In this document: positions 1 through 64,000 of the stretch, one piece after another
Position numbering within the stretch: position 1 is the first letter of the stretch
Layout of the letters: each line of letters starts with the position of its first letter
Virus record (IMG/VR): IMGVR_UViG_3300013103_000005
Location: 1-64,000 of that record
DNA from: a virus
Length of the DNA stretch: 64,000 nt
Direction: 5' to 3' (one strand)
Made by a program: the position numbers and the translations under genes
Notes under the pieces: model-generated
The model's database searches: none
The model's input: the letters and a program-made list of their open reading frames with translations, nothing else
What the model was told of the DNA's origin: nothing

Positions 1-1
1 G

Positions 2-1117
2 AAAATACCTAAAGATTTTCTAGAACTAAAAAGACAAGCAGAAATGTTGGGAATGACGAATCCTGAGTATTTAGAATCTGTAGAAGAATTATTTAGTAAA
101 TTACCTGAATCCATTAGAGAGAAATTAAATGAGATTTTAGAAGGTAGAAGCTCAGAAGATTTTGTAGTATTAAATACTAACCCGTTTAAAGAAGAAGATA
201 CAGTTTTTCATTTAGCATATATGAAAAAGAATTATGATGCTTATGGTACTCCGCTTATTTTCAGGGTACTGAAATTATTGATTTTAAAAGACCAGCTTAT
301 TAAAGCTCATCACGCTATCGCTAGTAGAAATATGGAGCCTATTAATTTAATCTGGGGAGAAGATTTAGGTGAAGAAGATTTAATAGACTTAAGGTTACAA
401 GTAGAACAGGCAATGCAATCTCCTGATTATGCAGTTATTACGAATTACGAAGTTCATTGGGATTTAATTACCGGTAACGATAGGATGACAGATTTGACTA
501 GAGATTTTGAATTTATAAATGACCAGATAATGATAGGAATGGGAATGAATGCAACTGTACTTTCTGGGGAAGGTACGTATTCAAATACATATATAACTCA
601 AGCAATTATAAACGAACGTTACGCTAGGTTTAGGGAAGTATTTACAGACTGGATACAAAAATTATTTTTAGCAGTAGCCAAAGCAAATGATTTTTATATA
701 AGAATAGAACAACCTACAGAAGAATCTAGCGAAGACGTAGAAAAAGGAGAAGACCCAGAAGCAAAAGAAAAGAAATGGTGGTTAATTCCTGAAGTAAGAT
801 GGACGAGAACTTATATTACAGGTGATAGAGATAATAAATCATTTATGCAATCTCTTTATAGTGATGGTAAATTAGATTTAGAAACTTATTTGTCCTTCTT
901 TGACCTTGATGGCAAGGAAATTAAAGAAAGAGTTGAAGAAGAAATAAGAAGTGGTTTTGCTATGTTGCCTGAACTTGTTAGAAATATAGCAAGTGAAGTT
1001 GGTAGAGATTTAGCTCCATACTTTAAGAAGATGATGTTAGAAAAATTTGATATTCCAAAAGAAATAATAGAACAAGTAGAAAAAGAACAAGCTGAAGGTG
1101 GAGGTGGAAGATGGTAA
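2..1117 (+). CDS. Portal protein, C-terminal part (5' end outside window)
   Basis: The frame is open to the left window edge, so the first internal ATG at 44 is probably not the start. The visible 370 or so residues look like the wing, stem and crown part of a phage portal: a mixed alpha/beta region with NYEVHWDLI, then a long helical segment, then a charged helical tail with a Gly-rich end. The portal forms the dodecameric ring at the capsid vertex through which DNA enters and leaves. The call rests on overall sequence character and on the head genes that follow (protease, scaffold, capsid). The stop overlaps the next start by 7 nt. An unrelated head structural protein is possible. Confidence 0.6.
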   Translation, partial: KIPKDFLELKRQAEMLGMTNPEYLESVEELFSKLPESIREKLNEILEGRSSEDFVVLNTNPFKEEDTVFHLAYMKKNYDAYGTPLIFRVLKLLILKDQLIKAHHAIASRNMEPINLIWGEDLGEEDLIDLRLQVEQAMQSPDYAVITNYEVHWDLITGNDRMTDLTRDFEFINDQIMIGMGMNATVLSGEGTYSNTYITQAIINERYARFREVFTDWIQKLFLAVAKANDFYIRIEQPTEESSEDVEKGEDPEAKEKKWWLIPEVRWTRTYITGDRDNKSFMQSLYSDGKLDLETYLSFFDLDGKEIKERVEEEIRSGFAMLPELVRNIASEVGRDLAPYFKKMMLEKFDIPKEIIEQVEKEQAEGGGGRW

Positions 1118-1623
1118 AAACGAAGTTAAAGAAAATGGCTAAATTATTAAGATATTCTTTAAATATTCAAGATTTAGTGGAGAAATCTTTAGAAGAAGGA
1201 ACTATTGACCCACGATTAGAACAGGAACTTAAAAAAGATTTTGAAAAAGAAGGAGAGGAATGGGCAAAAGATGTTATTCGATATGCAGATTGGGAGACCG
1301 AAGTTAGAGAAAGTTATGGTCTAGAAGGGTTAGAACCGCCTTATGACCCTCGCGATATCGAAGATATTATATTTGATGAAGTAATCCCTGGTATCAAAGA
1401 ACATGCCGAGCAATTTGCCGATTGGGCTTATAGCCCTTATCATAATTTTAAAGTCTTTCTCGAAATGTTAGGGCTTGAAGATTTGTATAGAGAAAATCCA
1501 AAACTGGAAAATGAGTTTTCATTTCTATTCGATGAGCTTCAAGATTCATTTGACGACGGTGCTTATAAAGTTTTTGAAAGAGAGATACCAAGAATAGCAA
1601 GAGATTTGGCGAGAAAATTATAA
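1111..1623 (+). CDS. Hypothetical acidic head-module protein
   Basis: This 170-residue protein starts at an ATG inside the last codons of the portal gene, so the two are translationally coupled. It begins with a basic stretch (KTKLKKMAKLLRYSL) and then becomes very acidic and helical, with no Cys, no membrane segment and no motif I recognise. Position directly after the portal suggests a head or connector accessory role, but that is inference from context only. Confidence 0.6.
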   Translation: MVKTKLKKMAKLLRYSLNIQDLVEKSLEEGTIDPRLEQELKKDFEKEGEEWAKDVIRYADWETEVRESYGLEGLEPPYDPRDIEDIIFDEVIPGIKEHAEQFADWAYSPYHNFKVFLEMLGLEDLYRENPKLENEFSFLFDELQDSFDDGAYKVFEREIPRIARDLARKL

Positions 1624-1633
1624 GGAGTTGAAA

Positions 1634-2260
1634 ATGCTCAGAAAGTTAGCAAATAGATTAAGAGCTCAAAATAAAAGAAAACGTAAGAAGAAAGTAGATT
1701 TGCCTAGAGAAAATATTCTTCCTCCTAGGGAATATTTGCCTCCTCGGATGAGTTACAGCGAACAAGCTTTAGTTAGTAAGTTTAAGAAAGTCGCAGAAGT
1801 TCCTAGAGATTTATTTAGACTAATAGACGAAGATGCTAAACAAGGTTATTTATCAACTAAAACGATAAATTATCTCAAAGATTTATTTAGTAAAGGACAG
1901 CAGAAAGTAATAGATTGGTTATTAAATAATCCTGACTTTCTTGAATATGTACTTGAATTACGAGCAGAAGTTTATGATGATACTTCTGTTGATGGGGTTG
2001 GATATGCCGTAGAGTGTTTTTTAGAAGATTATTATCAAGAAACAATTTTTGATGATGAATATATTGGGGATTATATGAGTAAGAAAGGATTTTCAAACGA
2101 AGAAATATTAAATCTTTATAAATTATTTAGTAAGTATTCTTTTTATGCTAATAAATTTGATTATGAATATACGAGAGGTTCGAGGGTAGAGCGGGAGTAC
2201 GATGATATATTGATTCGCGAAAGAAAGGAAAGACGATATGAGGAAGAAGAGATATGGTAA
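1634..2260 (+). CDS. Hypothetical protein with basic N-terminus
   Basis: I place the start at ATG 1634, six bases after the AAGGAG at 1622-1627, rather than the in-frame TTG at 1628 that abuts the site. The product is about 208 residues: a Lys/Arg-rich first 25 residues (QNKRKRKKKV), a Pro-rich linker, then an acidic, Tyr-rich helical body ending RRYEEEEIW. The basic head followed by an acidic body suggests a nucleic-acid or scaffold contact, but no family is recognised. It overlaps the next gene by 7 nt. Confidence 0.55.
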   Translation: MLRKLANRLRAQNKRKRKKKVDLPRENILPPREYLPPRMSYSEQALVSKFKKVAEVPRDLFRLIDEDAKQGYLSTKTINYLKDLFSKGQQKVIDWLLNNPDFLEYVLELRAEVYDDTSVDGVGYAVECFLEDYYQETIFDDEYIGDYMSKKGFSNEEILNLYKLFSKYSFYANKFDYEYTRGSRVEREYDDILIRERKERRYEEEEIW

Positions 2261-2730
2261 ATATTATTTCCAATGTAGATGGAAGATTAATAATCAAAGA
2301 TTTGAATTTAACATTTACTTATAAAGGCCAGTTAATAACTATTAAAGATGAGGCATTTAACTTATCCAAAGATATTAAAGAAGCATTAAACAAAGGTTAT
2401 ATAACAATTATTAAAAAATCTCCTATTATTAAAAAAGAACAAAAAATTCCTAGAAATAATAATCGGGATTTAGATAACTTAATCAAAGAATTAAAAAGTA
2501 TTTTAAATGAATTAAAACAACAAACTATACAGAAAGAAGTGATTGTTAAAGAAGTTCAAAAAACCAGTTCTAACGAGGATTCTGATATTGAATATACAGA
2601 CCCATCGTTGTTGGCAGATATATCTCATACATTAAGCAAAGATTATAAAGCTCACTTAAGTCCAAAAACTTCTAAAGGGGATAAGATAGATAAATCGCAA
2701 ATAGAAAACTTAAAAAGTTTAACGCATTAA
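2254..2730 (+). CDS. Hypothetical protein; N-terminal domain shared with the 8639 gene
   Basis: The 158-residue product has a small beta-rich N-terminal domain (GRLIIKDLNLTFTYKGQ, then a helix and GYITII) that matches in layout the first 60 residues of the protein encoded at 8639-9400 (GILRILDLDLIVKKGE, then GWIKEI). A long charged helical tail follows in both. The last residues, SLTH, and the stop codon are encoded by a copy of the 22-bp palindrome. The function is unknown. The shared domain on both sides of the capsid gene suggests a head role. Confidence 0.55.
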   Translation: MVNIISNVDGRLIIKDLNLTFTYKGQLITIKDEAFNLSKDIKEALNKGYITIIKKSPIIKKEQKIPRNNNRDLDNLIKELKSILNELKQQTIQKEVIVKEVQKTSSNEDSDIEYTDPSLLADISHTLSKDYKAHLSPKTSKGDKIDKSQIENLKSLTH

Positions 2731-2735
2731 ACTTT
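2714..2735 (+). repeat. 22-bp palindrome, copy 1 (CGCA centre)
   Basis: Perfect arms AAAGTTTAA and TTAAACTTT around CGCA. It encodes the C-terminus and stop of the upstream gene and lies ahead of the GGGAGG ribosome site of the actin-like gene. Confidence 0.95.
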
Positions 2736-2757
2736 ATTTAAATTTGGGAGGATTGAT

Positions 2758-3738
2758 ATGGGACACGTTGGATTAGATATCGGTACTGCTAATCTAGTAT
2801 CTGCTTTTATGAATGATAATGAAGAAATAGAATATAAAATCCAAAGAGATGCTTATATAGAAATAGAAAGAAATAGATATACAGATAAAATCCTACAAGA
2901 AAGTGGGGTTCAATACGTAGAGTATAACAACAAAACATTTGTATTAGGGACGAATGCTTTTGAATTAGCCAATGTATTTAATAGAGAATGCCAAAGACCA
3001 ATGAAAGATGGTCTTATATCTCACGATGAAGCAGAGTCCGTCCCTGTAATTGAATTGCTAATTCATAGTCTTATAGGCGATGGAAAAGAAGGAGATATAT
3101 GTTGCTTTTCAATCCCTGCTAAGGCAATAGATTCAGATAAAGAAGTATTTTATCACGAAGGGTTATTTAAACAGCTTATATCTAATCAAGGTTATAATCC
3201 TATAACAATAAACGAAGCTTTTGCAGTAATACTTTCAGAATTATCAGAAGATAAATATACAGGAATAGCAATATCCTTTGGAGCAGGATTAACAAATGTT
3301 TCAGTAAGTTATATGGGAACTGAATGTGTATCGTTTTCAGTAAACAGAGGTGGGGATTGGATTGACAAGCAAGTTTCTACTATTTTAGGTATCCCTGCTT
3401 CTAGGGTAGCTGGGGAAAAAGAAAACGAAGAAATAGATTTATGTAGACCGTCAGGACAATTTGAAGTAGCTTTATCTCTAACATACAAAGCACTTATTGA
3501 TTATGTGGTGAATTTAATTGCAGAAAGATTGGTAAAGAGTAAGAAAGTTCCTTATTTTAAAGAACCTATAAATATCATTTGTTCAGGCGGTACTAGTTTA
3601 GCAAAGGGATTTATAGAATTATTTAATGATAAATTTAAGAAAGAAGATTTTCCAATCAAAATTAAAGAAATAAAACTAGCTCAAAATCCTTTATACGCAG
3701 TTGCTAAAGGTTGTTTATTGTCTGCTTTAAGTAGTTAA
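2758..3738 (+). CDS. Actin/ParM-like ATPase
   Basis: The 326-residue product has the actin-fold ATPase signatures in order: phosphate-1 GLDIGTANLVSA (residues 5-16), a connect-1-like helix near 152-162, phosphate-2 GIAISFGAGLTN (169-180), and the adenosine motif CSGGTSLAKGF (275-285). The length fits bacterial ParM/MreB-type filament proteins and is too short for Hsp70. Such proteins polymerise with ATP and move or place DNA or cell structures. It sits between portal and capsid-maturation genes, after a palindrome copy and a GGGAGG site. What it does in a head-assembly block is not clear: it could position the phage genome, act as an assembly factor, or be a non-polymerising relative. Confidence 0.82.
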   Translation: MGHVGLDIGTANLVSAFMNDNEEIEYKIQRDAYIEIERNRYTDKILQESGVQYVEYNNKTFVLGTNAFELANVFNRECQRPMKDGLISHDEAESVPVIELLIHSLIGDGKEGDICCFSIPAKAIDSDKEVFYHEGLFKQLISNQGYNPITINEAFAVILSELSEDKYTGIAISFGAGLTNVSVSYMGTECVSFSVNRGGDWIDKQVSTILGIPASRVAGEKENEEIDLCRPSGQFEVALSLTYKALIDYVVNLIAERLVKSKKVPYFKEPINIICSGGTSLAKGFIELFNDKFKKEDFPIKIKEIKLAQNPLYAVAKGCLLSALSS

Positions 3739-3761
3739 TTTGTATTTAAGGAGATTTAAAG

Positions 3762-3968
3762 ATGAGGATAGAAAGAAAATCTTGGAGAGGAAGAATGCCT
3801 GGAGGGTATGGATTAGGGCCAGGTGGTGTTTGTATTTGTTTAGATTGTGGAAAGGAAGTTCCTCATACTAGGGGAGTTCCTTGTTATGCTCTTACTTGCC
3901 CTTATTGTGGTGGACCAATGATGAGAAAGGAAGTTATAACTAGATTTCAACAGAGGTTTGTAAGATGA
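3762..3968 (+). CDS. Small zinc-ribbon protein
   Basis: The 68-residue product has two Cys pairs in ribbon spacing, CICLDCG and CPYCGGP, preceded by a Gly-rich basic start (GRMPGGYGLGPGG). This is a probable zinc-binding knuckle of the kind found in many small phage proteins. A good AAGGAG site lies just upstream. The stop overlaps the next start by 4 nt, and the next gene is also a zinc ribbon, so the two may act together. The role is unknown. Confidence 0.7.
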   Translation: MRIERKSWRGRMPGGYGLGPGGVCICLDCGKEVPHTRGVPCYALTCPYCGGPMMRKEVITRFQQRFVR

Positions 3969-4228
3969 ATAGATATATAGAAAAATTTCTCAAGAAGAAA
4001 TTATCAATTTATTGGTATGCCCCGGGAAGGGTTTATAGGCCTACAAGACAAGAATTAGAACCAGATGATACTCCACCCGTGGGTAAACCGGGGCCGTTCT
4101 TTTGTCCTAAATGTAAAACAAAGATGATTAAAAAGCCATATAAGCTGAAGGAATATATTTATATTTGCCCATCTTGTTTCTTTGTAGTATTAGAAAACGA
4201 TTTACTTTCGTTTGTGGAGGAGAAATAA
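3965..4228 (+). CDS. Small zinc-ribbon protein
   Basis: The 87-residue product has a basic N-terminal half and a C-terminal ribbon with CPKCKTKM and CPSCFF, giving four likely zinc ligands. It is coupled to the preceding zinc-ribbon gene by an ATGA overlap and precedes the protease-like gene without a gap. No enzymatic motif is visible. Head-module context suggests a structural or assembly role. Confidence 0.68.
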   Translation: MNRYIEKFLKKKLSIYWYAPGRVYRPTRQELEPDDTPPVGKPGPFFCPKCKTKMIKKPYKLKEYIYICPSCFFVVLENDLLSFVEEK

Positions 4229-4921
4229 ATGTTATATAAAATAGGTTGTCCTATTTTATCCCTGCATATTATTGATATTAGGAGAAAGACCGCAAGACTA
4301 AATAAATTTTCTGCTAAAGTTGTAGCAGATTTAGATACTGACAAATATGTATTTCACGATGTAGAAATTTTACATTCTGTTCTTCTTGAAAAAAACAGCG
4401 ATTTTCTTATAAGAAGGGATACTGAAGAGAACATAAACGCTAACTTTGATGCTTGGGATTCTAAAGAGTTATTAAGTTCTTATAAAACATTCTTGAAGAA
4501 CAAAGAGACAGGTGAGCCGGCTGATGTGTTTGTAGAACACGTTCAAGTAAAAGAATTGAGTAAAGGAAAGGTTTTTGACGCTGTTCCTATCATAGATAAA
4601 AAAGGAATCGTTACTATACATTTACTCATAGGGACAGAGAAGAAACACAAGGATTTAATCTCAATGATTGAATCAGGAATTTATAATGCTGTCTCTATGG
4701 GTTGTACTGTAGATTATGTAAGGTGTACTATTTGCGGGGCTAAGACAGAAGATGAATATGCTTGCGAACATTTAGCTTATCATAAAGGAGAGAGACTAAT
4801 AGGGGTAGATGGTAAATTAAGAGTTTGTGCCGAACTTTGTTTCGGCAGTAATTTTTATGATTGTAGTTGGGTACGTTTTCCAGCAGATTCTAAAGCATTG
4901 GTATCGGAAAGAATAGCTTAA
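4229..4921 (+). CDS. Probable prohead (capsid maturation) protease
   Basis: The 230-residue protein has the layout of a capsid-maturation protease family seen in many myoviruses: a beta-rich first half, then a segment with VSMGCTVDYVRCTICG and CEHLAYHKGE (CxxC plus CxH, probably zinc-binding), then LCFGSNFYDCSWVRFPAD near the end. The family cleaves scaffold and capsid proteins inside the prohead. Location just before an acidic scaffold-like gene and the capsid gene supports this. I cannot assign the catalytic residues with certainty. It begins directly after the previous stop, with GGAGG upstream. Confidence 0.6.
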   Translation: MLYKIGCPILSLHIIDIRRKTARLNKFSAKVVADLDTDKYVFHDVEILHSVLLEKNSDFLIRRDTEENINANFDAWDSKELLSSYKTFLKNKETGEPADVFVEHVQVKELSKGKVFDAVPIIDKKGIVTIHLLIGTEKKHKDLISMIESGIYNAVSMGCTVDYVRCTICGAKTEDEYACEHLAYHKGERLIGVDGKLRVCAELCFGSNFYDCSWVRFPADSKALVSERIA

Positions 4922-4945
4922 CTTTATTTTTGAAGGAGGTTTGAT

Positions 4946-5737
4946 ATGAAGAAAGGAAAGGTAAGCAAGTCTTTAAAGAGCCTTCTTAGACTTGCTCAGG
5001 AGTTAGACAGGGCTTATGTTCCAACTCCCGAGGATTATACAGAAACAACTTGGGAGGATATCGTAGAAAAGACTTATAACGATAACCCTGTTTATGATGA
5101 TGCTCGTGATGAAGTAAATAAAGCAGCAAGTCGCAAGAAGGCAAGTAAAAAAGTAAGTAAAAAAGTTTTACTCGCACAAGCTAAAATGGCTTACAAATTA
5201 GCAGAACTTCTATTTGACAAAGAAGAATTGGGCGAAGAAAAATTTACAGACCAAGTAGTAGACCTAATGTCTATGCACCCAAGAGCTCTAAGGGATACTT
5301 TAAAGCGTCTAGGTCAAGATGAGGATATCGAAGATATTCCTGATGTCGAAGAAGTCAGGGATATTATTGAAGAAGAGTCTGACCTCGATGTCGAAGAGAC
5401 AGAAGGTCCTGAAGACATCGAAGAGGAACAAGGCGTTGAATTAGGTGCTGATGAAGATGAAGAAGAGAAAGAATCTAAGAAGAAACGCACACAAGATGAA
5501 GAAGACGAGGATAAAGAAGGTCAGGACGAGGATGAGGAAGAGAAGGAAGGACAAGACGAAGACGAGGAAGAAAAAGAATCCTTCTCTGATTTTATAGATG
5601 AGTTAGTTAAAGATGCTAACAAAAAGGACGAGAAGAAAAGGGTTCAAGCTTTAGCTAAGTTGTTCTCTGAAATAAATAAAAAGAAGAAAGCTTCTAAGAA
5701 AGAAATCAAGACCCTAGAAGGTTTTTGGGAGGATTGA
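4946..5737 (+). CDS. Acidic scaffold-like head protein
   Basis: The 263-residue protein has a Lys/Ala-rich first third, an extremely acidic middle (about residues 110-215), and a basic helical tail. The acidic part contains tandem 10-residue repeats of the form GQDEDEEEKE. Very charged, helical, low-complexity proteins between a protease and the capsid gene are typical phage scaffolds or internal head proteins. AAGGAGGT lies upstream. The repeat region could expand or contract. The scaffold assignment is inference from composition and position. Confidence 0.6.
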   Translation: MKKGKVSKSLKSLLRLAQELDRAYVPTPEDYTETTWEDIVEKTYNDNPVYDDARDEVNKAASRKKASKKVSKKVLLAQAKMAYKLAELLFDKEELGEEKFTDQVVDLMSMHPRALRDTLKRLGQDEDIEDIPDVEEVRDIIEEESDLDVEETEGPEDIEEEQGVELGADEDEEEKESKKKRTQDEEDEDKEGQDEDEEEKEGQDEDEEEKESFSDFIDELVKDANKKDEKKRVQALAKLFSEINKKKKASKKEIKTLEGFWED

Positions 5738-5740
5738 CAA

Positions 5741-5768
5741 ATTCATAACTAAAAACTTAAATTCATTT
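5741..5768 (+). repeat. TTCATA-type direct repeats before the decoration-like gene
   Basis: AAATTCATAAC and AAATTCATTTT occur 20 nt apart in the 49-nt gap before the decoration-like gene. The same unit occurs six more times in the gap before the capsid gene. Function unknown. Confidence 0.5.
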
Positions 5769-5786
5769 TGAAAGGAGGTTGGTGAT

Positions 5787-6281
5787 ATGGCTTTACGAGT
5801 TCTTTATAGAGGGCACGCAGATACATTAAACGATTTAAAAGCTGAGGAGTTTACCCGCCAGAATTATGGTGCTCCAGGAATGACAAGCTCTCGTATCACA
5901 GCAGATACTCCAAATGGAGTTCTTGCTGGTATGGTAGCTTGTATGGATACTGATGGAGTAGTAAGAACTGTAAATAGTGGTTCGGATATTCCAGTAGGTA
6001 TCTTTGCTAGCGATGCTCAGGGCCCTTCTTTTGAGAATACCCCAGCAATCGCTAGCGGTAAGATAGCAGTATTTAAGTCTCAAGGAGTATATGAGACTGA
6101 TATTTATGAAACAAGAAACGAAGCTAATACTGCTGATTTGACTTATCAAGTAGGTGATAAACTTTATCCTTCTAAGAATGGTCTTCTTACAAAAGACTCA
6201 TCTACAAACGATAATGTTGTTGGGATTGTTACAAAATCCCCAGGTTCTGATGGTTGGTTAAGATTTGACTTAAGAATATAA
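5787..6281 (+). CDS. Capsid decoration/head-stabilising-like protein
   Basis: The 164-residue protein is Gly/Ser/Thr/Asp-rich and beta in character (PVGIFASDAQGPSF, KIAVFKSQGVYETDIYE, YQVGDKLYPSKNGLLT, GIVTKSPG). This resembles the small structural proteins encoded immediately before many phage capsid genes. There is no transmembrane segment or enzymatic motif. A strong AAAGGAGGT site suggests high expression. It could instead be a fibre or head-vertex protein. Confidence 0.55.
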   Translation: MALRVLYRGHADTLNDLKAEEFTRQNYGAPGMTSSRITADTPNGVLAGMVACMDTDGVVRTVNSGSDIPVGIFASDAQGPSFENTPAIASGKIAVFKSQGVYETDIYETRNEANTADLTYQVGDKLYPSKNGLLTKDSSTNDNVVGIVTKSPGSDGWLRFDLRI

Positions 6282-6299
6282 TTTAGCTTTTGTTTAGTC

Positions 6300-6320
6300 A
6301 ATCCTCCCTTAGTGAGGATT
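6300..6320 (+). terminator. Hairpin after decoration-like gene
   Basis: AATCCTC at 6300-6306 pairs with GAGGATT at 6314-6320 (7 bp, 7-nt loop). No T run follows, so it may be a weak terminator, an mRNA stabiliser or neither. Confidence 0.4.
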
Positions 6321-6330
6321 GGAATTTGAA

Positions 6331-6416
6331 TTCATACCTAATTAAGTTCATATTTAAATTCATATTTATTGTATTTAAATTCATAATTCATAGGTAGGGT
6401 TTGTGGAAAATTCATA
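6331..6416 (+). repeat. Six TTCATA direct repeats upstream of the capsid gene
   Basis: TTCATA occurs at 6331, 6347, 6359, 6380, 6387 and 6411, mostly as AAATTCATA, in an AT-rich 163-nt gap before the capsid gene. No convincing sigma70 promoter is visible here. The repeats could be a binding array for a late activator or simply AT-rich sequence. Their restriction to the gaps before the two most abundant head proteins makes a regulatory role plausible. Confidence 0.5.
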
Positions 6417-6444
6417 ACTTTTTTGAAGAAAGGAAGGTGATTTT

Positions 6445-6990
6445 ATGCCTCTCTCACTAGAAGAAAAAGAAGCATTGTTAGGAAAGTTAATTGAAAGTTC
6501 AGAAGGTCGTAGAAAGATAGCACAATCAATGATAAGCCCTCTTCGTAACAAACTTGATTATAGGGCAGTAGGAAGAAAGGCATTAGTAGTAGACCCTCTT
6601 CCTGCAGGTGTTCTTCCATACTATGATAAAGACGTGGATGTTTCTGCTATCATAGTAGCAGAAGATGGAGAAACACCTGAAGCAGTAGTAAGGGGTGAGA
6701 GAATACTTGTTCCTTTATTTGAGTTAGCAACAAACCCCAAAGTAAAAATTACTCAGGTAAAGGAACGTAAGTATGCAATACTTCGCCGTGTACAAGACAA
6801 AGCAGTACAGGCAATTCAGGAGTTAGAAGATACTCGTATTTTCTCTGCTCTTGAAGATGCTTGTGCTATAAATGATTTGACAACAATTAATGTTAGTGGT
6901 TATTTAGATAGAGATTCTCTTGCAGATGCATTTGCACAGATTGAAGCACAAGATTTGAGAGTTGCTAATATATTTATGAACGCCTTGGAT
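6445..6990 (+). CDS. Major capsid protein, exon 1
   Basis: This encodes residues 1-182 of the probable major capsid protein: an N-terminal helical arm (LSLEEKEALLGKLIESSEG), then VVDPLPAGVLPYYDKD, GETPEAVVRGERILVPLFEL and a long helix with AILRRVQDKAVQAIQELED, in the style of HK97-fold capsids. The unspliced frame stops six codons into the intron. Splicing after GAT 6990 to TTC 8242 gives NALDFGDIRKWGRD, continuous in frame and in sense, for a 283-residue protein. A strong AAGGAAGG site lies upstream. Cys-free and compact, it sits in the expected order after scaffold and decoration genes. Confidence 0.85.
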
Positions 6991-8241
6991 TACTGCCGTA
7001 AGGCAGCGTAGTCCCCTATACCAGTGATGGTATAGTGCAAATCGGGTCAATTGCGGGAAAGACCTGTTAAGCTCTGGGTACTCCCCATCGCCGTGAGGTA
7101 GATGGTATAGTAAAAAGCCCAGAGATAGGGTTAATCCGCAGCCGAGCATCTTTAAGGAAGCTAAAATGAGTGTTAAAGAATATAGAAAAGTTACCTGTCC
7201 TATATGTGGTAAGAAGTTTAGAGTTTTACATCCTAACGGTCATTTAAAAGTTCACGGCATTACCACACTTGAAGAATTTTATCGTAGATTTCCAGAAGAG
7301 ATGACAAGTTATACTGCTTATTCATATTCTCAAATTAGACCTAAATCAATTGAAGGGTTTGATTTGAGAGGGTTAAAAATCTCCGCTACTAAAAGAGGTA
7401 TAACTCTTCACCGAGCATTGCAATTAAAAAAGAAAGAAAAGGAATTTAAGAAGTACGCTGAAGAAGGTGAAGAGTTAGTTACTTGTAAAATATGCGGAGG
7501 TAGATTTAAGAGGCTCGCAGCTCATTTGCATTATAAACACGGAATAACGACCAAAGAATATTTGGATTTGTTTAAGGGAGGATTGACTTGTTCCAAGAAA
7601 TCAGGGCGGAAGACTGCTGAAACTTGTAATGCTAAAGGAATTTTACAAAAGGCAAGGGAGAATGCTAAAATCGGATTGCTTAAGAAATATGGAGTTGATA
7701 ACCCTATGAAAGTTCCCGAAATTGTATTAAAGCAGTTTAAGTCTTCTGTTCGTCATGTTAAAAGTAAACCAGAAATCCTATTAGAAACCTTGTTGGATTC
7801 TAATTTTACTGGTCAGTTTGTTTATAATGGGTGTGGTAATGCCGATATAATGATTGGGCATAGGATTCCTGACTTTATACATACTTCTAAAAAGAAAGTT
7901 ATAGAAGTTTTTGGAGTTTATTGGCACGGTGAAAGAAGGACAGGTATTCCTAATGATGTTCATGAAAAAGAACGTATTGAAGAATATAGAAAAGAAGGTT
8001 ATGATTGCTTGGTGATTTGGGAAAATGAACTTGATGATGTAAATAAAGTTTGTAAGAAAATAGAAAGCTTCCTTAAAGATGAAGGTTCAGAGACCGAAGC
8101 TAGTAAGGGAGACCTTATTAGCGGAACCCGACATCCTATCGTAAAGGTAGGATGATGATACGGTCCGACCTCTACCGAAAGGTAGAGAGGTAGGCAGAAA
8201 TGACCTACCCGCTTCCTTAATAGGAAGTAGTAACAAACGTG
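6991..8241 (+). ncRNA. Self-splicing group I intron in the capsid gene
   Basis: All four core elements are present: P (AATTGCGGGAAA, 7049-7060), Q (AATCCGCAGC, 7133-7142), R (GTTCAGAGACCGAAGC, 8085-8100) and S (GATACGGTCC, from 8156). P4 pairs GCGG with CCGC. P7 pairs GACCG (8092-8096) with CGGTC (8161-8165). P8 is a 9-bp helix with a GAGA loop (8100-8121), and later P9 hairpins include one with a GAAA loop (8170-8187). P1 is formed by exon GGAT pairing with GTCC near 7011-7014, giving a U-G pair at the splice site after 6990. The terminal G is taken as 8241 because this restores the capsid frame. Confidence 0.9.
7166..8155 (+). CDS. Intron-encoded homing endonuclease, Vsr/EDxHD fold
   Basis: The 329-residue protein starts with two zinc-finger-like segments (CPICGKKF...HLKVHG and CKICGGRF...HLHYKHG), continues through a linker with KKYGVDNPMKVPE, typical of intron-associated DNA-binding modules, and ends in a Vsr-like nuclease: PDFIHTSKKKVIEVFGVYWHG, then HEKERIEEYRKEGYDCLVIWENEL. 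Such enzymes cut intronless alleles to spread the intron. The gene lies between Q and R of the group I core, and its last 20 or so codons run through R and P8, so it is physically merged with the ribozyme. The ribosome site is AAGGAAG. Confidence 0.88.
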   Translation: MSVKEYRKVTCPICGKKFRVLHPNGHLKVHGITTLEEFYRRFPEEMTSYTAYSYSQIRPKSIEGFDLRGLKISATKRGITLHRALQLKKKEKEFKKYAEEGEELVTCKICGGRFKRLAAHLHYKHGITTKEYLDLFKGGLTCSKKSGRKTAETCNAKGILQKARENAKIGLLKKYGVDNPMKVPEIVLKQFKSSVRHVKSKPEILLETLLDSNFTGQFVYNGCGNADIMIGHRIPDFIHTSKKKVIEVFGVYWHGERRTGIPNDVHEKERIEEYRKEGYDCLVIWENELDDVNKVCKKIESFLKDEGSETEASKGDLISGTRHPIVKVG

Positions 8242-8547
8242 TTCGGCGACATAAGAAAATGGGGTAGAGACCAGTTAGATATTGAGACTCAGAGAGAATT
8301 ACTCCAGACTGGTATTATGGGAAGAATTTGGAATGCTCAGATAACAACTTCTAGGGTAATACCTAGAGGTAAGGTATTTGTATGCACTGAGCCTGAGTTC
8401 TTAGGTGTAATGCCTATTAGAATCGAGCTTACAGTATGGCCAGCTGATGACCCAGAGAATAGGATGATTGGTTGGTCTATATTTGAGCAAATAGGTATTG
8501 GTATTCATAATGTCAACGGTGTAATCGATATTAACATTGTAAGATAA
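8242..8547 (+). CDS. Major capsid protein, exon 2
   Basis: This encodes the last 101 residues of the capsid protein, starting FGDIRKWGRDQLDIETQRE and running through GIMGRIWNAQITTSRVIP, VFVCTEPEFLGVMPIRIEL and a C-terminal beta strand region. GDIRKWGRD is the usual continuation of a phage capsid NxxDY/F helix. The GTG at 8239 is not a real start: it has no ribosome site and lies at the intron end. A strong hairpin follows at 8561-8588. Confidence 0.85.
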   Translation, partial: FGDIRKWGRDQLDIETQRELLQTGIMGRIWNAQITTSRVIPRGKVFVCTEPEFLGVMPIRIELTVWPADDPENRMIGWSIFEQIGIGIHNVNGVIDINIVR

Positions 8548-8560
8548 TTTAGATTATCAA

Positions 8561-8590
8561 AGCGAGGGAGTGTTTAAGCTCCCTCGCTAT
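8561..8590 (+). terminator. Strong hairpin after the capsid gene
   Basis: AGCGAGGGAG (8561-8570) pairs perfectly with CTCCCTCGCT (8579-8588), a GC-rich 10-bp stem with an 8-nt loop, followed by ATTTGT. This is a probable intrinsic terminator or mRNA 3'-end stabiliser for the capsid transcript. Confidence 0.75.
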
Positions 8591-8594
8591 TTGT

Positions 8595-8616
8595 AAAGTT
8601 TAACGCATTAAACTTT
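8595..8616 (+). repeat. 22-bp palindrome, copy 2 (CGCA centre)
   Basis: Perfect arms around CGCA. It lies between the capsid-gene hairpin and the GAAGGAGG site of the next gene. Confidence 0.95.
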
Positions 8617-8638
8617 TGATTGAAGGAGGATTTAAATT

Positions 8639-9400
8639 ATGCGTAAATTTGTATCTACAAGACCTGGTATTTTAAGAATATTAGATTTAGATTTGATAGT
8701 AAAGAAAGGCGAGGTTTTTGAACTAGACGAAAGGGACGTAGCAGTTTCTTCTAGTTTAAAAAATTGTTTAAAAGCAGGATGGATAAAAGAGATTAAAGAT
8801 AATGAAACTCCTAGAAAAACTATTTCCTCAGATAAAAGCTCTGAAGATAAGCTTGAAGTCGTTGAAGAAAGGATTAAAGAAACGCAAAAAGAAATCCCAA
8901 TTCAAGAAAAGAAAAGAAAGGTAGAAGTAGGAAGACTTAAAAAGCTTAAAGAATTTAAACAACAAAATCCTGGAATAATAGATTCTAGTTTGCCTATTGA
9001 AGAGCAATTAAAACAATATGAAGAATATACAACGGGTGGGAAAGAAATAGTCGTAGAATCCAAACAAGAACAAAAACGAGAGAAAGAAAAACCTAAGAAA
9101 GAAAAGGTTAAGCATAATGTAGCCCCTGAGAGAACTTTACCTTCTAATTGGGATTCATTACACTGGAAAGAAAGGATAAAGTTTTTAAAAGAAAATGGGA
9201 AATCAATCAGCACTAGAGAGCTGGAAGAACTAATTGACGAAAGTTCTCCCGCTGTCAGTGCTGTTATTAAAAGAATATTATTAGATAGAAAGAAAGAACA
9301 ATTAGAATCTAAAGAAGAACTAAAACAAGAAGATGTTGAAGAAAATGGGGATATAGATTTTGAAGAAGAGGATGAGGATTTAGAAGAGATTGAAGTTTAG
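8639..9400 (+). CDS. Charged head-module protein; paralogous N-terminus to the 2254 gene
   Basis: The 253-residue product has a small N-terminal domain (GILRILDLDLIVKKGEVFEL, then LKNCLKAGWIKEI) like that at 2254-2730, a Lys/Glu-rich low-complexity middle, a helical segment with LPSNWDSLHWKERIKFLKENG and a very acidic C-terminus. The middle WxSLHWKERIKFL part looks like a small helical binding domain. The location after the capsid gene suggests a head-completion or vertex role. I do not recognise a family. Confidence 0.55.
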   Translation: MRKFVSTRPGILRILDLDLIVKKGEVFELDERDVAVSSSLKNCLKAGWIKEIKDNETPRKTISSDKSSEDKLEVVEERIKETQKEIPIQEKKRKVEVGRLKKLKEFKQQNPGIIDSSLPIEEQLKQYEEYTTGGKEIVVESKQEQKREKEKPKKEKVKHNVAPERTLPSNWDSLHWKERIKFLKENGKSISTRELEELIDESSPAVSAVIKRILLDRKKEQLESKEELKQEDVEENGDIDFEEEDEDLEEIEV

Positions 9401-9417
9401 TTAAGGAGGGTGCAACC

Positions 9418-9660
9418 ATGAGCGAATCCAGAAGGTCAGATTTATATTTATCTGCTTTCTTAGTTACAAAAGGAATTAAACTTAAAGGTCTAGTAGAAGA
9501 AGGCGGTAGAAAGTTGTTTGTATTCGATGCTCCAGAAGAAGAAGTACAGAAATTAGAGATAGCTTATTCTAACAGAAATTCAGAAGAGTCTAAAGTATCT
9601 GCCCTTGATTTTGCTGATAATATACGTTCGATGAAACGCTTATGTTATAAAGGAATGTAA
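9418..9660 (+). CDS. DUF5659-like small protein
   Basis: The 80-residue protein follows the pattern of the phage DUF5659 family as I remember it: SDLYLSAFLVTKGIKLKG, GRKLFVFDAP, an aliphatic helix, and VSALDFADNIRSMKRLCY near the C-terminus. The family is common in phages next to head genes but has no known function. AAGGAGG lies upstream, and the next gene starts 1 nt after the stop. Confidence 0.65.
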   Translation: MSESRRSDLYLSAFLVTKGIKLKGLVEEGGRKLFVFDAPEEEVQKLEIAYSNRNSEESKVSALDFADNIRSMKRLCYKGM

Positions 9661-9661
9661 C

Positions 9662-9952
9662 ATGACTCTTCAAGAAATTATAAATAAATTGAAACAATGG
9701 ACACCTGAACAAGGCGTTTTACCTTTAAGAGATTTAGCTTTAGAAATAAGAAATCAAGATATAATTCCTAAGGATATAGAATTAGCAATACAGAGTTTGG
9801 ACGCAGATGAAGAGGAAGAAGCTATTAACCTAGTTCAAAAAGCAATTAAAGATTTAGAAGATATACAATTTACAAGACAACAAAAAATCTTACCAGAAAA
9901 GCATAGATATGGCGAATTTATTTCTCTTTTTATAAGGAAATATCTTAAATGA
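9662..9952 (+). CDS. Hypothetical small helical protein
   Basis: The 96-residue product is helical and acidic (LDADEEEEAINLVQKAIKDLEDIQ). It overlaps the following start by 4 nt (ATGA), so translation is coupled. No motif is recognised. The place between DUF5659 and a connector-like gene suggests a head-tail joining accessory. Confidence 0.55.
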   Translation: MTLQEIINKLKQWTPEQGVLPLRDLALEIRNQDIIPKDIELAIQSLDADEEEEAINLVQKAIKDLEDIQFTRQQKILPEKHRYGEFISLFIRKYLK

Positions 9953-10863
9953 GTACAAAAACTCATTCGGTAGCAGTAGCTAGAAATTCTCAATTAGGCC
10001 CTGAAGATTTAGATATTTATTTTGAAGTAGGGGGAGTTCCCACTGACCCATTTGAGATATTATTTGATGTTTATGATTTTACTACTGGGACAGAAGTCTT
10101 AATAAATCCTGCAGATAGAACACCTAATAAAATCTCTACAGGGCATTATTATGCTCCTATTTATATTCCTAGCGATGCTCCTTTTGGCGAATATCATATT
10201 AAATGGAAATATAGATTACAACCGGGCGACCCTCAATCTATCGAAACAGATGAATTCTTCGTAGTAGAAGCGACAGGTTTAGACCCCGAATTAACTGATA
10301 CAGAAAAAGAATTAGTAAGACAGTTAAGGGTTTTATTGAGAGATAACAAGCCTGATAAATATTATCATTTTATGCCTCCAACTCACGAAGAAGAAATACA
10401 ATCTTTTACTTCTGAGTATAGGTATATATGGGAAGATAGTCAGCTAGTTGATTGTTTAAATTGGGCTTGTTGGGATTTAAATAATATTCCGCCCCGTAAA
10501 TATACTTTTACCTTAGATTCAATACTAAACGGTAATCCTCATCAAAAAAGGGTTTTGCCTTTATTGTTAGTTCGGGCTGCTTGTTATGCCCTAGATATGT
10601 TAGCGGTCAATTGGACTGCTGACGAGTTTAGTTATAGTATCAACGGGATTAGTTTAGATTTAGATAAATCTTCTGCTTATAGGGATATGAAAGATGCTTT
10701 TAATTCTCAGTATAGAGAAATGGTAGAAGATTATCAAAGAACAGTGAAGATAATAAAAGGTCTCAGACCAAGTTATTATACAGTTGGGTTTGGATTATCG
10801 GGCGCTGCTATGTTAGGACCTAGAACATCGGGAAGGAATATTAGGAATTATATAAGGAGATAA
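9949..10863 (+). CDS. Probable head-tail connector/neck protein
   Basis: The 304-residue protein has an N-terminal Ig-like beta domain (residues 15-105: LDIYFEVGGVPTDPFEILFDVYDF, GHYYAPIYIPSDAPFGEYHIKWKY), a short linker with ELTDTEKELVRQLRVLLRDN, and a helical domain. This two-part layout is common in proteins encoded just after the capsid gene that complete the head or neck. A palindrome copy starts one base before the stop. The precise role is inferred from position. Confidence 0.55.
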   Translation: MSTKTHSVAVARNSQLGPEDLDIYFEVGGVPTDPFEILFDVYDFTTGTEVLINPADRTPNKISTGHYYAPIYIPSDAPFGEYHIKWKYRLQPGDPQSIETDEFFVVEATGLDPELTDTEKELVRQLRVLLRDNKPDKYYHFMPPTHEEEIQSFTSEYRYIWEDSQLVDCLNWACWDLNNIPPRKYTFTLDSILNGNPHQKRVLPLLLVRAACYALDMLAVNWTADEFSYSINGISLDLDKSSAYRDMKDAFNSQYREMVEDYQRTVKIIKGLRPSYYTVGFGLSGAAMLGPRTSGRNIRNYIRR

Positions 10864-10883
10864 AGTTTAACGCATTAAACTTT
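10862..10883 (+). repeat. 22-bp palindrome, copy 3 (CGCA centre)
   Basis: Perfect arms around CGCA. It is followed at once by a degenerate half-copy (TTTAACGAGGTTAAAC, 10881-10896) that carries the ribosome site and runs into the next start codon. Confidence 0.95.
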
Positions 10884-10897
10884 AACGAGGTTAAACT

Positions 10898-11965
10898 ATG
10901 GAATACGAAAAGATAATAACAAACTTTCCAGGTGGTGGTCAGAATCACGAAAATGATTCTGGTCTCGAAAAAGATGAACTAGATGCTGATTTGTTTAATG
11001 AATATGAAAGAGTAATGCAAAAGTTAGTAGATAATTCTCAAGTATCTTATACTCCTCACGGATACTGGGGATTATCTACCTTAAATTCTACAACAGGGAG
11101 AACGATAAAGCATTTTAAGAACTTGTCTTATTATTCTGTTGAAGTTATCGTATTAGGTAACTCTACTTCGGTTGGAAATATAACCGTGGACACTTCCGAC
11201 CCTAATCAATTTACAGTTTATAATTCAGGAACAGACAATACTAGTAATTTTATATGGATAATAAAAGAATTACCTAGATTTACAGGATATTATGTAGTTT
11301 CTTCTGCGTTTAGTAACCCAAAAATAAATTTAATCCACGATTATCCTTTAGATAGTGTTCATATTTCTAGTTTTATACCAAAACAACAACCTAATAATTC
11401 TTTGCAGGACAAATATGTTATCCCACATCAAATATATGACGAATTAAAAGTAACAGGGAGTTTTGATAATCAACCCATAGATATTTTCTTTACAGGATTA
11501 GGTAAAGATGAAGCTTCTGGGACTAATAATTTTAATTCTACAACAGGGGTTACAATATCTCATTCGTTAGGAACTAGTGATTTAGATATTTTAATAGTTC
11601 CTATTGAAGACCCGTCTCCAGATACAATTGGAGATATTTGGGTAGAAATAACAAATACAGATTTTACAGTTTATAATTCAGGGAGTGCTACGACTCAATT
11701 CTTCTGGGTAATATTATCTACAAATCCTGATGATTATTTTATGAGGGGAAATTCTACATTCAATCCAGGTGCTGGTAACGGGGTAACGATAAACCATAAT
11801 ATCGGACATTTAAATTACTTTGTTATAGTAATCCCAACTCAAGATACTGGCGGTAATTTAGGCGATGTTTGGATAGAAAAGACAGAAACAGATGTAATAA
11901 TCAAAAATAATGGAACTGCAAATACTAGCTTTAACTATAGGATAGTTTTACCTGACGAAGTTTAA
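10898..11965 (+). CDS. Virion protein with three tandem beta modules
   Basis: The 355-residue protein has three repeats of about 70-75 residues, each with an FNSTTGxTIxHxLG-like start, a hydrophobic strand ending in VPT or similar, GDIWVE, and a final FTVYNSGxxxTxFxWVI strand (about residues 45-125, 200-275 and 285-355). This module occurs in exposed phage tail and capsid proteins and probably forms a small beta sandwich. The last residues overlap a palindrome copy, which supplies the stop codon. It is likely a surface decoration or fibre protein of the neck or tail. Confidence 0.6.
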   Translation: MEYEKIITNFPGGGQNHENDSGLEKDELDADLFNEYERVMQKLVDNSQVSYTPHGYWGLSTLNSTTGRTIKHFKNLSYYSVEVIVLGNSTSVGNITVDTSDPNQFTVYNSGTDNTSNFIWIIKELPRFTGYYVVSSAFSNPKINLIHDYPLDSVHISSFIPKQQPNNSLQDKYVIPHQIYDELKVTGSFDNQPIDIFFTGLGKDEASGTNNFNSTTGVTISHSLGTSDLDILIVPIEDPSPDTIGDIWVEITNTDFTVYNSGSATTQFFWVILSTNPDDYFMRGNSTFNPGAGNGVTINHNIGHLNYFVIVIPTQDTGGNLGDVWIEKTETDVIIKNNGTANTSFNYRIVLPDEV

Positions 11966-11978
11966 CGCGTTAAACTTT
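11957..11978 (+). repeat. 22-bp palindrome, copy 4 (CGCG centre)
   Basis: AAGTTTAACGCGTTAAACTT is a perfect self-complement; only the outermost base differs (G). It supplies the TAA of the upstream gene (DEV-stop). Confidence 0.95.
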
Positions 11979-11986
11979 TTGAAGAT

Positions 11987-13282
11987 ATGACTAAACAAAT
12001 ATCAGAATTAAAATCTCCTCGTAATGTTTTTGTATTATCTACTTATTTTAGAGATGCTTTGGATATAAGATGGGATAATCCAGCCTTAATACCCGAAAAT
12101 TATGCTTTCGATATAGCTGGATGTAATATATACAGGTCTAACGATAACCCAGAAGGGCCTTATGTTAGATTAAACGATACTCCAATAACTGCTTTATCTT
12201 ATAGAGATTCTTTAAAAAATATTAGGATTACAGAACGAATACCTACAGGTAAAATAACTTATGGAACAACTCCGACTTGCGATTATATAATTCAAGTAAG
12301 CAATTATCCAATCGTTAGACCTGGAACAATTGACGAACACGATTTTAATACAGATGTAACTACTGTAAAAGTTATAATAGATGGTTATGAAGTAACTCCT
12401 ATTAAATTAGATGGACCGGAAGGAAAGATTTATTTAGATAGATATAAATGGTTTGATGTACAAACTAACAAATGGATAAATCCTATTTTACCAACTAAAA
12501 AAACGGTTATTCAGATAGGCGAAAATATTTATATAAGTCCAAGTAATTTTATAGGCCAATCTCAAGGTAAAGATTCTGTAGTAGAAGTTAGTTATAATTA
12601 CATTTCTCATATTGTAAGAACTAATCTAGATAAAAGACTTTATTATAAAGTTACAACTGTTACGACTGACGGTTATGAATCCAGGTTAGAAGAAACTGAA
12701 CCTCACTCTGTAAGGGAGATTGAGAGATTAGATTATATATGGAAAGAAGCTATTAGAAGAAACAGATGGATTTTACAACAAGCAGGGCATAGAGTAAAAT
12801 TATATTTTAGGCCTTGGTTTGGTGAACGTTGCGAATGTTGGGAAGAAAGAGGAAGAAATCAAGCAAGATTAGATTGTAAAATTTGTTATGGTACTGGATT
12901 TAAAAGCGGGTATTTAGGGCCGATTGATATTTTAATAGCTCCACCTGATACAGAAAAGAATTTAGAATTAACTGATTTAGGTTTATCTTTAAATTGGGTA
13001 ATATCTACTTGGACAGGGCCGACTCCAGAAATAAATCAAAGAGATTTAATTATAGATAAAGACAATAGAAGATTTACAATCGGACCTGTAAATAAAAAAT
13101 CTTGTAGGGGAATGATTTTGCAACAACATTTTGATATTAGTTTATTAGATGAGACTGATATTAGATATGAAATACCAGTTACAGGATTAGAAGCTTTACA
13201 TTATATAACTGAAAAGCCTAATATAGATGATAAGAAAGAGATAAGAGGAAGGACTAAAGTTTTTGAGGATATTATTTACTAA
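11987..13282 (+). CDS. Tail/neck structural protein with FnIII-like domain and Cys knuckle
   Basis: The 431-residue protein begins with a fibronectin-III-like domain (SPRNVFVLSTYFRDALDIRW, GCNIYRSNDNPEGPYVRLN), continues with beta-rich sequence including VKVIIDGYEVTPIKLDGPEGKIYLD, and has a Cys cluster (RCECWEERG...LDCKICYGTGF) consistent with metal binding. Similar FnIII starts occur in the baseplate protein at 31892. It overlaps the nuclease gene by one base. I assign a neck or tail-completion role from position. Confidence 0.55.
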   Translation: MTKQISELKSPRNVFVLSTYFRDALDIRWDNPALIPENYAFDIAGCNIYRSNDNPEGPYVRLNDTPITALSYRDSLKNIRITERIPTGKITYGTTPTCDYIIQVSNYPIVRPGTIDEHDFNTDVTTVKVIIDGYEVTPIKLDGPEGKIYLDRYKWFDVQTNKWINPILPTKKTVIQIGENIYISPSNFIGQSQGKDSVVEVSYNYISHIVRTNLDKRLYYKVTTVTTDGYESRLEETEPHSVREIERLDYIWKEAIRRNRWILQQAGHRVKLYFRPWFGERCECWEERGRNQARLDCKICYGTGFKSGYLGPIDILIAPPDTEKNLELTDLGLSLNWVISTWTGPTPEINQRDLIIDKDNRRFTIGPVNKKSCRGMILQQHFDISLLDETDIRYEIPVTGLEALHYITEKPNIDDKKEIRGRTKVFEDIIY

Positions 13283-13635
13283 TGGAAGATTTTTTATACC
13301 ATTATAAAGCATTTGTTACAAGAGTAATTGATGGTGATACTTTTGAATGTGAATTAGATTTAGGTTTTAAAATAAAGAAATCTAAAGTAAGAGTTAGATT
13401 ATTAGGTGTTAATACCCCTGAGTTACATTCTAAAGACGCAGAAGAAAAGAAGGAAGCTTATAGAGCCAAGGAATTTACTAAACAGGAAATAGATAAAAAA
13501 GAAGTAATAATTAAATCAAATAAAGTAGATGCTTTTGGAAGATGTTTAGCAATAGTCTATTATAAACAAGGTGATGATTGGATAAATCTAAATTCGCTCT
13601 TATTAAAGAAGAGACTAGCTAAGGTATACAAATAA
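13282..13635 (+). CDS. Staphylococcal-nuclease-like (SNase) protein
   Basis: The 117-residue product matches the thermonuclease fold: VTRVIDGDTFECELDLGF with the first catalytic Asp, VRVRLLGVNTPEL with Arg and Glu, and DAFGRCLAIVYY with the second Arg. SNases cut single- and double-stranded DNA or RNA with Ca2+. No signal peptide is visible. The gene is wedged between two tail genes with 1-nt overlaps, so it is co-translated with virion proteins and may be packaged or used for host DNA breakdown. Confidence 0.85.
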   Translation: MEDFLYHYKAFVTRVIDGDTFECELDLGFKIKKSKVRVRLLGVNTPELHSKDAEEKKEAYRAKEFTKQEIDKKEVIIKSNKVDAFGRCLAIVYYKQGDDWINLNSLLLKKRLAKVYK

Positions 13636-14141
13636 TGTTAAAAATCTCTATATCCCCAAAGAAAGTAAATCTACCTAAGTGGATTAGGAGAGAAGAATAT
13701 TTTCCTATACTTTTAAATAAAATAGCTAAAACAGGAAGACAAGCGATAAGGAAAAGAATTTTAAATTCTGCTTGGAAATCTCCTAGGGCTGCTAAATCAA
13801 TAGCTAGGGATTTACACGTTCTTAAAAAGAAGAGGGTAGTTAGTTTTTACTTTACTAAACCTTATGTAATTTACCATGAATATGGTGTTAAACGGCAAAA
13901 GATGAGATGGCTGGTAGGGATAAGTAAAGTAATCCCTATCAGAAGAAATAATGAAATTATATTTAGATGGGCTCCAAAGACTTTAAAGGACGCTTGGGTA
14001 CATCCTGGATTAAAAGCTAAACACTTTTTTAGAAAAGGAATTGAAGATTTAAAGAAGAAATTTAAGTCAATTACCAATAGAACGCTAAAAAAGTTTATTG
14101 CTAAATATAAAAAGACAACTCCTCCAAAGATGCCATTTTAG
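13635..14141 (+). CDS. HK97 gp10-like tail completion/neck protein
   Basis: The 168-residue basic protein contains helical RRxRILNSAWKSPRAAKSIARD, the strand pair SFYFTKPYVIYHEYG and WVHPGLKAKHFFRKGIEDLKKK, the pattern of the gp10-like family (a Tyr-x-x-His/Glu-Tyr-Gly segment and an HPG...FF helix). Family members sit at the head-tail interface or form part of tail termination. The order capsid, connector, gp10-like, sheath is the usual one. Confidence 0.65.
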   Translation: MLKISISPKKVNLPKWIRREEYFPILLNKIAKTGRQAIRKRILNSAWKSPRAAKSIARDLHVLKKKRVVSFYFTKPYVIYHEYGVKRQKMRWLVGISKVIPIRRNNEIIFRWAPKTLKDAWVHPGLKAKHFFRKGIEDLKKKFKSITNRTLKKFIAKYKKTTPPKMPF

Positions 14142-14155
14142 AAAGGAGTTTATTT

Positions 14156-14413
14156 ATGAAGAAAGTTTCAATAAGGCCATCTGAAGCAGAAGTATTAGAT
14201 TTCCTTAAGAGAAGACTTGGTTATGATTTTATTGAGATTAAAGAAGAGTTTGAAGATTTAGTTAAAACAGTTTTAATGGATTTAGAGTATTTAAACTCCT
14301 GGATTGAAAGAGGAGATATAGATAAAACTTCCCAAGCTATGTTTGATTTAAAACGTTCTGTTATGCGTTTGATGAATTATACTGATTTTTTAAATAAGAT
14401 TAAGAAGTTCTAG
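14156..14413 (+). CDS. Hypothetical small helical protein
   Basis: The 85-residue acidic protein is predicted all-helical (FIEIKEEFEDLVKTVLMDLEYLNSWIERGD). GAAAGGAG lies upstream. There is no recognised family. It is encoded between the gp10-like and the 392-residue tail protein and may be a tail assembly accessory. Confidence 0.55.
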   Translation: MKKVSIRPSEAEVLDFLKRRLGYDFIEIKEEFEDLVKTVLMDLEYLNSWIERGDIDKTSQAMFDLKRSVMRLMNYTDFLNKIKKF

Positions 14414-14415
14414 CT

Positions 14416-15594
14416 ATGTATTATATTCTTACAAGACAATTAAAAAATATAATCAAAGACACTTTAAGGGAATGTTTTGATACTCATCCTAAATACAAAG
14501 AAATAGATGTTCAAACTTCTTATGTATTTAAAGAACGTCCTTCTTATGCAATAGTAGTAAACTCTACAGGAACAAGTTTTACAAAGTTATCAGCCGACCA
14601 ACAAGTAGGACATTTATATAGTTATGCAATTTTAGCTAGAATTTTAGGCAAACCCTGTACCTCGATAGAATGGATAAAAGAAGATAAACAATATTTAGAC
14701 GAAGGGGGAGAAATAGCTCCTGCTGGTAAATATTTTATAGAGATAATCTCTGATAAAGAATTTGAATTAAATATACAATATAAAGTTTTTAATGAAGTAA
14801 TTATAGAAAATGCTCAAGGCGGGGAATATATATTTCAATTACAACATAAAAATGTAGTGCCTGGTACTTTATCTATGGAAGCCGAAGACCCGTTTACAGT
14901 ATTCGAGGAAGATAAATTTGAAGTAGATTATGAAGAAGGGATTATTAGATGGACAGAACCGGGTGGTATTCCCGAAGGTTGGACGATAAGGGTTACTTAT
15001 GAATATTTGGACCCTAATAGCCCTAAGATTTTCAATTATGAACCTCTTCACTATAACAACGAAGCAATACCGGGAATTATATTAGCCTTTGGAGATAGAA
15101 TTCATATAGGGGATAAGCAAGTAGTTATAGTTCAGGAACAAAGGTCAATAAGTCATTATTTGCTAGGTGGGAAATCTAATATTGATATTGATTGCGAAAT
15201 AGTTGCTCAAGACTTATCTTCTTTAGAAGAAATAACAGATTTAGCAACGATGTATTTATGGGGATTAAAAAGAGATGATTTATATAGGGAGTATGGAGTT
15301 TTTATAGATGATATTTCAATAGGTGGAGAATCAGCTGAAGTTAGAGACGATACTGCGGGAGAATTAGAATATAGAAATACAGTTTCATTAAGTTGTATTT
15401 GCGATTGGGAAATAGCCTTTCCTTTACCTAGAGTATTATCGGTAATATGGCCATATACAAGACTTGATGGTCCTGATATTAAGGAAGATGATTTACCAAA
15501 TTACACCCCGACAAGAGCAAGTACTTTAGAAGTTACGACTTCTTTTGAGCCTTTTATATTTGGATTTTCTTATAGTGGTGAAAGGATAATATGA
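14416..15594 (+). CDS. Tail terminator/neck structural protein, probable
   Basis: The 392-residue protein has an N-terminal part with VDVQTSYVFKERPSY-like strands and a later conserved-looking GIILAFGDRIHIGDKQVVIV, followed by helical DLSSLEEITDLATMYLWGLKRDDLYREYG and a strand set with VSLSCICDWEIAFPLP. The C-terminal half resembles the tail-terminator fold (helix pair against a beta sheet), and an inserted Ig-like segment lies near residues 150-215. I give it as a tail structural protein with the terminator role as a guess. Confidence 0.5.
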   Translation: MYYILTRQLKNIIKDTLRECFDTHPKYKEIDVQTSYVFKERPSYAIVVNSTGTSFTKLSADQQVGHLYSYAILARILGKPCTSIEWIKEDKQYLDEGGEIAPAGKYFIEIISDKEFELNIQYKVFNEVIIENAQGGEYIFQLQHKNVVPGTLSMEAEDPFTVFEEDKFEVDYEEGIIRWTEPGGIPEGWTIRVTYEYLDPNSPKIFNYEPLHYNNEAIPGIILAFGDRIHIGDKQVVIVQEQRSISHYLLGGKSNIDIDCEIVAQDLSSLEEITDLATMYLWGLKRDDLYREYGVFIDDISIGGESAEVRDDTAGELEYRNTVSLSCICDWEIAFPLPRVLSVIWPYTRLDGPDIKEDDLPNYTPTRASTLEVTTSFEPFIFGFSYSGERII

Positions 15595-15613
15595 AGTTTA
15601 ACGCATTAAACTT
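15594..15613 (+). repeat. 22-bp palindrome, copy 5 (CGCA centre)
   Basis: AAGTTTAACGCATTAAACTT starts on the last base of the upstream stop codon; the outermost arm bases differ. It precedes a CAGGAG ribosome site. Confidence 0.92.
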
Positions 15614-15630
15614 ATCAGGAGATTTAGATT

Positions 15631-15960
15631 ATGCCTTTATTAGAATTTGAATGTAAGAATGAAAATTGCCCAACAAAAATTTTTGAAAAACTAGTAAATG
15701 ATAGGAACACTAAATCCACCTCTTGTCCCAATTGTGGAAGCAGATGTTATAGAGTCGTAGCTTCCCTATTTGGGATAGGAACACAAAATCAATATCAAAA
15801 CATTGATAGGATTGTAGGACAAGATGCAGAAAGAAAATGGAAATTATATTACGAAAGGAAAGAACAAAGAGAAAAGTTAATCAAAGAAGGGGTTTTAAAA
15901 CGACCCAAAAAAGTTTATGTTAGTTCTGTAAAAGATAACTCATTTATGAACCCTGGTTAA
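15631..15960 (+). CDS. FmdB-like zinc-ribbon protein
   Basis: The 109-residue protein opens with LLEFECKNENCPTKIFEKL and then CPNCGSRCYRVV, a two-knuckle zinc ribbon of the FmdB/regulatory type, followed by a basic helical tail. Zinc ribbons of this kind are often encoded next to tail sheath genes in myoviruses. The molecular role is unknown. It ends 15 nt before the sheath start. Confidence 0.68.
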   Translation: MPLLEFECKNENCPTKIFEKLVNDRNTKSTSCPNCGSRCYRVVASLFGIGTQNQYQNIDRIVGQDAERKWKLYYERKEQREKLIKEGVLKRPKKVYVSSVKDNSFMNPG

Positions 15961-15975
15961 TAGGAGGTGGATATT

Positions 15976-18747
15976 ATGGGAAACGGTCCTTTTACAAGTT
16001 ACGTAGGTCCAAATGTATTTACAAGAACTAAAACAGAAAGAACTTTACCTTCCCTATTAGCGGGTGTTAGGTTACCTTGCCTTGTAGGCCCGAGTAGGGA
16101 GTATAATGAAGCTAAGAATGTAGAAATTGTAAGAGGTAGTTCAGGAAGAGTTGATATATTAAGAGTTGGTGAGAATGTAAGTTCTCAACTAACAGGTACA
16201 AATAGAAACTTCTTTGTAACTCATACTCCTATCGTTACTGGAGAAGGAATAGGCGAGACTACTTATGACCCAAATGATGTTAAAGTTACTGTTAACGGCG
16301 AACAAGTTTCTGTTTTATCTGTAAATGGTGAAACTGGAGAGATAACTTTAGTAGAAGCTCCTAAAGCAACAGATATAGTTTTAGTAGATTATTACTTTAA
16401 CAGAAAAGATACTTTAGTTACAGATGAAGATATAAGCAATCAAGCTGATGGAAGTAATAAAATATTCTATGTGGCTCATAGACCTATTGTAGATGGTACC
16501 GACAATGGAATCATAACTAATAATCCAAATAAAGTAACGGTTAAGGTTAATGGAAGTCCCGTAACAGTTGAAGAAGTTGTAGGTGAAGATGGTAAAGTAG
16601 TGTTAAAAGATGCTCCTGGTGCAAGCGATACAGTAACAATTACTTATTACTACAACACTTGGAGGGAGACATTTGATTATTTACCTGACAAGAATGTGAG
16701 TGAAATTCTTAAGGTTGGAGATTCTCCTGGAAGAGCAGATTACAGTGCCAAAGAAGATTTTGTATTACTCGTAAACGAAGATGGTGTTTCTACTTTACAT
16801 TGGGGAAATACAACAAAACTTACAATCAAATCTCATACAGATGGAAAAGAATATCTAGACGAAACCCAAATAACTGCTACTCCTGTAGGTGAGAAAATTT
16901 ATATGGAGGTTGCTAGTGGTGCGGTTGATGGTGTTAATAAAGAGTTTACAGTTTCTAATGTAATAACAGAAGGAAATGGGACGGGTAAACCTACAAATGA
17001 CCCTGCTCTCGTTCAAGTTTACGTAGGAACAACAGTATCAGGAGCAATCAGTGCGGGTCAAGTAGACCTTGCTTATATTAAAGGCGATGAAAAGAAAATA
17101 GTATTAAAGAATGCTCCTGTAGCAGGTAATGTTTATGTTAATTACTGGACTTCTAGATTTGGTGACGGTGATTATGATATAGAAGTGGTAACAGAAGGCG
17201 GCCCTGGGGTTGGTGAATATAAAATAACTCCACTTCAAGCAGATTTTGTATCCAGTATAGAAGAAGGAACCCATAATGTAACAGACCCTGATTTTGCTAC
17301 TGAAGGGATAAGATTCCTAACACAACCAAGAACAATGCCTGGATATTCTGTATCCGAGACTATCACCTTAACTTTTACTAACGACCACGAATTTACCGTA
17401 TCTTCTGATAAAGGCGCAGATGGTTCTAGCGGAAGTGGAGAATTAGGAAGAACTTATTTTGATAACAAGACAGGAGTAAGATTTACAATCGACTTTGGCG
17501 TTAATGTAGATTATCAAGCAGGAGATACCTTACAATTTGTAGTAACTCAAAATCCTACTTTCAAAGCAGGAGCATCTATTAACAGATGTATTCCTTCCCT
17601 TAATCTTGTAGTTAGTGATTTGACTAATACAGGTGTAGGTGACGTTACTACTTTAAGCCTGTATGAGAAATCTGGTAAAGAACCTAATGTAGGTGATTTT
17701 TATTATGTAGATTACAAGTATGATAAGAGCGAAGATGATTTTAAAGCAAAAGTATTCTTCAGAGAAGATTTAGACGAAATATTTGCAATTTATGGTGAAG
17801 TTTCTGTAGATAATAAACTTTCTTTAGGTGCTTGGTTAGCTATAAATAACGGTGCTCCGGGAATAATTCTTAAACAAGTTCCTAGAGCAGAAGGTTCTAA
17901 TGAGCCAGCTTACCAATCTTGGGAAGAAGCATTATTAGAGTTAGAAAAACCTGTAGAAGGTAATTACAGACCCAAAGTACTCGTTCCTTTAACAACCGAT
18001 GACGATGTTATAGCTTTGTTTAAGAAACATTGCGAAAGACAATCTTCAATGAGATATAGACAAGAAAGGATATGCTTCTTTGGGTTTCCTGTAGGAACAG
18101 ATTATAAAACAGTTAGAGAAAAGGTGGAAGGAACATTCCGTTCAGAAAGAATGACTGCTCTTTATCCTGACGGGGCTATTTTAGGAATAGTTGATGAGTA
18201 TGGAAATGAAGTAGAGCATATTGTAGATGGTAGTTTTCTAGCCTGCGCTTATGCTGGGGTAGATACAAATCCTGCTTACACTGTAGCAGACCCGAATACA
18301 AGAAGACAAATCGTAGGATTTAAGAGATTTACTAGAACATTATCAGAAGTTGAGATGGACGAAGTAGCTGCAGTTGGGGTAACTGTTATAGAAGACTTAG
18401 ACCCGGTTATGAGAGTAAGACACGCAAGAACAACAAGAGCAGATGACCCATTATTAGTAGAACAAAACATCGTAGAAATAGCAGATTTAGTACAAGAACT
18501 TACAAGAATTAACCTTGATAGATTTATTGGTATTAAATACTTACCTAAAGTTAATGAAGAAATATCTGCTACAGTTTCTGCTATGTTTGATAGACTTATT
18601 CAAGCTGAATACATTACAGATTATCGTAATGTAAAAGTAGAAACCGACCCGAATGCTCCAGACATAGCAAGGGTATCTGCAGAATATAGGCCAGTATTTG
18701 CATTGAACTGGATTGTAGTAACTTATACTTTAAGAGCTAGATTATAA
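15976..18747 (+). CDS. Contractile tail sheath protein with tandem insertion modules
   Basis: I use ATG 15976, which has TAGGAGGT 8 nt upstream, not the GTG at 15967. The 923-residue product starts in sheath style (GPFTSYVGPNVFTRTKTERTLP) and ends with the conserved C-terminal sheath domain (DRFIGIKYLPKVNEE, AEYRPVFALNWIVVTYTL). Between residues about 50 and 400 lie three copies of an 80-100 residue beta module (FxVxHxPIV...G...T.xPxxVxVxVNG...V...APxAxDxVxVxYYxN), which accounts for the large size. The sheath contracts to drive the tube through the envelope. A strong terminator hairpin follows. Confidence 0.88.
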   Translation: MGNGPFTSYVGPNVFTRTKTERTLPSLLAGVRLPCLVGPSREYNEAKNVEIVRGSSGRVDILRVGENVSSQLTGTNRNFFVTHTPIVTGEGIGETTYDPNDVKVTVNGEQVSVLSVNGETGEITLVEAPKATDIVLVDYYFNRKDTLVTDEDISNQADGSNKIFYVAHRPIVDGTDNGIITNNPNKVTVKVNGSPVTVEEVVGEDGKVVLKDAPGASDTVTITYYYNTWRETFDYLPDKNVSEILKVGDSPGRADYSAKEDFVLLVNEDGVSTLHWGNTTKLTIKSHTDGKEYLDETQITATPVGEKIYMEVASGAVDGVNKEFTVSNVITEGNGTGKPTNDPALVQVYVGTTVSGAISAGQVDLAYIKGDEKKIVLKNAPVAGNVYVNYWTSRFGDGDYDIEVVTEGGPGVGEYKITPLQADFVSSIEEGTHNVTDPDFATEGIRFLTQPRTMPGYSVSETITLTFTNDHEFTVSSDKGADGSSGSGELGRTYFDNKTGVRFTIDFGVNVDYQAGDTLQFVVTQNPTFKAGASINRCIPSLNLVVSDLTNTGVGDVTTLSLYEKSGKEPNVGDFYYVDYKYDKSEDDFKAKVFFREDLDEIFAIYGEVSVDNKLSLGAWLAINNGAPGIILKQVPRAEGSNEPAYQSWEEALLELEKPVEGNYRPKVLVPLTTDDDVIALFKKHCERQSSMRYRQERICFFGFPVGTDYKTVREKVEGTFRSERMTALYPDGAILGIVDEYGNEVEHIVDGSFLACAYAGVDTNPAYTVADPNTRRQIVGFKRFTRTLSEVEMDEVAAVGVTVIEDLDPVMRVRHARTTRADDPLLVEQNIVEIADLVQELTRINLDRFIGIKYLPKVNEEISATVSAMFDRLIQAEYITDYRNVKVETDPNAPDIARVSAEYRPVFALNWIVVTYTLRARL

Positions 18748-18757
18748 TTTGAAGTCT

Positions 18758-18790
18758 AAGAAGGCAGAGTTTATTCTCTGCCTTCTTTTA
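18758..18790 (+). terminator. Strong hairpin after the tail sheath gene
   Basis: AAGAAGGCAGAG (18758-18769) pairs perfectly with CTCTGCCTTCTT (18776-18787), a 12-bp stem with a 6-nt loop followed by TTAAAG. It is a probable intrinsic terminator or 3'-end stabiliser. Confidence 0.75.
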
Positions 18791-18811
18791 AAGTTTAACC
18801 TATTAAACTTC
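18790..18811 (+). repeat. Palindrome variant, copy 6 (CCTA centre)
   Basis: Left arm AAAGTTTAA is perfect, the centre is CCTA, and the right arm is TTAAACTTC. It lies between the sheath hairpin and the AGGGGAG site of the next gene. Confidence 0.8.
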
Positions 18812-18831
18812 TTTAATCAGGGGAGTTCCAA

Positions 18832-19095
18832 ATGAAGCTAGTTAAAATAACAGAGGATAAGTATAAATACGAATTTATTGACAGAATAAACAAACGAACA
18901 GCCGAAATGAGAAATTCATTACAAATTTCTTTTATAAATTGGAAAAACGAGCTTCAAAATTATGAAAGGAAGTTTGGTCCTTTGCCCCAAGAGGTTATAA
19001 AGGCTGTAAATAAGATTGAAAAGGATACAGAAAGACTTTTAAGAAAGCTCAACGAATTTTATAAAGCAACAGAATTCGGTACCTTTTCTTTTTAG
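18832..19095 (+). CDS. Small coiled-coil protein
   Basis: The 87-residue product starts MKLVKI and continues as a charged helix likely to form a coiled coil (FINWKNELQNYERKFG, AVNKIEKDTERLLRKLNEFYK). A related but broken gene follows at 19156. It lies between sheath and tube, where small assembly factors are often found. No enzyme motif is present. Confidence 0.55.
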   Translation: MKLVKITEDKYKYEFIDRINKRTAEMRNSLQISFINWKNELQNYERKFGPLPQEVIKAVNKIEKDTERLLRKLNEFYKATEFGTFSF

Positions 19096-19121
19096 TTTGT
19101 TTTAGTAACGAAGTCAAGTTT

Positions 19122-19143
19122 GAACTTTAACGTGTTAAACTTT
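19122..19143 (+). repeat. Palindrome variant, copy 7 (CGTG centre)
   Basis: The right arm TTAAACTTT is perfect. The left arm is changed (GAACTTTAA) and the centre is CGTG. It precedes the broken gene at 19156, as if element and gene were duplicated together and have decayed. Confidence 0.75.
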
Positions 19144-19155
19144 GAAGAGGTTATA

Positions 19156-19431
19156 ATGAAGCTGGTCAGAATTTCTCCAACAATTGAGGAATTAGGTAGG
19201 AAATATATTCAGACGTTTATTGAAGATATCGAAGATGTCCAATGTCAATTAGAAAGAATCATAAAAGATTACAGGATGTGATTAACGATTTGAGAAAAGT
19301 AATCCCCAGATAAGGATTAAGTAAAGGAAATTTATTCTTTATTTTATTCTATAAATGCGGCTAATCAAGAGTATAGGGAACTCTTAAATAAAATCACACA
19401 GAAATTAGATTTTCTTTTAAAAGAATTATGA
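19156..19431 (+). pseudogene. Frameshifted paralogue of the 18832 coiled-coil gene
   Basis: The first frame, ATG 19156 with GAAGAGG upstream, reads MKLVRISPTIEELGRKYIQT and on to KDYRM-stop at 19281 (41 residues). A second frame then reads QDVINDLRKVIPR-stop, and a third reads EIYSLFYSINAANQEYRELL and on to FLLKEL-stop at 19431. Joined, these give a helical protein of about 90 residues that starts MKLVRI like its neighbour MKLVKI and has the same length, so I read this as a duplicate broken by two frameshifts. A short 41-residue protein may still be made. The rest of the 374-nt gap between 19096 and 19469 holds only the palindrome variant and the tube ribosome site. Confidence 0.55.
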
Positions 19432-19469
19432 TAACTGTTAAATCCTTAATTTATTGAGGAGGTGAAATT

Positions 19470-20156
19470 ATGGCTTTAGCAACTAGTTATATACACAGAC
19501 ATGGTGTTAGTCCTAACACAAGGACTGTAATATCTTCTAAAAATCGTATATTTGCTTATCCTTCTTCTTCTGAAGAAGGGACCCCTAATGCAGAAATGTT
19601 GCAGTTAGGTGGGATTAGTAGTTTTGCGGTTTCTGATGCAAGAGGAGCTGACCCTGTTAGGGGTATTGGTTATGGAGACCAGATAGCAGAGTTAGTTCCT
19701 AGTGTATCTGACCCAATTTCTTTATCAGTAGAAAAAACTGCTTTTTACTTCCAGAACATTTTTCAAGCATTTGGATATAGGGCAGGTATTGATGGTGCAG
19801 TGAGAGCTATAAAACACCATAGATGGCCTTTTGATATTAAACAAGAAATAGTAATACCAGAGATAATTCTAAGAGAATATCCTGGAGGTGGTGGAGGCGG
19901 ATTACAGCCCGCTACTATATTAACTGCTATAAGCAGGGCAATAGGTGGACAAGCAATAGTTACTTGGTACGAGGCTTGTTGGATTACAAGTTATTCTGTA
20001 ACTTATGCCGCTGATACTGCTATCGTAGCAGAAAGTTGTGATATTATGGTAACAGATGTTTCAGATGGACATACAAGAATAACAGAAATATTCAGGTCTG
20101 GTAATGATATGATATCCAGAGCATTTAGAGGGTTAGAAGCAATACTTGGAATTTAA
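19470..20156 (+). CDS. Tail tube protein, probable
   Basis: The 228-residue protein directly follows the sheath block and has strand-rich sequence typical of tube subunits: GISSFAVSDARGADPVRGIGYGDQIAELVPSV-like motifs, ISLSVEKTAFYFQNIFQAFGY, a Gly-rich loop and WYEACWITSYSVTYAADTAIVAESC. Tube subunits stack as hexamers inside the sheath. A strong GAGGAGGT ribosome site fits high expression. No other gene in the window is a better candidate. Confidence 0.72.
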   Translation: MALATSYIHRHGVSPNTRTVISSKNRIFAYPSSSEEGTPNAEMLQLGGISSFAVSDARGADPVRGIGYGDQIAELVPSVSDPISLSVEKTAFYFQNIFQAFGYRAGIDGAVRAIKHHRWPFDIKQEIVIPEIILREYPGGGGGGLQPATILTAISRAIGGQAIVTWYEACWITSYSVTYAADTAIVAESCDIMVTDVSDGHTRITEIFRSGNDMISRAFRGLEAILGI

Positions 20157-20178
20157 TTTATATATTAGGAGATAAATT

Positions 20179-20802
20179 ATGTCTGATATAAATTTGAATT
20201 TGAAGAAATTAGAAAATTTTTTAAATCAAATAATGGGGGAATTTCCTATAAAACTTAATGATGAAATTACTTTATATTTTAGACCTTTATCTATACAAGA
20301 AGAGCAAGAAGCTCATATTGCTGCTTCTCAAAAGCGTAAAGAAGTAGAAGATGAGTTAGCTTATTTTTATCAACTTAAAATAGAAATACTTTCAAGAGCA
20401 TTATCTAAAATAGCAGATTTTTCTATTTCAGAATTAGGAGATAGTGCTTTATCTCATTCAAGAGATTTCTTTAGTAAACTTCCAACTGAAGTAGTTAATT
20501 ATCTTTTTAATACTTGGTCTAAAAATACTAATGATAGATTAAATAATTTTAAAATATCAGAAGAACAAACTGATTTAAACGAAGTAAATACATTGAGAGT
20601 ACCAGAAGACACTAAAGCAGAAACTCAAGAGGACATTAAAGGAGAGGAATTACAAGAAAAACAAGCCCGAATAAAGCAGGGAATGAAAGAACTAAAACAA
20701 AAATATGAAAATAAAGAAGTCAAACCTGTAAATCCCGCTATTTACAAACTCGGGCAACATGGAGACGGTATTTTAGAAAATGAAGAATCAAAAATGGATT
20801 GA
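20179..20802 (+). CDS. Tail assembly chaperone, first frame
   Basis: The 207-residue protein lies between tube and tape measure, the usual place of tail chaperones. Residues 15-130 are mixed alpha/beta (FPIKLNDEITLYFRPLSIQEEQEAHIAAS, YLFNTWSKNTNDRL), and the rest is a charged tail. These chaperones coat the tape measure protein during tail assembly. Its end overlaps the next gene by 23 nt in another frame. Confidence 0.62.
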   Translation: MSDINLNLKKLENFLNQIMGEFPIKLNDEITLYFRPLSIQEEQEAHIAASQKRKEVEDELAYFYQLKIEILSRALSKIADFSISELGDSALSHSRDFFSKLPTEVVNYLFNTWSKNTNDRLNNFKISEEQTDLNEVNTLRVPEDTKAETQEDIKGEELQEKQARIKQGMKELKQKYENKEVKPVNPAIYKLGQHGDGILENEESKMD

Positions 20803-21670
20803 AGCTTTATTATTTAGGGGATTTTTAGTAGATGTTAAAAAGCTAGGAAATTTAAGAATAGTTTTTAAATCTCTAAATCAACACGAGCATTCTTTAATTC
20901 AAATATTAACATCTACTGAATTAGAGAAATTACTTTATACTTTAGCTTATAGTGTTTTCTTATTTGGTAGCATAAATGTTTTAAAAGGAAATAGGGAAGA
21001 AAATATAGAAACGTTAGTGCAAGTATTTTCAAAATTAAATAAAGACTTAATAACTCGCCTTACAGACCTCTCCTTTATGTCCTACCTTGAGTCTTCTGCA
21101 ATCGAAGATTTATCAGAATATTCTCAAACAGATTCTTCTAAAATAAAATATTTGGAATACAAAGCTACCAATTTACCTTTAAATCATCCTACTCTTACAG
21201 GTATTCCCGGAACAGAGAATTTAGGTTTAAATTTATATCAATCACAATGGTTAGTCTTAATGGAAGCCAGGCTTAAAAGAGAACAACAAGAAGAAATCTA
21301 TGAATGGGTAAAATTTTTAGGTGCTTTTATAAATCCTGAAGCTGTTAAGAAATTAAATCAAATAGATAAACAACAAGAAATATTAGAACAAGATATTGGA
21401 TTTGAAATTGAAGATGAATATTTGTTAAAGAAACCAATTAAAACAACTCAAGATTTAATAGACGAAGTGGAGAAGTCTATTAAAGGTGAGATGGACATAC
21501 ACGATAAAATAATAGCTGAAGCTGAACGTATGTGGATTAAAGAAGAATATGAAAAATACAAAAAGAGGATGGAACAAAGAAAGAAAGAATCTAATCTTGA
21601 ACCTGGAGTATTTGGAGAAAGTAGGGTTATTCATATAAATGATGTTAAGAAGAAAAGTTTAACGCGTTAA
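20780..21670 (+). CDS. Tail assembly chaperone, second gene
   Basis: The 296-residue product starts at an ATG inside the previous gene and in the +1 frame relative to it. In this frame a TAG lies just before the ATG, so any fusion by frameshift would have to occur within about 25 nt. The protein is helical with MEARLKREQQEEIYEWVKFLGAF and a charged C-terminus. The last residues (KKSLTR) and the stop are encoded by a palindrome copy. Position before the tape measure gene supports the call; whether it is made as a fusion or by reinitiation is open. Confidence 0.55.
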   Translation: MKNQKWIEALLFRGFLVDVKKLGNLRIVFKSLNQHEHSLIQILTSTELEKLLYTLAYSVFLFGSINVLKGNREENIETLVQVFSKLNKDLITRLTDLSFMSYLESSAIEDLSEYSQTDSSKIKYLEYKATNLPLNHPTLTGIPGTENLGLNLYQSQWLVLMEARLKREQQEEIYEWVKFLGAFINPEAVKKLNQIDKQQEILEQDIGFEIEDEYLLKKPIKTTQDLIDEVEKSIKGEMDIHDKIIAEAERMWIKEEYEKYKKRMEQRKKESNLEPGVFGESRVIHINDVKKKSLTR

Positions 21671-21675
21671 ACTTT
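21654..21675 (+). repeat. 22-bp palindrome, copy 8 (CGCG centre)
   Basis: A perfect palindrome, extendable by one A-T pair to 24 bp. It encodes SLTR-stop of the upstream gene and precedes a GTGAGG site. Confidence 0.97.
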
Positions 21676-21688
21676 TGTGAGGTAGACT

Positions 21689-24220
21689 ATGCCTGATGAA
21701 GAACTAAAACAGACAATAAAATTAGAAGCTGATGTCTCGCCTGCTGAGACTGCGTATGATAAATTCCATAAAAATATGGATAAAGCTCTCCGTGCGTCTT
21801 TTGATTTAGCTTCTAGGTTACCTAAGATAGATAAGGAGCGTCTAGAGACCCTTGATAGAGTCTCTAAAGTAGTGGATAGAATTACAAGGACTATTATCAG
21901 ACAAAAACAAATACCAGAAGAAAATTTAACCGTTTTAAATAGGATTTTAAATAATACCGCTGATGTTAATGAATTACTCCAACAAAGAGATGTAACAATC
22001 AGAGAACTGCAATCTAAAGTAGAGAATTTAAATAAACAATTGGAAAATCGAAGAAAAATTGAAAAGAAGATAAGTAAAGAAACAGAAGAATCTATTAACT
22101 TATCTGAAAGAGAAAAAGAAATAGCTAAAGAAATAGAACGAATTCACGAAGACTTAAAGAAAAGACAAATTTCTTTAGTTGAAATACGAAAGAAAGGAAA
22201 GGAAGCTTATGAAGAAGCTCTTAAAGTAGCTTTAAAACAAGGTAAATCAGAAGAAGAAGCAAAGCAAATAGCAAAAGCACGTTCTAAAGAAGTTGTGGAA
22301 GGACTTAAGAAAGAAAAAGGCGAATCTAAAGTTTTGGGTAAAATATTAAGTGAGATTACTGATTTATTAGGTAGATTTGCAATTCCAGTCGCCGCTTTAG
22401 CTTCCTTTACCGGCGCTGTAGCTTTATTGGTAGATGCAGAAGGCAAAGCAAGACAATTGAGGGGAACTTTAATGGATATATCTGGAATAATAGGAAAATT
22501 GAACTTAGCTTTTGATGTTACAGGCGGGGCATCTCAAGATTTATCTAAAACAATAGATACCTTAGTTAGATTAGGCGATGAATATAACTTAACTTTAGAC
22601 GAAGTTACCTCAACCCTCAAGAATATGGCAGAAATAGGGGTAGATGTAAGTAAAGACTTTACAGGAGCAATTAAAGAAAGCGGAGAAATGGCTATTCTTT
22701 TAGGAAGGGATATTCAGTCGGCTGCTTCCTTTCTAGCTGAAGGTGTGGAAGAATTAGGAATACAAAGCAAAACTTTAGTGGATACTTTTGCAGATTTATA
22801 TGACGAAATGATTATGTCAGGGATGGGGGCAAGTAGATTTTCTTCTTTAATTATGAATAGTGCCCAATCATTAGCTTTCTTAGGCGGACAAATGAAAGAG
22901 ACCGCTAATTTAATTGCATTGTTAGGAGAAGGAGCTGGTTGGTCTTCTAAGATGACAGAAAGAGCTTTCGAAGATTTAAGAAGCGCAGGAGAGAATTTAA
23001 GCGATAATTTAATTTACATCGCATTACAATCAGAAAGTACTAGAAAAATATTAGCTGATTTTATTTCCGACCAGATAAGGAAGTCAACTCAATTAGGAAA
23101 ATTGTGGAGAGAAATTTTCCAGACTGCAGATGTAGAAAGAATAAGAAAATCGTTAGAAAGATTAACCCCGTTTGATTTAAAAGCAATTATATCAGAACTT
23201 CCAGGAGAACAAAAATTATTTACCGTTTTAGGAGCGATACAGGATAATTTACTTGGGATTAGGGATATAACTAAAATATCAGGGGTACAAAGAGAATTAC
23301 TTAAATCATTATTAAATTTTAGTGATAAACAATTAACCCAATTTCAAATTATTTATAAAAGATTAGAAGATAGGTTACACGGTATAGCGACCCCATTGGA
23401 ATTTTTAACCGCGACTGGGGAAAAACAGAAAGAATATCTTGAACGTGTTAGAAAGCAGATAGGAGAAACGGCAGCTCAGAATTTAGAACAATTAAGGAAA
23501 AATTTAGACGAAATGTTTAAAACTCGTACAAGACAAGAATCGTTATTCGAGAGGGTACAAAAATGGATTGAAAGGAAATCTCTACAATTAGGAAATCATC
23601 TCCTAGAAATAGAAAGTTGGCTAGAAAAGATGACAAACCTAATGTCTTGGAAATGGTTTGGGAAAGTGATTTCCCCGAGGGGATTAGGAATCATAGAATT
23701 TATAGAGGAAACTAAAAAGGCGAGGGAATCTTCAGAAAGAGTTAAAAAACTTCAAGAATCTCAACTTTATTTTTTGAAAAAGCAAGTTAAAGATTTAGGA
23801 GGCCTTGGTGAAAGCATTCGTGTTTATGCCGAACAGGGAGAAACAACATCTAAAAAACTTTATAGATATCAAAAAGAAATAAGCAGATGGATTTCTGATT
23901 ATATTAAGTTATTAAAAAAGCAAGGAATTAAACCTAAAGATTTAGAATCCCTTGCAGAAACTATTAGGCGTGAAGGTGGGACGAGGGCAGATTATCTAGA
24001 AGCTCTCATAAAATTATCTAATAAAGAAATAAAACAGACCGAGGAATTAGGAAGGAAAGAAGCGTATATTACAATAAATATTCAAGGCAGATTAGAACCC
24101 GAACAAAGAATAAAATTGGAAACTTCATTAACAAGAGCTATTCAAAGAGGTTTTGAAACTCAAGCTGTTAGAAAAGAAGTTTATAATATTCAAACTGCTT
24201 CCACTTTTAAAGGTAGATAA
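21689..24220 (+). CDS. Tape measure protein
   Basis: The 843-residue protein has the expected layout: long N-terminal coiled coil (about residues 60-220), a hydrophobic stretch (FAIPVAALASFTGAVALLVD, near 230-250), small-residue-rich helical segments (SAASFLAEGVEELGIQSK) and further coiled coil. It sets tail length and is ejected ahead of DNA. With the usual rule of about 1.5 Angstrom per residue, a tail near 125 nm would be expected. It follows the chaperones and precedes hub genes, as in other myoviruses. Confidence 0.85.
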   Translation: MPDEELKQTIKLEADVSPAETAYDKFHKNMDKALRASFDLASRLPKIDKERLETLDRVSKVVDRITRTIIRQKQIPEENLTVLNRILNNTADVNELLQQRDVTIRELQSKVENLNKQLENRRKIEKKISKETEESINLSEREKEIAKEIERIHEDLKKRQISLVEIRKKGKEAYEEALKVALKQGKSEEEAKQIAKARSKEVVEGLKKEKGESKVLGKILSEITDLLGRFAIPVAALASFTGAVALLVDAEGKARQLRGTLMDISGIIGKLNLAFDVTGGASQDLSKTIDTLVRLGDEYNLTLDEVTSTLKNMAEIGVDVSKDFTGAIKESGEMAILLGRDIQSAASFLAEGVEELGIQSKTLVDTFADLYDEMIMSGMGASRFSSLIMNSAQSLAFLGGQMKETANLIALLGEGAGWSSKMTERAFEDLRSAGENLSDNLIYIALQSESTRKILADFISDQIRKSTQLGKLWREIFQTADVERIRKSLERLTPFDLKAIISELPGEQKLFTVLGAIQDNLLGIRDITKISGVQRELLKSLLNFSDKQLTQFQIIYKRLEDRLHGIATPLEFLTATGEKQKEYLERVRKQIGETAAQNLEQLRKNLDEMFKTRTRQESLFERVQKWIERKSLQLGNHLLEIESWLEKMTNLMSWKWFGKVISPRGLGIIEFIEETKKARESSERVKKLQESQLYFLKKQVKDLGGLGESIRVYAEQGETTSKKLYRYQKEISRWISDYIKLLKKQGIKPKDLESLAETIRREGGTRADYLEALIKLSNKEIKQTEELGRKEAYITINIQGRLEPEQRIKLETSLTRAIQRGFETQAVRKEVYNIQTASTFKGR

Positions 24221-24222
24221 TT

Positions 24223-24918
24223 ATGAATTTTAAAAACATAGCTTCAATTTCAACTGCCGCTTTTATGGTAGGCCAGGGCATAAGAGCCCTAAAAGCAAGA
24301 GAACAATATGAAGATTCTTTAGTAACAGATTCTAAAGTTCCTTTTTATATTAGGTATAGATTACCTCAAGGGTTTGATAAACAATCTTTAGAAAAATTGA
24401 ATTTAAGAAATTTATTTGATGATACTGGTGATGTAGAAATTGAACTAGAGATTAATCCTTCTTCATTAGAAATTTCTTGTACTCCTTTAATAAACACAAC
24501 TCAAACAGATGGTGGTTGGGTTGAGGAATATTGGGGAGAACAAGCAGACACTATTTCTGCTTCTGGAAGAAGCCCTGTGGGTATAATTACAGGGACAGAA
24601 GAAGCAAATAAGCATATAAGAACTAAAAACAATGTAGAACTAATTCAAAGAACAGATGAAAGGATAAGGTCTAAATACTATCAAATGATTTTAAAATTAG
24701 AACATATATTTGCTAATCAAGGTTTTATTTATGATGAATATGGGGAATTGATAGCAGAAGGAATTACTGAAATTCAATTTGGAGATTTCTTATACAGAGG
24801 AATATTTATTTCATTTAGTATAACAGAAACTGCTGAAAGTCCTTTTATCTGGGATTATTCTTTTGATTTTAAAGTAAACAAAGATAATATTCTTAATGTT
24901 AGAGGTGTGTTTAGATAA
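24223..24918 (+). CDS. Tail/baseplate hub accessory protein
   Basis: The 231-residue protein starts 2 nt after the tape measure stop. It has a beta-rich core with VEIELEINPSSLEISCTPLINTTQTDGGWVEEYWGEQ-type sequence, PVGIITGTE, and FLYRGIFISFSITETAESPF. NPSSLEIS and YRGIFISF are in the manner of LysM-like tail proteins that link tape measure and hub. The stop overlaps the next start (TAATG). Confidence 0.58.
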   Translation: MNFKNIASISTAAFMVGQGIRALKAREQYEDSLVTDSKVPFYIRYRLPQGFDKQSLEKLNLRNLFDDTGDVEIELEINPSSLEISCTPLINTTQTDGGWVEEYWGEQADTISASGRSPVGIITGTEEANKHIRTKNNVELIQRTDERIRSKYYQMILKLEHIFANQGFIYDEYGELIAEGITEIQFGDFLYRGIFISFSITETAESPFIWDYSFDFKVNKDNILNVRGVFR

Positions 24919-25598
24919 TGTTAACAAAAAGACAAACTCATAGATACGATGTTAGGAGATTTGGTACTACAATTTCTAAATCAAAAGTTGAAAGAAAAGA
25001 AACTAGAAAAGGTATTGTTTTAGAAACTAAAAAAGACCTAAAACAACCTTCTGAAAAAGTAAATTATTATTTTAGCCCAATGACTTTTAGAAATACTTTA
25101 CCAGAAACAGACCCTAATTTACCTTTAAACGAAGTTACATTATACGTAAACCCAATCGAGAGAACAGAAAATATAGATTTTTTATTTACTGAAAATAGAA
25201 CTTCTACTGGTATTAAAGATTCTGTTTGGGGAGTAGGAAGACCTGTATGGAATTTTAATGGAGTAGTAGGAGGATTTCTACACCCTGAATACGGTTTAGT
25301 TTGGACAATGGAGAAATTAAAGAAATCTCCTGCTTGGAATTTATTTATAGATTTTTTAGATTTCTATAGATTTAATGGAAAATTCAATTATCCTTCAAAC
25401 AAAAATCCAATAGCTAGTAAAATCTTATTTAACAAAACTTCCCCAATATTATTTATAGTTCCTATTGAAATCGAATATGCTGAATTTAAAGTGTTTGGAA
25501 ACTTTAATGATTTTAGGTATTCCTTTAATTCAGAATCTCCTTTTACTGTAAGTATTTCATTTTCTTTTAACATAGAACGCAAAGAGAAAATTTTATGA
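24918..25598 (+). CDS. Baseplate hub-region protein, N-terminus like the 25634 gene
   Basis: The 226-residue protein opens MLTKRQTHRYDVRRFGTTIS, closely like MLTTKQIKRYDVRNIGTVLP of the following hub protein, and then diverges. The shared opening of 17 or so residues suggests a common docking peptide for the same partner. The body is beta-rich (SVWGVGRPVWNFNGVVGGFLH, IEYAEFKVFGNFNDFRYSF). It probably belongs to the hub or to the ring joining tube and baseplate. Confidence 0.55.
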   Translation: MLTKRQTHRYDVRRFGTTISKSKVERKETRKGIVLETKKDLKQPSEKVNYYFSPMTFRNTLPETDPNLPLNEVTLYVNPIERTENIDFLFTENRTSTGIKDSVWGVGRPVWNFNGVVGGFLHPEYGLVWTMEKLKKSPAWNLFIDFLDFYRFNGKFNYPSNKNPIASKILFNKTSPILFIVPIEIEYAEFKVFGNFNDFRYSFNSESPFTVSISFSFNIERKEKIL

Positions 25599-25620
25599 AA
25601 AGTTTAACGCGTTAAACTTT
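25599..25620 (+). repeat. 22-bp palindrome, copy 9 (CGCG centre)
   Basis: A perfect palindrome, extendable to 24 bp, starting just after the upstream stop and followed by a CGAGGAG ribosome site. Confidence 0.97.
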
Positions 25621-25633
25621 TCGAGGAGAAGCT

Positions 25634-28021
25634 ATGTTAACAACAAAACAAATAAAGAGATACGATGTTAGAAATATAGGAACAGTTTTACCTAAACCTG
25701 AATCTAATGGTAAAGTAAAAACTAAAAGTATTGTCAAAGAAATAGAAGAACAAAAAGTATATTCTTCAACCCCACCTTTCCCTAAATATAAGAGGGTCAA
25801 ACGCATTGCTCCAGACGCAAGAATAAGAATAAATCAAAGTTTTGAAGTAAGATATTGCCCAAATTGCCCTTGCACCACCACCGCTGATGTAAACTTAATG
25901 AGTTTTACTACAAATTTAAATATCAATTCAGTTCCCGGTACCGCTAGTTTGACCTTTGTAGTAGATAAAAATCAAAGACATAGATATTTTATAGGCGATG
26001 AGACTATTTTTAAAGAGATGGATGAAATTGAGATTTTAGTTAAAAGCAATTTTACAGAAGGGGATAATTTACCTCAATACGATAAATATTATACAGTCTT
26101 CAAAGGTATTATTACAGGAATAGGGGTAGATGAAAGTGCGGGCGTTTTGACCATTTCAATAGATTGTGCTGATATTTTAAGGTTATGGGAATTAACCAGA
26201 CTTAATTTACACCCCGGGGTAGATACTTTATTTTATACTACTAATAAACAAGATATTCTAAACAGAATGAATATAGCGTTAAAGCAAGATATATTTCAAT
26301 TTTTAGTTACTTTAATGTCTTACCAATTTATTGATTGGATAGTCCCTGCTAATCTAGTAAATACTGTTTACGGAATTGGAATAAATGAACCTATAGAAAC
26401 AAAAAGATTATTTCACGAATGGCAATCTTATTGGAGAAAAAGGTTAACAAAAACTGCCAATATGTTATTGATTTTAGATTATCAAGGCGGAGCTATAAAT
26501 ATTCAAGCGGGAAAGCAAATAAATTTATCAGAATTTCAAAAGCAGGGTTTAATTAGTTTTGGAGATTTTGGCATTACAGATGATTTCAGACCCTTAATTC
26601 AAGAAGCTTTACAAGGCGGTATTTCTTTACAATCAGAATTTAAAACTTATTTAGAAATAGCTAATCAATTAAAAGAATATTTACATTGGGAATTTTATAT
26701 GGATAGTACTGGGGATTTAGTTTTTAAGCCTCCGTTTTATAATTTAGATACAAGACCTTGTAAGATTTATAACATCGACGATATTGATATTGTAAGCAAA
26801 TCGTTAGGGTGGAATGAGTCTCAAGTAATTACTTCTGTAAATGTCAGAGGTTCAATCCACGAATTGTTAGCGGGTGGAAGCGAACAACCCGAAGCTTTAT
26901 ATATAGATTATAACTTAACTAAAAGATATGGATTAAGACAGATGATAGATTACGATATTCCTTATATCAGAAATAAAGACCTTGCTTTCGGTTATGCTAT
27001 AATGGAATTAGACAGATTAAATACATTAAGAAGAGAAGGTTCAATTACGATAATAGGAAGGCCTGAATTAAGATTGGGATTTCCTATTTATGTTAAGAGT
27101 TTAGATACCTTTTATTATATAACAGGTATCAGCCATAATTTTACTTTTGGTGGTACTTATACGACCACAATTTCTTATATAGGAGCTAGGAGCAAATATA
27201 AACCTTTAACTAATGTTCCTGTTAGGATTAATGGTGTTTATAAGAACGTTTATTTAGAATGGGAGAAATATCCTACAGAATTAGAAACTACAAAAGAATT
27301 AGAATCTAAAATTTTACCCGACGCTCAATCAGAAAGAAATTTAAATGCCTCTGAATCACAAGGGTATTTTATCACTACTAAAACAAAAGAAGCAAAAATT
27401 AAACCTAAAAAGACACAAGATTTTAGGAACAAATTATTAGAGAATAGTCCAAATATCATCGATGTAGAATTTTATAGGAATAAAAAACAGATAGAAGAAG
27501 AAAAATCTAAAGCAACAGAAAACACTGCTAAATCAATAAAAATAGGAGAATGGGTGGAGAAGCAATCCAATATTAAAGTTTGGGACTTAATGACTGGAAA
27601 TTATCTTGAAAATCTTAAAACGCTTAAACCTGTTTCAGATGAAGAAGGGTATGAAATTGTAGGCAGTTTTCCTTATGGAAATTTAAATTACATAGATGAA
27701 GAAGGCAAAATATTAAGAAAGTCTTCTTTGACAATAACAAATAAAATTCAAAAAGCTTCTTTAAAAGCTAGTAATATGACTCCTACAAAAGGTAATAAAC
27801 TTTCCAAAACTGAAACAGGAGATAAACGACATATAAGAACCAAAGATTTAAGAGAAGCTTTTAGTATAGTAGGGAGGTCCTATAAAGCTAGTGAAATGAG
27901 ACCTCAAGTAGAAACTTTAAATACTATTTGTGATTGTGATTGTCATAAAGTGAATTATAGGGAAGGCAGAAATTTGAGGATAGCTGAGGACAAAATAAAT
28001 TTAAATACAAATCTTGCCTAA
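25634..28021 (+). CDS. Baseplate hub protein (gp27/XkdQ-like)
   Basis: The 795-residue protein carries a hub-like core: LNINSVPGTASLTFVVDKN, YYTVFKGIITGIGVDESAGVLTISIDCADILRLWELTRL, KEYLHWEFYMDSTGDLVFKPPFYN and later FYYITGISHNFTFGGTYTTTISY, which match the order of strands in gp27-type and late-control-D-type hubs. Short Cys clusters occur near both ends (CPNCPC; CDCDCH). A long charged linker from about residue 550 to the end is unusual. The hub trimer adapts the sixfold tube to the threefold spike. Confidence 0.75.
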   Translation: MLTTKQIKRYDVRNIGTVLPKPESNGKVKTKSIVKEIEEQKVYSSTPPFPKYKRVKRIAPDARIRINQSFEVRYCPNCPCTTTADVNLMSFTTNLNINSVPGTASLTFVVDKNQRHRYFIGDETIFKEMDEIEILVKSNFTEGDNLPQYDKYYTVFKGIITGIGVDESAGVLTISIDCADILRLWELTRLNLHPGVDTLFYTTNKQDILNRMNIALKQDIFQFLVTLMSYQFIDWIVPANLVNTVYGIGINEPIETKRLFHEWQSYWRKRLTKTANMLLILDYQGGAINIQAGKQINLSEFQKQGLISFGDFGITDDFRPLIQEALQGGISLQSEFKTYLEIANQLKEYLHWEFYMDSTGDLVFKPPFYNLDTRPCKIYNIDDIDIVSKSLGWNESQVITSVNVRGSIHELLAGGSEQPEALYIDYNLTKRYGLRQMIDYDIPYIRNKDLAFGYAIMELDRLNTLRREGSITIIGRPELRLGFPIYVKSLDTFYYITGISHNFTFGGTYTTTISYIGARSKYKPLTNVPVRINGVYKNVYLEWEKYPTELETTKELESKILPDAQSERNLNASESQGYFITTKTKEAKIKPKKTQDFRNKLLENSPNIIDVEFYRNKKQIEEEKSKATENTAKSIKIGEWVEKQSNIKVWDLMTGNYLENLKTLKPVSDEEGYEIVGSFPYGNLNYIDEEGKILRKSSLTITNKIQKASLKASNMTPTKGNKLSKTETGDKRHIRTKDLREAFSIVGRSYKASEMRPQVETLNTICDCDCHKVNYREGRNLRIAEDKINLNTNLA

Positions 28022-28041
28022 AGTTTAACGCATTAAACTTT
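28020..28041 (+). repeat. 22-bp palindrome, copy 10 (CGCA centre)
   Basis: Perfect arms around CGCA, overlapping the last two bases of the upstream TAA stop and followed by another hairpin. Confidence 0.95.
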
Positions 28042-28046
28042 CCTAT

Positions 28047-28075
28047 AACGAAAAATAATACACTTATTTTTCGTT
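28047..28075 (+). promoter_or_regulatory. AT-rich 12-bp hairpin between hub and spike genes
   Basis: AACGAAAAATAA (28047-28058) pairs perfectly with TTATTTTTCGTT (28064-28075) around TACAC. It is unrelated in sequence to the 22-bp palindrome. It could be an operator, an mRNA processing site or a weak terminator. Confidence 0.55.
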
Positions 28076-28093
28076 GTAAATAAAGGAAGGTAT

Positions 28094-28147
28094 ATGGGTA
28101 TTATCCTAGCTAAAACTTTGAAGGATTGGGTCGGTTCTGCTCGTTGA
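28094..28147 (+). CDS. Possible 17-residue leader ORF
   Basis: ATG 28094 lies after GGAAGG and encodes MGIILAKTLKDWVGSAR before TGA at 28145. It fills the gap between the hairpin and the spike gene and ends 22 nt before the spike start. It may be a leader peptide or chance; no homologue is known to me. Confidence 0.3.
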   Translation: MGIILAKTLKDWVGSAR

Positions 28148-28169
28148 CGGAAGTAATTTGAGGTGGTTT

Positions 28170-29540
28170 ATGATTAAAAGAGAACTAGGTATAAGGGAAG
28201 AACCTTTCTTTGGAAAAGCTTATAAAACAAATTTCCTAGAATTGGGAAGAATAGCGTTTGTAGATTATGAAAGAAATAAATGTTCTGTACTTACTTTTTC
28301 TGGTGCTTTTTATAACGAAGTTAGATGGACTTCTGATAAAAGTACTCGTTCGGGGAGTAAAAGAGTTCCTGAACTAGGGGATATTGTTTTATTAGGGAGA
28401 TTACCTCAAACAGAACATTGGTCTCAACCTATTATAATTGGATTTTTAGAATGGGGATTTGAACCTGCTAAAAAGTTTAACGCGTTAAACTCTCAAGTTG
28501 TAGACTTATACCCATTAAGATTGAAAACAAGAAAATTATACGAAGGTGAATGGTATGCTAGCAGTACTCAAGGTTCAGATATTGTTTTAGACGAAAATAT
28601 ATGGTTCTCCACTTCTAATGGAAATGAAATTTATATAAGAAAAGAAGACGGGCTTATAGCTCATATTTGTTTATCTCAAATAATACAAACAGAAGCAGGA
28701 ATTATTAGAAATGGTTTAGTATTTAGGGATGAATTAACAGATATTACAAAAGCAATGATATTAAAAGATGGGCATAAATGGTATGTAATTACTAAAGATG
28801 GTTTTACGAATAAATTAAGCGAAGGTGGAATTCCTTTTGTAGAATATAGACACGAATTACCAGAATTTGGAGATGGTATTATTGATGTTACTGAATTCAA
28901 TTCAAATGTAAATATAGATAGGATTGACCCTTTGATTGAGTATGTTAGAGGAACAGTAATAGGAAATAATCCTTTAGATACTAATCTTTATGGGAAAGTT
29001 ATTAAATATGTCTTATTTAATAACTGGATAGATACTTCTGCGATTAATCAAGAACAATCTTGTAGTTCTTCAGAAGAAACTACAAAAGCATCTTGCTTTA
29101 GAATTAAGTTTAAATCGAATACTAGAAGAGAAATAACAAAACAAGGTAAAGTATTAGAATATATTTCAAAAGACGATAATAATATTTCTGAAGAAAGATA
29201 TTTAGAAGGTGCTAAAAAAGAAGTTATAGGTAAAGAGAATTCTAAAAACGAAAGTATAAGACAAGATTTAGCAGGTGGTATTCATTTAACTATTGGAAAG
29301 GATATAAATGGGAATGCTAGGGTAGAAATATTAAATGGCGGGGCAAAGATAACTATAACCCAGGCTAATAATAATGGTTATGGTTTAGAAGCTTCTATCC
29401 AAGGAAATGTCAAAGTAGATATTCAAGGAAATGCAGATCTAAATGTTTCTGGAAATACAAATTTAATTACTGGTGGGAATACTAGTATTCAATCTAGTGG
29501 AATAGTAACTATACGGGGTTCTTTAGTTCAAATAAATTAA
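28170..29540 (+). CDS. Baseplate spike protein (gp5/gpV-like, OB fold plus beta helix)
   Basis: The start is ATG 28170 with GAGGTGG upstream; an in-frame TTG at 28158 overlaps that site. The 456-residue protein has an OB-fold-like N-terminal part (GRIAFVDYERNKCSVLTFSGAFYNEVRW, VPELGDIVLLGRLP) and ends with short repeats (QGNVKVDIQGNADLNVSGNT, then IQSSGIVTIRG) typical of the triple beta-helix needle. A palindrome copy lies inside the frame and encodes KFNALN. The spike punctures the outer membrane; the PAAR tip gene follows. Confidence 0.78.
   Translation: MIKRELGIREEPFFGKAYKTNFLELGRIAFVDYERNKCSVLTFSGAFYNEVRWTSDKSTRSGSKRVPELGDIVLLGRLPQTEHWSQPIIIGFLEWGFEPAKKFNALNSQVVDLYPLRLKTRKLYEGEWYASSTQGSDIVLDENIWFSTSNGNEIYIRKEDGLIAHICLSQIIQTEAGIIRNGLVFRDELTDITKAMILKDGHKWYVITKDGFTNKLSEGGIPFVEYRHELPEFGDGIIDVTEFNSNVNIDRIDPLIEYVRGTVIGNNPLDTNLYGKVIKYVLFNNWIDTSAINQEQSCSSSEETTKASCFRIKFKSNTRREITKQGKVLEYISKDDNNISEERYLEGAKKEVIGKENSKNESIRQDLAGGIHLTIGKDINGNARVEILNGGAKITITQANNNGYGLEASIQGNVKVDIQGNADLNVSGNTNLITGGNTSIQSSGIVTIRGSLVQIN
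28472..28493 (+). repeat. 22-bp palindrome, copy 11, inside the spike gene (CGCG centre)
   Basis: AAAGTTTAACGCGTTAAAC is intact and the last arm ends TCT. It is read in frame as KFNALNS within the spike gene, one of only two copies inside coding sequence. Confidence 0.93.
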
Positions 29541-29541
29541 A

Positions 29542-29814
29542 ATGGCGCTTAATGTAGCTTTACTCGGAAGTTCTAGCAATCACGGCGGAAGCATTATTTC
29601 AGGAACCTCTGTAACCACATTAGCGAATAATACCTCTATCGCTATGATAGGTTCTTTACATAATTGCCCTAGAGAAGGGCACGGAATAACCCCTATCGTT
29701 AGTTCTATGGCTTCTATTAGTTTTGCAGAAGGGAGTCTTATAGCAACTGTAGGAAGTATTTGTGGTTGTGGAGCAGTTATAATTACAGGTTCTTCTAATG
29801 TTCTAGCCGGTTGA
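29542..29814 (+). CDS. PAAR-domain spike tip protein
   Basis: The 90-residue protein has PAAR-repeat character: NHGGSIISGTSVTTLANNTSIAMIGSLHNCPREGHG, VSSMASISFAEGSLIATVGSICGCGAVIITGS. His and Cys residues (H30-type, C-P, H, CGC) are positioned for the metal site at the tip of the cone. PAAR proteins cap and sharpen the spike. It starts 1 nt after the spike stop, which supports the pairing. Confidence 0.85.
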   Translation: MALNVALLGSSSNHGGSIISGTSVTTLANNTSIAMIGSLHNCPREGHGITPIVSSMASISFAEGSLIATVGSICGCGAVIITGSSNVLAG

Positions 29815-29835
29815 AAAGTTTAACGCGTTAAACTT
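29815..29835 (+). repeat. 22-bp palindrome, copy 12 (CGCG centre)
   Basis: AAAGTTTAACGCGTTAAACTT with the final base changed, 2 nt after the TGA stop of the PAAR gene and before an AAGGAG site. Confidence 0.95.
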
Positions 29836-29854
29836 ATTTAAGGAGATTTAGATT

Positions 29855-30256
29855 ATGCCTAGTACTCCAACAACTCCATTATCAAATGTGGAATGGGGCG
29901 AATTTCAAGATTTTATTTCTTCTCAAATACAATTAGTGTTAGATAAATTAGATGAAATATTTAATACTTACACAGGAAATTATCCTTCTAATTCTCAGCA
30001 AAATATTCAAAGATTAAGATATATTCAAGAAACAAATGCTTCGGGTCAAGCTCCAATGTCTTTATTTACCCAAGCAATTTTTGAATATATGACTAAAACA
30101 GATTTAAACGGAGATGGAAAAATATTTGGTCACGACTTTGTCTGGGAACAACCGCAACCAGCTTTAGAAGGGGTTACCTTAGCAGCTAAACAAAGAAATC
30201 CTAATATCGAAGTGGTGCCTGGTGAACCTCCTCCCGATTTAATTTATAATGGGTGA
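29855..30256 (+). CDS. Hypothetical baseplate-region protein
   Basis: The 133-residue protein has an acidic helical N-terminal half (FQDFISSQIQLVLDKLDEIFNTY) and a segment DLNGDGKIFGHDFVW that looks like a single EF-hand or dockerin-like Ca2+ loop (DLNGDGKI, Asp-x-Asn-Gly-Asp-Gly). The C-terminus is Pro-rich. It may bind calcium in the baseplate. A good AAGGAG site is upstream. Confidence 0.55.
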   Translation: MPSTPTTPLSNVEWGEFQDFISSQIQLVLDKLDEIFNTYTGNYPSNSQQNIQRLRYIQETNASGQAPMSLFTQAIFEYMTKTDLNGDGKIFGHDFVWEQPQPALEGVTLAAKQRNPNIEVVPGEPPPDLIYNG

Positions 30257-30317
30257 TAGGTCGGCGGGTCGTGTATTTATTTACCCATCCCTCTAACCCC
30301 CACCCACCACCCATTAT
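30246..30317 (+). promoter_or_regulatory. Long-range inverted repeat after the EF-hand-like gene
   Basis: ATAATGGGTG (30246-30255) is exactly complementary to CACCCATTAT (30308-30317), closing a 52-nt loop rich in C on one side. The first arm overlaps the end of the upstream gene. It may be a transcript 3'-end structure or terminator. The 161-nt gap to 30418 also holds the hairpin at 30327 and otherwise no gene. Confidence 0.5.
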
Positions 30318-30326
30318 ATTAATACT

Positions 30327-30352
30327 CTATTTTTATTATACAATAAAAATAG
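30327..30352 (+). promoter_or_regulatory. AT-only 11-bp hairpin
   Basis: CTATTTTTATT (30327-30337) pairs perfectly with AATAAAAATAG (30342-30352) around ATAC. It resembles in style the 28047 hairpin (A/T-run stem, short loop). An operator or AT-rich control element is possible; no promoter is clear nearby. Confidence 0.5.
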
Positions 30353-30417
30353 AAATAAATAAAAATTAATGAAGAAAAATATTAATTAACATAAACACGG
30401 CATGCGGTAGGTGTTAG

Positions 30418-30618
30418 ATGGAAAGAATATTTGAAAATAAAAATTGGAAGATTGAAATTGGGGATAATGATGTTATTTATTTGACTAAAAAGTTTGGAAA
30501 TAAAGATATTCAAGTTATAATTATTTCTCCTAATGATAAAATTATTTCTTTTAAGAATGTCTTCCTAATCGGTGATTTATTTTCTATTAAACAAATAGAA
30601 AAAGGTTTAACGCATTAA
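30418..30618 (+). CDS. Hypothetical small beta-rich protein
   Basis: The 66-residue product is strand-rich (WKIEIGDNDVIYLTKKFG, IQVIIISPNDKIISF). No strong ribosome site precedes the ATG (GGTAGGTGTTAG). Its last residues, GLTH, and the stop codon come from a palindrome copy. No family is recognised. Confidence 0.5.
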   Translation: MERIFENKNWKIEIGDNDVIYLTKKFGNKDIQVIIISPNDKIISFKNVFLIGDLFSIKQIEKGLTH

Positions 30619-30623
30619 ACTTT
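30602..30623 (+). repeat. 22-bp palindrome, copy 13 (CGCA centre)
   Basis: The left arm has one change (AAGGTTTAA); the right arm is perfect. It encodes GLTH-stop of the upstream gene. Confidence 0.9.
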
Positions 30624-30638
30624 TGAAAGGTTTAATTG

Positions 30639-31118
30639 ATGCTTGATTTTTTAGGTAAATTTAATAAAAAAGATTATGATGAATTAAAACAATTTATAGA
30701 TTCCGAAGAAGCCAATTTAAATGAAATTTTATCCTTTATAGATTATAGAATTCAATCATTGACTACTTTATTAAATAAATTATCTCAAGCAGAACAGACT
30801 TTAGGAATTAAAACTACTTTAACAAAAGATGAATCTAATTTATCCCCTCAGACTCCTAATAGTACTCAAAATGAAGTAGATAACGATTTTGAAGTAGCAT
30901 CTTCAATAAGGTCTTTAAAATATCCATTTGAATCTATCATTAAATTTAAAGGCGAAAATTTAGAATTTAGGATTAAAAAGGTCTTAGATGAGATAACAAG
31001 CCTTAAAAATTTTAAGTATTATATAGAGGAATGGTTAAAAACAAAACAGAAAGATATAGTAGATTCTAAAGTGCAAAGGTTTTTATCTAGTGATAATTAC
31101 CCAGAAGTAAAAGTTTAA
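30639..31118 (+). CDS. Hypothetical helical baseplate-region protein
   Basis: The start is ATG 30639 (GAAAGG upstream) rather than TTG 30636. The 159-residue product is helical: LDFLGKFNKKDYDELKQF, then heptad-like SFIDYRIQSLTTLLNKLSQAEQTL, then a second helix pair. The stop is the TAA inside a palindrome copy (KV-stop). It is followed by the gp25-like wedge gene. Role unknown. Confidence 0.52.
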   Translation: MLDFLGKFNKKDYDELKQFIDSEEANLNEILSFIDYRIQSLTTLLNKLSQAEQTLGIKTTLTKDESNLSPQTPNSTQNEVDNDFEVASSIRSLKYPFESIIKFKGENLEFRIKKVLDEITSLKNFKYYIEEWLKTKQKDIVDSKVQRFLSSDNYPEVKV

Positions 31119-31131
31119 CGCGTTAAACTTT
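31110..31131 (+). repeat. 22-bp palindrome, copy 14 (CGCG centre)
   Basis: A perfect palindrome, extendable to 24 bp, supplying the TAA of the upstream gene. Confidence 0.97.
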
Positions 31132-31143
31132 TGGGGTTTGAAT

Positions 31144-31857
31144 ATGGCTACATTAGATTTATCAGTTAGAAAGATTTGTAAACATCAAGTCAAAAAAGAA
31201 AAACAAGCTATCGAACCTGATGGAAAAACAATTAGGCTCGATAGACCTGTTTCTTCTAAAAGTTCTATTAAGCTTTATATAAATGGGTACGAAATCCCTA
31301 AAAATCAGTATTCAGTAGTAGAAGACGAATTAGGGGTTACCCTCGATAAAGTTAAAATAGTTTTAAAGAACCCGAGAAAAAGTTATTTAGATGATGTAGT
31401 TGAAATTGATTATAATACAACTGTATCTAATTGTAGAATGTGCCACGGAAGGGGCGAATTAGATGACTTGAATACTTCTACTGCTAAAAGTTTAATTTTT
31501 ATTTCAGATAGAGATAAACTAAGACAAGATATAGATAAGATAATTGTTACGGTATTAAATTCCAATCCGTTTCATCAATGGTATGGAACTTTATTAACTG
31601 AATATATTGGCAAAAAGATATCTAATTTAGATAGATTAAGGAGAAGAATAACGATAGAAGTCCAAGACGCTTTAGAAAAGTTAAAAGACTTACAGAGACA
31701 ACAAGAAACTTATCAATCTTTATCTGATGGAGAAGTATTATTAAGATTTGAAGGATTAGATGTAATGATTCACGGCCAGAACACAATTAAAATAGATTTT
31801 ACAGTAATGACTAGGGAATTGGATATGTTAAAGGTATCCCAAGTTTATAGGTTTTAG
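31144..31857 (+). CDS. Baseplate wedge protein, gp25-like
   Basis: The start is ATG 31144 (TTG 31138 is also in frame). The 237-residue product has an N-terminal Ig-like segment (IRLDRPVSSKSSIKLYING...DDVVEIDYN), a CxxC (CRMCHGRGE), and a C-terminal gp25-like domain with DKLRQDIDKIIVTVLNSNPFHQWYGT, LLTEYIGKKI and a final strand VMTRELDMLKVSQVYRF. gp25-like subunits start sheath assembly on the baseplate. The N-terminal addition is not part of the usual 110-130 residue family. Confidence 0.72.
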   Translation: MATLDLSVRKICKHQVKKEKQAIEPDGKTIRLDRPVSSKSSIKLYINGYEIPKNQYSVVEDELGVTLDKVKIVLKNPRKSYLDDVVEIDYNTTVSNCRMCHGRGELDDLNTSTAKSLIFISDRDKLRQDIDKIIVTVLNSNPFHQWYGTLLTEYIGKKISNLDRLRRRITIEVQDALEKLKDLQRQQETYQSLSDGEVLLRFEGLDVMIHGQNTIKIDFTVMTRELDMLKVSQVYRF

Positions 31858-31858
31858 A

Positions 31859-31880
31859 AAAGTTTAACGCATTAAACTTT
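31859..31880 (+). repeat. 22-bp palindrome, copy 15 (CGCA centre)
   Basis: Perfect arms around CGCA, just after the upstream TAG stop and before a GAGGAG site. Confidence 0.95.
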
Positions 31881-31891
31881 GAGGAGATAGA

Positions 31892-34800
31892 ATGGAAGTT
31901 CAAAGGCCAACAGAAATTCATATAGACACTAGGGAAAATTCAGTAATACTCACGATACTTAAACCCGAACAAGAAGAAATAATCGGGATAAATATTTATT
32001 ACTCCGAACAAATGGGAGGAGGTGTTAACGGTTATTCTAAGATTAACCCTACTCCCATCACAGAAATACAATCTGAAATAGAATATACTGAACCTATTTC
32101 CGAAACAGTAGAAATTAAAGGCGACCAGAAGACAACTACAAAGATAGAAAGGATAAAGAAGAAGCAATATTTTATTTACGAACATACAGGATTAGAAGCA
32201 AATAAAACTTATTATTATGTAGTTACATCCGTAGCTTATGATTCAGGAACAGGACAATACTATGAGAGTCCTTATTCAATAGAAGTTAGCGGTACCCCTT
32301 TTATTTTAACGGATGCTATACAAGAAATAAAAACTCGTTCTCATTTAGAAATAGTACAATCTTACATTCAATCTATATGGGAAAATTATCCCGATTTAGA
32401 CTTAAAGCCCGGAACAGTTAATAGGGATATTTTAATAGACCCGCCTTCTAAAGAACTAGAAAAAATATATACGATTTTAGATTTCATTTCCAAGTCTCAA
32501 TCGATTGTAACATTATTACGAATGGACGATGCTGATAATGATAGAGTATCTGACGACGTAGCAACTAGTCCTTATAAGCAAAAACTTAAAGAAGCTTTTA
32601 TGTTTGAAACTGACGAAGAAGTACAAGCTTTAATAGATTCTGCTTTTGATAAAAAAGCTTCTGATGTAGGTATAACTAGGGGAACAGCGGAATATGCTAT
32701 TGGAGAAGTGATATTTTATAGCGATTATGACTTTACTACTTTAACATCAGAAATAGAAATACCGGCAGGAACTATTGTAAGTACCTTAGCAGATCCTGAA
32801 GCAGGAATAGAAGCTCAAAGATTTGTAACCTTGTCTACAATAAATATAGTCCCTGAAACTGTAGAAGATTATTACAACCCTTCGAGAGCAAGGTATGAAT
32901 TTCCTGTAGCTATAAGAGCAATGGAAACAGGTTCTAAAGGAAATGTTCCTGCTGAAACTATAACAGTTATAGAAACAGAGATTCCTGCTTATGGATTTAA
33001 TGTTATAAATCTAGAGGCAACTTTAAATGGACAGGACGAAGAATCTAATTGGTCACTAGCCCAAAGAACCTTATTAGCTTTTATTGGGGTTGATATAGGA
33101 ACAAAAGGTGGTTATTTGCGTTCAATCGCTGCTCATGAAAATGTAGAGGAAGCAAAAGTAATAGAATCAGGCAATTACTATATGCAGAGAGATTATGATG
33201 AGGTAAGACATAAGCATATAGGTGGTAAAGTAGATATTTATGTAAGAGGAGATAATTTAGTAGAAAAAACCGACAAATTTGCTTTTGAATATCCTTTAGT
33301 TTCCGATGAAGTAGCCACGATTGTTAATTCTTCTTCTATGGTTATTGAGACTACAAATAGCGATGTTTCTTCAGACAAACCTATCTTTACAGTTTTATGG
33401 ATTAGAAATAATACTAAATCTGCTTATTATAATCTTTCAAAATTGCAAATAATAAATGGAACCCAAATAGATATTGACGAGACAATCCCTGAAAATTCTA
33501 GTATAGGAATGGACGATACTGATGTTATAGAAATTGCTTATAGATATAGGGCAGATATAGACCATATATTTAAAACTCAACCCGTAAGAAGTATTAGTGA
33601 TTTAGATGGTTTGATTTCAGGAACAGATTTAGAAGCAGTTGCTATCTTAGCAAAAACAGAAGACCCGTTGTTATTAGGTAATTCTGCTAAAGCTAGCGAT
33701 TTTGTTAGATTTAAATGGGATGGTTCAATCCCTTTAGATAGAGAAAAAGTAGAAGATGAGGAAAAAACTTTAACAGGAACAGATTGGGTTTATTTAGATA
33801 AGAGGGGAATTGATTCTGAAACGGTAGTGGTTAAAGATAGTACGGGAACTACAATTTATGTTTTAAATCAAGATTATGAATTACAAACAGAAGATAATTT
33901 AGTTAAAATTAGAAGAATTACAACTGGGGCTATCGGAGATGGAGATACGGTAAAAGTAGATTATTATCATAAACATAATGTAGATGGGGAGACTTTAGTT
34001 TTAAGACATCAGGTTTTTGTTCCAATACAAAATTATGGGGTTGATGAACAATATTTGAAAGTAAAATCTTCAGATGGTTCTGTTACTTATGATAAAAATA
34101 TTGATTACGAATTATTATCAGAAACAGAAGATTCTCCAATACAAATAAGGAGGATTCCAGGAGGAGCAATAGCCGATGGGGCGACTGTAAAGGTTTATTA
34201 TGAATGCACTGAAAATGTAACTGCTAAATATGTAGTGAATAGTACTATACAAAGTGCTCAAACTGCGATAGAAGAAAAGAGGCATATTACTGCAGATGTA
34301 GTTTGCAAAGAAGTTTTTATAACCAAAGTAGATATTTCAATCAAAGTCAAAAAGAAAGAAAATGCTACTATAAGTGCCTTGAATGGCGGTATTAGAACTG
34401 CTATTTCAAATTTCTTAAATAATCTCAGAATCGGAGAAAGCGTACATCAATCAGATATTATAGGGGTAATAGAATCTGTTCCTGAGGTAGATTATGTTCA
34501 AGTGCCTTTAGAAAAAATTGCTAGAATAGACGATTCAATAATAGTTAAGGAAAGAATAGATAATTCAAGAGCTAATTGGTCTAAAATAACAGGACTTACA
34601 GTAGATTATTATCGTTCAGACCCGAATATTTTAAAACATCCTACAATTGATAATGGTGGATATTGGTACGAATTTGTAGGAATGTATGCTAATGATTTTC
34701 CTTTAGAACAAGTTTATACAGAATCAGAAGTAGGACAAGCTCCTGGAAGATTCTTTATAGGTGATTTAGGGAGTGGTATCGTAGTGAGTGTTTCAATTCC

Positions 34801-34948
34801 AGATTTCTTTCCTCCTGGAAGGGATGTAAATGATATAAATTGGACTATAACATATCACGTTTTTAATGAAACAGGCCCTAATGATTTAGAAGTATCAGAC
34901 CTTGAAAAGTTAGAATTAAATAATCTAGATATTGCATTGTTAGAATAA
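31892..34948 (+). CDS. Baseplate J-like wedge protein, enlarged
   Basis: The 1018-residue protein begins with a fibronectin-III-like domain (about residues 1-135), followed by baseplate-J hallmarks: LKPGTVNRDILIDPPSKELEKIY, GVGI-like EIPAGTIVSTLAD, VRAMETGSKGNVPAETITVIE, DEESNWSLAQRTLLAF and IAAHENVEEAKVIESGNYY. Two copies of an 85-residue beta module (YLDKRGIDSETVVVKDSTG..., YLKVKSSDGSVTYDKNIDYELL...) are inserted near residues 620-790 before a final J-like domain. Usual family members are 350-650 residues, so the extra domains are notable. Confidence 0.8.
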   Translation: MEVQRPTEIHIDTRENSVILTILKPEQEEIIGINIYYSEQMGGGVNGYSKINPTPITEIQSEIEYTEPISETVEIKGDQKTTTKIERIKKKQYFIYEHTGLEANKTYYYVVTSVAYDSGTGQYYESPYSIEVSGTPFILTDAIQEIKTRSHLEIVQSYIQSIWENYPDLDLKPGTVNRDILIDPPSKELEKIYTILDFISKSQSIVTLLRMDDADNDRVSDDVATSPYKQKLKEAFMFETDEEVQALIDSAFDKKASDVGITRGTAEYAIGEVIFYSDYDFTTLTSEIEIPAGTIVSTLADPEAGIEAQRFVTLSTINIVPETVEDYYNPSRARYEFPVAIRAMETGSKGNVPAETITVIETEIPAYGFNVINLEATLNGQDEESNWSLAQRTLLAFIGVDIGTKGGYLRSIAAHENVEEAKVIESGNYYMQRDYDEVRHKHIGGKVDIYVRGDNLVEKTDKFAFEYPLVSDEVATIVNSSSMVIETTNSDVSSDKPIFTVLWIRNNTKSAYYNLSKLQIINGTQIDIDETIPENSSIGMDDTDVIEIAYRYRADIDHIFKTQPVRSISDLDGLISGTDLEAVAILAKTEDPLLLGNSAKASDFVRFKWDGSIPLDREKVEDEEKTLTGTDWVYLDKRGIDSETVVVKDSTGTTIYVLNQDYELQTEDNLVKIRRITTGAIGDGDTVKVDYYHKHNVDGETLVLRHQVFVPIQNYGVDEQYLKVKSSDGSVTYDKNIDYELLSETEDSPIQIRRIPGGAIADGATVKVYYECTENVTAKYVVNSTIQSAQTAIEEKRHITADVVCKEVFITKVDISIKVKKKENATISALNGGIRTAISNFLNNLRIGESVHQSDIIGVIESVPEVDYVQVPLEKIARIDDSIIVKERIDNSRANWSKITGLTVDYYRSDPNILKHPTIDNGGYWYEFVGMYANDFPLEQVYTESEVGQAPGRFFIGDLGSGIVVSVSIPDFFPPGRDVNDINWTITYHVFNETGPNDLEVSDLEKLELNNLDIALLE

Positions 34949-34968
34949 AGTTTAACGCGTTAAACTTT
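34947..34968 (+). repeat. 22-bp palindrome, copy 16 (CGCG centre)
   Basis: A perfect 22-bp palindrome overlapping the last two bases of the upstream TAA stop. Confidence 0.97.
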
Positions 34969-34979
34969 GAGGATAGGAG

Positions 34980-36314
34980 ATGATAAATTATACTATTCTT
35001 AAAAATCCTAGATTATATGAGAGAAATAAAGAATGGTTTAAGACTTTAAAAGAATTAGAAGAAAGCTTTACGAACGATTTATTATCTTTATTAGCTAGTA
35101 ATTACGATACAAATATCCCTTCTACCCTTTACGGATTGCATTATAAAGCTTTAGCTAGAGAATTTTCTCAATTTATTATAGATTCTCAAGAAGTAGTTAA
35201 TGATTTATTTCCAGATATATCAAGACTAGAAGCTATTTGGAAAAATTTAGGAAGTTATTTAGGAGAACCTGGTAAAGGATTTCCACCTCACGAAGTAGAT
35301 ATAAATACTAATGAAGATTATCGTGATTTATTACTTGCTATTAAGTTTTGTTTGCTTGGCGGTTCTACTTATGATAATCTTAAAGAAGGGATGAGATTAT
35401 TTTTAGGAGAGAATATAGAAGTTTATGAAGAATATTTAGAACCGCCAGATGAAATAGCAAAAACTTTTATGTTTAGGGTTCAAGTATTGATTCCAGATGA
35501 TTTATCTGGTCAGTACTTGTTAACAAGGGCTTTTAGAAATGCTCAAAAATTATTAAATTTAGTAAAACCTGCTCACACATTAGGAAGAGTCGTTCCAACT
35601 TTTACAGAAGAGTTTCATATTTATGATTGTAATTTTTATAGAGATGAAAATGGAAATTTGATTCTTTTTAGCGGAGCAGAACATCCTTATGAAGGAGCAT
35701 TCACTTTAAACGATGTGGATTTGTATTATGATTTTTTAATGTCTGAATCTATTTATATGGCAAGACATCACCATGTAGGTTTATTTGGAAAATCAAGATT
35801 AAAAGGTTATGATATAAATTGGAAAGATAAAGAGAATCTAATAATTACTAAAATTCAAAATCATTTGCATAGGGATAGTTCTTATTATGGCGGCCCTTTT
35901 GGGTGGGGAATATTAGGTTATGGCGGAAGTAATTTTATCATAGTCAATCTAGGTGAGGTAAGAGGCAAGGGATGGCTTAATTTTGATTATACTGGTAACA
36001 GGTTCTTATGGCCACATAAACCTATAAATACATCTAATAGAATTTGTGAGTCTTCGAGAATATTCAGGGTTAAACGAGATTTAGAAAATTATAATTTGGA
36101 TTCTATTCAGGAAGATTATTATTGGACTGAGAAAATATCTGATACTTATTCCATTACAGAAGAGGTTTCTGGAGTAGAGTTTGTTTTAGGGCCTAGTGGA
36201 AGTTGGACATCAGAATTGAATACAGGATTAGATATTTTAGGGCCAATTCCAACTAATATTCAAGCAGGAGACCCAACGATTACCAATATTACTATTGAAT
36301 ATACAGAGTTATAA
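34980..36314 (+). CDS. Tail protein I-like baseplate wedge protein
   Basis: The 444-residue protein follows baseplate J as gpI-type proteins do. The N-terminal half is helical with LGSYLGEPGKGFPPHEVDINTNEDYRDLLLAIKFCLLGGSTYDNLKEGMRLFLG, and RVQVLIPDDLSGQYLLTRAFRNAQKLLNLVKPAHT resembles the gpI/gp7 strand-helix segment that links wedge to fibres. The C-terminal half is His- and aromatic-rich beta sequence. It probably anchors the fibres encoded next. Confidence 0.62.
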   Translation: MINYTILKNPRLYERNKEWFKTLKELEESFTNDLLSLLASNYDTNIPSTLYGLHYKALAREFSQFIIDSQEVVNDLFPDISRLEAIWKNLGSYLGEPGKGFPPHEVDINTNEDYRDLLLAIKFCLLGGSTYDNLKEGMRLFLGENIEVYEEYLEPPDEIAKTFMFRVQVLIPDDLSGQYLLTRAFRNAQKLLNLVKPAHTLGRVVPTFTEEFHIYDCNFYRDENGNLILFSGAEHPYEGAFTLNDVDLYYDFLMSESIYMARHHHVGLFGKSRLKGYDINWKDKENLIITKIQNHLHRDSSYYGGPFGWGILGYGGSNFIIVNLGEVRGKGWLNFDYTGNRFLWPHKPINTSNRICESSRIFRVKRDLENYNLDSIQEDYYWTEKISDTYSITEEVSGVEFVLGPSGSWTSELNTGLDILGPIPTNIQAGDPTITNITIEYTEL

Positions 36315-36344
36315 TTAAATCTATTAAGCTCGGAGGTAGAAGAA

Positions 36345-36869
36345 ATGCCTACCTTTACTAAGAGGTTAAATTTAGAAAAGCCGAAACGTGGAGAATATCT
36401 TAATACTTGGGATATCCCACTTAACGCTAATTTTGATAAATTAGACCAATATCTCGGCGAACATTTAGAAAATGGTTTCGTTCATGTTCATGTAGGTACT
36501 TATCCACCGTCTCACCCAGAGACTGAAGGACCCGCTATTTGGTTGGATACTTCTTCTAGCCCTCCTGTTTTAAAGGTTTGGGATTCTGTTCAAGATTCTT
36601 GGGTAATTATTACCGGCGGGGGCGTACCGGGTGCGAATAGGCAAGTAGAATATCATCAGATTACCCAAGCTGAATTAGACGCTGGGTGTTTTGATTTAAC
36701 TAAAGGAACTCCAGTTGCGCCTGCGGAGGTTATCCTTTGTCCTATTGGGGGAATCCCTCAGCAATATGGGGTCGACTTTTCTGTTTCTGGGAGGACTATT
36801 AATTTGTATGGGGATTTGCTTAATGATTTGGCTGATGGAGACTGGTTAAGGGTAGTTTACGAAACATAA
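36345..36869 (+). CDS. Short tail fibre protein
   Basis: The 174-residue protein starts with a fibre attachment-like segment (FTKRLNLEKPKRGEYLNTWDIPLNANFDKLDQYLGEHLENG) common in short fibres, then has GPAIWLDTSSSPPVLKVWDS and a C-terminal beta domain (HQITQAELDAGCFDLTKG, GGIPQQYGVDFSVSGRTINL, LADGDWLRVVYE). The C-terminal domain resembles that of the next fibre (36890-38599). A strong GGAGG site is upstream. Confidence 0.68.
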   Translation: MPTFTKRLNLEKPKRGEYLNTWDIPLNANFDKLDQYLGEHLENGFVHVHVGTYPPSHPETEGPAIWLDTSSSPPVLKVWDSVQDSWVIITGGGVPGANRQVEYHQITQAELDAGCFDLTKGTPVAPAEVILCPIGGIPQQYGVDFSVSGRTINLYGDLLNDLADGDWLRVVYET

Positions 36870-36889
36870 TTATTTTAAGGAGGTGCGGT

Positions 36890-38599
36890 ATGTCTAAATT
36901 AAAAACTAAATGGATTGAGGATGCAGCTATAACAAAGGAAAAGCTTAATTCGGATGTTGCGGGGGATGGTTTATCTGGTGGAGCAGGGTCGGCTTTATCT
37001 GTTAATGTGGATAATTCGACACTTGAGATATTCTCTGATTCATTACAAGTTAAATCAGAAGGTATTACTGAGAGCCATCTTGCTATAACTGTAGCGGGAG
37101 AAGGCCTTACAGGTGGAGGTGGTTCTCCTTTATCTGTTCAAGTGGACGATTCTTCTATTGAAATAGCGACGGGGGTTTTACGAATCAAAACCGGTGGTGT
37201 TCTTAATGAAATGTTAGCAGGCGGTATTACAGATGATAAGCTGTTTAATACTTATATAAACGCAGATGGAACTACACCGTTGTTTGGAAACTGGGATTTA
37301 GGCGGGACTTTTACTATAACAAACGTTCCTAACCCTACTTCTGACAGTCAAATCGCAAATAAAAGTTATGTTGATAGCGTTGCCCAAGGACTTGATGTTA
37401 AGGATAGCGTGAGAGCTTTAGCAGATTCTAATGTTACAACTAGCGGGACAACTACTATAGATGGAGTTTCTTTGTCTGCTGGTGATAGGGTGTTATTAAC
37501 TGGCCAGACAAATGGTGTAGAAAACGGTATTTGGGTGGTTCAGACAGGTTCTTGGACGAGACCAGATGATTTTGCTAATGGAAGTTCTGTTGCTGGTGCT
37601 TTTACCTTCGTAGAATCAGGGAATACTTACGCCGATAGTGGATGGGTATGTACTAACGATAGTGGTTCTGATATCGTTGGAACAGATAGTTTATCCTTCT
37701 CGCAATTTTCTGGGGCAGGCCAAATAACTGCTGGGGCTGGTTTAACTAAAACTGGAAATACTTTAAACGTTGGTCAGAATTCTACAGGTGGTATTAAGGT
37801 AAACGCAGATGATATTCAACTTAATGTAGATAATTCAACTATTGAGATTTCAGGAACAGATCCTGGAACTGTTCAAGTTAAGGCAGGTGGAATAACAGGA
37901 AATCATTTAAGTTCTTCAGTAGCCGGGGCTGGTTTAACAGGTGGTGGAGGAAACGCTCTATCTGTAAACGTAGATAATTCTACTATTGAGATTATAGCAG
38001 ATGCCCTACAAGTAAAAGCCGGAGGGATAACAGAAAATCATTTAAATACCTCGGTTGCGGGAAATGGTTTAACAGGCGGTGGCGGTAATCCTCTCGCAGT
38101 TGGAGCTGGTTCTGGTATAACTGTAAACGCTGACTCAATCGAGGTAAATCCTGCTGATTTAATCTCTGGCGGTTCTGCAGAGATAGACGGTGATAAAATA
38201 GATATAGATTGGAATCCTTCTAATTATACACCAACTACTTCCCCATCGGAGGTAGATAATGTTGACCAATTGACTGCCCATTTGGCAGGAATCGATAATG
38301 CTCTGGCTGGAATCTCTACAGAGAATATTTACCAAGAAATGCATACTATAACTTCCGCAGAAGAGACTGCCGGTTATTTTACATTAACACATACCCCTGT
38401 TAATGCGAGGAGCGTGAGAGTAGATGTTGTAGGTGGGATTAGACAAATAAATAAACAAGCAGTTAATGGAACCGGGCTGACCCCTGATTTTGATATTTTA
38501 AATAATAATCAGTTGCACTTTAATAACAACGGCGGAGCAACAGGGCTTAGCGGAGATTTATCAGCTGGCGATACTTTGATTATTTGTTATCAATACTAA
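36890..38599 (+). CDS. Long tail fibre with tandem repeats
   Basis: The 569-residue protein contains several repeats of the form GITxNHLxxSVAGxGLTGGGG, xxLSVNVDNSTIEI and DxLQVKAGGI (about residues 10-115 and 290-420), typical of trimeric fibre shafts. A middle region (KSYVDSVAQGLDVKDSVRAL, DRVLLTGQTNGVENGIWVV) matches the tail-collar-like segment of many fibres. The C-terminal 100 residues (HTITSAEETAGYFTLTHTPV, GGIRQ, LSAGDTLIICYQ) form a putative receptor-binding tip shared with 36345. Confidence 0.8.
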   Translation: MSKLKTKWIEDAAITKEKLNSDVAGDGLSGGAGSALSVNVDNSTLEIFSDSLQVKSEGITESHLAITVAGEGLTGGGGSPLSVQVDDSSIEIATGVLRIKTGGVLNEMLAGGITDDKLFNTYINADGTTPLFGNWDLGGTFTITNVPNPTSDSQIANKSYVDSVAQGLDVKDSVRALADSNVTTSGTTTIDGVSLSAGDRVLLTGQTNGVENGIWVVQTGSWTRPDDFANGSSVAGAFTFVESGNTYADSGWVCTNDSGSDIVGTDSLSFSQFSGAGQITAGAGLTKTGNTLNVGQNSTGGIKVNADDIQLNVDNSTIEISGTDPGTVQVKAGGITGNHLSSSVAGAGLTGGGGNALSVNVDNSTIEIIADALQVKAGGITENHLNTSVAGNGLTGGGGNPLAVGAGSGITVNADSIEVNPADLISGGSAEIDGDKIDIDWNPSNYTPTTSPSEVDNVDQLTAHLAGIDNALAGISTENIYQEMHTITSAEETAGYFTLTHTPVNARSVRVDVVGGIRQINKQAVNGTGLTPDFDILNNNQLHFNNNGGATGLSGDLSAGDTLIICYQY

Positions 38600-38608
38600 G
38601 ATTTAACT

Positions 38609-38637
38609 GAGGAGGCTTAATGCCTCCTCTTTAATTT
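38609..38637 (+). terminator. Intrinsic terminator after fibre gene
   Basis: GAGGAGGC (38609-38616) pairs perfectly with GCCTCCTC (38622-38629) around TTAAT and is followed by TTTAATTTATT. This is a good rho-independent terminator shape. Confidence 0.75.
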
Positions 38638-38654
38638 ATTTGGAGGAGATTAGT

Positions 38655-39026
38655 ATGAAACGAGGAAAGAACGAAAATCCCTTGTATCAAAGGATGAAGA
38701 ATATTCAATTAGCTTTAGAAAATTTAGGATTTGATAAGTTAGAAATACCCGAAGCTCCGGGTGAATACCCTGATTGGTTAAAAATAGTTTATAAAGATTT
38801 ATTTTTATTAGTGAATACTGCTAGGTTAGACCCTTCTGTTTCTTCAGAAAAGTTAGTTAATTTAGGCTTATTAGCTAAAAGGATTTGTGAATACTTATAT
38901 TTATCGGCTAAGCATTTTTCTGAGATAAGTAATGTAGATATTTCTCAACTAGGTAATTTGGATGTAGTTGGGATGATAGTCGAAAAATTCGAACAAGAAA
39001 GGGCTAAGTTAAATTCCGACAGTTGA
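38655..39026 (+). CDS. Hypothetical helical protein
   Basis: The start is ATG 38655 with TGGAGGAG at 38641-38648; TTG 38640 lies upstream of that site. The 123-residue protein is helical (PLYQRMKNIQLALENLGF, ARLDPSVSSEKLVNLGLLAKRICEYLYLS). No family is recognised. It lies between two fibre genes and may help fibre assembly. Confidence 0.5.
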   Translation: MKRGKNENPLYQRMKNIQLALENLGFDKLEIPEAPGEYPDWLKIVYKDLFLLVNTARLDPSVSSEKLVNLGLLAKRICEYLYLSAKHFSEISNVDISQLGNLDVVGMIVEKFEQERAKLNSDS

Positions 39027-39048
39027 AGTCCTTTCTGTGGGATATATC

Positions 39049-39101
39049 CGTGGGTGGTTAGAAAGTTTAACGCGTTAAACTTTCAAGACCACGAACACGG
39101 C
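39049..39101 (+). promoter_or_regulatory. Extended hairpin built around a palindrome copy
   Basis: The 22-bp palindrome here is extended by flanking G-C to 24 bp, and GTGGT upstream pairs with ACCAC downstream, with CCGTG and CACGG beyond, giving a long imperfect hairpin in the 100-nt gap before the S74 fibre gene. AACACGGCA, just after it, also occurs near 30393, before another gene. Confidence 0.5.
39062..39083 (+). repeat. 22-bp palindrome, copy 17 (CGCG centre)
   Basis: A perfect 22-bp palindrome, extended to 24 bp by G and C. Confidence 0.97.
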
Positions 39102-39126
39102 AAAAAGCAGAAAGGAGGTTATAATA

Positions 39127-40878
39127 ATGAGTAAAACAAAACGAAAATGGATTATTTTGGATTATACTAACCCAGACGCCCTAAGGGCGGAGGATATCCC
39201 TTACGATGCCTCTCAGTCGATGAGGGCGAGATTTGATTCTCATTTAACTTCAGATGACCACACCCAGTATCTACTTGCAAATGGAAGCAGGCAGTTAACT
39301 GGAGACTGGGATATTGGAGATGGTAGAAGCATATTAGCAGACAAAATCAGGGCAAGAGATGGGGATGGGTTAGCACTTTATGACGACGGTGGGAATGGTA
39401 TTTTTATTCAGGATGGTGGCAATGTAGGAATAGGGACAGATAGTCCGGAGTTTAAATTACAGATAAATGATGGATTGAAAACAAGAGTTATGATTCATGA
39501 GTCTTCTAATATTGTAGGACCACGGCTTGTGTTATATAGTTCTCAAACAGGAAGTGCCCCAACACTTGAACTCGGAGTGGCTACTCAAGATTACGGCAAC
39601 TATGTTCTAGCAAATTGGGCATATTTGGCAGGAAATTCACTTAATGAAGGTATTGCGATTTTAGGAAATCTTAATGACCAATTTCCTTATGGTTTATTTG
39701 TTAAAAACGGCGGCAACGTAGGAATAGGAACAAATAGCCCCGGTGAAAAATTAAGTATATATAGTAATAGCACTGATAACGATTTTTATGCTTTAGGTTT
39801 AGGTGTTGCAAGTACGAGAAGATGGAAGATATTATTAGGAGGATACAATCAGCATTCAGAATATGGAAATTATCCCCTGATAATACAAAGGGATATGGGT
39901 ACATATAGTGGGGCTTTTGTGATAGAAGGGGATAGTCCAGTAGTAGTTAGAAAATCTGGCAAGGTAGGGATAGGAACAAGTAATCCGACCAATTTATTTG
40001 ACGTCAACAAAAGTGATGGAAATGGAGTGTTTGCTGGTTTAGGCGACCTTTCCCAAACTAACCCTTTGGTTTATATAGGGGGAACGGGTTCGCATAGTTA
40101 TCTAGAAACAAGGAATAACTATGAATTATGGATTGGTGTAAACAATCATCCTGCAACTAATATACCAGAAATAGTAATAAAAACATCGGGTAATGTAGGA
40201 ATAGGGACAAATAGTACTCATTCTAAATTAACAGTAGCGGGGCATATCACCCCTTCTACGGATAACGCTTATGACATTGGAACTTCTTCATATCGTTGGG
40301 ATGATATATGGGCAACAAATGGAACAATACAAACTTGCGATGAAAGAGATAAAGATTTAATTTCAGACGCTCAATTAGGGCTAGATTTCATAAATAGATT
40401 AAGACCTGTAACTTTTAAATGGAAAGATTATTCATCTGAAGCAGTTTACGAAACTAGAACGAAGCAGAAAACCCAATTGGTAACAAAAACGAGGGAAAAA
40501 GAGATTATAGAATTAGTAGATGGTAAATATGTTAAAAAGGTAATAACTGAGGAATACCAAGAGGAAGAACCTGTATATGAAGAATATGACCTTTATGATG
40601 AAGAAGGGAATATTATTGGCAAACATAAAGTTCCTGTTATGGAAGAATACCAAGAAGAAGTTCAGCCTGCGATTTCCAGGACTTATATAAGAAAGCATTA
40701 TGGATTGGTCGCCCAAGAAGTAAAACAAGTATTAGATGAGTTAGGGATAGATACTGAAGACTTTGCCCCTTTAATAATAGATGAAGAAACAGGAAAGTAC
40801 GGGTTGAGGTATCAAGAATTGATTCCGATTTTAATTAAAGCTATTCAAGAACTTTATCAAATGATTAACAATAATTAG
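39127..40878 (+). CDS. Tail fibre with C-terminal S74-type chaperone domain
   Basis: The 583-residue protein has several GNVGIGTxSP-type repeats (near residues 97, 196, 278 and 355), then the intramolecular chaperone segment YRWDDIWATNGTIQTCDERDKDLI and LGLDFINRLRPVTFKWKD, ending in HYGLVAQEVKQVLDELGI. In S74 peptidases the motif is Ser-Asp-x-Arg-x-Lys and the Ser cuts the chaperone off; here the Ser is replaced by Cys (CDERDK). A roughly 85-residue charged insertion sits inside the chaperone domain. AAAGGAGG lies upstream. Confidence 0.85.
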   Translation: MSKTKRKWIILDYTNPDALRAEDIPYDASQSMRARFDSHLTSDDHTQYLLANGSRQLTGDWDIGDGRSILADKIRARDGDGLALYDDGGNGIFIQDGGNVGIGTDSPEFKLQINDGLKTRVMIHESSNIVGPRLVLYSSQTGSAPTLELGVATQDYGNYVLANWAYLAGNSLNEGIAILGNLNDQFPYGLFVKNGGNVGIGTNSPGEKLSIYSNSTDNDFYALGLGVASTRRWKILLGGYNQHSEYGNYPLIIQRDMGTYSGAFVIEGDSPVVVRKSGKVGIGTSNPTNLFDVNKSDGNGVFAGLGDLSQTNPLVYIGGTGSHSYLETRNNYELWIGVNNHPATNIPEIVIKTSGNVGIGTNSTHSKLTVAGHITPSTDNAYDIGTSSYRWDDIWATNGTIQTCDERDKDLISDAQLGLDFINRLRPVTFKWKDYSSEAVYETRTKQKTQLVTKTREKEIIELVDGKYVKKVITEEYQEEEPVYEEYDLYDEEGNIIGKHKVPVMEEYQEEVQPAISRTYIRKHYGLVAQEVKQVLDELGIDTEDFAPLIIDEETGKYGLRYQELIPILIKAIQELYQMINNN

Positions 40879-40898
40879 TATTGGGAAGGAGGAGAATT

Positions 40899-41093
40899 AT
40901 GATTAAATTAGGATTTGAGGAAAATGAATTGAGAACATTAATTTCCTTTTTGGATAGGGTTACTGTAACAGGAATAAGGGAAAATATTGCCTATATGAAC
41001 CTTATTCAAAAATTAGAATCCGTTTTAGTTGCTAAAGAAGATAATGATAAGGAGGATAAGAATGAAACTAAAGATAGGAAAAATGATAGGTGA
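40899..41093 (+). CDS. Hypothetical small helical protein
   Basis: The start is ATG 40899 after GGAAGGAGGAG; TTG 40881 precedes that site. The 64-residue product is helical with a charged tail (NDKEDKNETKDRKN) and overlaps the next gene by 32 nt. No motif. It belongs to a run of small genes between fibres and the receiver-domain gene. Confidence 0.5.
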   Translation: MIKLGFEENELRTLISFLDRVTVTGIRENIAYMNLIQKLESVLVAKEDNDKEDKNETKDRKNDR

Positions 41094-41271
41094 TTGGGGA
41101 AAACGTGTTATAGGCGAAGCTATAAGTAGTAAGAAAACATTAGCTACTTGCGGGGCTATTGTTTTTCTTACCCAAGTGAATCAAAAATACGCTTTGATAG
41201 CTTTTGTAGTTTGGATGGTTTGTCAGACAGCTATTGATGTTTCTAAAATTTTAAAGGGTAAGAAAGAGTGA
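41062..41271 (+). CDS. Small membrane protein, holin candidate
   Basis: The start is ATG 41062 with AAGGAGG 7 nt upstream. The 69-residue product has a basic N-terminus (MKLKIGKMIGDWGKRV), a hydrophobic region from about residue 27 to 60 (LATCGAIVFLTQVN, YALIAFVVWMVCQTAI) that can span the membrane once or twice, and a basic C-terminus. Size and charge pattern fit a small holin. The next gene starts at a GTG overlapping its stop, and that product also has a membrane segment. Confidence 0.5.
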   Translation: MKLKIGKMIGDWGKRVIGEAISSKKTLATCGAIVFLTQVNQKYALIAFVVWMVCQTAIDVSKILKGKKE

Positions 41272-41768
41272 AAGAACTTTTTCTTTTGAAGGAACAATTA
41301 GCGACTTTAACAGAAGCTATTAAAAATTTTAAGGAAGAAGCGAGAAAGGAATATGAGCAGATAAGGGCTCTGCAGAGGGAGGTATCTTCTCTTTCTGCAG
41401 AGCTTAACTTTTTGAAGACGAGAATACAAGACCATAGGGAAGATATAAGCAAGGCGTTATTTAAGATTGCGGATAATGAAAAATATTTAGAAGGACTTAA
41501 AGTTTCTGTCGATAATATTCAAAAAAGTTTAACAAATCTTTGGGACGAGTTTAGAAATTGTCAGAATAGAATGAAGGAATCAATGATAAAGGAATTGAGG
41601 GAAGAAAGGCAAAGGGCATTAGACGAAAAGAAAGAATTTAAATTTTGGTCTTTAGAATACAGATGGAAAGTTATTGGAGCATTGATAGGGATAGCTGGTG
41701 TATTAGTCCCTATTGGATTGTATTTTTTTGATTTAATGATTAAATTTATTTTTAAACATTGGAGGTAG
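41268..41768 (+). CDS. Coiled-coil protein with C-terminal membrane anchor
   Basis: The start is GTG 41268, overlapping the previous stop. The 166-residue protein has a long coiled coil (about residues 1-100: LKEQLATLTEAIKNFKEE, VSSLSAELNFLKTRI) and a C-terminal membrane span (VIGALIGIAGVLVPIGLYFF). This is the layout of hemolysin-XhlA-like or i-spanin-like lysis proteins, but inverted relative to typical i-spanins. Lysis context with a holin candidate and a lipoprotein is suggestive. Confidence 0.5.
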   Translation: MKELFLLKEQLATLTEAIKNFKEEARKEYEQIRALQREVSSLSAELNFLKTRIQDHREDISKALFKIADNEKYLEGLKVSVDNIQKSLTNLWDEFRNCQNRMKESMIKELREERQRALDEKKEFKFWSLEYRWKVIGALIGIAGVLVPIGLYFFDLMIKFIFKHWR

Positions 41769-41774
41769 TTAAAA

Positions 41775-42224
41775 ATGGAAGGGGAAAAAAGAAATATTTT
41801 ATTGATAGAAGACGATCCTACTTATGGAAAAATAATTAAAGATTATTTAAATTCGAAAGGATTTAATTTAATATGGGCGGATACAGGAGAAGAAGGTCTT
41901 CAAGAAGTTTCTAAATGGAATGGACTTTTAGATTTGATTATCGTTGATATGGAATTGCCGGGGATGGATGGGGCAGAAGTAATTAGATGGGTTAGAAAGT
42001 TAGGTTATGGTGTCCCGATTATCATTTTAACGGGAAGCTCAGATATTGATTTAGAAAGCTTTTCAGAGTTTGACGTTTACGATGTTTTAGAAAAGCCTAA
42101 AGCGCCAGAAGAAATAGAAGAAATAATCGTAAATTGTTTTGAACAAATTAAAAATTTATCAAAAACTATTTCGCAAGCTTTAGAGGATTTAAAGGAGTTG
42201 TTATGCGAAATAAAGTCCTCTTAA
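41775..42224 (+). CDS. Free-standing CheY-like receiver domain protein
   Basis: The 149-residue protein is a near-complete response-regulator receiver: acidic E12/D13/D14 (LLIEDDP), phosphoacceptor D58 (LIIVDMELPGMDG), T86 (IIILTGSS) and K108 (LEKPK), followed by a 30-residue helical extension (LSKTISQALEDLKELLCEIKSS) and no DNA-binding domain. Receivers take phosphate from host histidine kinases. GGAGGT is upstream, and its end overlaps the lipoprotein gene by 22 nt. Its place among membrane and lysis-like genes is unusual for a phage. Confidence 0.88.
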   Translation: MEGEKRNILLIEDDPTYGKIIKDYLNSKGFNLIWADTGEEGLQEVSKWNGLLDLIIVDMELPGMDGAEVIRWVRKLGYGVPIIILTGSSDIDLESFSEFDVYDVLEKPKAPEEIEEIIVNCFEQIKNLSKTISQALEDLKELLCEIKSS

Positions 42225-43000
42225 TTATCTTGATTTTCTTTATTCAGGGTTGTTCCTTTATAGAGGTAAGGAAAACTTATTATCGTAAAGATTATGGGAG
42301 AAAGCCCCAAGAAAAAGAATTATCTTTTACTTCAAAAAGGGCTTTAGCGACTGGCGCTACTTTGAATAATATGACAGCTGCCAAGGTTTATTATCAAGGA
42401 ACAGAACCTCAGAGTAAAGAAGCTAAAATTCTTTACGATATGTCTTATAGATTTATGAGTTTAGCTGGGGTTAAAGCTGATTTTGACCCTTCCGACCCTG
42501 AAAGCGTTGCTAAAATATTCGAAGAAGCAGATAGGGCTTTAGAAGAGAAAGAAAGGATTATACATCAACTTAAAGAAGATGTTAAAAGATATTTACAAGA
42601 AAAGGAGAAAATTGTTAGGGATAAAGAAGCAGAATTACAAGCTTTAAATAACAAATGGCAAGTAAAATTAGGAAATTTATGGTTTTGGATTTGGGTGATT
42701 ATTATAGGTTTTATCGCCTTAATTATCTTTTGCCCTGCGATAGGCATTCCTTTATTAAGCAGAACAGTAGGATTAACTTTGAAAGCTGGCAAGAATACGA
42801 TGAAAGCAATTGAAGCTATTAGGGATAAATGGAAAGAAGAAGAAAGATTAGCAAAAGAAAGAGGGGATATGAAAAGATACGAACAAATAAGAAAGGTAAG
42901 GGAAGAATTAGAATCTGAATTACATAAAGCACAATCAGAAGAAGAAAAATTACATATAAAGAAATTGAAAGCTAAAGGGGTGATTAAGAATGATTCTTAG
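42203..43000 (+). CDS. Lipoprotein with coiled coil and inner membrane span
   Basis: The 265-residue protein starts with a lipoprotein signal (MRNKVLLIILIFFIQGC, lipobox IQGC with Cys17). A coiled coil follows (EEADRALEEKERIIHQLKED...LQALNNKW), then a transmembrane segment (LWFWIWVIIIGFIALIIFCPAI, near residues 155-178) and a charged helical tail. Having both a lipid anchor and a membrane span could tether two membranes, as single-gene unimolecular spanins do. That role is inference; it could instead be a superinfection-exclusion protein. Confidence 0.6.
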   Translation: MRNKVLLIILIFFIQGCSFIEVRKTYYRKDYGRKPQEKELSFTSKRALATGATLNNMTAAKVYYQGTEPQSKEAKILYDMSYRFMSLAGVKADFDPSDPESVAKIFEEADRALEEKERIIHQLKEDVKRYLQEKEKIVRDKEAELQALNNKWQVKLGNLWFWIWVIIIGFIALIIFCPAIGIPLLSRTVGLTLKAGKNTMKAIEAIRDKWKEEERLAKERGDMKRYEQIRKVREELESELHKAQSEEEKLHIKKLKAKGVIKNDS

Positions 43001-43544
43001 GTTTTTATTAAAATATGCAGTGAATTTAGGGATGGTTTTTACTAGATGGATAGGAAGGAAATTAGATTCCTTAGAAGTTTCGAAAGTTGATTTAGACCGA
43101 GCTTTAGTTGAAATGGAATGGGTTAAAGAGAATATAAAACAACCTATAGAACTAGAAGAATATTTTAGAGATAATAATTGGAAGTGGGAATCTGACCCTT
43201 TAAGTGGATTTTTGGATTATGTATCTGATGTAGAAATTACTTTTGCTAAGAAAGCTGGGGATTGTGATGACCTTGCAGAAGTTTGGAAATGGAAATTTCC
43301 ATTTTTAAAGAAGTATGCAGTAGTTCCTTTAAATCCTTTTAAAGAAGCAGGTCATGTAATAGCAGTAGGGAAAGTTTCTCCAACCAGGATTTTAGTATGT
43401 TCTAACTTAAAAATTTTAGCTTGGGTGGAAAAAGATAACGAGATAGAAGCGATTAGGGAAGTTTACAAAGATAGTAAAAGAGAAATTAAATGGATTTTTG
43501 AATTTAATGATAAGAATTTTGTAAGGAGGGTTTATGCCTTCTAA
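42990..43544 (+). CDS. Transglutaminase-like cysteine protein
   Basis: The 184-residue protein has a probable Cys-His pair in papain/transglutaminase order: Cys92 in KKAGDCDDLAEVWKWKF and His122 in EAGHVIAVGKV, with a nearby Asp/Asn unclear. The first 30 residues are amphipathic. Family members cut peptide or amide bonds, including in cell walls. It overlaps both neighbours (ATG inside the lipoprotein end; stop inside the LamG gene start). It could be the endolysin or a virion wall-degrading enzyme, but substrate is unknown. Confidence 0.6.
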   Translation: MILRFLLKYAVNLGMVFTRWIGRKLDSLEVSKVDLDRALVEMEWVKENIKQPIELEEYFRDNNWKWESDPLSGFLDYVSDVEITFAKKAGDCDDLAEVWKWKFPFLKKYAVVPLNPFKEAGHVIAVGKVSPTRILVCSNLKILAWVEKDNEIEAIREVYKDSKREIKWIFEFNDKNFVRRVYAF

Positions 43545-45684
43545 AGAGTTTAACGCGTTAAACTTTTCCGCTTCTGGGGCAAATTTTCATAAAACAATAT
43601 TGACTAGTAGTGGGGTAAAATTAGCTCCTTTTATTCCTTTGAGGAATAGATTTTATTATGGAACATATACGACCCCGCCATTCTTCATTGGAAATAATGG
43701 CGGGAGAATAGATAAAATATCTTGGCAAGGAAACATTCCCCCTAATACTAACGTCCAAGCAGAAGTTCAATTCGGTCCCGATGATGGATTGTCTAATAAT
43801 TTTGCTAATTGGGGAGATTGGCAGCCCTTACTTACTCAAATAGATGGGTTTAATGAGTCTGCTGGAACTTTATTAGATAATGAAACTGTTTTATTATTGC
43901 ATTTTAATATAGAGACCTCGCCGACGGAAATAAAAGATTCATCCCCTAAAGGTCATATAGTACAAATCTTTAGAAATGTTTATTTGGTAAATACACCTTC
44001 TAAATTCGGAGATTCTGCTTATTTTAGCGGTGCGGGTTGTTTAAAAATCGCTGATTGTCCTGATTGGGATTTTGGAGGCGAGGATTTTACGATAGATTTT
44101 TGGATTAAGAGAAATAGGTTAACTCAAAGGGAGCTATTGGCGGGACAGACTAATAGTTTGGGTAATAGAAACGCTACTTCAGTATGGATTGAAATTTCGG
44201 CAACGGATCAATTAATCGTTTGGGTTTGTGAATCTACTAAACGATACGGGGGCGTTTTTGGAACTATTAGGGATTATAATTGGCATCATATTGCTGTAGT
44301 AAGAAACGGAAATAATCTATACGGGTTTGTAGACGGGATTTTGCGAAATACGTTTAATGTTACTAATGTTGTCGTTAATAATGTTAATAGTAATTTTGCT
44401 ATCGGGTGTGTAGGGGATAGGAATACTTATTTTTTCAACGGATGGATGGACGAATTTAGGATAAGCAAAGGAATCGCAAGATGGACTAGGGATTTTATTC
44501 CCCCGTCTAAGGAGTATCATATTGAGACTTACGGGGTAGACGATAAAACTAAGTTATTGTTACATTTTAATGCAGAAGGAGCTAATATTATAGATTCTTC
44601 TTTTTCAAACCACATCGTAGAGGTTTATGGTGATGTTATTCAAGTTACGAATCCGAGTAAATTTGGAAAGGCTTGTTTTTTTGATGGGAATGGCGATTAT
44701 TTACAAATAGCTAATAGCCCTGATTGGGAATTCGGTTTAGAGGATTTTACTATAGATTTTTGGATTTATATTAATTCCTTTTCCGCAAGGGATATGGTAG
44801 TCGTAACTTATTTTGATACTTTTCCAGAATGGTGGGTCGCGGTTCGCCAGAATGGCGATGGATGGAATGTTTGGCTTAATGGAGGGACAAATATTAATGA
44901 TCCTTTGACTACTGGGGTTTGGTATCACGTTGCTTTAGTTCGTTGCTCTGATACTATTTATTTCTTCAGGGATGGAGAATTAAAGGCTAGTTGGTATTCT
45001 GTTAATAACGATTTGTCGGGTAGGCAGTTTCTTAGAATAGGAAGGGCTTACGATTCAGGGAGTCACGATTTAGATGCTGTTATTGATGAATTAAGGATAA
45101 GCAAAGGGATTGCTAGATGGGTTTCTAATTTTATTCCTCCTAGTCAGGAATATCATCAAGGTTTAGGGATAATGAGTTGGAATAGGAGTTCAGAAAAATT
45201 AGGAATTATTAGGGATGCTAGCGAAAAAGTGGAAGGTACTTCTTCAATGAAGTTAGAGGTTTCTAAAGGTTCGTTGAGAACTTATGTTTACCGAGAATTT
45301 GGTGCTGGTATTTCTTTGCAAAACGCTAAATATATTTCTTTTTATGTTAAGTCAGAAGAGATAGGTATCCCTTTAATTTTACATATAGATTCAGTCAATT
45401 CGGGAATTTCTACTGTATACCCAAAAGCCTTTCCTATAAGGGTAATTGAGAAAAATGTTTGGAGAGAATATAGGTTCGATTTATCTTCCATTCCTGATAC
45501 AGACGACCTTAAAAATCCTTCTGTAGGTTTAAGATACATAGCCTTCGAGATAAATTCGGATTCAAAGTTTGGTATTTGGATTGATGATATTAGGATTGGG
45601 AATTATATAATAAATAATGAGGCATTATCTATTTCTGGGGATAAGTATTGTAGGGTAAGATTAACATTATCAAGGAGTCATTAA
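43534..45684 (+). CDS. LamG-repeat tail/receptor-binding protein
   Basis: The 716-residue protein has two LamG/concanavalin-like domains (about residues 112-330 and 335-540), each with VLLLHFN-like start, GEDFTIDFWI, WHHIAVVRNGN or similar, and DEFRISKGIARW...FIPPSxEYH end. A third jelly-roll, CBM-like domain follows (EGTSSMKLEVSKGS, FGIWIDDIRIGN). Such modules bind sugars, so a receptor-binding role is likely. A palindrome copy lies at codons 4-11 and is read as EFNALNF. GTAAGGAGGG lies upstream. Confidence 0.78.
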   Translation: MPSKEFNALNFSASGANFHKTILTSSGVKLAPFIPLRNRFYYGTYTTPPFFIGNNGGRIDKISWQGNIPPNTNVQAEVQFGPDDGLSNNFANWGDWQPLLTQIDGFNESAGTLLDNETVLLLHFNIETSPTEIKDSSPKGHIVQIFRNVYLVNTPSKFGDSAYFSGAGCLKIADCPDWDFGGEDFTIDFWIKRNRLTQRELLAGQTNSLGNRNATSVWIEISATDQLIVWVCESTKRYGGVFGTIRDYNWHHIAVVRNGNNLYGFVDGILRNTFNVTNVVVNNVNSNFAIGCVGDRNTYFFNGWMDEFRISKGIARWTRDFIPPSKEYHIETYGVDDKTKLLLHFNAEGANIIDSSFSNHIVEVYGDVIQVTNPSKFGKACFFDGNGDYLQIANSPDWEFGLEDFTIDFWIYINSFSARDMVVVTYFDTFPEWWVAVRQNGDGWNVWLNGGTNINDPLTTGVWYHVALVRCSDTIYFFRDGELKASWYSVNNDLSGRQFLRIGRAYDSGSHDLDAVIDELRISKGIARWVSNFIPPSQEYHQGLGIMSWNRSSEKLGIIRDASEKVEGTSSMKLEVSKGSLRTYVYREFGAGISLQNAKYISFYVKSEEIGIPLILHIDSVNSGISTVYPKAFPIRVIEKNVWREYRFDLSSIPDTDDLKNPSVGLRYIAFEINSDSKFGIWIDDIRIGNYIINNEALSISGDKYCRVRLTLSRSH
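43545..43566 (+). repeat. 22-bp palindrome, copy 18, inside coding sequence (CGCG centre)
   Basis: One change in the left arm (AGAGTTTAA); the rest is perfect. It lies just inside the start of the LamG gene and is read as FNALN, the same frame as copy 11. Confidence 0.92.
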
Positions 45685-45685
45685 A

Positions 45686-46246
45686 ATGAAATTCGTGGAT
45701 AATTATAAGATAAATACTGAGTATTTTACTATTAAAAAGAAAAATTCAAATGAAGATAAATTTCCATTAGTTATTGGGGAAGTTTTCATAATTTCTAAAA
45801 AGGGGATTATTAAAAAGGAATTTAAATTACCAAATAAAATTCTAAACGGTGCGGGTTTAATGTTAGCACAGTTTTGTCAAAACGAAACTTTAAGCGGGTT
45901 GACTTATATAGCGGTAGGAACAGGAGACCCTAGTTGGGGAGATAATCCACCAGAACCAGATGTAACTCAAACGGAATTAGTAGCAGAGATTTATAGAAAG
46001 CCTATAATGGTTAGAAGATATTTGGATGAAAGTTTTAATACTGTTCCTGGTCCGACTCGTATAATAGAAGTGGAGGTAACTTTTATGGAACACGAAGCTA
46101 ACGGGCCTTGGAGAGAAATGGGATTGTTTGGAGGAAACGCCACCGCCGATTTAAATTCGGGTTATTTGTTTGCAGCTAGAAATTTTAAGGTTAAAAATAA
46201 AGAGGATGATGAGCAAGTTTCGATAGCTTGGAGATTATATTTCTGA
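45686..46246 (+). CDS. Tail fibre/receptor-binding accessory protein
   Basis: The 186-residue protein contains a phage tail-like core: NGAGLMLAQFCQNETLSGLTYIAVGTGDPSW, TELVAEIYRKPI, TRIIEVEVTFMEHEANGPWREMGLFGG and YLFAARNFKV, a pattern seen in small fibre or collar proteins. It starts one base after the LamG gene and ends next to a palindrome copy. Partner of the LamG protein is a reasonable guess. Confidence 0.62.
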   Translation: MKFVDNYKINTEYFTIKKKNSNEDKFPLVIGEVFIISKKGIIKKEFKLPNKILNGAGLMLAQFCQNETLSGLTYIAVGTGDPSWGDNPPEPDVTQTELVAEIYRKPIMVRRYLDESFNTVPGPTRIIEVEVTFMEHEANGPWREMGLFGGNATADLNSGYLFAARNFKVKNKEDDEQVSIAWRLYF

Positions 46247-46266
46247 AGTTTAACGCGTTAAACTTT
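46245..46266 (+). repeat. 22-bp palindrome, copy 19 (CGCG centre)
   Basis: Perfect except the first base (G). It marks the boundary between tail and replication genes. Confidence 0.96.
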
Positions 46267-46288
46267 TGATTGGAATTGGGATTTAAAA

Positions 46289-47992
46289 ATGTGTATTAAG
46301 ATTGTTCATAAAAAGGATAAATTCTTTACTGTTTGGGAATATCTTAATGAGCCTTATTTAATTCGCCTTCCTAACGAAACTTTAATCCACTTCGATTTTA
46401 TTCCTTCCTTAAAAGCTAAATATAAAATAGAAATCTTTCCTTTTGAAAAGTATAATCAATTACGACACGAAAGAAAGTTTAGACTATCTTTAAAAGAAAA
46501 CCCCGATAAAACTTTTTCTGAATTTTTTGTCAAAGAAAAGCAACCTTTGCATTATCAGCTAATTGGAATGAATTTTATTTATAACGCCAAATCTGTTCTG
46601 TTAGCTGATGATGTAGGATTAGGTAAGACTTTGCAAAGTATAGGAGCTTTAATAAGGTCTGTAATAGAGAATAAAATTGATATAGGGATTATTTTTTGTC
46701 CAAATACGCTTAAATTTCAATGGGAACAAGAGTTTGAGAATTCTTTAATCAAAGAAGTTTTAAGAAAGATTAGAATATTTAGAATTAGGGGAGAAAAAGG
46801 ATTAAGGAATAAGTTTTATTCAATGGTTTTAAAGTGTAAAAAAGTGCCAGTTTTATTATTGAATTATGAATTATTTTTGAGAGATTATATTAAAATAAAT
46901 CAAGTATTAAAGAAGTTTAAAAGAAGATTTGTAATTTGCGACGAAGCTTCCAGAATTAAAAATCCAAATACAAAAACTCATAAATTGATTTGTAAATTCT
47001 TTTCTAAATCTGAATATAAAGTTTGTTTAACTGCTACCCCAATAGAAAATGGGTTGGAAGATTTATATGGAATAATGAGATTGGTTGATAAAGCCTTATT
47101 CTGGTCTTATAGATTTTTTTGTAATAGATATTTACAAATCGAAGAATTTAGGAATTTTAAAACTGGAGGAATTTATAAGAAAGTTGTAGGTTATAAGAAA
47201 CTGGACGAAGTTAGGTATAGATTATCCCCATATTATCTACAAAGGACTACTAAAGATTTAGAATTAGAATTGCCCCGAATTTTAATTTCTAATTACCCAG
47301 TAGATTTAACAGAAACTCAAAAAGAAATTTACGAAAAAATAAGGTCAGATATTGATTGGGAGGATAAGAGAACGAATATTTTAGCGCAATTTATTCATTT
47401 GAGAAAAGCTTGTAATTCTCCAAATTTATTCGAAGGTTATTCGGGGAAATCTTCTAAAATAGAAGAAATTAAGATATTACTATCTTCAGAGCTTAGAAAT
47501 AAGAAAGTTATTATTTTTTCAGAGAGTAAAAAATTTATTAAAGAAATGATTAAGGAATTAAAGGATTTTAAACCTGCCTTTATTTACGGTGGGATGAAAG
47601 AGGGTGAAAGAGATATGCAATATTCGATTTTCAATAAAGGTAAAACAAGATTGCTTTTAATGACAAGTGCGGGGGAAAGAGGCTTAAATTTTCCTAGTGC
47701 TAATGTCGTAATAAATGCGGATTTACCTTATAATCCCGCTAGGTTAAAACAAAGGATAGGAAGGGCTAGGAGATTAGATTCTAAGACGAATGTTTTAACA
47801 GTTATAAATTTATATGCTAGGGATACTATTGAAGAAAGGGTGTTTGAGATTTTTCATAATAAAGCTAAACTTTTTTCTAAAATTTTTGATGATAGTTTTG
47901 ATTTGGAAAGGGTAAAAATAAATATAGAGAAGTGGGATAAAGATAAGTTGAAAAGTTTAATAGAGGGTAAAAATGGAATCGTTGATAATTAA
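46289..47992 (+). CDS. SNF2-family DNA helicase/translocase
   Basis: The 567-residue protein has the SNF2 set: Walker A LADDVGLGKTLQS (residues 105-117), Walker-B-like FVICDEASRIKNP (DEAS), motif III LTATPIEN, then the second lobe with KVIIFSES, FNKGKTRLLLMTSAGERGLNFPSANVVINADLPYNP and QRIGRARRLDSK. Such enzymes move on duplex DNA and remodel forks or recombination intermediates (UvsW-like role). It opens the replication block. Confidence 0.9.
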   Translation: MCIKIVHKKDKFFTVWEYLNEPYLIRLPNETLIHFDFIPSLKAKYKIEIFPFEKYNQLRHERKFRLSLKENPDKTFSEFFVKEKQPLHYQLIGMNFIYNAKSVLLADDVGLGKTLQSIGALIRSVIENKIDIGIIFCPNTLKFQWEQEFENSLIKEVLRKIRIFRIRGEKGLRNKFYSMVLKCKKVPVLLLNYELFLRDYIKINQVLKKFKRRFVICDEASRIKNPNTKTHKLICKFFSKSEYKVCLTATPIENGLEDLYGIMRLVDKALFWSYRFFCNRYLQIEEFRNFKTGGIYKKVVGYKKLDEVRYRLSPYYLQRTTKDLELELPRILISNYPVDLTETQKEIYEKIRSDIDWEDKRTNILAQFIHLRKACNSPNLFEGYSGKSSKIEEIKILLSSELRNKKVIIFSESKKFIKEMIKELKDFKPAFIYGGMKEGERDMQYSIFNKGKTRLLLMTSAGERGLNFPSANVVINADLPYNPARLKQRIGRARRLDSKTNVLTVINLYARDTIEERVFEIFHNKAKLFSKIFDDSFDLERVKINIEKWDKDKLKSLIEGKNGIVDN

Positions 47993-48197
47993 CCCTAAAA
48001 GGATTTTAGTAGCAGATAAAGGCATTTTAGTGATATCTAAGGGTAGGAGTTTATTATTTAGTAATCATAGCTTAAATGTTAAAGAAGATGAGGATTTTAA
48101 TTTCATAATGGTGAATGATGAGAATTGGAAGACCTTTATGGATACTGTTTTGTCCAATAACAATGTTCCTGTAATTGATTTAAGAGAGGGTAAGTAA
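47973..48197 (+). CDS. Hypothetical small protein
   Basis: The 74-residue product starts inside the end of the helicase gene and ends one base into the next gene, so it is co-translated with both. It is strand-rich (RILVADKGILVISKGRSLLFSNHS). No motif. Replication context only. Confidence 0.5.
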   Translation: MESLIINPKRILVADKGILVISKGRSLLFSNHSLNVKEDEDFNFIMVNDENWKTFMDTVLSNNNVPVIDLREGK

Positions 48198-48577
48198 TGA
48201 ATTATTTGCCTACAGAAGTAAATACTATTTCTACATCTTTGAAAGGTTATGATAGCTTATCGGAATTAAAGGGAAAGCTTATAACCTTAGTTTTAGAAGG
48301 AGAATTTCCTTATAAGGTAGGGAATTCTTTGACCTATAAACACGAGAAATCTATCAACCACGGGCTATTAGTAGATATAGTTAGGGATAAAAATTGTGCT
48401 ATAATGATATTGTCTCCAAAAGACCCACTTTTGACTTTTATTTATCTCCCTAGAAATATTGAGATAGAAGTTAGACCTGTTCCCCCAGAAGTTTTGTCAG
48501 AATGGAGGAATGTTATATTAAATAATGTAGATTCAAATTACTTAACTAATCTTAAGGAGCTTCCTAGTGGAGAATAA
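48197..48577 (+). CDS. Hypothetical protein
   Basis: The 126-residue product has a beta-rich core (KLITLVLEGEFPYKVGNSLTYKHEKS, GLLVDIVRDKNCAIMILSP, FIYLPRNIEIEVRPVP). It overlaps the exonuclease start by 11 nt. I recognise no family; an OB-like fold could be tested by structure prediction. Confidence 0.5.
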   Translation: MNYLPTEVNTISTSLKGYDSLSELKGKLITLVLEGEFPYKVGNSLTYKHEKSINHGLLVDIVRDKNCAIMILSPKDPLLTFIYLPRNIEIEVRPVPPEVLSEWRNVILNNVDSNYLTNLKELPSGE

Positions 48578-49511
48578 AAAGGTTTTAATTTACGATGGAA
48601 ATTGGTTTGCCTTTAGGACTTTTGTAACCCATAGGCTTTGTACTTCTGATGGGAAGGATACTACAATTATCTATGGGTTATTGCAAGATTGGGGATTGAT
48701 GTTTAAGAAGTTTGATATAGATTTTCCGATTATTTGTTGGGATGGAAAAAAAGCTTCAGAGAAGAAAAGAAGGATTTATCCTAAATATAAAGAGCATAGG
48801 AAAGGAAGGGTAGATATAGATTGGGGATCTTATTTTTACAGTATATCGGTATGTAAAGAATTTTTAAAAAAGGTTAAAATCCCTTCCCTGGAATTTGAGG
48901 ATTTGGAAGGGGATGAGGTTATTGCTGAAATAGTTTATAAATTAAAAAAGGATAATTTTTGTTTTATTAGGGCTACAGATAAAGATATGATTCAGTTATT
49001 GGATAAAAATGTAAGCATTATTAAGGATATAGATAAGATAATTACCCACGATTTTTTTAAGGAGAACAATATAAATAAGAAAGCTTGGATTTTTGAGAGG
49101 GCGTTGATTGGGGATAGTTCCGATAATATTAAAGGGATTAGGGGAATTGGTGAAAAAAGAGCAAGGTCAATATTGCAGAGGATAATGGGGGAGAAGAATT
49201 ATTTTAAATTTTTTGAAAATAAGGAATATAATAAAACTAAATGGCGGGATAAAGCTTTATTTGACTTGATTAGAGAAAATTTGGACTTAGTTAGGACTAA
49301 TATTAGATTGATGTATTTGAGACCGAAGGGAATCAAAATAAAAATAAGCGAGCCTTCGATAGACTCCAAAATTTGGAATGAGATAATGAAAGAATACGAA
49401 ATTAGAAAATTTAATGTATCGGAAGGTTTTAAACAATTTAAGGATATTTTTAAGGAGGGATTAGATGGGAAAGGAAAAGAAAAAGAAAAAGAAAAAATTT
49501 CAAGAAATTGA
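48567..49511 (+). CDS. 5'-3' exonuclease / flap endonuclease (T4 RNase H/T5 FEN-like)
   Basis: The start is GTG 48567 with AAGGAG at 48554-48559. The 314-residue protein has the FEN layout: VLIYDGNWFAFRTF (metal Asp), FEDLEGDEVIAEIVYK, FIRATDKDMIQLL and the helix-3-turn-helix ALIGDSSDNIKGIRGIGEKRA. It removes RNA primers and flaps at the lagging strand. It precedes the clamp candidate, with which it overlaps by 47 nt through Lys-rich sequence in both frames. Confidence 0.88.
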   Translation: MENKKVLIYDGNWFAFRTFVTHRLCTSDGKDTTIIYGLLQDWGLMFKKFDIDFPIICWDGKKASEKKRRIYPKYKEHRKGRVDIDWGSYFYSISVCKEFLKKVKIPSLEFEDLEGDEVIAEIVYKLKKDNFCFIRATDKDMIQLLDKNVSIIKDIDKIITHDFFKENNINKKAWIFERALIGDSSDNIKGIRGIGEKRARSILQRIMGEKNYFKFFENKEYNKTKWRDKALFDLIRENLDLVRTNIRLMYLRPKGIKIKISEPSIDSKIWNEIMKEYEIRKFNVSEGFKQFKDIFKEGLDGKGKEKEKEKISRN

Positions 49512-50277
49512 AAAGAGAGGGTTCGAATGGAAAGAAGAAGTAGGCTTGATTAATAATTATCTTAACCTTATTTCTTGTAAAGGGCTTGTTAATGATGTCG
49601 TGATAGATTTAACCCCTAAAAAAGCAATTGCTTTCGGCGTCTCTATTCACGGTGTTATTATTTTTAAAGTAGAATTTGAGAGTGAAGGGATTGATGGTAG
49701 TGGGTCTTTAGCTATTTCAGATATTTCTCAATTACAAAAAGTTTTATCTAGATTTAGTGGAGAGGTTGTTTTTTCTTCGGAGGGAGAGGTTTTGACCTTA
49801 AGCCAGTCTCAGAAAAAAGCTACCTTAGCACTTACGACTCCCGATAATGTAGAATCTTATAGGGTTTCTGATTCAATAAGCCTTAAAGATTTAAAGTTAT
49901 CTACCCCACAAGGAAATTGGGATTTTTCTAAAGGAACAGAGCTTGAGATTAAGGTAGATTGGCTTAAAGGTTTAGTTGCTGATGCGACTGTTTTTGACGA
50001 AAGGAATTTTTGGTTTAGGTCTAAAGCAGATATTTTAGAAGTTCAAATAGGTTTGGATGTTAATCAATTTGTAGATTATCTAGAAGTAGAAGGGTTGGAA
50101 GAAAAGGAAGTGGATTCTTATTTTGAATTTGGATTTCAAGAGGTTTTATCCAGCCTTCAAGGGGATAATGTAACAATGATGTTTTTAAGCGGGCAAGCTG
50201 TGTTAATCAGGGGCGAGTTAGATAACGGAATCAAATATGATTTTGCTATATGCGAGGCGGAAAGAGATGAGGAATAG
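49465..50277 (+). CDS. Sliding clamp candidate (gp45/PCNA-like)
   Basis: The 270-residue protein starts with a Lys-rich tail (KEKKKKKKKFQ) and then has a beta-alpha-beta pattern of two or three similar domains: VVIDLTPKKAIAFGVSIHGVIIFKVEFE, LKGLVADATVFDERNFWFRSKADILEVQI and MMFLSGQAVLIRGELDNGIKYDFAI. No short motif proves a clamp; the call rests on length, fold pattern and position between the FEN exonuclease and the clamp-loader genes. GAGGG is upstream. Confidence 0.6.
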   Translation: MGKEKKKKKKKFQEIEKRGFEWKEEVGLINNYLNLISCKGLVNDVVIDLTPKKAIAFGVSIHGVIIFKVEFESEGIDGSGSLAISDISQLQKVLSRFSGEVVFSSEGEVLTLSQSQKKATLALTTPDNVESYRVSDSISLKDLKLSTPQGNWDFSKGTELEIKVDWLKGLVADATVFDERNFWFRSKADILEVQIGLDVNQFVDYLEVEGLEEKEVDSYFEFGFQEVLSSLQGDNVTMMFLSGQAVLIRGELDNGIKYDFAICEAERDEE

Positions 50278-50815
50278 GGATGTCGTAATTATGGTAGGAG
50301 ATTGTGAAAAGCCTAAAGGATTTAGTAGGGTGGAAATTTTTAGAAAGGATATTTTTAGTACCAAGGGTTTTAGAAAGGGATTATTTGTGGATGCTGATAA
50401 TTTAAATTTAACTTCTTTAGATATTAAATGGATTTGCGAGAATTCTAAATTCCCAACCCTTATTTTGGTTAGAAATAGGGAGAAATTAAAATCCATTTCC
50501 CCGAATATAAAAGTTATCGAAAAAAGGGAATGGGGGAAGTCCTTTGATATTTTTGAATGTTTAAATATTATTTTAAAGGAAAGGGACAGAACTAAGGTTT
50601 TGAATTATCTGAACGAGGTCAGACCTCCCGCCTTGTTGCTTTTTAATTGGTTAATAAGTAACATAGACCAGATAGGGAATATACCTTTACTTATGTATTT
50701 AGATGAGCATATTTTAAATAAGAAGTCTGTCGAATGGTTTTATGAATTTTTAGCTTTGGGGATTAAACCTGTTTCTAAGTATATAAGATATAAATATAGG
50801 ATAAGAAAAGTTTAA
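50267..50815 (+). CDS. Clamp-loader small subunit candidate (gp62-like)
   Basis: I choose ATG 50267, overlapping the clamp stop by 11 nt; an upstream ATG at 50237 is also in frame. The 182-residue product has an N-terminal degenerate P-loop-like region (VVIMVGDCEKPKG, no Walker Lys-Thr) and a helical C-terminus (LNEVRPPALLLFNWLISN, LMYLDEHILNKKSVEWFYEFLALG) similar in style to clamp-loader collars. Position just before the loader ATPase supports gp62-like function. Its stop is the TAA of a palindrome copy. Confidence 0.5.
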   Translation: MRNRDVVIMVGDCEKPKGFSRVEIFRKDIFSTKGFRKGLFVDADNLNLTSLDIKWICENSKFPTLILVRNREKLKSISPNIKVIEKREWGKSFDIFECLNIILKERDRTKVLNYLNEVRPPALLLFNWLISNIDQIGNIPLLMYLDEHILNKKSVEWFYEFLALGIKPVSKYIRYKYRIRKV

Positions 50816-50828
50816 CGCATTAAACTTT
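50807..50828 (+). repeat. 22-bp palindrome, copy 20 (CGCA centre)
   Basis: Perfect arms around CGCA. It supplies the stop of the upstream gene (KV-stop) and separates the two clamp-loader genes. Confidence 0.95.
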
Positions 50829-50841
50829 TGAGGATTTTAAA

Positions 50842-51696
50842 ATGTTAACAGAACAATTAAGACCTAAAAAATTGGAAGATGTGGTTGGACAAAAGGAAAT
50901 CGTAAATAAACTGAAGGAATTTGTAAAGAAAGGAGAAATCCCTAATTTATTGTTTTACGGAAATCCTGGAGTTGGTAAAACTACAGTTGCTCATATTATA
51001 GGTAGAGAGATTTTAGGCAAAACATTTAAAACAAACTTTATCGATATGAACGCTTCTTCGGATAGAGGTATTGATACTATTAGAGGGTTAATACAGGAGA
51101 GAGCTAAAGTTAGGTCTTTAGGAACGAACAAACCGAAAATAATATTTCTTGACGAAGCAGAAATGATGACAAGAGACGCTCAAACCGCTCTAAGGCGAAT
51201 AATGGAGGATTATTATAAGACTTGTAGATTTATACTTTCCTGTAATTTTATTGAAAAGATTATAGAGCCTATAAGAGATAGATGTTCTCCTTTTCATTTT
51301 AAAGACATTCCTTATAAGACAATTGCTAAATATCTCTTAAAGAAGGTCAATCCAATATTATCAAAACCTTTATCTAAAAAACAAGTAATAGCTATATCTA
51401 AAAAAGCAAATGGGAGTTTACGAAGAGCTTTGAATTTAGTAGAGGCAGGGTATAATAAAGAAGTAAAAATAGAAAAGCCTTTATTATCTTTATCCACTAA
51501 AGAATTTTTTGATTTAGTTTATAGTAATGAATATGACCCTGATATTTTATTTCAAAAATTACATCAAGAAGTAGTTTCTAAAAAGAATATAAAAGCATTA
51601 GTTATTTTAGCAGATACCGATTATAGGATGAGTTTAGCTACAAATAAAATGTTACAGTTAATGAGTTGCTTTGTTAAGATTAGGAGGAAAAAATGA
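50842..51696 (+). CDS. Clamp loader ATPase (gp44/RFC small-subunit-like)
   Basis: The 284-residue AAA+ protein has Walker A GNPGVGKTT (residues 40-48), Walker B IIFLDEAE (100-107), sensor-1 SCNF (133-136) and the SRC-type arginine-finger motif RDRCSP (145-150). The N-terminus LRPKKLEDVVGQ is classical RFC. It opens the clamp and loads it at primer ends. The start lies 13 nt after a palindrome copy with TGAGG as ribosome site. Confidence 0.9.
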   Translation: MLTEQLRPKKLEDVVGQKEIVNKLKEFVKKGEIPNLLFYGNPGVGKTTVAHIIGREILGKTFKTNFIDMNASSDRGIDTIRGLIQERAKVRSLGTNKPKIIFLDEAEMMTRDAQTALRRIMEDYYKTCRFILSCNFIEKIIEPIRDRCSPFHFKDIPYKTIAKYLLKKVNPILSKPLSKKQVIAISKKANGSLRRALNLVEAGYNKEVKIEKPLLSLSTKEFFDLVYSNEYDPDILFQKLHQEVVSKKNIKALVILADTDYRMSLATNKMLQLMSCFVKIRRKK

Positions 51697-52361
51697 AGGA
51701 CAAAAATTCTATTCAGGTCAAGATAGTTCCTTTAGAAAGGATAAAGCCTTTTGAGAAAAATCCTAGGGTAATGAACCCTAAGGCAATTGAAAGTGTTGCC
51801 AATTCTATTAAAGAATTTGGGTTCAACGTTCCGATAGTGGTTAATTCCGAAATGAAGATTTGCTGTGGTCATACGAGATACGAAGCAGCCAAACTTTTAG
51901 GGTTAAAGAAAGTTCCTGTGATTATTAGGGATATGGACGAGAAGGATTTTCTTTCTTATAATATTATCGATAATAAAACTTCTGAACTTAATGAATGGAA
52001 TTTTGAAATGCTCAGAAAAAATATTCAGGATTTGGATAAGGATTTAACGGAATTTGGTTTTACAGAAGAAGATTTAGACATAATTCTTTCATCTGAGGAA
52101 GAATTATGTTCTTTTTCTGAAGATGAGTTACCTGAGTATGATAAAAGCTTGACAGAAGATACAGATAAACCAGAAGAAAGATTCCATTGTACAATATTTT
52201 TTGATTCCAAAGAAGATTGGGAGCTTTTAGCTAAATTATCGGGAAAAGAAGGAAGTAAGTATTTAGAAGGAAGTATGATTGTAGAAAATTTAAAGAATTT
52301 TTTAGGTAAAAAGTTTAAAAAATTGCAGAAGATTATGGAGGGTTCGGATGGAGAAAATTAA
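51693..52361 (+). CDS. ParB-like nuclease-domain protein
   Basis: The 222-residue protein has a ParB/Sulfiredoxin-type domain in residues 5-110: VPLERIKPFEKNPRVMNPKAIESVANSIKEFG, VVNSEMKICCGHTRYEAAKLLGLKKVPVI and NIIDNKTSELNEWN. CGHTRYEAAK is the CTP/phosphate-binding box (GxxR). No HTH follows; instead there is an acidic segment and a small C-terminal domain (FHCTIFFDSKEDWELLAKLSG). Phages often link such domains to DNA methyltransferases; one lies at 58818. It overlaps both neighbours. Confidence 0.85.
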   Translation: MKDKNSIQVKIVPLERIKPFEKNPRVMNPKAIESVANSIKEFGFNVPIVVNSEMKICCGHTRYEAAKLLGLKKVPVIIRDMDEKDFLSYNIIDNKTSELNEWNFEMLRKNIQDLDKDLTEFGFTEEDLDIILSSEEELCSFSEDELPEYDKSLTEDTDKPEERFHCTIFFDSKEDWELLAKLSGKEGSKYLEGSMIVENLKNFLGKKFKKLQKIMEGSDGEN

Positions 52362-53634
52362 AGCGACTTATTCCAGCCCTAGATGGAGTGGGGAATTATT
52401 AGATTGTAGTATGCCCATGACCTTCGACCAATATTCTAGATGTTCGTTTAATTGTGTTTATTGTTTTAGTTTTTTTCAAAAAATTTATAATAAAGGTATG
52501 AGTGAAAAGAAGAAGAAAGACTATGCCGAAGGTATTGTTACTTCGGTGAACGCAGAAAAAGTGATAGAAAACTTTCGCAGGAGTTTGAACGGGGAAGATG
52601 TATGGCAGTTTTCTTGGTATATTAAAAATCGATATGTGATGCAATGGGGTGGTTTAGCAGATCCTTTTGATTTATACGAGAGAAAATTCGGGGTAGGTTT
52701 AAAATTATTAAGATTTTTTAGGGAAATAGAATACCCGATTAGCTTTTCAACTAAGGGAACTTGGTGGATAGAGGATAAAAGATATAGGGAATTATTTGAG
52801 GAGAATTCTTTTTGGAATGTCAAAGTAAGTATAATAAGTTTAGAAGAGAAAGTGGCCAAAGTAATTGAGAGAGGATGTCCGACAGTGAGAGAAAGGCTAG
52901 ACCTAATCGAAAAATTATCCAATATAGGGATATTAACGACGTTGAGATTAAGGCCTTTTATTCCTAAAATCTCGGATAAAACATATCTTTCTTTAATTAA
53001 GGAAGCTTCTAATAGGGGAGCTAAAGCAGTTAGTACGGAATTTTTTTGTTTGTCCACTAATGTTAAAAAGGAAAGATTCAAACCTATTTCTGAATTGGCT
53101 GGTATTGATATTTGGGATTTCTATAAAAGGCTTTCGCCTTCAAGAAGTTCTTTTTATAAAAGGTTAAATTATGAATATAAGAGGCCGTATTTTAAGAAAA
53201 TGGAAGAATTATGCAAAGAGTTAGGATTAAGATTTTATGTGAGCGACGCGCATCATAAGGAGAGATGTAATAATGGGAGTTGTTGTGGTTTACCCGAAAA
53301 TTCTGGGGCGATTTCTAATTATTTTAAGGGTCAATTTACCTACGCTATCGTTTTAGCTAAAAAGAAAGGGGAGGTAAGATTTTCAGATTTAGAAGGTGTA
53401 GAAAACTGGAAGAAAATCCCTTGGAGTTATGCTCAAGGATTAAATACTCATAATCAAGTATGTCGGCTTAAAAGAAAAAATTGGACGGTTTATGATTATG
53501 TTAAATTTATTTGGAATAGTCCTGAGAATAGTTTATCCCCTTACAAGTATTTTGAAGGAATGTTAATACCTTATGCTAAAGATAAGGAAGGAAATTTGAT
53601 TTATAAGTTTAATAGGGAAAAATATGGAAGGTAA
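52348..53634 (+). CDS. Radical SAM protein, photoproduct-lyase-like group
   Basis: The 428-residue protein has the radical-SAM cluster motif CSFNCVYC (CxxxCxxC, near residue 32) followed by a TIM-barrel-like pattern (FSTKGTWW, LTTLRLRPFIPK, KAVSTEFF). The motif placement and the TYSSPRWSGELLDC start are like SplB/COG1533 enzymes. A second Cys set occurs near the C-terminus (ERCNNGSCCGLP), which could hold an auxiliary cluster. Substrate unknown. It overlaps the ParB-like gene by 14 nt and the next gene by 11 nt, so these are one translation unit. Confidence 0.82.
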   Translation: MEKIKATYSSPRWSGELLDCSMPMTFDQYSRCSFNCVYCFSFFQKIYNKGMSEKKKKDYAEGIVTSVNAEKVIENFRRSLNGEDVWQFSWYIKNRYVMQWGGLADPFDLYERKFGVGLKLLRFFREIEYPISFSTKGTWWIEDKRYRELFEENSFWNVKVSIISLEEKVAKVIERGCPTVRERLDLIEKLSNIGILTTLRLRPFIPKISDKTYLSLIKEASNRGAKAVSTEFFCLSTNVKKERFKPISELAGIDIWDFYKRLSPSRSSFYKRLNYEYKRPYFKKMEELCKELGLRFYVSDAHHKERCNNGSCCGLPENSGAISNYFKGQFTYAIVLAKKKGEVRFSDLEGVENWKKIPWSYAQGLNTHNQVCRLKRKNWTVYDYVKFIWNSPENSLSPYKYFEGMLIPYAKDKEGNLIYKFNREKYGR

Positions 53635-54058
53635 AGAAAATTTCATAAGTATTTTAGAGGATTTTAAGAGATTGGAAGAAAAGAACCTAGAAGTTTTTTT
53701 ATTATTAAACGGAAAAGATTTTGAAGATATTTCTAAAATTCTTATAAGTTGGAGAAAGATAAAAATAGAATATAAAGGCACGGGTTTGGAAATACCAGAA
53801 GACCTAGAAGGTAGATGGGCTTGGTTATGGAAGAATATTAAATGGGACAAAAGGAAATTGGAAAAATTAACTATGTTAGATTCTTCAAGGTTATCTAGGA
53901 TTGTTGAATTTCTTATTTCTAATAGAATAATTTTTCCCGATGGGACAATTCATAAATCCGCTTCCTTACTTTTAAGGGCTAAGATTAAAGAAATAATTAG
54001 GAAGATACCGACGGATAAGGATAAATCTAAAAATAGAAAGGGGTTTGTAGATGGCTGA
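53624..54058 (+). CDS. Hypothetical helical protein in the modification cluster
   Basis: The 144-residue protein is helical and basic towards the end, with a possible helix-turn-helix segment (KLEKLTMLDSSRLSRIVEFLISNRIIFPDG). It is encoded between two radical-SAM genes and overlaps both. The winged-helix-like pattern suggests DNA binding, but this is a weak inference. Confidence 0.52.
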   Translation: MEGKENFISILEDFKRLEEKNLEVFLLLNGKDFEDISKILISWRKIKIEYKGTGLEIPEDLEGRWAWLWKNIKWDKRKLEKLTMLDSSRLSRIVEFLISNRIIFPDGTIHKSASLLLRAKIKEIIRKIPTDKDKSKNRKGFVDG

Positions 54059-55331
54059 TGTATTATTTGTACATCCTCCTAAACCTTATCTAAGAGACCC
54101 TAATGCTCAGTTTCCTTTAGGTCTTTTATATGTAGAAGCCTCGGCGAGAAAGGAAGGGTTCGAAACTAAAGTTTTAAATGCTTCTTCGCTTTCTTTGGAA
54201 GAAACTGTAGTTAGGATTCTAGACCTTGACCCGTCCGTGATTGGTTACACTGGAACAGTTTTAGATTTGCCTTATATTTTTAAAATACAAGATGAATTGG
54301 AAAAGAAAAAAATCTATCCCTTTGTATTAGGTGGGCCTTGTGTTTTTGCATTTTTAGAATCTGATTTGCGGTTAAGGTTTAAAAGTCCTTTTACGATATG
54401 TATTGGGGAAGGGGAGCCTGTGATAGGTCGAATAATACAAGACCTTAAGAAAGGGTCTCCTAAAAAATCTTACACGGGTTTTAATGAAGATATTAAAAAT
54501 TTACCTAGGCCAGACCGAACATTAATCCAAGACGATTTGTCGGGGAATGTTTTCCTTAGTACTAGGTCAGATAAAGCGACTATTATTTTATCCTCACGAG
54601 GATGTGTTTTTAAATGTTGTTTTTGTACTGCACCTCATCTTTCTAAAGGGAAAGTAAGATTTAGGGATTTGTCAGATTTTTCAAGGGAATTAGATGAGAT
54701 TAAAGATTTAGGAGTCAATTATCTTAGGTTTAGTGATGATAATTTTAGTTTAAATAGAAATTTTGTATCGGAGGTTTGCAAGCTTTTAAGGGAAAAAGGG
54801 TTTTATTTTCGTGTTTCTTGTAGGACTAAGCCCAATGACCTAGATTTTTTTAAATTATTAAAAGATAGCGGGTGTTTAGAAATAGGATTTGGGGTAGAAA
54901 CCTGCGATGAAAGGGTACTTAAAGTAATCGGAAAAGGACAAACCGTATCTGATATAGAAAAAGCTTTGACTAATGCAAAGAAAGCCGGGTTATTCGTAAG
55001 GGTTTTGTTGATGTCTAATCTCCCAGGAGAAGATTCCCAAAGCTCTTATAGAACTATATCGGTTTTAAATTCTTTGCCTTGGGATTCTATAAGTGTTACT
55101 GTTTTAAAGCCTTTCCCCGGTTCGGAAATATGGCGTAACCCTCAAAAATTTGGGTGTGAAATAATAGATAAAGATTTCTTTTCCTATAATATTTATGCCT
55201 ATGATTCCTTAGGCGAAAGGCCTCATAAGCCGGCAATCAGGCCGTTTAATTTGGATTTATGGGAAGTGAGAAAAAATATTGAGGTTTTATTTGATTGGGC
55301 AAAAAAGACAGGAAAACTTAATAAGGGGTAA
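54051..55331 (+). CDS. B12-binding-domain radical SAM protein
   Basis: The 426-residue protein has an N-terminal cobalamin-binding-like Rossmann domain (ADVLFVHPPKPYLRD, FPLGLLYVEASARKEGFETKV, PSVIGYTGTVLDLPY, VLGGPCVFAF; no DxHxxG, so base-off binding is typical of the class) and a radical-SAM core with SSRGCVFKCCFCTAP (CxxxCxxC), YLRFSDDNFSLN and ECGFGVET-like LEIGFGVETCDERVL. Class B enzymes of this type methylate or rearrange unreactive carbons. It lies in a modification-like cluster. Confidence 0.85.
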   Translation: MADVLFVHPPKPYLRDPNAQFPLGLLYVEASARKEGFETKVLNASSLSLEETVVRILDLDPSVIGYTGTVLDLPYIFKIQDELEKKKIYPFVLGGPCVFAFLESDLRLRFKSPFTICIGEGEPVIGRIIQDLKKGSPKKSYTGFNEDIKNLPRPDRTLIQDDLSGNVFLSTRSDKATIILSSRGCVFKCCFCTAPHLSKGKVRFRDLSDFSRELDEIKDLGVNYLRFSDDNFSLNRNFVSEVCKLLREKGFYFRVSCRTKPNDLDFFKLLKDSGCLEIGFGVETCDERVLKVIGKGQTVSDIEKALTNAKKAGLFVRVLLMSNLPGEDSQSSYRTISVLNSLPWDSISVTVLKPFPGSEIWRNPQKFGCEIIDKDFFSYNIYAYDSLGERPHKPAIRPFNLDLWEVRKNIEVLFDWAKKTGKLNKG

Positions 55332-55334
55332 GAT

Positions 55335-56426
55335 ATGAAGATAGGTGTAGTAAGATATTGTTTACCATTAACTTTATCCAGAAGTTCGTCTAGCGGAGGC
55401 GGTTGGATTTTGGAGGACATCTTAAGAGGCCTTATGGGTAAAGGCCACGAAATCTTTATTTTGTCGGAGGTTAATAAAAAGGATTCTTTGTTTTGGAACA
55501 GGTATAAATTTAAATTTAGCTTTTATAAAGTTCCCAAAAATTTAGATTTATTATTAGTTATACAAGGCCCTTTTAATGTTACTTTTTGTTCGAAAAATTT
55601 CGGGCCTTATTTAAAAGGATTTAATCGGGTTTTGGCTCAATATAGCGGCCCCGTGGGGTTGTTAGTATGGGATTATGAATTACCTGTTTTCCTTAGTTCT
55701 AAAAATAAGTCTTATCTTAAAATGTGCGAAGGATTAGGTGAGAATTTTCTAATAAGGGATAAGAAATGGGTCGTAATAGTTTCAGACAAAGAACTCGTGA
55801 GAAAAAAATGGTCTAGTCCTTTTTTTGATTTTTTAAAAGAAGGAAAGATAATCGAAGGGGTAGATTTTTGTAAGTTAGGATTTTCTTTAGATAAATATTC
55901 TGCTCCACAAATGGGAGACTTGCTTTCCTATTTTGGTAGTGATAGGAAAGGAAGGCTCAAGGTATTCGAAAGATATTATTTACAAAGCGGTCTTTTAGTT
56001 AATCTTTTTGGAAATTGGAATAAAAAGAACCTTAGAAGCTTAAAAAAATATCCTAATTTAAAGTTTAAAGGCAAACTAACCGAAAGGGAAGTCTGGGATG
56101 CTATGAGAAAAACATTTTTTCAGATTTATATTTCAGATGATTTCTACAATAAAAAGCACTTTATTACTAGAAGGTTTTATATAGGGATTTTAAGTGGGTC
56201 AGTGGTGTTATTTCAGAAAGAATCGACCCCAGTTTCTAAAGGTTGGATTCCTAAAAAATTTATTGTTTCTTCAGGTGATGAAGTTCGTGAATTTATAATT
56301 AAAAATAAAGATTTTAATAAAAGAAAAATTTTGGTAGATGAATTACAAGAGATTATAGATACGAGTAAGATTAAAGACCATAGGGAAAAGACCTTGGAAA
56401 CTATCGAAAGGATAGTTAGAATATGA
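55335..56426 (+). CDS. GT-B glycosyltransferase-like protein
   Basis: The 363-residue protein looks like a GT-B glycosyltransferase: SGGGWILEDILRGLMGKGHEIFIL (first Rossmann helix), LDLLLVIQGPFN, VNLFGNWNKKNLRSLKKYPNLKFKGKLTEREVWDAM (second lobe) and TRRFYIGILSGSVVLFQ. Similarity in layout to T-even DNA glucosyltransferases is possible but not proven. It could glycosylate a modified base. It lies directly after the B12 radical-SAM gene and overlaps the polymerase gene by 4 nt. Confidence 0.6.
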   Translation: MKIGVVRYCLPLTLSRSSSSGGGWILEDILRGLMGKGHEIFILSEVNKKDSLFWNRYKFKFSFYKVPKNLDLLLVIQGPFNVTFCSKNFGPYLKGFNRVLAQYSGPVGLLVWDYELPVFLSSKNKSYLKMCEGLGENFLIRDKKWVVIVSDKELVRKKWSSPFFDFLKEGKIIEGVDFCKLGFSLDKYSAPQMGDLLSYFGSDRKGRLKVFERYYLQSGLLVNLFGNWNKKNLRSLKKYPNLKFKGKLTEREVWDAMRKTFFQIYISDDFYNKKHFITRRFYIGILSGSVVLFQKESTPVSKGWIPKKFIVSSGDEVREFIIKNKDFNKRKILVDELQEIIDTSKIKDHREKTLETIERIVRI

Positions 56427-58798
56427 ATTTTTTATCCAAGGAACTTCCTTGTTCTAACAAATGTCGTCTTTATAAAACCTGTAAAACCCCTTGTATTAAG
56501 GGAAGGGGAAATCCTAATGCAGATATTTTTCTTATAGGCGAGGCCCCGGGGGAAGAAGAGGATGAGCAGGGAAAAGTATTCGTAGGGCGTTCTGGAAAAA
56601 TTTTAGAAAAAGCCCTTGAAAAAGTTGGAATTAAGAATTTTTATATTACAAATGCAGTTGCTTGCAGACCTCCTAATAATAGGGAGCCGACCCAAAAGGA
56701 AATTGAGGCCTGTAAGCCTCGTCTCTTAAAGGAAATAAAGAAGATAAAGCCTAAAACGATTATTTTATTAGGCAATACTGCTCTTAAATCCTTGTTTGCC
56801 AAAACCAAAATAAGCGATTATTTGAATCAGGATTTGGAATTTGAAGGAATTAAGGTTTATGCCAATTATCACCCTGCTGCTTTATTAAGAAATCCCGCCT
56901 TGAAAAAACCTTTTCTAGAGGTTTTGATTAGGGCTAAGAAAGGATTGATATCAAATAAGATAAGGAGAGAATATTGGTTATTAGAGACTTACGAAGAAAT
57001 AAAAGATTTTTTGAAATCTTTGTTGAAAAAAGAATGGGTAGCTTTTGATATCGAGACTTTAGGTTTGGATTATTTGGCTAAGAGAGCTAGGTTATTGTCT
57101 ATCGCCTTTTCGGGCGAGATTGGAAAGGCATTTGCTTTTTCTTTAGATAAGAAAAGGTTGGGGTTGTTGGAATATAGAAAGAGGATTAAATTATTAAATA
57201 ATTTCTTTAATCATAGGTCTACCCCGAAATTGATAGGCCATAATGTTAAATTCGATTGTGCTTATTTAAAGTATTTCGGGGTCGATGTGGATAATTTAAA
57301 GTGGGATACACAGCTAGCTCATCATTTATTGAATGAAGAGATGTTGATGCCTGGTTTAAAGGAATTGGCTAAAAGATATACGGATTTAGGGGATTATAAT
57401 GAACCTGTTAAGGGATATATGAATAATCTAGATTTTTTACCAGAAAAAACTATTTTAACTTATAATTGTTATGATGCGGATGCTACTTTTAGAATTTTTG
57501 TTTACGAGTATAAGAAATTGAAAAAAGAACCTAACCTTTTATGGGTTTTGAATAATATCTTGCTTCCCGCCAGTTATGTCTTAATGTTAATGGAAATGCA
57601 AGGAGCTTCTTTAGATTTGGAATACGTTTATAAGTTGAAGAAAAAGTTCGAAAATGAGAAAAATGAGATTATAAGAAAGCTTGAAAAATCTAAAGCGATT
57701 AGAAAATCTGTAGAAATATTGAAAACTAAATTTAATTTTAATTCTTCAGACCATTTAAGGGTTCTGTTGTATGAGGTTTTGAAGTTACCTGTCGATAAAT
57801 CCAACCTTACTAAAACGGGCTTGCCTTCGGCTAAGGTTGAAGTACTTAAAAAATTTTCTGATAGATATAAAATTATAGGTTCTCTCCTTAGACTTTCTAA
57901 GGTTAAAAAGATGTTAACTACTTATCTAGAACCTGCTGAAGATTGGCTTTCTTCGGATGGGAAGGTCCATACAACTTATAATTTAACAGGGACAGTTACA
58001 GGAAGATTAAGTTCCGAAAGACCAAATAGTCAAAATTTTCCTAGAGATAAAACTATAAAGAAAATGTTTATAGCTTCGCCAGGGAATCTGATTATTCAAG
58101 CTGATTATAGTCAGATGGAATTAAGGGTAATGGCTTGTGCCTCTAGGGATAAAAGATTGATAGAAATTTATAATAAGGGATTAGACGCTCATAAGATGGC
58201 TGCCTCGGCTATGTATAATGTTCCTTATGATAAAGTAACGCCAGAACAAAGACAATTTGCCAAAGGTGCCGTAAGTTTTGGATTAAATTATGGTAGGGGA
58301 GCTAAGGCACTTGCTAGAGATTTGAATATTTCTGTTGAGGAAGCAGAAAGATTTAGGAGGGATTATTTTAAAAGGTATTCGGGTGTCGCTAGGTACATAG
58401 AAGAAGTAAAAAAGACTTTAAGAAAACAAGGTTATGTTGAGAGCTTATTTGGAAGAAGAAGGAGATTACCTAATATTTATTCAAAGGATGAATATAAAAG
58501 AAGCGAAGCAGAGAGACAAGCGGTAAATTTTATAATTCAGTCAACCGCTTCAGATATAACACTTTTAGCGTTATATAAAATATATAAGAGGATTAAAAAA
58601 GAAGAAAAATTATCGAGGCTGATTTTTACTATACACGATTCAGTTGTTTTAGAGGTACCCGAAAGCGAAGTGGATTGGTGTGTAGAAATGTTGAAGAAAG
58701 AAATGGTAGATTTTAAATTTGATTGGTTAGTAGTTCCTTTAGCAATTGAAATAGATATAATGAAAAATTGGGGAGAAACTATTAGAACCATAGAATGA
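56423..58798 (+). CDS. polA: DNA polymerase I with N-terminal family-4 UDG domain
   Basis: The 791-residue fusion has three parts. Residues 1-190 are a family-4 uracil-DNA glycosylase: [20 protein letters not shown] (39-58), [17 protein letters not shown], and Fe-S Cys at 10, 14, 81 and 97 (C81-x15-C97 as in known members). Residues 195-400 are the 3'-5' exonuclease ([25 protein letters not shown]). The rest is family-A polymerase ([32 protein letters not shown]). Motif B has one more residue than usual between Lys and Phe. It is the replicative polymerase of the phage. Similar fusions are known in SPO1-type phages. Confidence 0.92.
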
Positions 58799-58819
58799 AA
58801 GTTTAACGCGTTAAACTAT
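58798..58819 (+). repeat. 22-bp palindrome, copy 21, overlapping a start codon (CGCG centre)
   Basis: The left arm and centre are perfect; the right arm is TTAAACTAT, whose AT belongs to the ATG of the methyltransferase gene. This is the only copy that reaches a start codon, leaving no room for a separate ribosome site. Confidence 0.93.
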
Positions 58820-59477
58820 GGAAGAGATTTATAGAACATCTTTAGGAATTTTGTATAAAGGTGATTGTTTAGATTATTTAAAGATTCAACCAGATAAAAG
58901 TATGGACGTGGTTGTTACTGACCCGCCTTATGGTGTTAGAAATGACGATTGGGATTTGGAATTTGATAAAAATTTGAAAGAATGGTTGGGAAATTGTTTA
59001 AGAATTAGTAAAAGATGTCTTTGGTTTTGCTCTGGTATAAAGCTACCTATGATACTAAGTCTTTATTCTGAATTACAGCGTCTTTTAATATGGGTTAAAC
59101 CCAAAGGCAGTCAGTTTAGCGGAGCAATGAATTCTAATCTATGGTATAGTATAGAACCAATTTTAGTTTATGGGGAGATGCTGCCGAACGATAAGAATAA
59201 AAAATACGGATATTCTCATTTTGTTTATAGAACAGTACCAGAAAGGAAGTATGGGCATCCGACTACAAAACCGTTAGGGTTAATGAAAGACCTTATTTAT
59301 TTTTATTCTAATGAGAATGAAATTGTTTTAGACCCCTTTATGGGTAGTGGAACAACAGCAGTAGCCTGTGAATTATTAAGGAGAAAGTGGGTTGGGATAG
59401 AGAAAGAAGAAAAGTATTGTAAAATAATAATAGAACGTTTAAAAACAGAAGCGAGACCAAGAAAGACCTTTATTTAG
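58818..59477 (+). CDS. DNA methyltransferase, DPPY beta class
   Basis: The 219-residue protein has motif IV DPPYGV (residues 35-40) before motif I LDPFMGSGTT (near 171-180), the order of beta-class N6-adenine/N4-cytosine methyltransferases. It is of minimal length, with HPTTKPLGLM (motif X-like) in between. The specificity is unknown. The start codon lies inside a palindrome copy, so translation may be controlled by that structure. It could protect phage DNA from restriction. Confidence 0.9.
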   Translation: MEEIYRTSLGILYKGDCLDYLKIQPDKSMDVVVTDPPYGVRNDDWDLEFDKNLKEWLGNCLRISKRCLWFCSGIKLPMILSLYSELQRLLIWVKPKGSQFSGAMNSNLWYSIEPILVYGEMLPNDKNKKYGYSHFVYRTVPERKYGHPTTKPLGLMKDLIYFYSNENEIVLDPFMGSGTTAVACELLRRKWVGIEKEEKYCKIIIERLKTEARPRKTFI

Positions 59478-59484
59478 GGAAGAT

Positions 59485-60966
59485 ATGAAAAATAAAATAA
59501 CAATCGAACATCAATTTATATTTGCTTTACTCGAAGACCCGGGTAGGTTTAAAAAATTAAGAGGTATTAGTTCAAATTATTTATTAAATCCTGTAGCAAA
59601 ACTACTTTTTAGAAAGTTATTAAATTATCATAGGCGGACAAAGAAATTTTTAGATATAGAAGCATTAGGGACTTATATATCTTCTATACCTAAGAAAAAA
59701 TTAAGAAAGAAATTTTCAGAGTTTTATTCTGAATTGGCAACCCTTGTAGAAATTTCAGAATCTCAATTTGAATATATTTTAGAACAAATCAAAAAGAATT
59801 ATAAAAAGAAATTGATTAGTAATAAAGTTTATGATGTATTAGTGGCTAATGAGAATGAAGACAATCCAGACAAAGCAGAAAAATTATGGACATTGGGTTT
59901 ACAGGAATTGAGGAGACAATCTCCAGAAGAAGCTCCTTTAATAGACTTAGATGATGAATTATCTACAAGTTTAGAAGAATACGAGAAAATGAAGAACGAA
60001 GATAAGAAAGCAGTTCCTACAGGTATAGATTTAATTGATATGTATACGGGAGGATTATATCCTGGAGAATTGTGGTTGTTAGGCGGTTATACTTCAGAAG
60101 GTAAAACTACAGTATTAACGAATATAGCGAGAAATATAGTAGTTAATGGGTATAATGTTTTGTTTATAACTTTAGAAGAAACTGTAAAACAAATGAGGTG
60201 GAGATTTGCTTGTTGCCATTCTAATTATATTAAAAATGGTTCTGCTATTCCTGGGGTAGTTTATTCTAAAATAGAAACAACCGCTTTAGAACCAGAAGAA
60301 TTGAAAAAGTATAAAAAGACAATAAAGGATTGGTATAAAAATAAAAATAGGGGAAGAATATTTTTCTGGCAAGCACCTGCGAACACGATGGTGATTACAG
60401 TTGAAGATATTATGAATTATTTAGCGATGGATATTAGATTAGATGCCGTGCTTATAGATTATGCTCAATTAGTGAGACCTACAAAAAGAATAGGAAATAC
60501 AAGATATGAAATGACAGAGGTTATAGAGGATTTGAAACAACTAGCTTTAACTTTTAACGATGGTAAAGGGATACCTATATTGACCGCTTGGCAAATATCA
60601 AGGAAGGGTAGAAATAATGCAGAGAAAAGAGGTTATTATATTAAAGAAGATTTTAGCGAAACTTCATTTTCAGAAAGAACTTCTGATGTGATGTTATGGT
60701 TTTTAACTACTGATGAGTTTAAAGAAGCAGGTTTAATTAAATATGGAATAGCTAAAAATAGAGGTGGGCCAACTGAAATTAAAGGAAGATTTTTAAAACA
60801 GAATTTCGCTACGAATTATATAGGAACAAAAACATTAGACCAGAATGAGGTAGATAAGATATTAAAGAATTATCAAGGCGAGAAGAAAGCTTCAGAAGAA
60901 TTTGTGGTAGAAGATTTTGAAGAAGAAGGATTTTTCGACGACATTGAGGAATTTGAAGAAGTTTAA
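59485..60966 (+). CDS. dnaB: Replicative DnaB-type helicase
   Basis: The 493-residue protein has an N-terminal helical domain (EHQFIFALLEDPGRFKKL) and a RecA-like core with PTGIDLIDMYTGGLYPGELWLLGG, Walker A GGYTSEGKTT (residues 200-209), Walker B DAVLIDYAQLV, and TAWQISRKG (motif H3/H4). It unwinds the fork as a hexamer. The stop is the TAA of a palindrome copy (EEV-stop). The primase gene follows. Confidence 0.9.
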   Translation: MKNKITIEHQFIFALLEDPGRFKKLRGISSNYLLNPVAKLLFRKLLNYHRRTKKFLDIEALGTYISSIPKKKLRKKFSEFYSELATLVEISESQFEYILEQIKKNYKKKLISNKVYDVLVANENEDNPDKAEKLWTLGLQELRRQSPEEAPLIDLDDELSTSLEEYEKMKNEDKKAVPTGIDLIDMYTGGLYPGELWLLGGYTSEGKTTVLTNIARNIVVNGYNVLFITLEETVKQMRWRFACCHSNYIKNGSAIPGVVYSKIETTALEPEELKKYKKTIKDWYKNKNRGRIFFWQAPANTMVITVEDIMNYLAMDIRLDAVLIDYAQLVRPTKRIGNTRYEMTEVIEDLKQLALTFNDGKGIPILTAWQISRKGRNNAEKRGYYIKEDFSETSFSERTSDVMLWFLTTDEFKEAGLIKYGIAKNRGGPTEIKGRFLKQNFATNYIGTKTLDQNEVDKILKNYQGEKKASEEFVVEDFEEEGFFDDIEEFEEV

Positions 60967-60979
60967 CGCATTAAACTTT
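60958..60979 (+). repeat. 22-bp palindrome, copy 22 (CGCA centre)
   Basis: Perfect except the first base (G). It supplies the TAA of the helicase gene and separates helicase from primase. Confidence 0.94.
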
Positions 60980-60996
60980 TGAGGACTTTTTGATAA

Positions 60997-61590
60997 ATGA
61001 AGAACGAAAAAATTTTGAAAATAATCAGAGAAGAATTGGATTTATTTAAGGTGTTAGATTTTTATAATATAGAATATAACCCTTCCAAAACAAAACAGAT
61101 GATAATTTGTCCTTTCCATTCGGAAATAAAACCCTCTTTATCTATTTCTGAAGATGGAAAATTATGGCATTGTTTTGGGTGTAATGCAGGCGGAGATGTT
61201 ATAAAGTTTATTGAAGAAATAGCTAAATGTGATTTTAAAGAAGCTATAGAAATAGCAAAGGAAATATTGGGAATTAAAAAAGGAAAAATCAAAATTAAAA
61301 AAGTTGTAAAGACGAAAGTTAAAGAAAAGATTTTGTTTGAAGATGTTCAAGAGGATTTGAAAAATAAATTACTCGAAGAATTGAAATTGATGTATAAGAC
61401 TTATAGAATTGTTTGTGATTTTCCTTTGTATTTGGATAAGATTTATGATTATGTTTTGAGCGTTGTTTTTGAAAAAGAAAGATGGTCTGTATCCTCTGTG
61501 AGAACCTTCCTTTCCCAATCCGAATCTTTATTTAGGCTCTCCTTTGAAAACCCTCCTAAAATTTCAAGATGGTATCCAGAAAAAGTTTAA
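60997..61590 (+). CDS. Short primase with CHC2 zinc finger, no TOPRIM domain
   Basis: The 197-residue protein has a complete DnaG-type zinc-binding domain (LDLFKVLDFYNIEY, CPFHSEIKPSLSI, WHCFGCNAGGDVIKFI) in residues 10-90, then a helical tail. The catalytic TOPRIM region is missing, so it may only recognise DNA and work with a separate catalytic protein outside the window, or be a regulator. The stop is the TAA of a palindrome copy (EKV-stop). Confidence 0.85.
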   Translation: MKNEKILKIIREELDLFKVLDFYNIEYNPSKTKQMIICPFHSEIKPSLSISEDGKLWHCFGCNAGGDVIKFIEEIAKCDFKEAIEIAKEILGIKKGKIKIKKVVKTKVKEKILFEDVQEDLKNKLLEELKLMYKTYRIVCDFPLYLDKIYDYVLSVVFEKERWSVSSVRTFLSQSESLFRLSFENPPKISRWYPEKV

Positions 61591-61603
61591 CGCGTTAAAC
61601 TTT
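61582..61603 (+). repeat. 22-bp palindrome, copy 23 (CGCG centre)
   Basis: A perfect palindrome, extendable to 24 bp. It is the last copy in the window and ends the replication module. Confidence 0.97.
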
Positions 61604-61604
61604 T

Positions 61605-61700
61605 CAAAAAAAAAATTAAAAATTTTTGTTTAAATTTATAAATTATTGGTTTATAATATTTTATGATTTTAAAATTTTTTAAAAAATTTTAAATTTTTCA
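61605..61700. promoter_or_regulatory. Extremely AT-rich tract, UP element or unwinding region
   Basis: Almost pure A/T with runs such as AAAATTTTTTAAAAAATTTT, directly upstream of the promoter at 61702. It is likely an UP element for that promoter; a DNA-unwinding element of a replication origin is also possible. No gene is present. Confidence 0.55.
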
Positions 61701-61701
61701 C

Positions 61702-61729
61702 TTGCATTTTATCGTATATACGTTATAAT
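61702..61729 (+). promoter_or_regulatory. Sigma70-type promoter of the structured RNA
   Basis: TTGCAT (61702-61707), a 16-bp spacer and a perfect TATAAT (61724-61729), with an A/T tract upstream. The expected start is near 61736. This is the clearest promoter in the window and it faces the structured RNA and the small genes after it. Confidence 0.8.
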
Positions 61730-61735
61730 ATACTA

Positions 61736-62240
61736 TAGAATATAAAGGTTCTTTGAAAATTTTAATCTTCTTTATTTCTCCCGAGACCCTCAAGAGGAAG
61801 CGGAGGGTGAGAATCCTCTTAAAAAACACAAAGGGAGAAATAAAGAAGAACGCGAGGGACGGCGGACAGTCCAAGACGCACTCAGGTGGGTGCCGAAATC
61901 GGAAAGCCTACGAAGGCCAAGTAGGCGAGTACGAGAGTAATTGGCTAGGGAAACCACCGAGAAGGTCGGTCGGGGGTTGGCTCTGAGCCCTTGATGGTCT
62001 AGATGCGAAAGGCAAGCTCGCCTTTAAATCCCTTCCTCAAACCATTTCACTTCTCCTTCCTTCTTTAAAACCTAACAAAAGAACCCAAGACACTTGCTGA
62101 GTAGGTCCGAATCTGTCAAGGGTGGCTTGTATAAGCGATCGGAGCACCTGTGTCCGGGACAGGATACCTGACGGATTTAGGCTTTTCTTGAGAGCTAACG
62201 CTCTCAAGCTAATAAGGCTATCTTTAGTCTTATTAGCTAG
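61736..62240 (+). ncRNA. Large structured noncoding RNA, class unknown
   Basis: About 500 nt without a credible gene, GC-richer than its surroundings, behind a strong promoter. Helices seen: a 17-bp perfect helix (61766-61782 with 61833-61849) that encloses a pseudoknot (ACCCTC 61786-61791 with GAGGGT 61803-61808, whose loop AAGAGGA 61792-61798 pairs with TCCTCTT 61814-61820); GCACTC/GGGTGC (61878-61893); GCCTAC/GTAGGC (61906-61926); ACCGA/TCGGT (61956-61970); AAAGGC/GCCTTT (62008-62025); AATCTGTCA/TGACGGATT (62110-62118 with 62169-62177); CTTGAGAGC/GCTCTCAAG (62187-62208). It could belong to the large phage RNAs such as ROOL or GOLLD; I cannot assign it. An internal 77-codon frame (61753-61986) is taken as chance. 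Confidence 0.82.
62187..62238 (+). terminator. Two adjacent perfect hairpins at the RNA 3' end
   Basis: CTTGAGAGC-TAAC-GCTCTCAAG (62187-62208) is followed by AGCTAATAAGGCTA-TCTT-TAGTCTTATTAGCT (62207-62238, 14 bp with one G-U pair). The two share AG. Neither has a T run, so they look like an RNA 3'-end structure or a processing signal more than a classical terminator. Confidence 0.55.
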
Positions 62241-62282
62241 TGGGCGTTATACATTATTAATATATGTATAGGAGGGAGGAAA

Positions 62283-62681
62283 ATGGCTAGAATTCAATTC
62301 AGAAAATTCGAATATGATAGAATTCTTCTCAAACTTTCCGATGACATTCACGGTTTCATCAGAGAAAAAGCGAAAAATATGGAAGTTTGCTGTTACGAGT
62401 ATAAAGACAGTCGCCTCCATATCGTTATCGGAACGACTTGGGATGGGTCGTTCCATAATCCAGGGCTTATTATTAAAGCGGAAGCGGAAATACTCAGAAA
62501 GGGATTCTGGAAACGTCTCCGCAAAAAGCTTAAAGAAGCAGAAGAGTTTTTCAGAAAAAGAATGGAGGGGGAAGAGAGCATCAACTGGGACGCTCTTAAT
62601 AAAATAAAAAGAATGAGAGGACATGCCGAGGCAATCCGTCGTTGGGAGTTGTCTCGGAAAAATAATAACCTTTTTTCATAA
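62283..62681 (+). CDS. Hypothetical protein, paralogue of the 62693 gene
   Basis: The 132-residue protein has YKDSRLHIVIGTTWDGSFHNPG, then GFWKRLRKKLKEAEEFFRK and EAIRRWELSRKN. The next gene shows the same three blocks (YEDSRLSIKIGWKWSESFHAS, GFFKRLRKKLKEAEAFF, EAISRWELSRKN), so they are paralogues. The layout is a beta hairpin domain and a basic helix. No known family. It is the first gene after the structured RNA, with GGAGGGAGG upstream; codon use is more GC-rich than in the structural genes. Early or counter-defence function is a guess from context. Confidence 0.65.
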   Translation: MARIQFRKFEYDRILLKLSDDIHGFIREKAKNMEVCCYEYKDSRLHIVIGTTWDGSFHNPGLIIKAEAEILRKGFWKRLRKKLKEAEEFFRKRMEGEESINWDALNKIKRMRGHAEAIRRWELSRKNNNLFS

Positions 62682-62692
62682 GGAGGAAGAAA

Positions 62693-63082
62693 ATGACGAG
62701 GCACTTCTATGTTAGTGAAATATGGAATTTAAAAAATGAAAAGAAGTTCAAAAAATATATATGGCTTGGGGTCTCACCTGAAATGTTCCAAGCCATATTA
62801 AGGAAAGGCGAGACATTTACTTATGAAGATTCTCGCCTTTCCATTAAAATCGGGTGGAAGTGGTCTGAGTCGTTTCATGCCTCAGACACGACCACCGATA
62901 TACAGGTCTATACAAAAAAGCGTTCTGGATTTTTCAAACGCCTTCGCAAGAAGCTCAAAGAAGCGGAGGCGTTTTTTCTTGGAACAGAAGATGATATGTT
63001 CTCTGCCTTAGATGATATTAAGAAGCAAAAAAGAGAAATTGAGGCAATTTCCAGATGGGAGTTGTCTCGTAAGAATGCTTAA
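62693..63082 (+). CDS. Hypothetical protein, paralogue of the 62283 gene
   Basis: The 129-residue protein repeats the three blocks of its neighbour (see 62283) and differs mainly in the N-terminal 45 residues (FYVSEIWNLKNEKKFKKYIWLGVSPEMFQ). The duplication in tandem with divergence in one part suggests different targets. TAAGGAGG lies upstream. Function unknown. Confidence 0.65.
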   Translation: MTRHFYVSEIWNLKNEKKFKKYIWLGVSPEMFQAILRKGETFTYEDSRLSIKIGWKWSESFHASDTTTDIQVYTKKRSGFFKRLRKKLKEAEAFFLGTEDDMFSALDDIKKQKREIEAISRWELSRKNA

Positions 63083-63103
63083 CCTTTTTAAGGAGAGAAG
63101 AAA

Positions 63104-63292
63104 ATGAAATTCAAGAAAGGCAACAAAGTCAAAATTAAAGTCGGTCGCCTAATGTCTTCTTACAGGTGGCTAGCTGATAAGGAACTAACCTATATTGGAA
63201 AATATAAAAGGGGTGCTACCACCTATGCGATTTTAAAGACGCAGGGTGGTAGCAGAATAGACGTAAATATTAAGAATGTAGAAAGGAGGTGA
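63104..63292 (+). CDS. Small SH3-like basic protein
   Basis: The 62-residue product (FKKGNKVKIKVGRLMSSY, ELTYIGKYKRGATTYAILKT, SRIDVNIKNVERR) has the strand pattern of an SH3-like or KOW-like barrel. AAGGAG is upstream and it ends 4 nt before the ring nuclease start, with which it is probably co-translated. Role unknown. Confidence 0.58.
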   Translation: MKFKKGNKVKIKVGRLMSSYRWLADKELTYIGKYKRGATTYAILKTQGGSRIDVNIKNVERR

Positions 63293-63296
63293 TATT

Positions 63297-63653
63297 ATGG
63301 CAAGATATCTGACCAATGCTTTTAGCTTAAATATGATTGGAAATAAGACAGGAATGTTTATTGTACAGAACGCAGACTTGAAGACCCTCCGGGAAATATC
63401 CGATTTGCAATCGGTAATTGGTCATCAAGCTACTGCTGATTTACTTACAGAACTTCTTGGGCGAAAGATTGAATTCAATCGAGTAGCCCTTGAACTCAAA
63501 AGCGGGGATATATTATATGTGGTTACTGTTTTCAAAAATGGTAAGCCTTTCCGTCTCCCAGAAGGAAAGGTGCTTACTAAGGAAGAACTGAAAGGGTTAG
63601 AATTAAAGATTAAAGTTATCCAGTTTGTATCGGATAACCAGAAAGAAATGTAG
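63297..63653 (+). CDS. AcrIII-1-type viral ring nuclease (DUF1874 family)
   Basis: The 118-residue protein follows the DUF1874/STIV-B116 family: YLTNAFSLNMIG at the N-terminus, SVIGHQATADLLTELLGRKIEFNRVAL in the middle and GDILYVVTVF...RLPEGKVLTKEEL. In AcrIII-1 the catalytic His lies in the GHxxTA motif; here it is His43. The family cleaves cyclic tetra-adenylate made by type III CRISPR systems and so blocks that defence. AAAGGAGGT is upstream. It belongs to a run of small early-type genes. Confidence 0.9.
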   Translation: MARYLTNAFSLNMIGNKTGMFIVQNADLKTLREISDLQSVIGHQATADLLTELLGRKIEFNRVALELKSGDILYVVTVFKNGKPFRLPEGKVLTKEELKGLELKIKVIQFVSDNQKEM

Positions 63654-63668
63654 GGAGGAGGTGAGATT

Positions 63669-63869
63669 ATGAGAGGTTTCAAAAAATTATTGAAAGTTTT
63701 AGAAGAAAATCCAAATATGATAGTTAGCAACATAGGAAGTGGTAAATATAGAATAGAAGAAATTACCGCAGGAGAATTGAGAGTACACCTTTATTACCTA
63801 TTATACGATATTTGTTGTGAGCTTGGTCTGGAGAAGGAAAGAGAAGATATTAAAGAACTTTTTAAATGA
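63669..63869 (+). CDS. Hypothetical small protein
   Basis: The 66-residue product has a helical, acidic character (KKLLKVLEENPNMIVSN, GELRVHLYYLLYDICCELGLEKEREDIKELF). GGAGGAGGT is upstream. No family is recognised. It lies directly after the ring nuclease and may act in the same early block. Confidence 0.55.
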   Translation: MRGFKKLLKVLEENPNMIVSNIGSGKYRIEEITAGELRVHLYYLLYDICCELGLEKEREDIKELFK

Positions 63870-63882
63870 AAGGAGGTGGATT

Positions 63883-64000
63883 ATGGAACTTATTAGGATT
63901 GAAGAAATTGAAAGATTGGTAAACGAGACAGGTAAGAAAGGTCTTAAAGACCTGCTTGCCAGGATGAAAGAGTTAGAACAAGGTAAGGTAGAAAAGGAAA
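63883..64000 (+). CDS. Hypothetical protein, 3' end outside window
   Basis: ATG 63883 after GAAAGGAGGT opens a frame that runs past the window end; the visible 39 residues are helical and charged (MELIRIEEIERLVNETGKKG, then LKDLLARMKELEQG). Nothing more can be said about its function. Confidence 0.55.
   Translation, partial: MELIRIEEIERLVNETGKKGLKDLLARMKELEQGKVEKE

Follow-up and report, generated by a model that had tools for sequence, protein, structure and literature searches.

The 64,000-nt window analysed here spans positions 1-64000 of a virus record that is 76,116 bases long. The portal, tail sheath, tape measure and baseplate genes identify the virus as a myovirus, and all its recognisable genes are located on the + strand. 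Related phages were sought via the neighbours of the region described below, the helicase, the primase, the DNA polymerase and the baseplate proteins, and only distant matches of ~30-40% identity were found; as the closest phage proteins are ~30-35% identical, the virus belongs to an orphan lineage. With the AcrIII-1-like protein described below as the query, no related phage was found in GTDB. The charged-minus-polar value of the protein composition, 9.2%, and the nearest AcrIII-1 relatives are weak signs of a thermophilic host.

The longest intergenic gap of the record, 61591-62282 (692 bp), directly follows the DNA polymerase, helicase and primase genes. The following features have been identified in the gap and in the genes after it.

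61585-61600, + strand: final copy, upstream of the leader, of a recurrent intercistronic palindrome (GTTTAACGCGTTAAAC), which includes the primase-like gene's stop codon and ends the upstream gene block
61606-61700 (95 bp), no strand: A/T tract with 5% GC (from the GC profile) and inverted A/T repeats, a possible UP element or curved DNA
61702-61729, + strand: promoter-like site TTGCAT-16 nt-TATAAT (by sequence)
61766-61849, + strand: 5' domain, a perfect 17-bp stem around an H-type pseudoknot (z -5.5; 0 of 150 shuffles)
61850-62030, + strand: core of 58% GC, in which 61857-61872, 61906-61926 and 61969-61995 are candidate hairpins
62031-62088, + strand: pyrimidine-rich linker, unfolded according to pair probabilities
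62089-62188, + strand: branched domain, whose closing helices according to pair probabilities are 62103-62107/62180-62184 and 62109-62118/62169-62178 (10 bp)
62189-62238, + strand: two tandem hairpins just 5' of the first gene, of 7 bp (62189-62206) and 14 bp (62207-62220/62225-62238)
62270-62285, + strand: strong ribosome-binding site (AGGAGGGAGGA) followed by the first gene's start codon (by sequence)
62283-62681, + strand: first ORF, 132 aa, with no solid family match, 47% identical to the second ORF
62693-63082, + strand: second ORF, 129 aa, a paralogue of the first, with five back-to-back hairpins in the coding sequence (62759-62974)
63104-63292, + strand: third ORF, encoding 62 aa and holding an 11-bp hairpin (63214-63254), where the over-folded stretch ends
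63297-63653, + strand: AcrIII-1-like viral ring nuclease (DUF1874/STIV B116; PF08960 and PDB matches)

The palindrome at the upstream edge of the gap is one of 28 copies of a 16-bp sequence, GTTTAACGC(G/A)TTAAAC, usually found inside AAAGTTTAACGCRTTAAACTTT, with ~0.1 copies expected by chance. The copies lie at 2717-61600 of the window and at 67169-73419 in record coordinates, with none between 61.6 and 67.1 kb, mostly at the end of a gene, often with its stop codon, and 17-62 bp from the next start. Where imperfect, it always reads CGCA and never the reverse, a hint of either an RNA hairpin or a site with a defined orientation; the palindrome could be stoperator-like or an intercistronic hairpin.

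The sequence-only reading had described a near-consensus promoter, the strongest one, ahead of the structured RNA. Its -10 hexamer TATAAT (61724-61729) is indeed perfect, but the -35 hexamer TTGCAT (61702-61707), separated from it by a 16-nt spacer, matches the consensus in only 3/6 positions, and for this reason the site is absent from the consensus promoter scan, which required at least 4/6 matches per hexamer. The start of the transcript would be expected near 61736. The A/T tract ahead of the structured stretch is present as described, and it allows for an explanation at the DNA level, in which the tract would be the unwinding element of, for instance, a replication origin, and the inverted repeats would act as DNA. 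The tract adjoins strong inverted repeats and follows directly after the replication genes, but the folding is strand-biased, with G-U pairs on the + strand, and the hairpins continue within coding sequence, so we consider an origin very unlikely.

The stretch 61766-62240 is non-coding, GC-rich and folded on the + strand. All six frames of 61766-62238 are below real genes in codon usage, with stops in every frame, in agreement with the earlier statement that no plausible gene is present. The GC enrichment noted there is also confirmed, 61851-62000 being the highest-GC 150-nt window of the 64 kb (60% GC compared to the mean of 33%). GC islands in AT-rich genomes have been used as a signal for finding structured non-coding RNAs in single bacterial genomes (PMC6429828, PMC8632094). 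A perfect helix of 17 bp and helices of 14, 10 and 7 bp, together with others, total more than 80 paired bases, as had been estimated by eye. The folding z-score of the whole leader is -4.2 to -4.4 on the + strand, where no shuffle folds equally well, versus -2.9 to -3.3 on the - strand; the difference is due to G-U pairs in several helices, which form on the + strand only. The significance of the folding energy comes from the two ends of the leader, the 5' domain and the 3' tandem hairpins. Thus, of the structured RNA of ~500 nt proposed initially, the ends fold far beyond chance, while the middle domains are not significant by energy. We take the RNA as real and regard it, from sequence analysis, as an unclassified structured RNA candidate.

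The arms of the 17-bp stem (61766-61782/61833-61849) enclose a pseudoknot formed by ACCCTC (61786-61791) with GAGGGT (61803-61808) and AAGAGGA (61792-61798) with TCCTCTT (61814-61820), which is equalled by none of 500 loop shuffles and by 4 of 2558 phage windows. The core (z -1.0) is not significant by energy, and neither is the branched domain with its hairpins 62125-62136 and 62150-62167 (z -1.6 on the + strand, +0.25 on the - strand). For these two domains the argument is the base composition and better folding on the + than on the - strand, and the structure of the core is unproven. The tandem hairpins are the strongest element (62189-62240, z -8.05). Having no U-tract, they are not an intrinsic terminator, and the scan of the + strand found no terminator between the leader and the downstream genes. 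The last hairpin ends 45 nt before the start of the first ORF.

The linker segment 62051-62061 is predicted to form 11 contiguous base pairs with the ribosome-binding site (62270-62280), with the ensemble probability 0.83. This could point to a translational switch controlled by a ligand or a protein, with the upstream domains deciding on the pairing. Still, 35 of 200 shuffled leaders pair equally well, so that the pairing does not stand out from chance, and the leader is unmatched by riboswitch families in the Rfam scans; a switch of this kind seems improbable. The resemblances to T-box, cobalamin (CAGGATACCTG, similar to the B12 box) and RNase P RNAs, seen by eye, were dropped, as no model matched.

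The possible kinship with ROOL and GOLLD, large structured non-coding phage RNAs, was raised in the sequence-only reading and finds no support. The Rfam gathering and permissive scans yielded chance matches only. Both families are unmatched in the permissive scan of 851 nt, and direct searches of the genome were empty for GOLLD (RF02032) and for ROOL (RF03087, no matches at E up to 10; none of the control genomes matched either, so the sensitivity of the latter search is unproven). Moreover, unlike these RNAs, the leader runs straight into genes, and no tRNA or tmRNA genes have been found in the window. The matches of the permissive scan (mir-136 at 0.004 and others) arise from a long minus-strand hairpin compared with animal microRNA models. 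Another likeness is to Racrs, phage RNAs found beside counter-defence genes, which are small mimics of CRISPR repeats (PMC10651486), unlike the leader, where no repeat-like sequence is visible by eye.

The group I intron model RF00028 does not match the leader, its matches being located elsewhere, at 6981-7284 and 8031-8187 (4e-9). These scores are under the gathering score, which is why the Rfam gathering scan missed the group I intron at ~7012-8240 with a homing-endonuclease-like ORF at 7166-8155. By position, the interrupted gene looks like that of the major capsid protein.

No homologue of the leader has been identified by blastn in phages, plasmids and 50 phage records, nor in IMG/VR and GTDB, where the IMG/VR scans were seeded with translated RNA stretches and such seeded scans detect close relatives only, nor by a covariance model of 62089-62188. 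As the homologue searches may also omit records very near the window's own, distant homologues may exist. The structured RNA candidate is thus known from one genome, with relatives not found, and it cannot be assigned to an RNA family.

These data bear on the possibility that the leader yields a discrete, large non-coding RNA belonging to a new class, which would be cut from it or terminated within it and act in trans as a scaffold, an oligomer or a protein-binding RNA, as ROOL, GOLLD and OLE may do. The size of ~480 nt, the multi-domain architecture with a pseudoknot, the GC-rich core and the compact hairpins at both ends would suit such an RNA, and the 17-bp and 14-bp stems could serve as processing sites. 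The loop of hairpin 61906-61926 is palindromic GGCC, and in OLE the symmetric kissing loop alternates between GGCC, GAUC and AGCU (PMC12286853); however, GGCC loops arise commonly by chance, and this hairpin competes with other pairings. Given also that no terminator follows the leader, that Rfam, ROOL and GOLLD are unmatched, and that the known ornate RNAs have been described from many sequences, we consider a discrete RNA doubtful.

The gene run behind the leader had been described as counter-defence-like, and one gene supports this description. The protein encoded by 63297-63653, a DUF1874 protein like those of AcrIII-1 viral ring nuclease operons, matches PF08960 (6.1e-17, 62 bits with the cut-off of 26) and the PDB structures 2x4i, 6scf and 2j85, and the catalytic-histidine motif GHxxT is kept in the alignment to 2x4i and 6scf. 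A PADLOC match to Csx16 is weaker and not in conflict with the assignment to AcrIII-1. The molecule degraded by AcrIII-1 is cA4, which serves as the messenger in type III CRISPR immunity, and the AcrIII-1 gene of STIV, B116, is expressed early (PMC7213978). In the phages with the closest AcrIII-1 relatives (THSA-485A and Hydrogenobaculum phage 1), the leader is unmatched beyond chance. The two paralogues share a strongly conserved C-terminal part, including KRLRKKLKEAE and RWELSRKN, and by their position are candidates for new anti-defence proteins; neither has a solid family match, and the AlphaFold2 model of the second ORF is poor (pLDDT 55).

The over-folding does not stop at the start codon but continues into the ORFs, which is newly found here and is the most unexpected part of the results. 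In this respect the interval initially delimited, up to 62240, covers a real folded stretch but ends too early, as strong folding runs through the ORFs to ~63260. The segment 62759-62980 has the folding energy of -85 kcal/mol (z -7.0 on the + strand, -6 on the - strand). Eight long hairpins are found in 62207-63254, compared to 36 in the other 75 kb. Among the 500-nt windows of the record, 62737-63236 is over-folded the most, exceeding those of the group I intron, and folding is ordinary again from 63237.

Both ORFs are genuinely coding, since the paralogues are 47% identical and the sequence encoding KRLRKKLKEAE differs by synonymous codons only. Permutation of synonymous codons in the second ORF removes much of its structure (z -5.8), while the mean for control genes treated in the same way (n=40) is -0.7 with the standard deviation of 1.55, two of the 40 reaching -5.9 and -4.6. 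The first of these two over-folded control genes lies beyond the window, at 72936-73409 in record coordinates, and the second at 6445-7011. In the hairpin encoding EAI...WELSR, the sequence of the arms is kept in both paralogues and the loop is changed, which, with two sequences compared, is only suggestive.

Since no terminator precedes the next gene, a long 5' leader suits best among the four options offered by the sequence-only reading, and nothing in the data points to the packaged RNA or to the decoy. We thus propose, with somewhat less than even confidence, that 61737-62282 is transcribed as the highly structured 5' leader of a counter-defence operon, acting in cis on the stability, processing or expression of the message. 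The operon would comprise the two paralogues, the 62-aa protein, AcrIII-1 and more genes, probably transcribed as a single RNA and early. The stretch is non-coding, folded on the coding strand and followed by a gene with no terminator in between, as a structured 5' leader should be, and since the folding reaches past it into the first three ORFs, the message would begin with a 1.5-kb chain of helices. The 17-bp stem with its pseudoknot near the 5' end and the tandem hairpins before the ribosome-binding site may shield the early message from nucleases or, alternatively, set processing sites; in either case anti-CRISPR proteins would be produced early and in quantity. On the other hand, the folding energy of the leader's middle part is not significant, AcrIII-1 is only the fourth gene, two of the 40 controls show over-folding close to that of the second ORF, and the -35 hexamer of the promoter is weak.

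A different action in cis would be that of a nascent-RNA antiterminator similar to put, with the leader binding the elongating polymerase and ensuring read-through of intercistronic palindromes down the operon. The put RNA of phage HK022 is much smaller than the present leader, and to our knowledge no put-like sequence is recognisable in it. The palindromes, six of which are found downstream, from 67.1 kb on, form short A/U stems with few U residues after them, and their role as terminators is putative. It is true that the leader is located directly after the promoter that heads a long gene run, that the HK022 put RNA is likewise a structured RNA heading an early phage operon, and that it antiterminates on its own (PMC9378689), but overall we regard antitermination as unlikely.

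A more speculative and highly improbable extension of the proposed 5' leader concerns selection, namely, that the leader and the first three ORFs (1.5 kb) have been folded under selection as armour against RNA-targeting immunity. Such folds would keep the first phage message out of reach of type III CRISPR guides, and of the single-strand RNases activated by those systems, until AcrIII-1 and its neighbours are made.

If transcribed, the leader would be a large structured phage RNA outside all catalogued families, located right before genes that include an inhibitor of the class acting on type III CRISPR immunity. It would make testable both the survival of early counter-defence messages under RNA-targeting immunity and whether selection favours strong folding within the coding sequence there.
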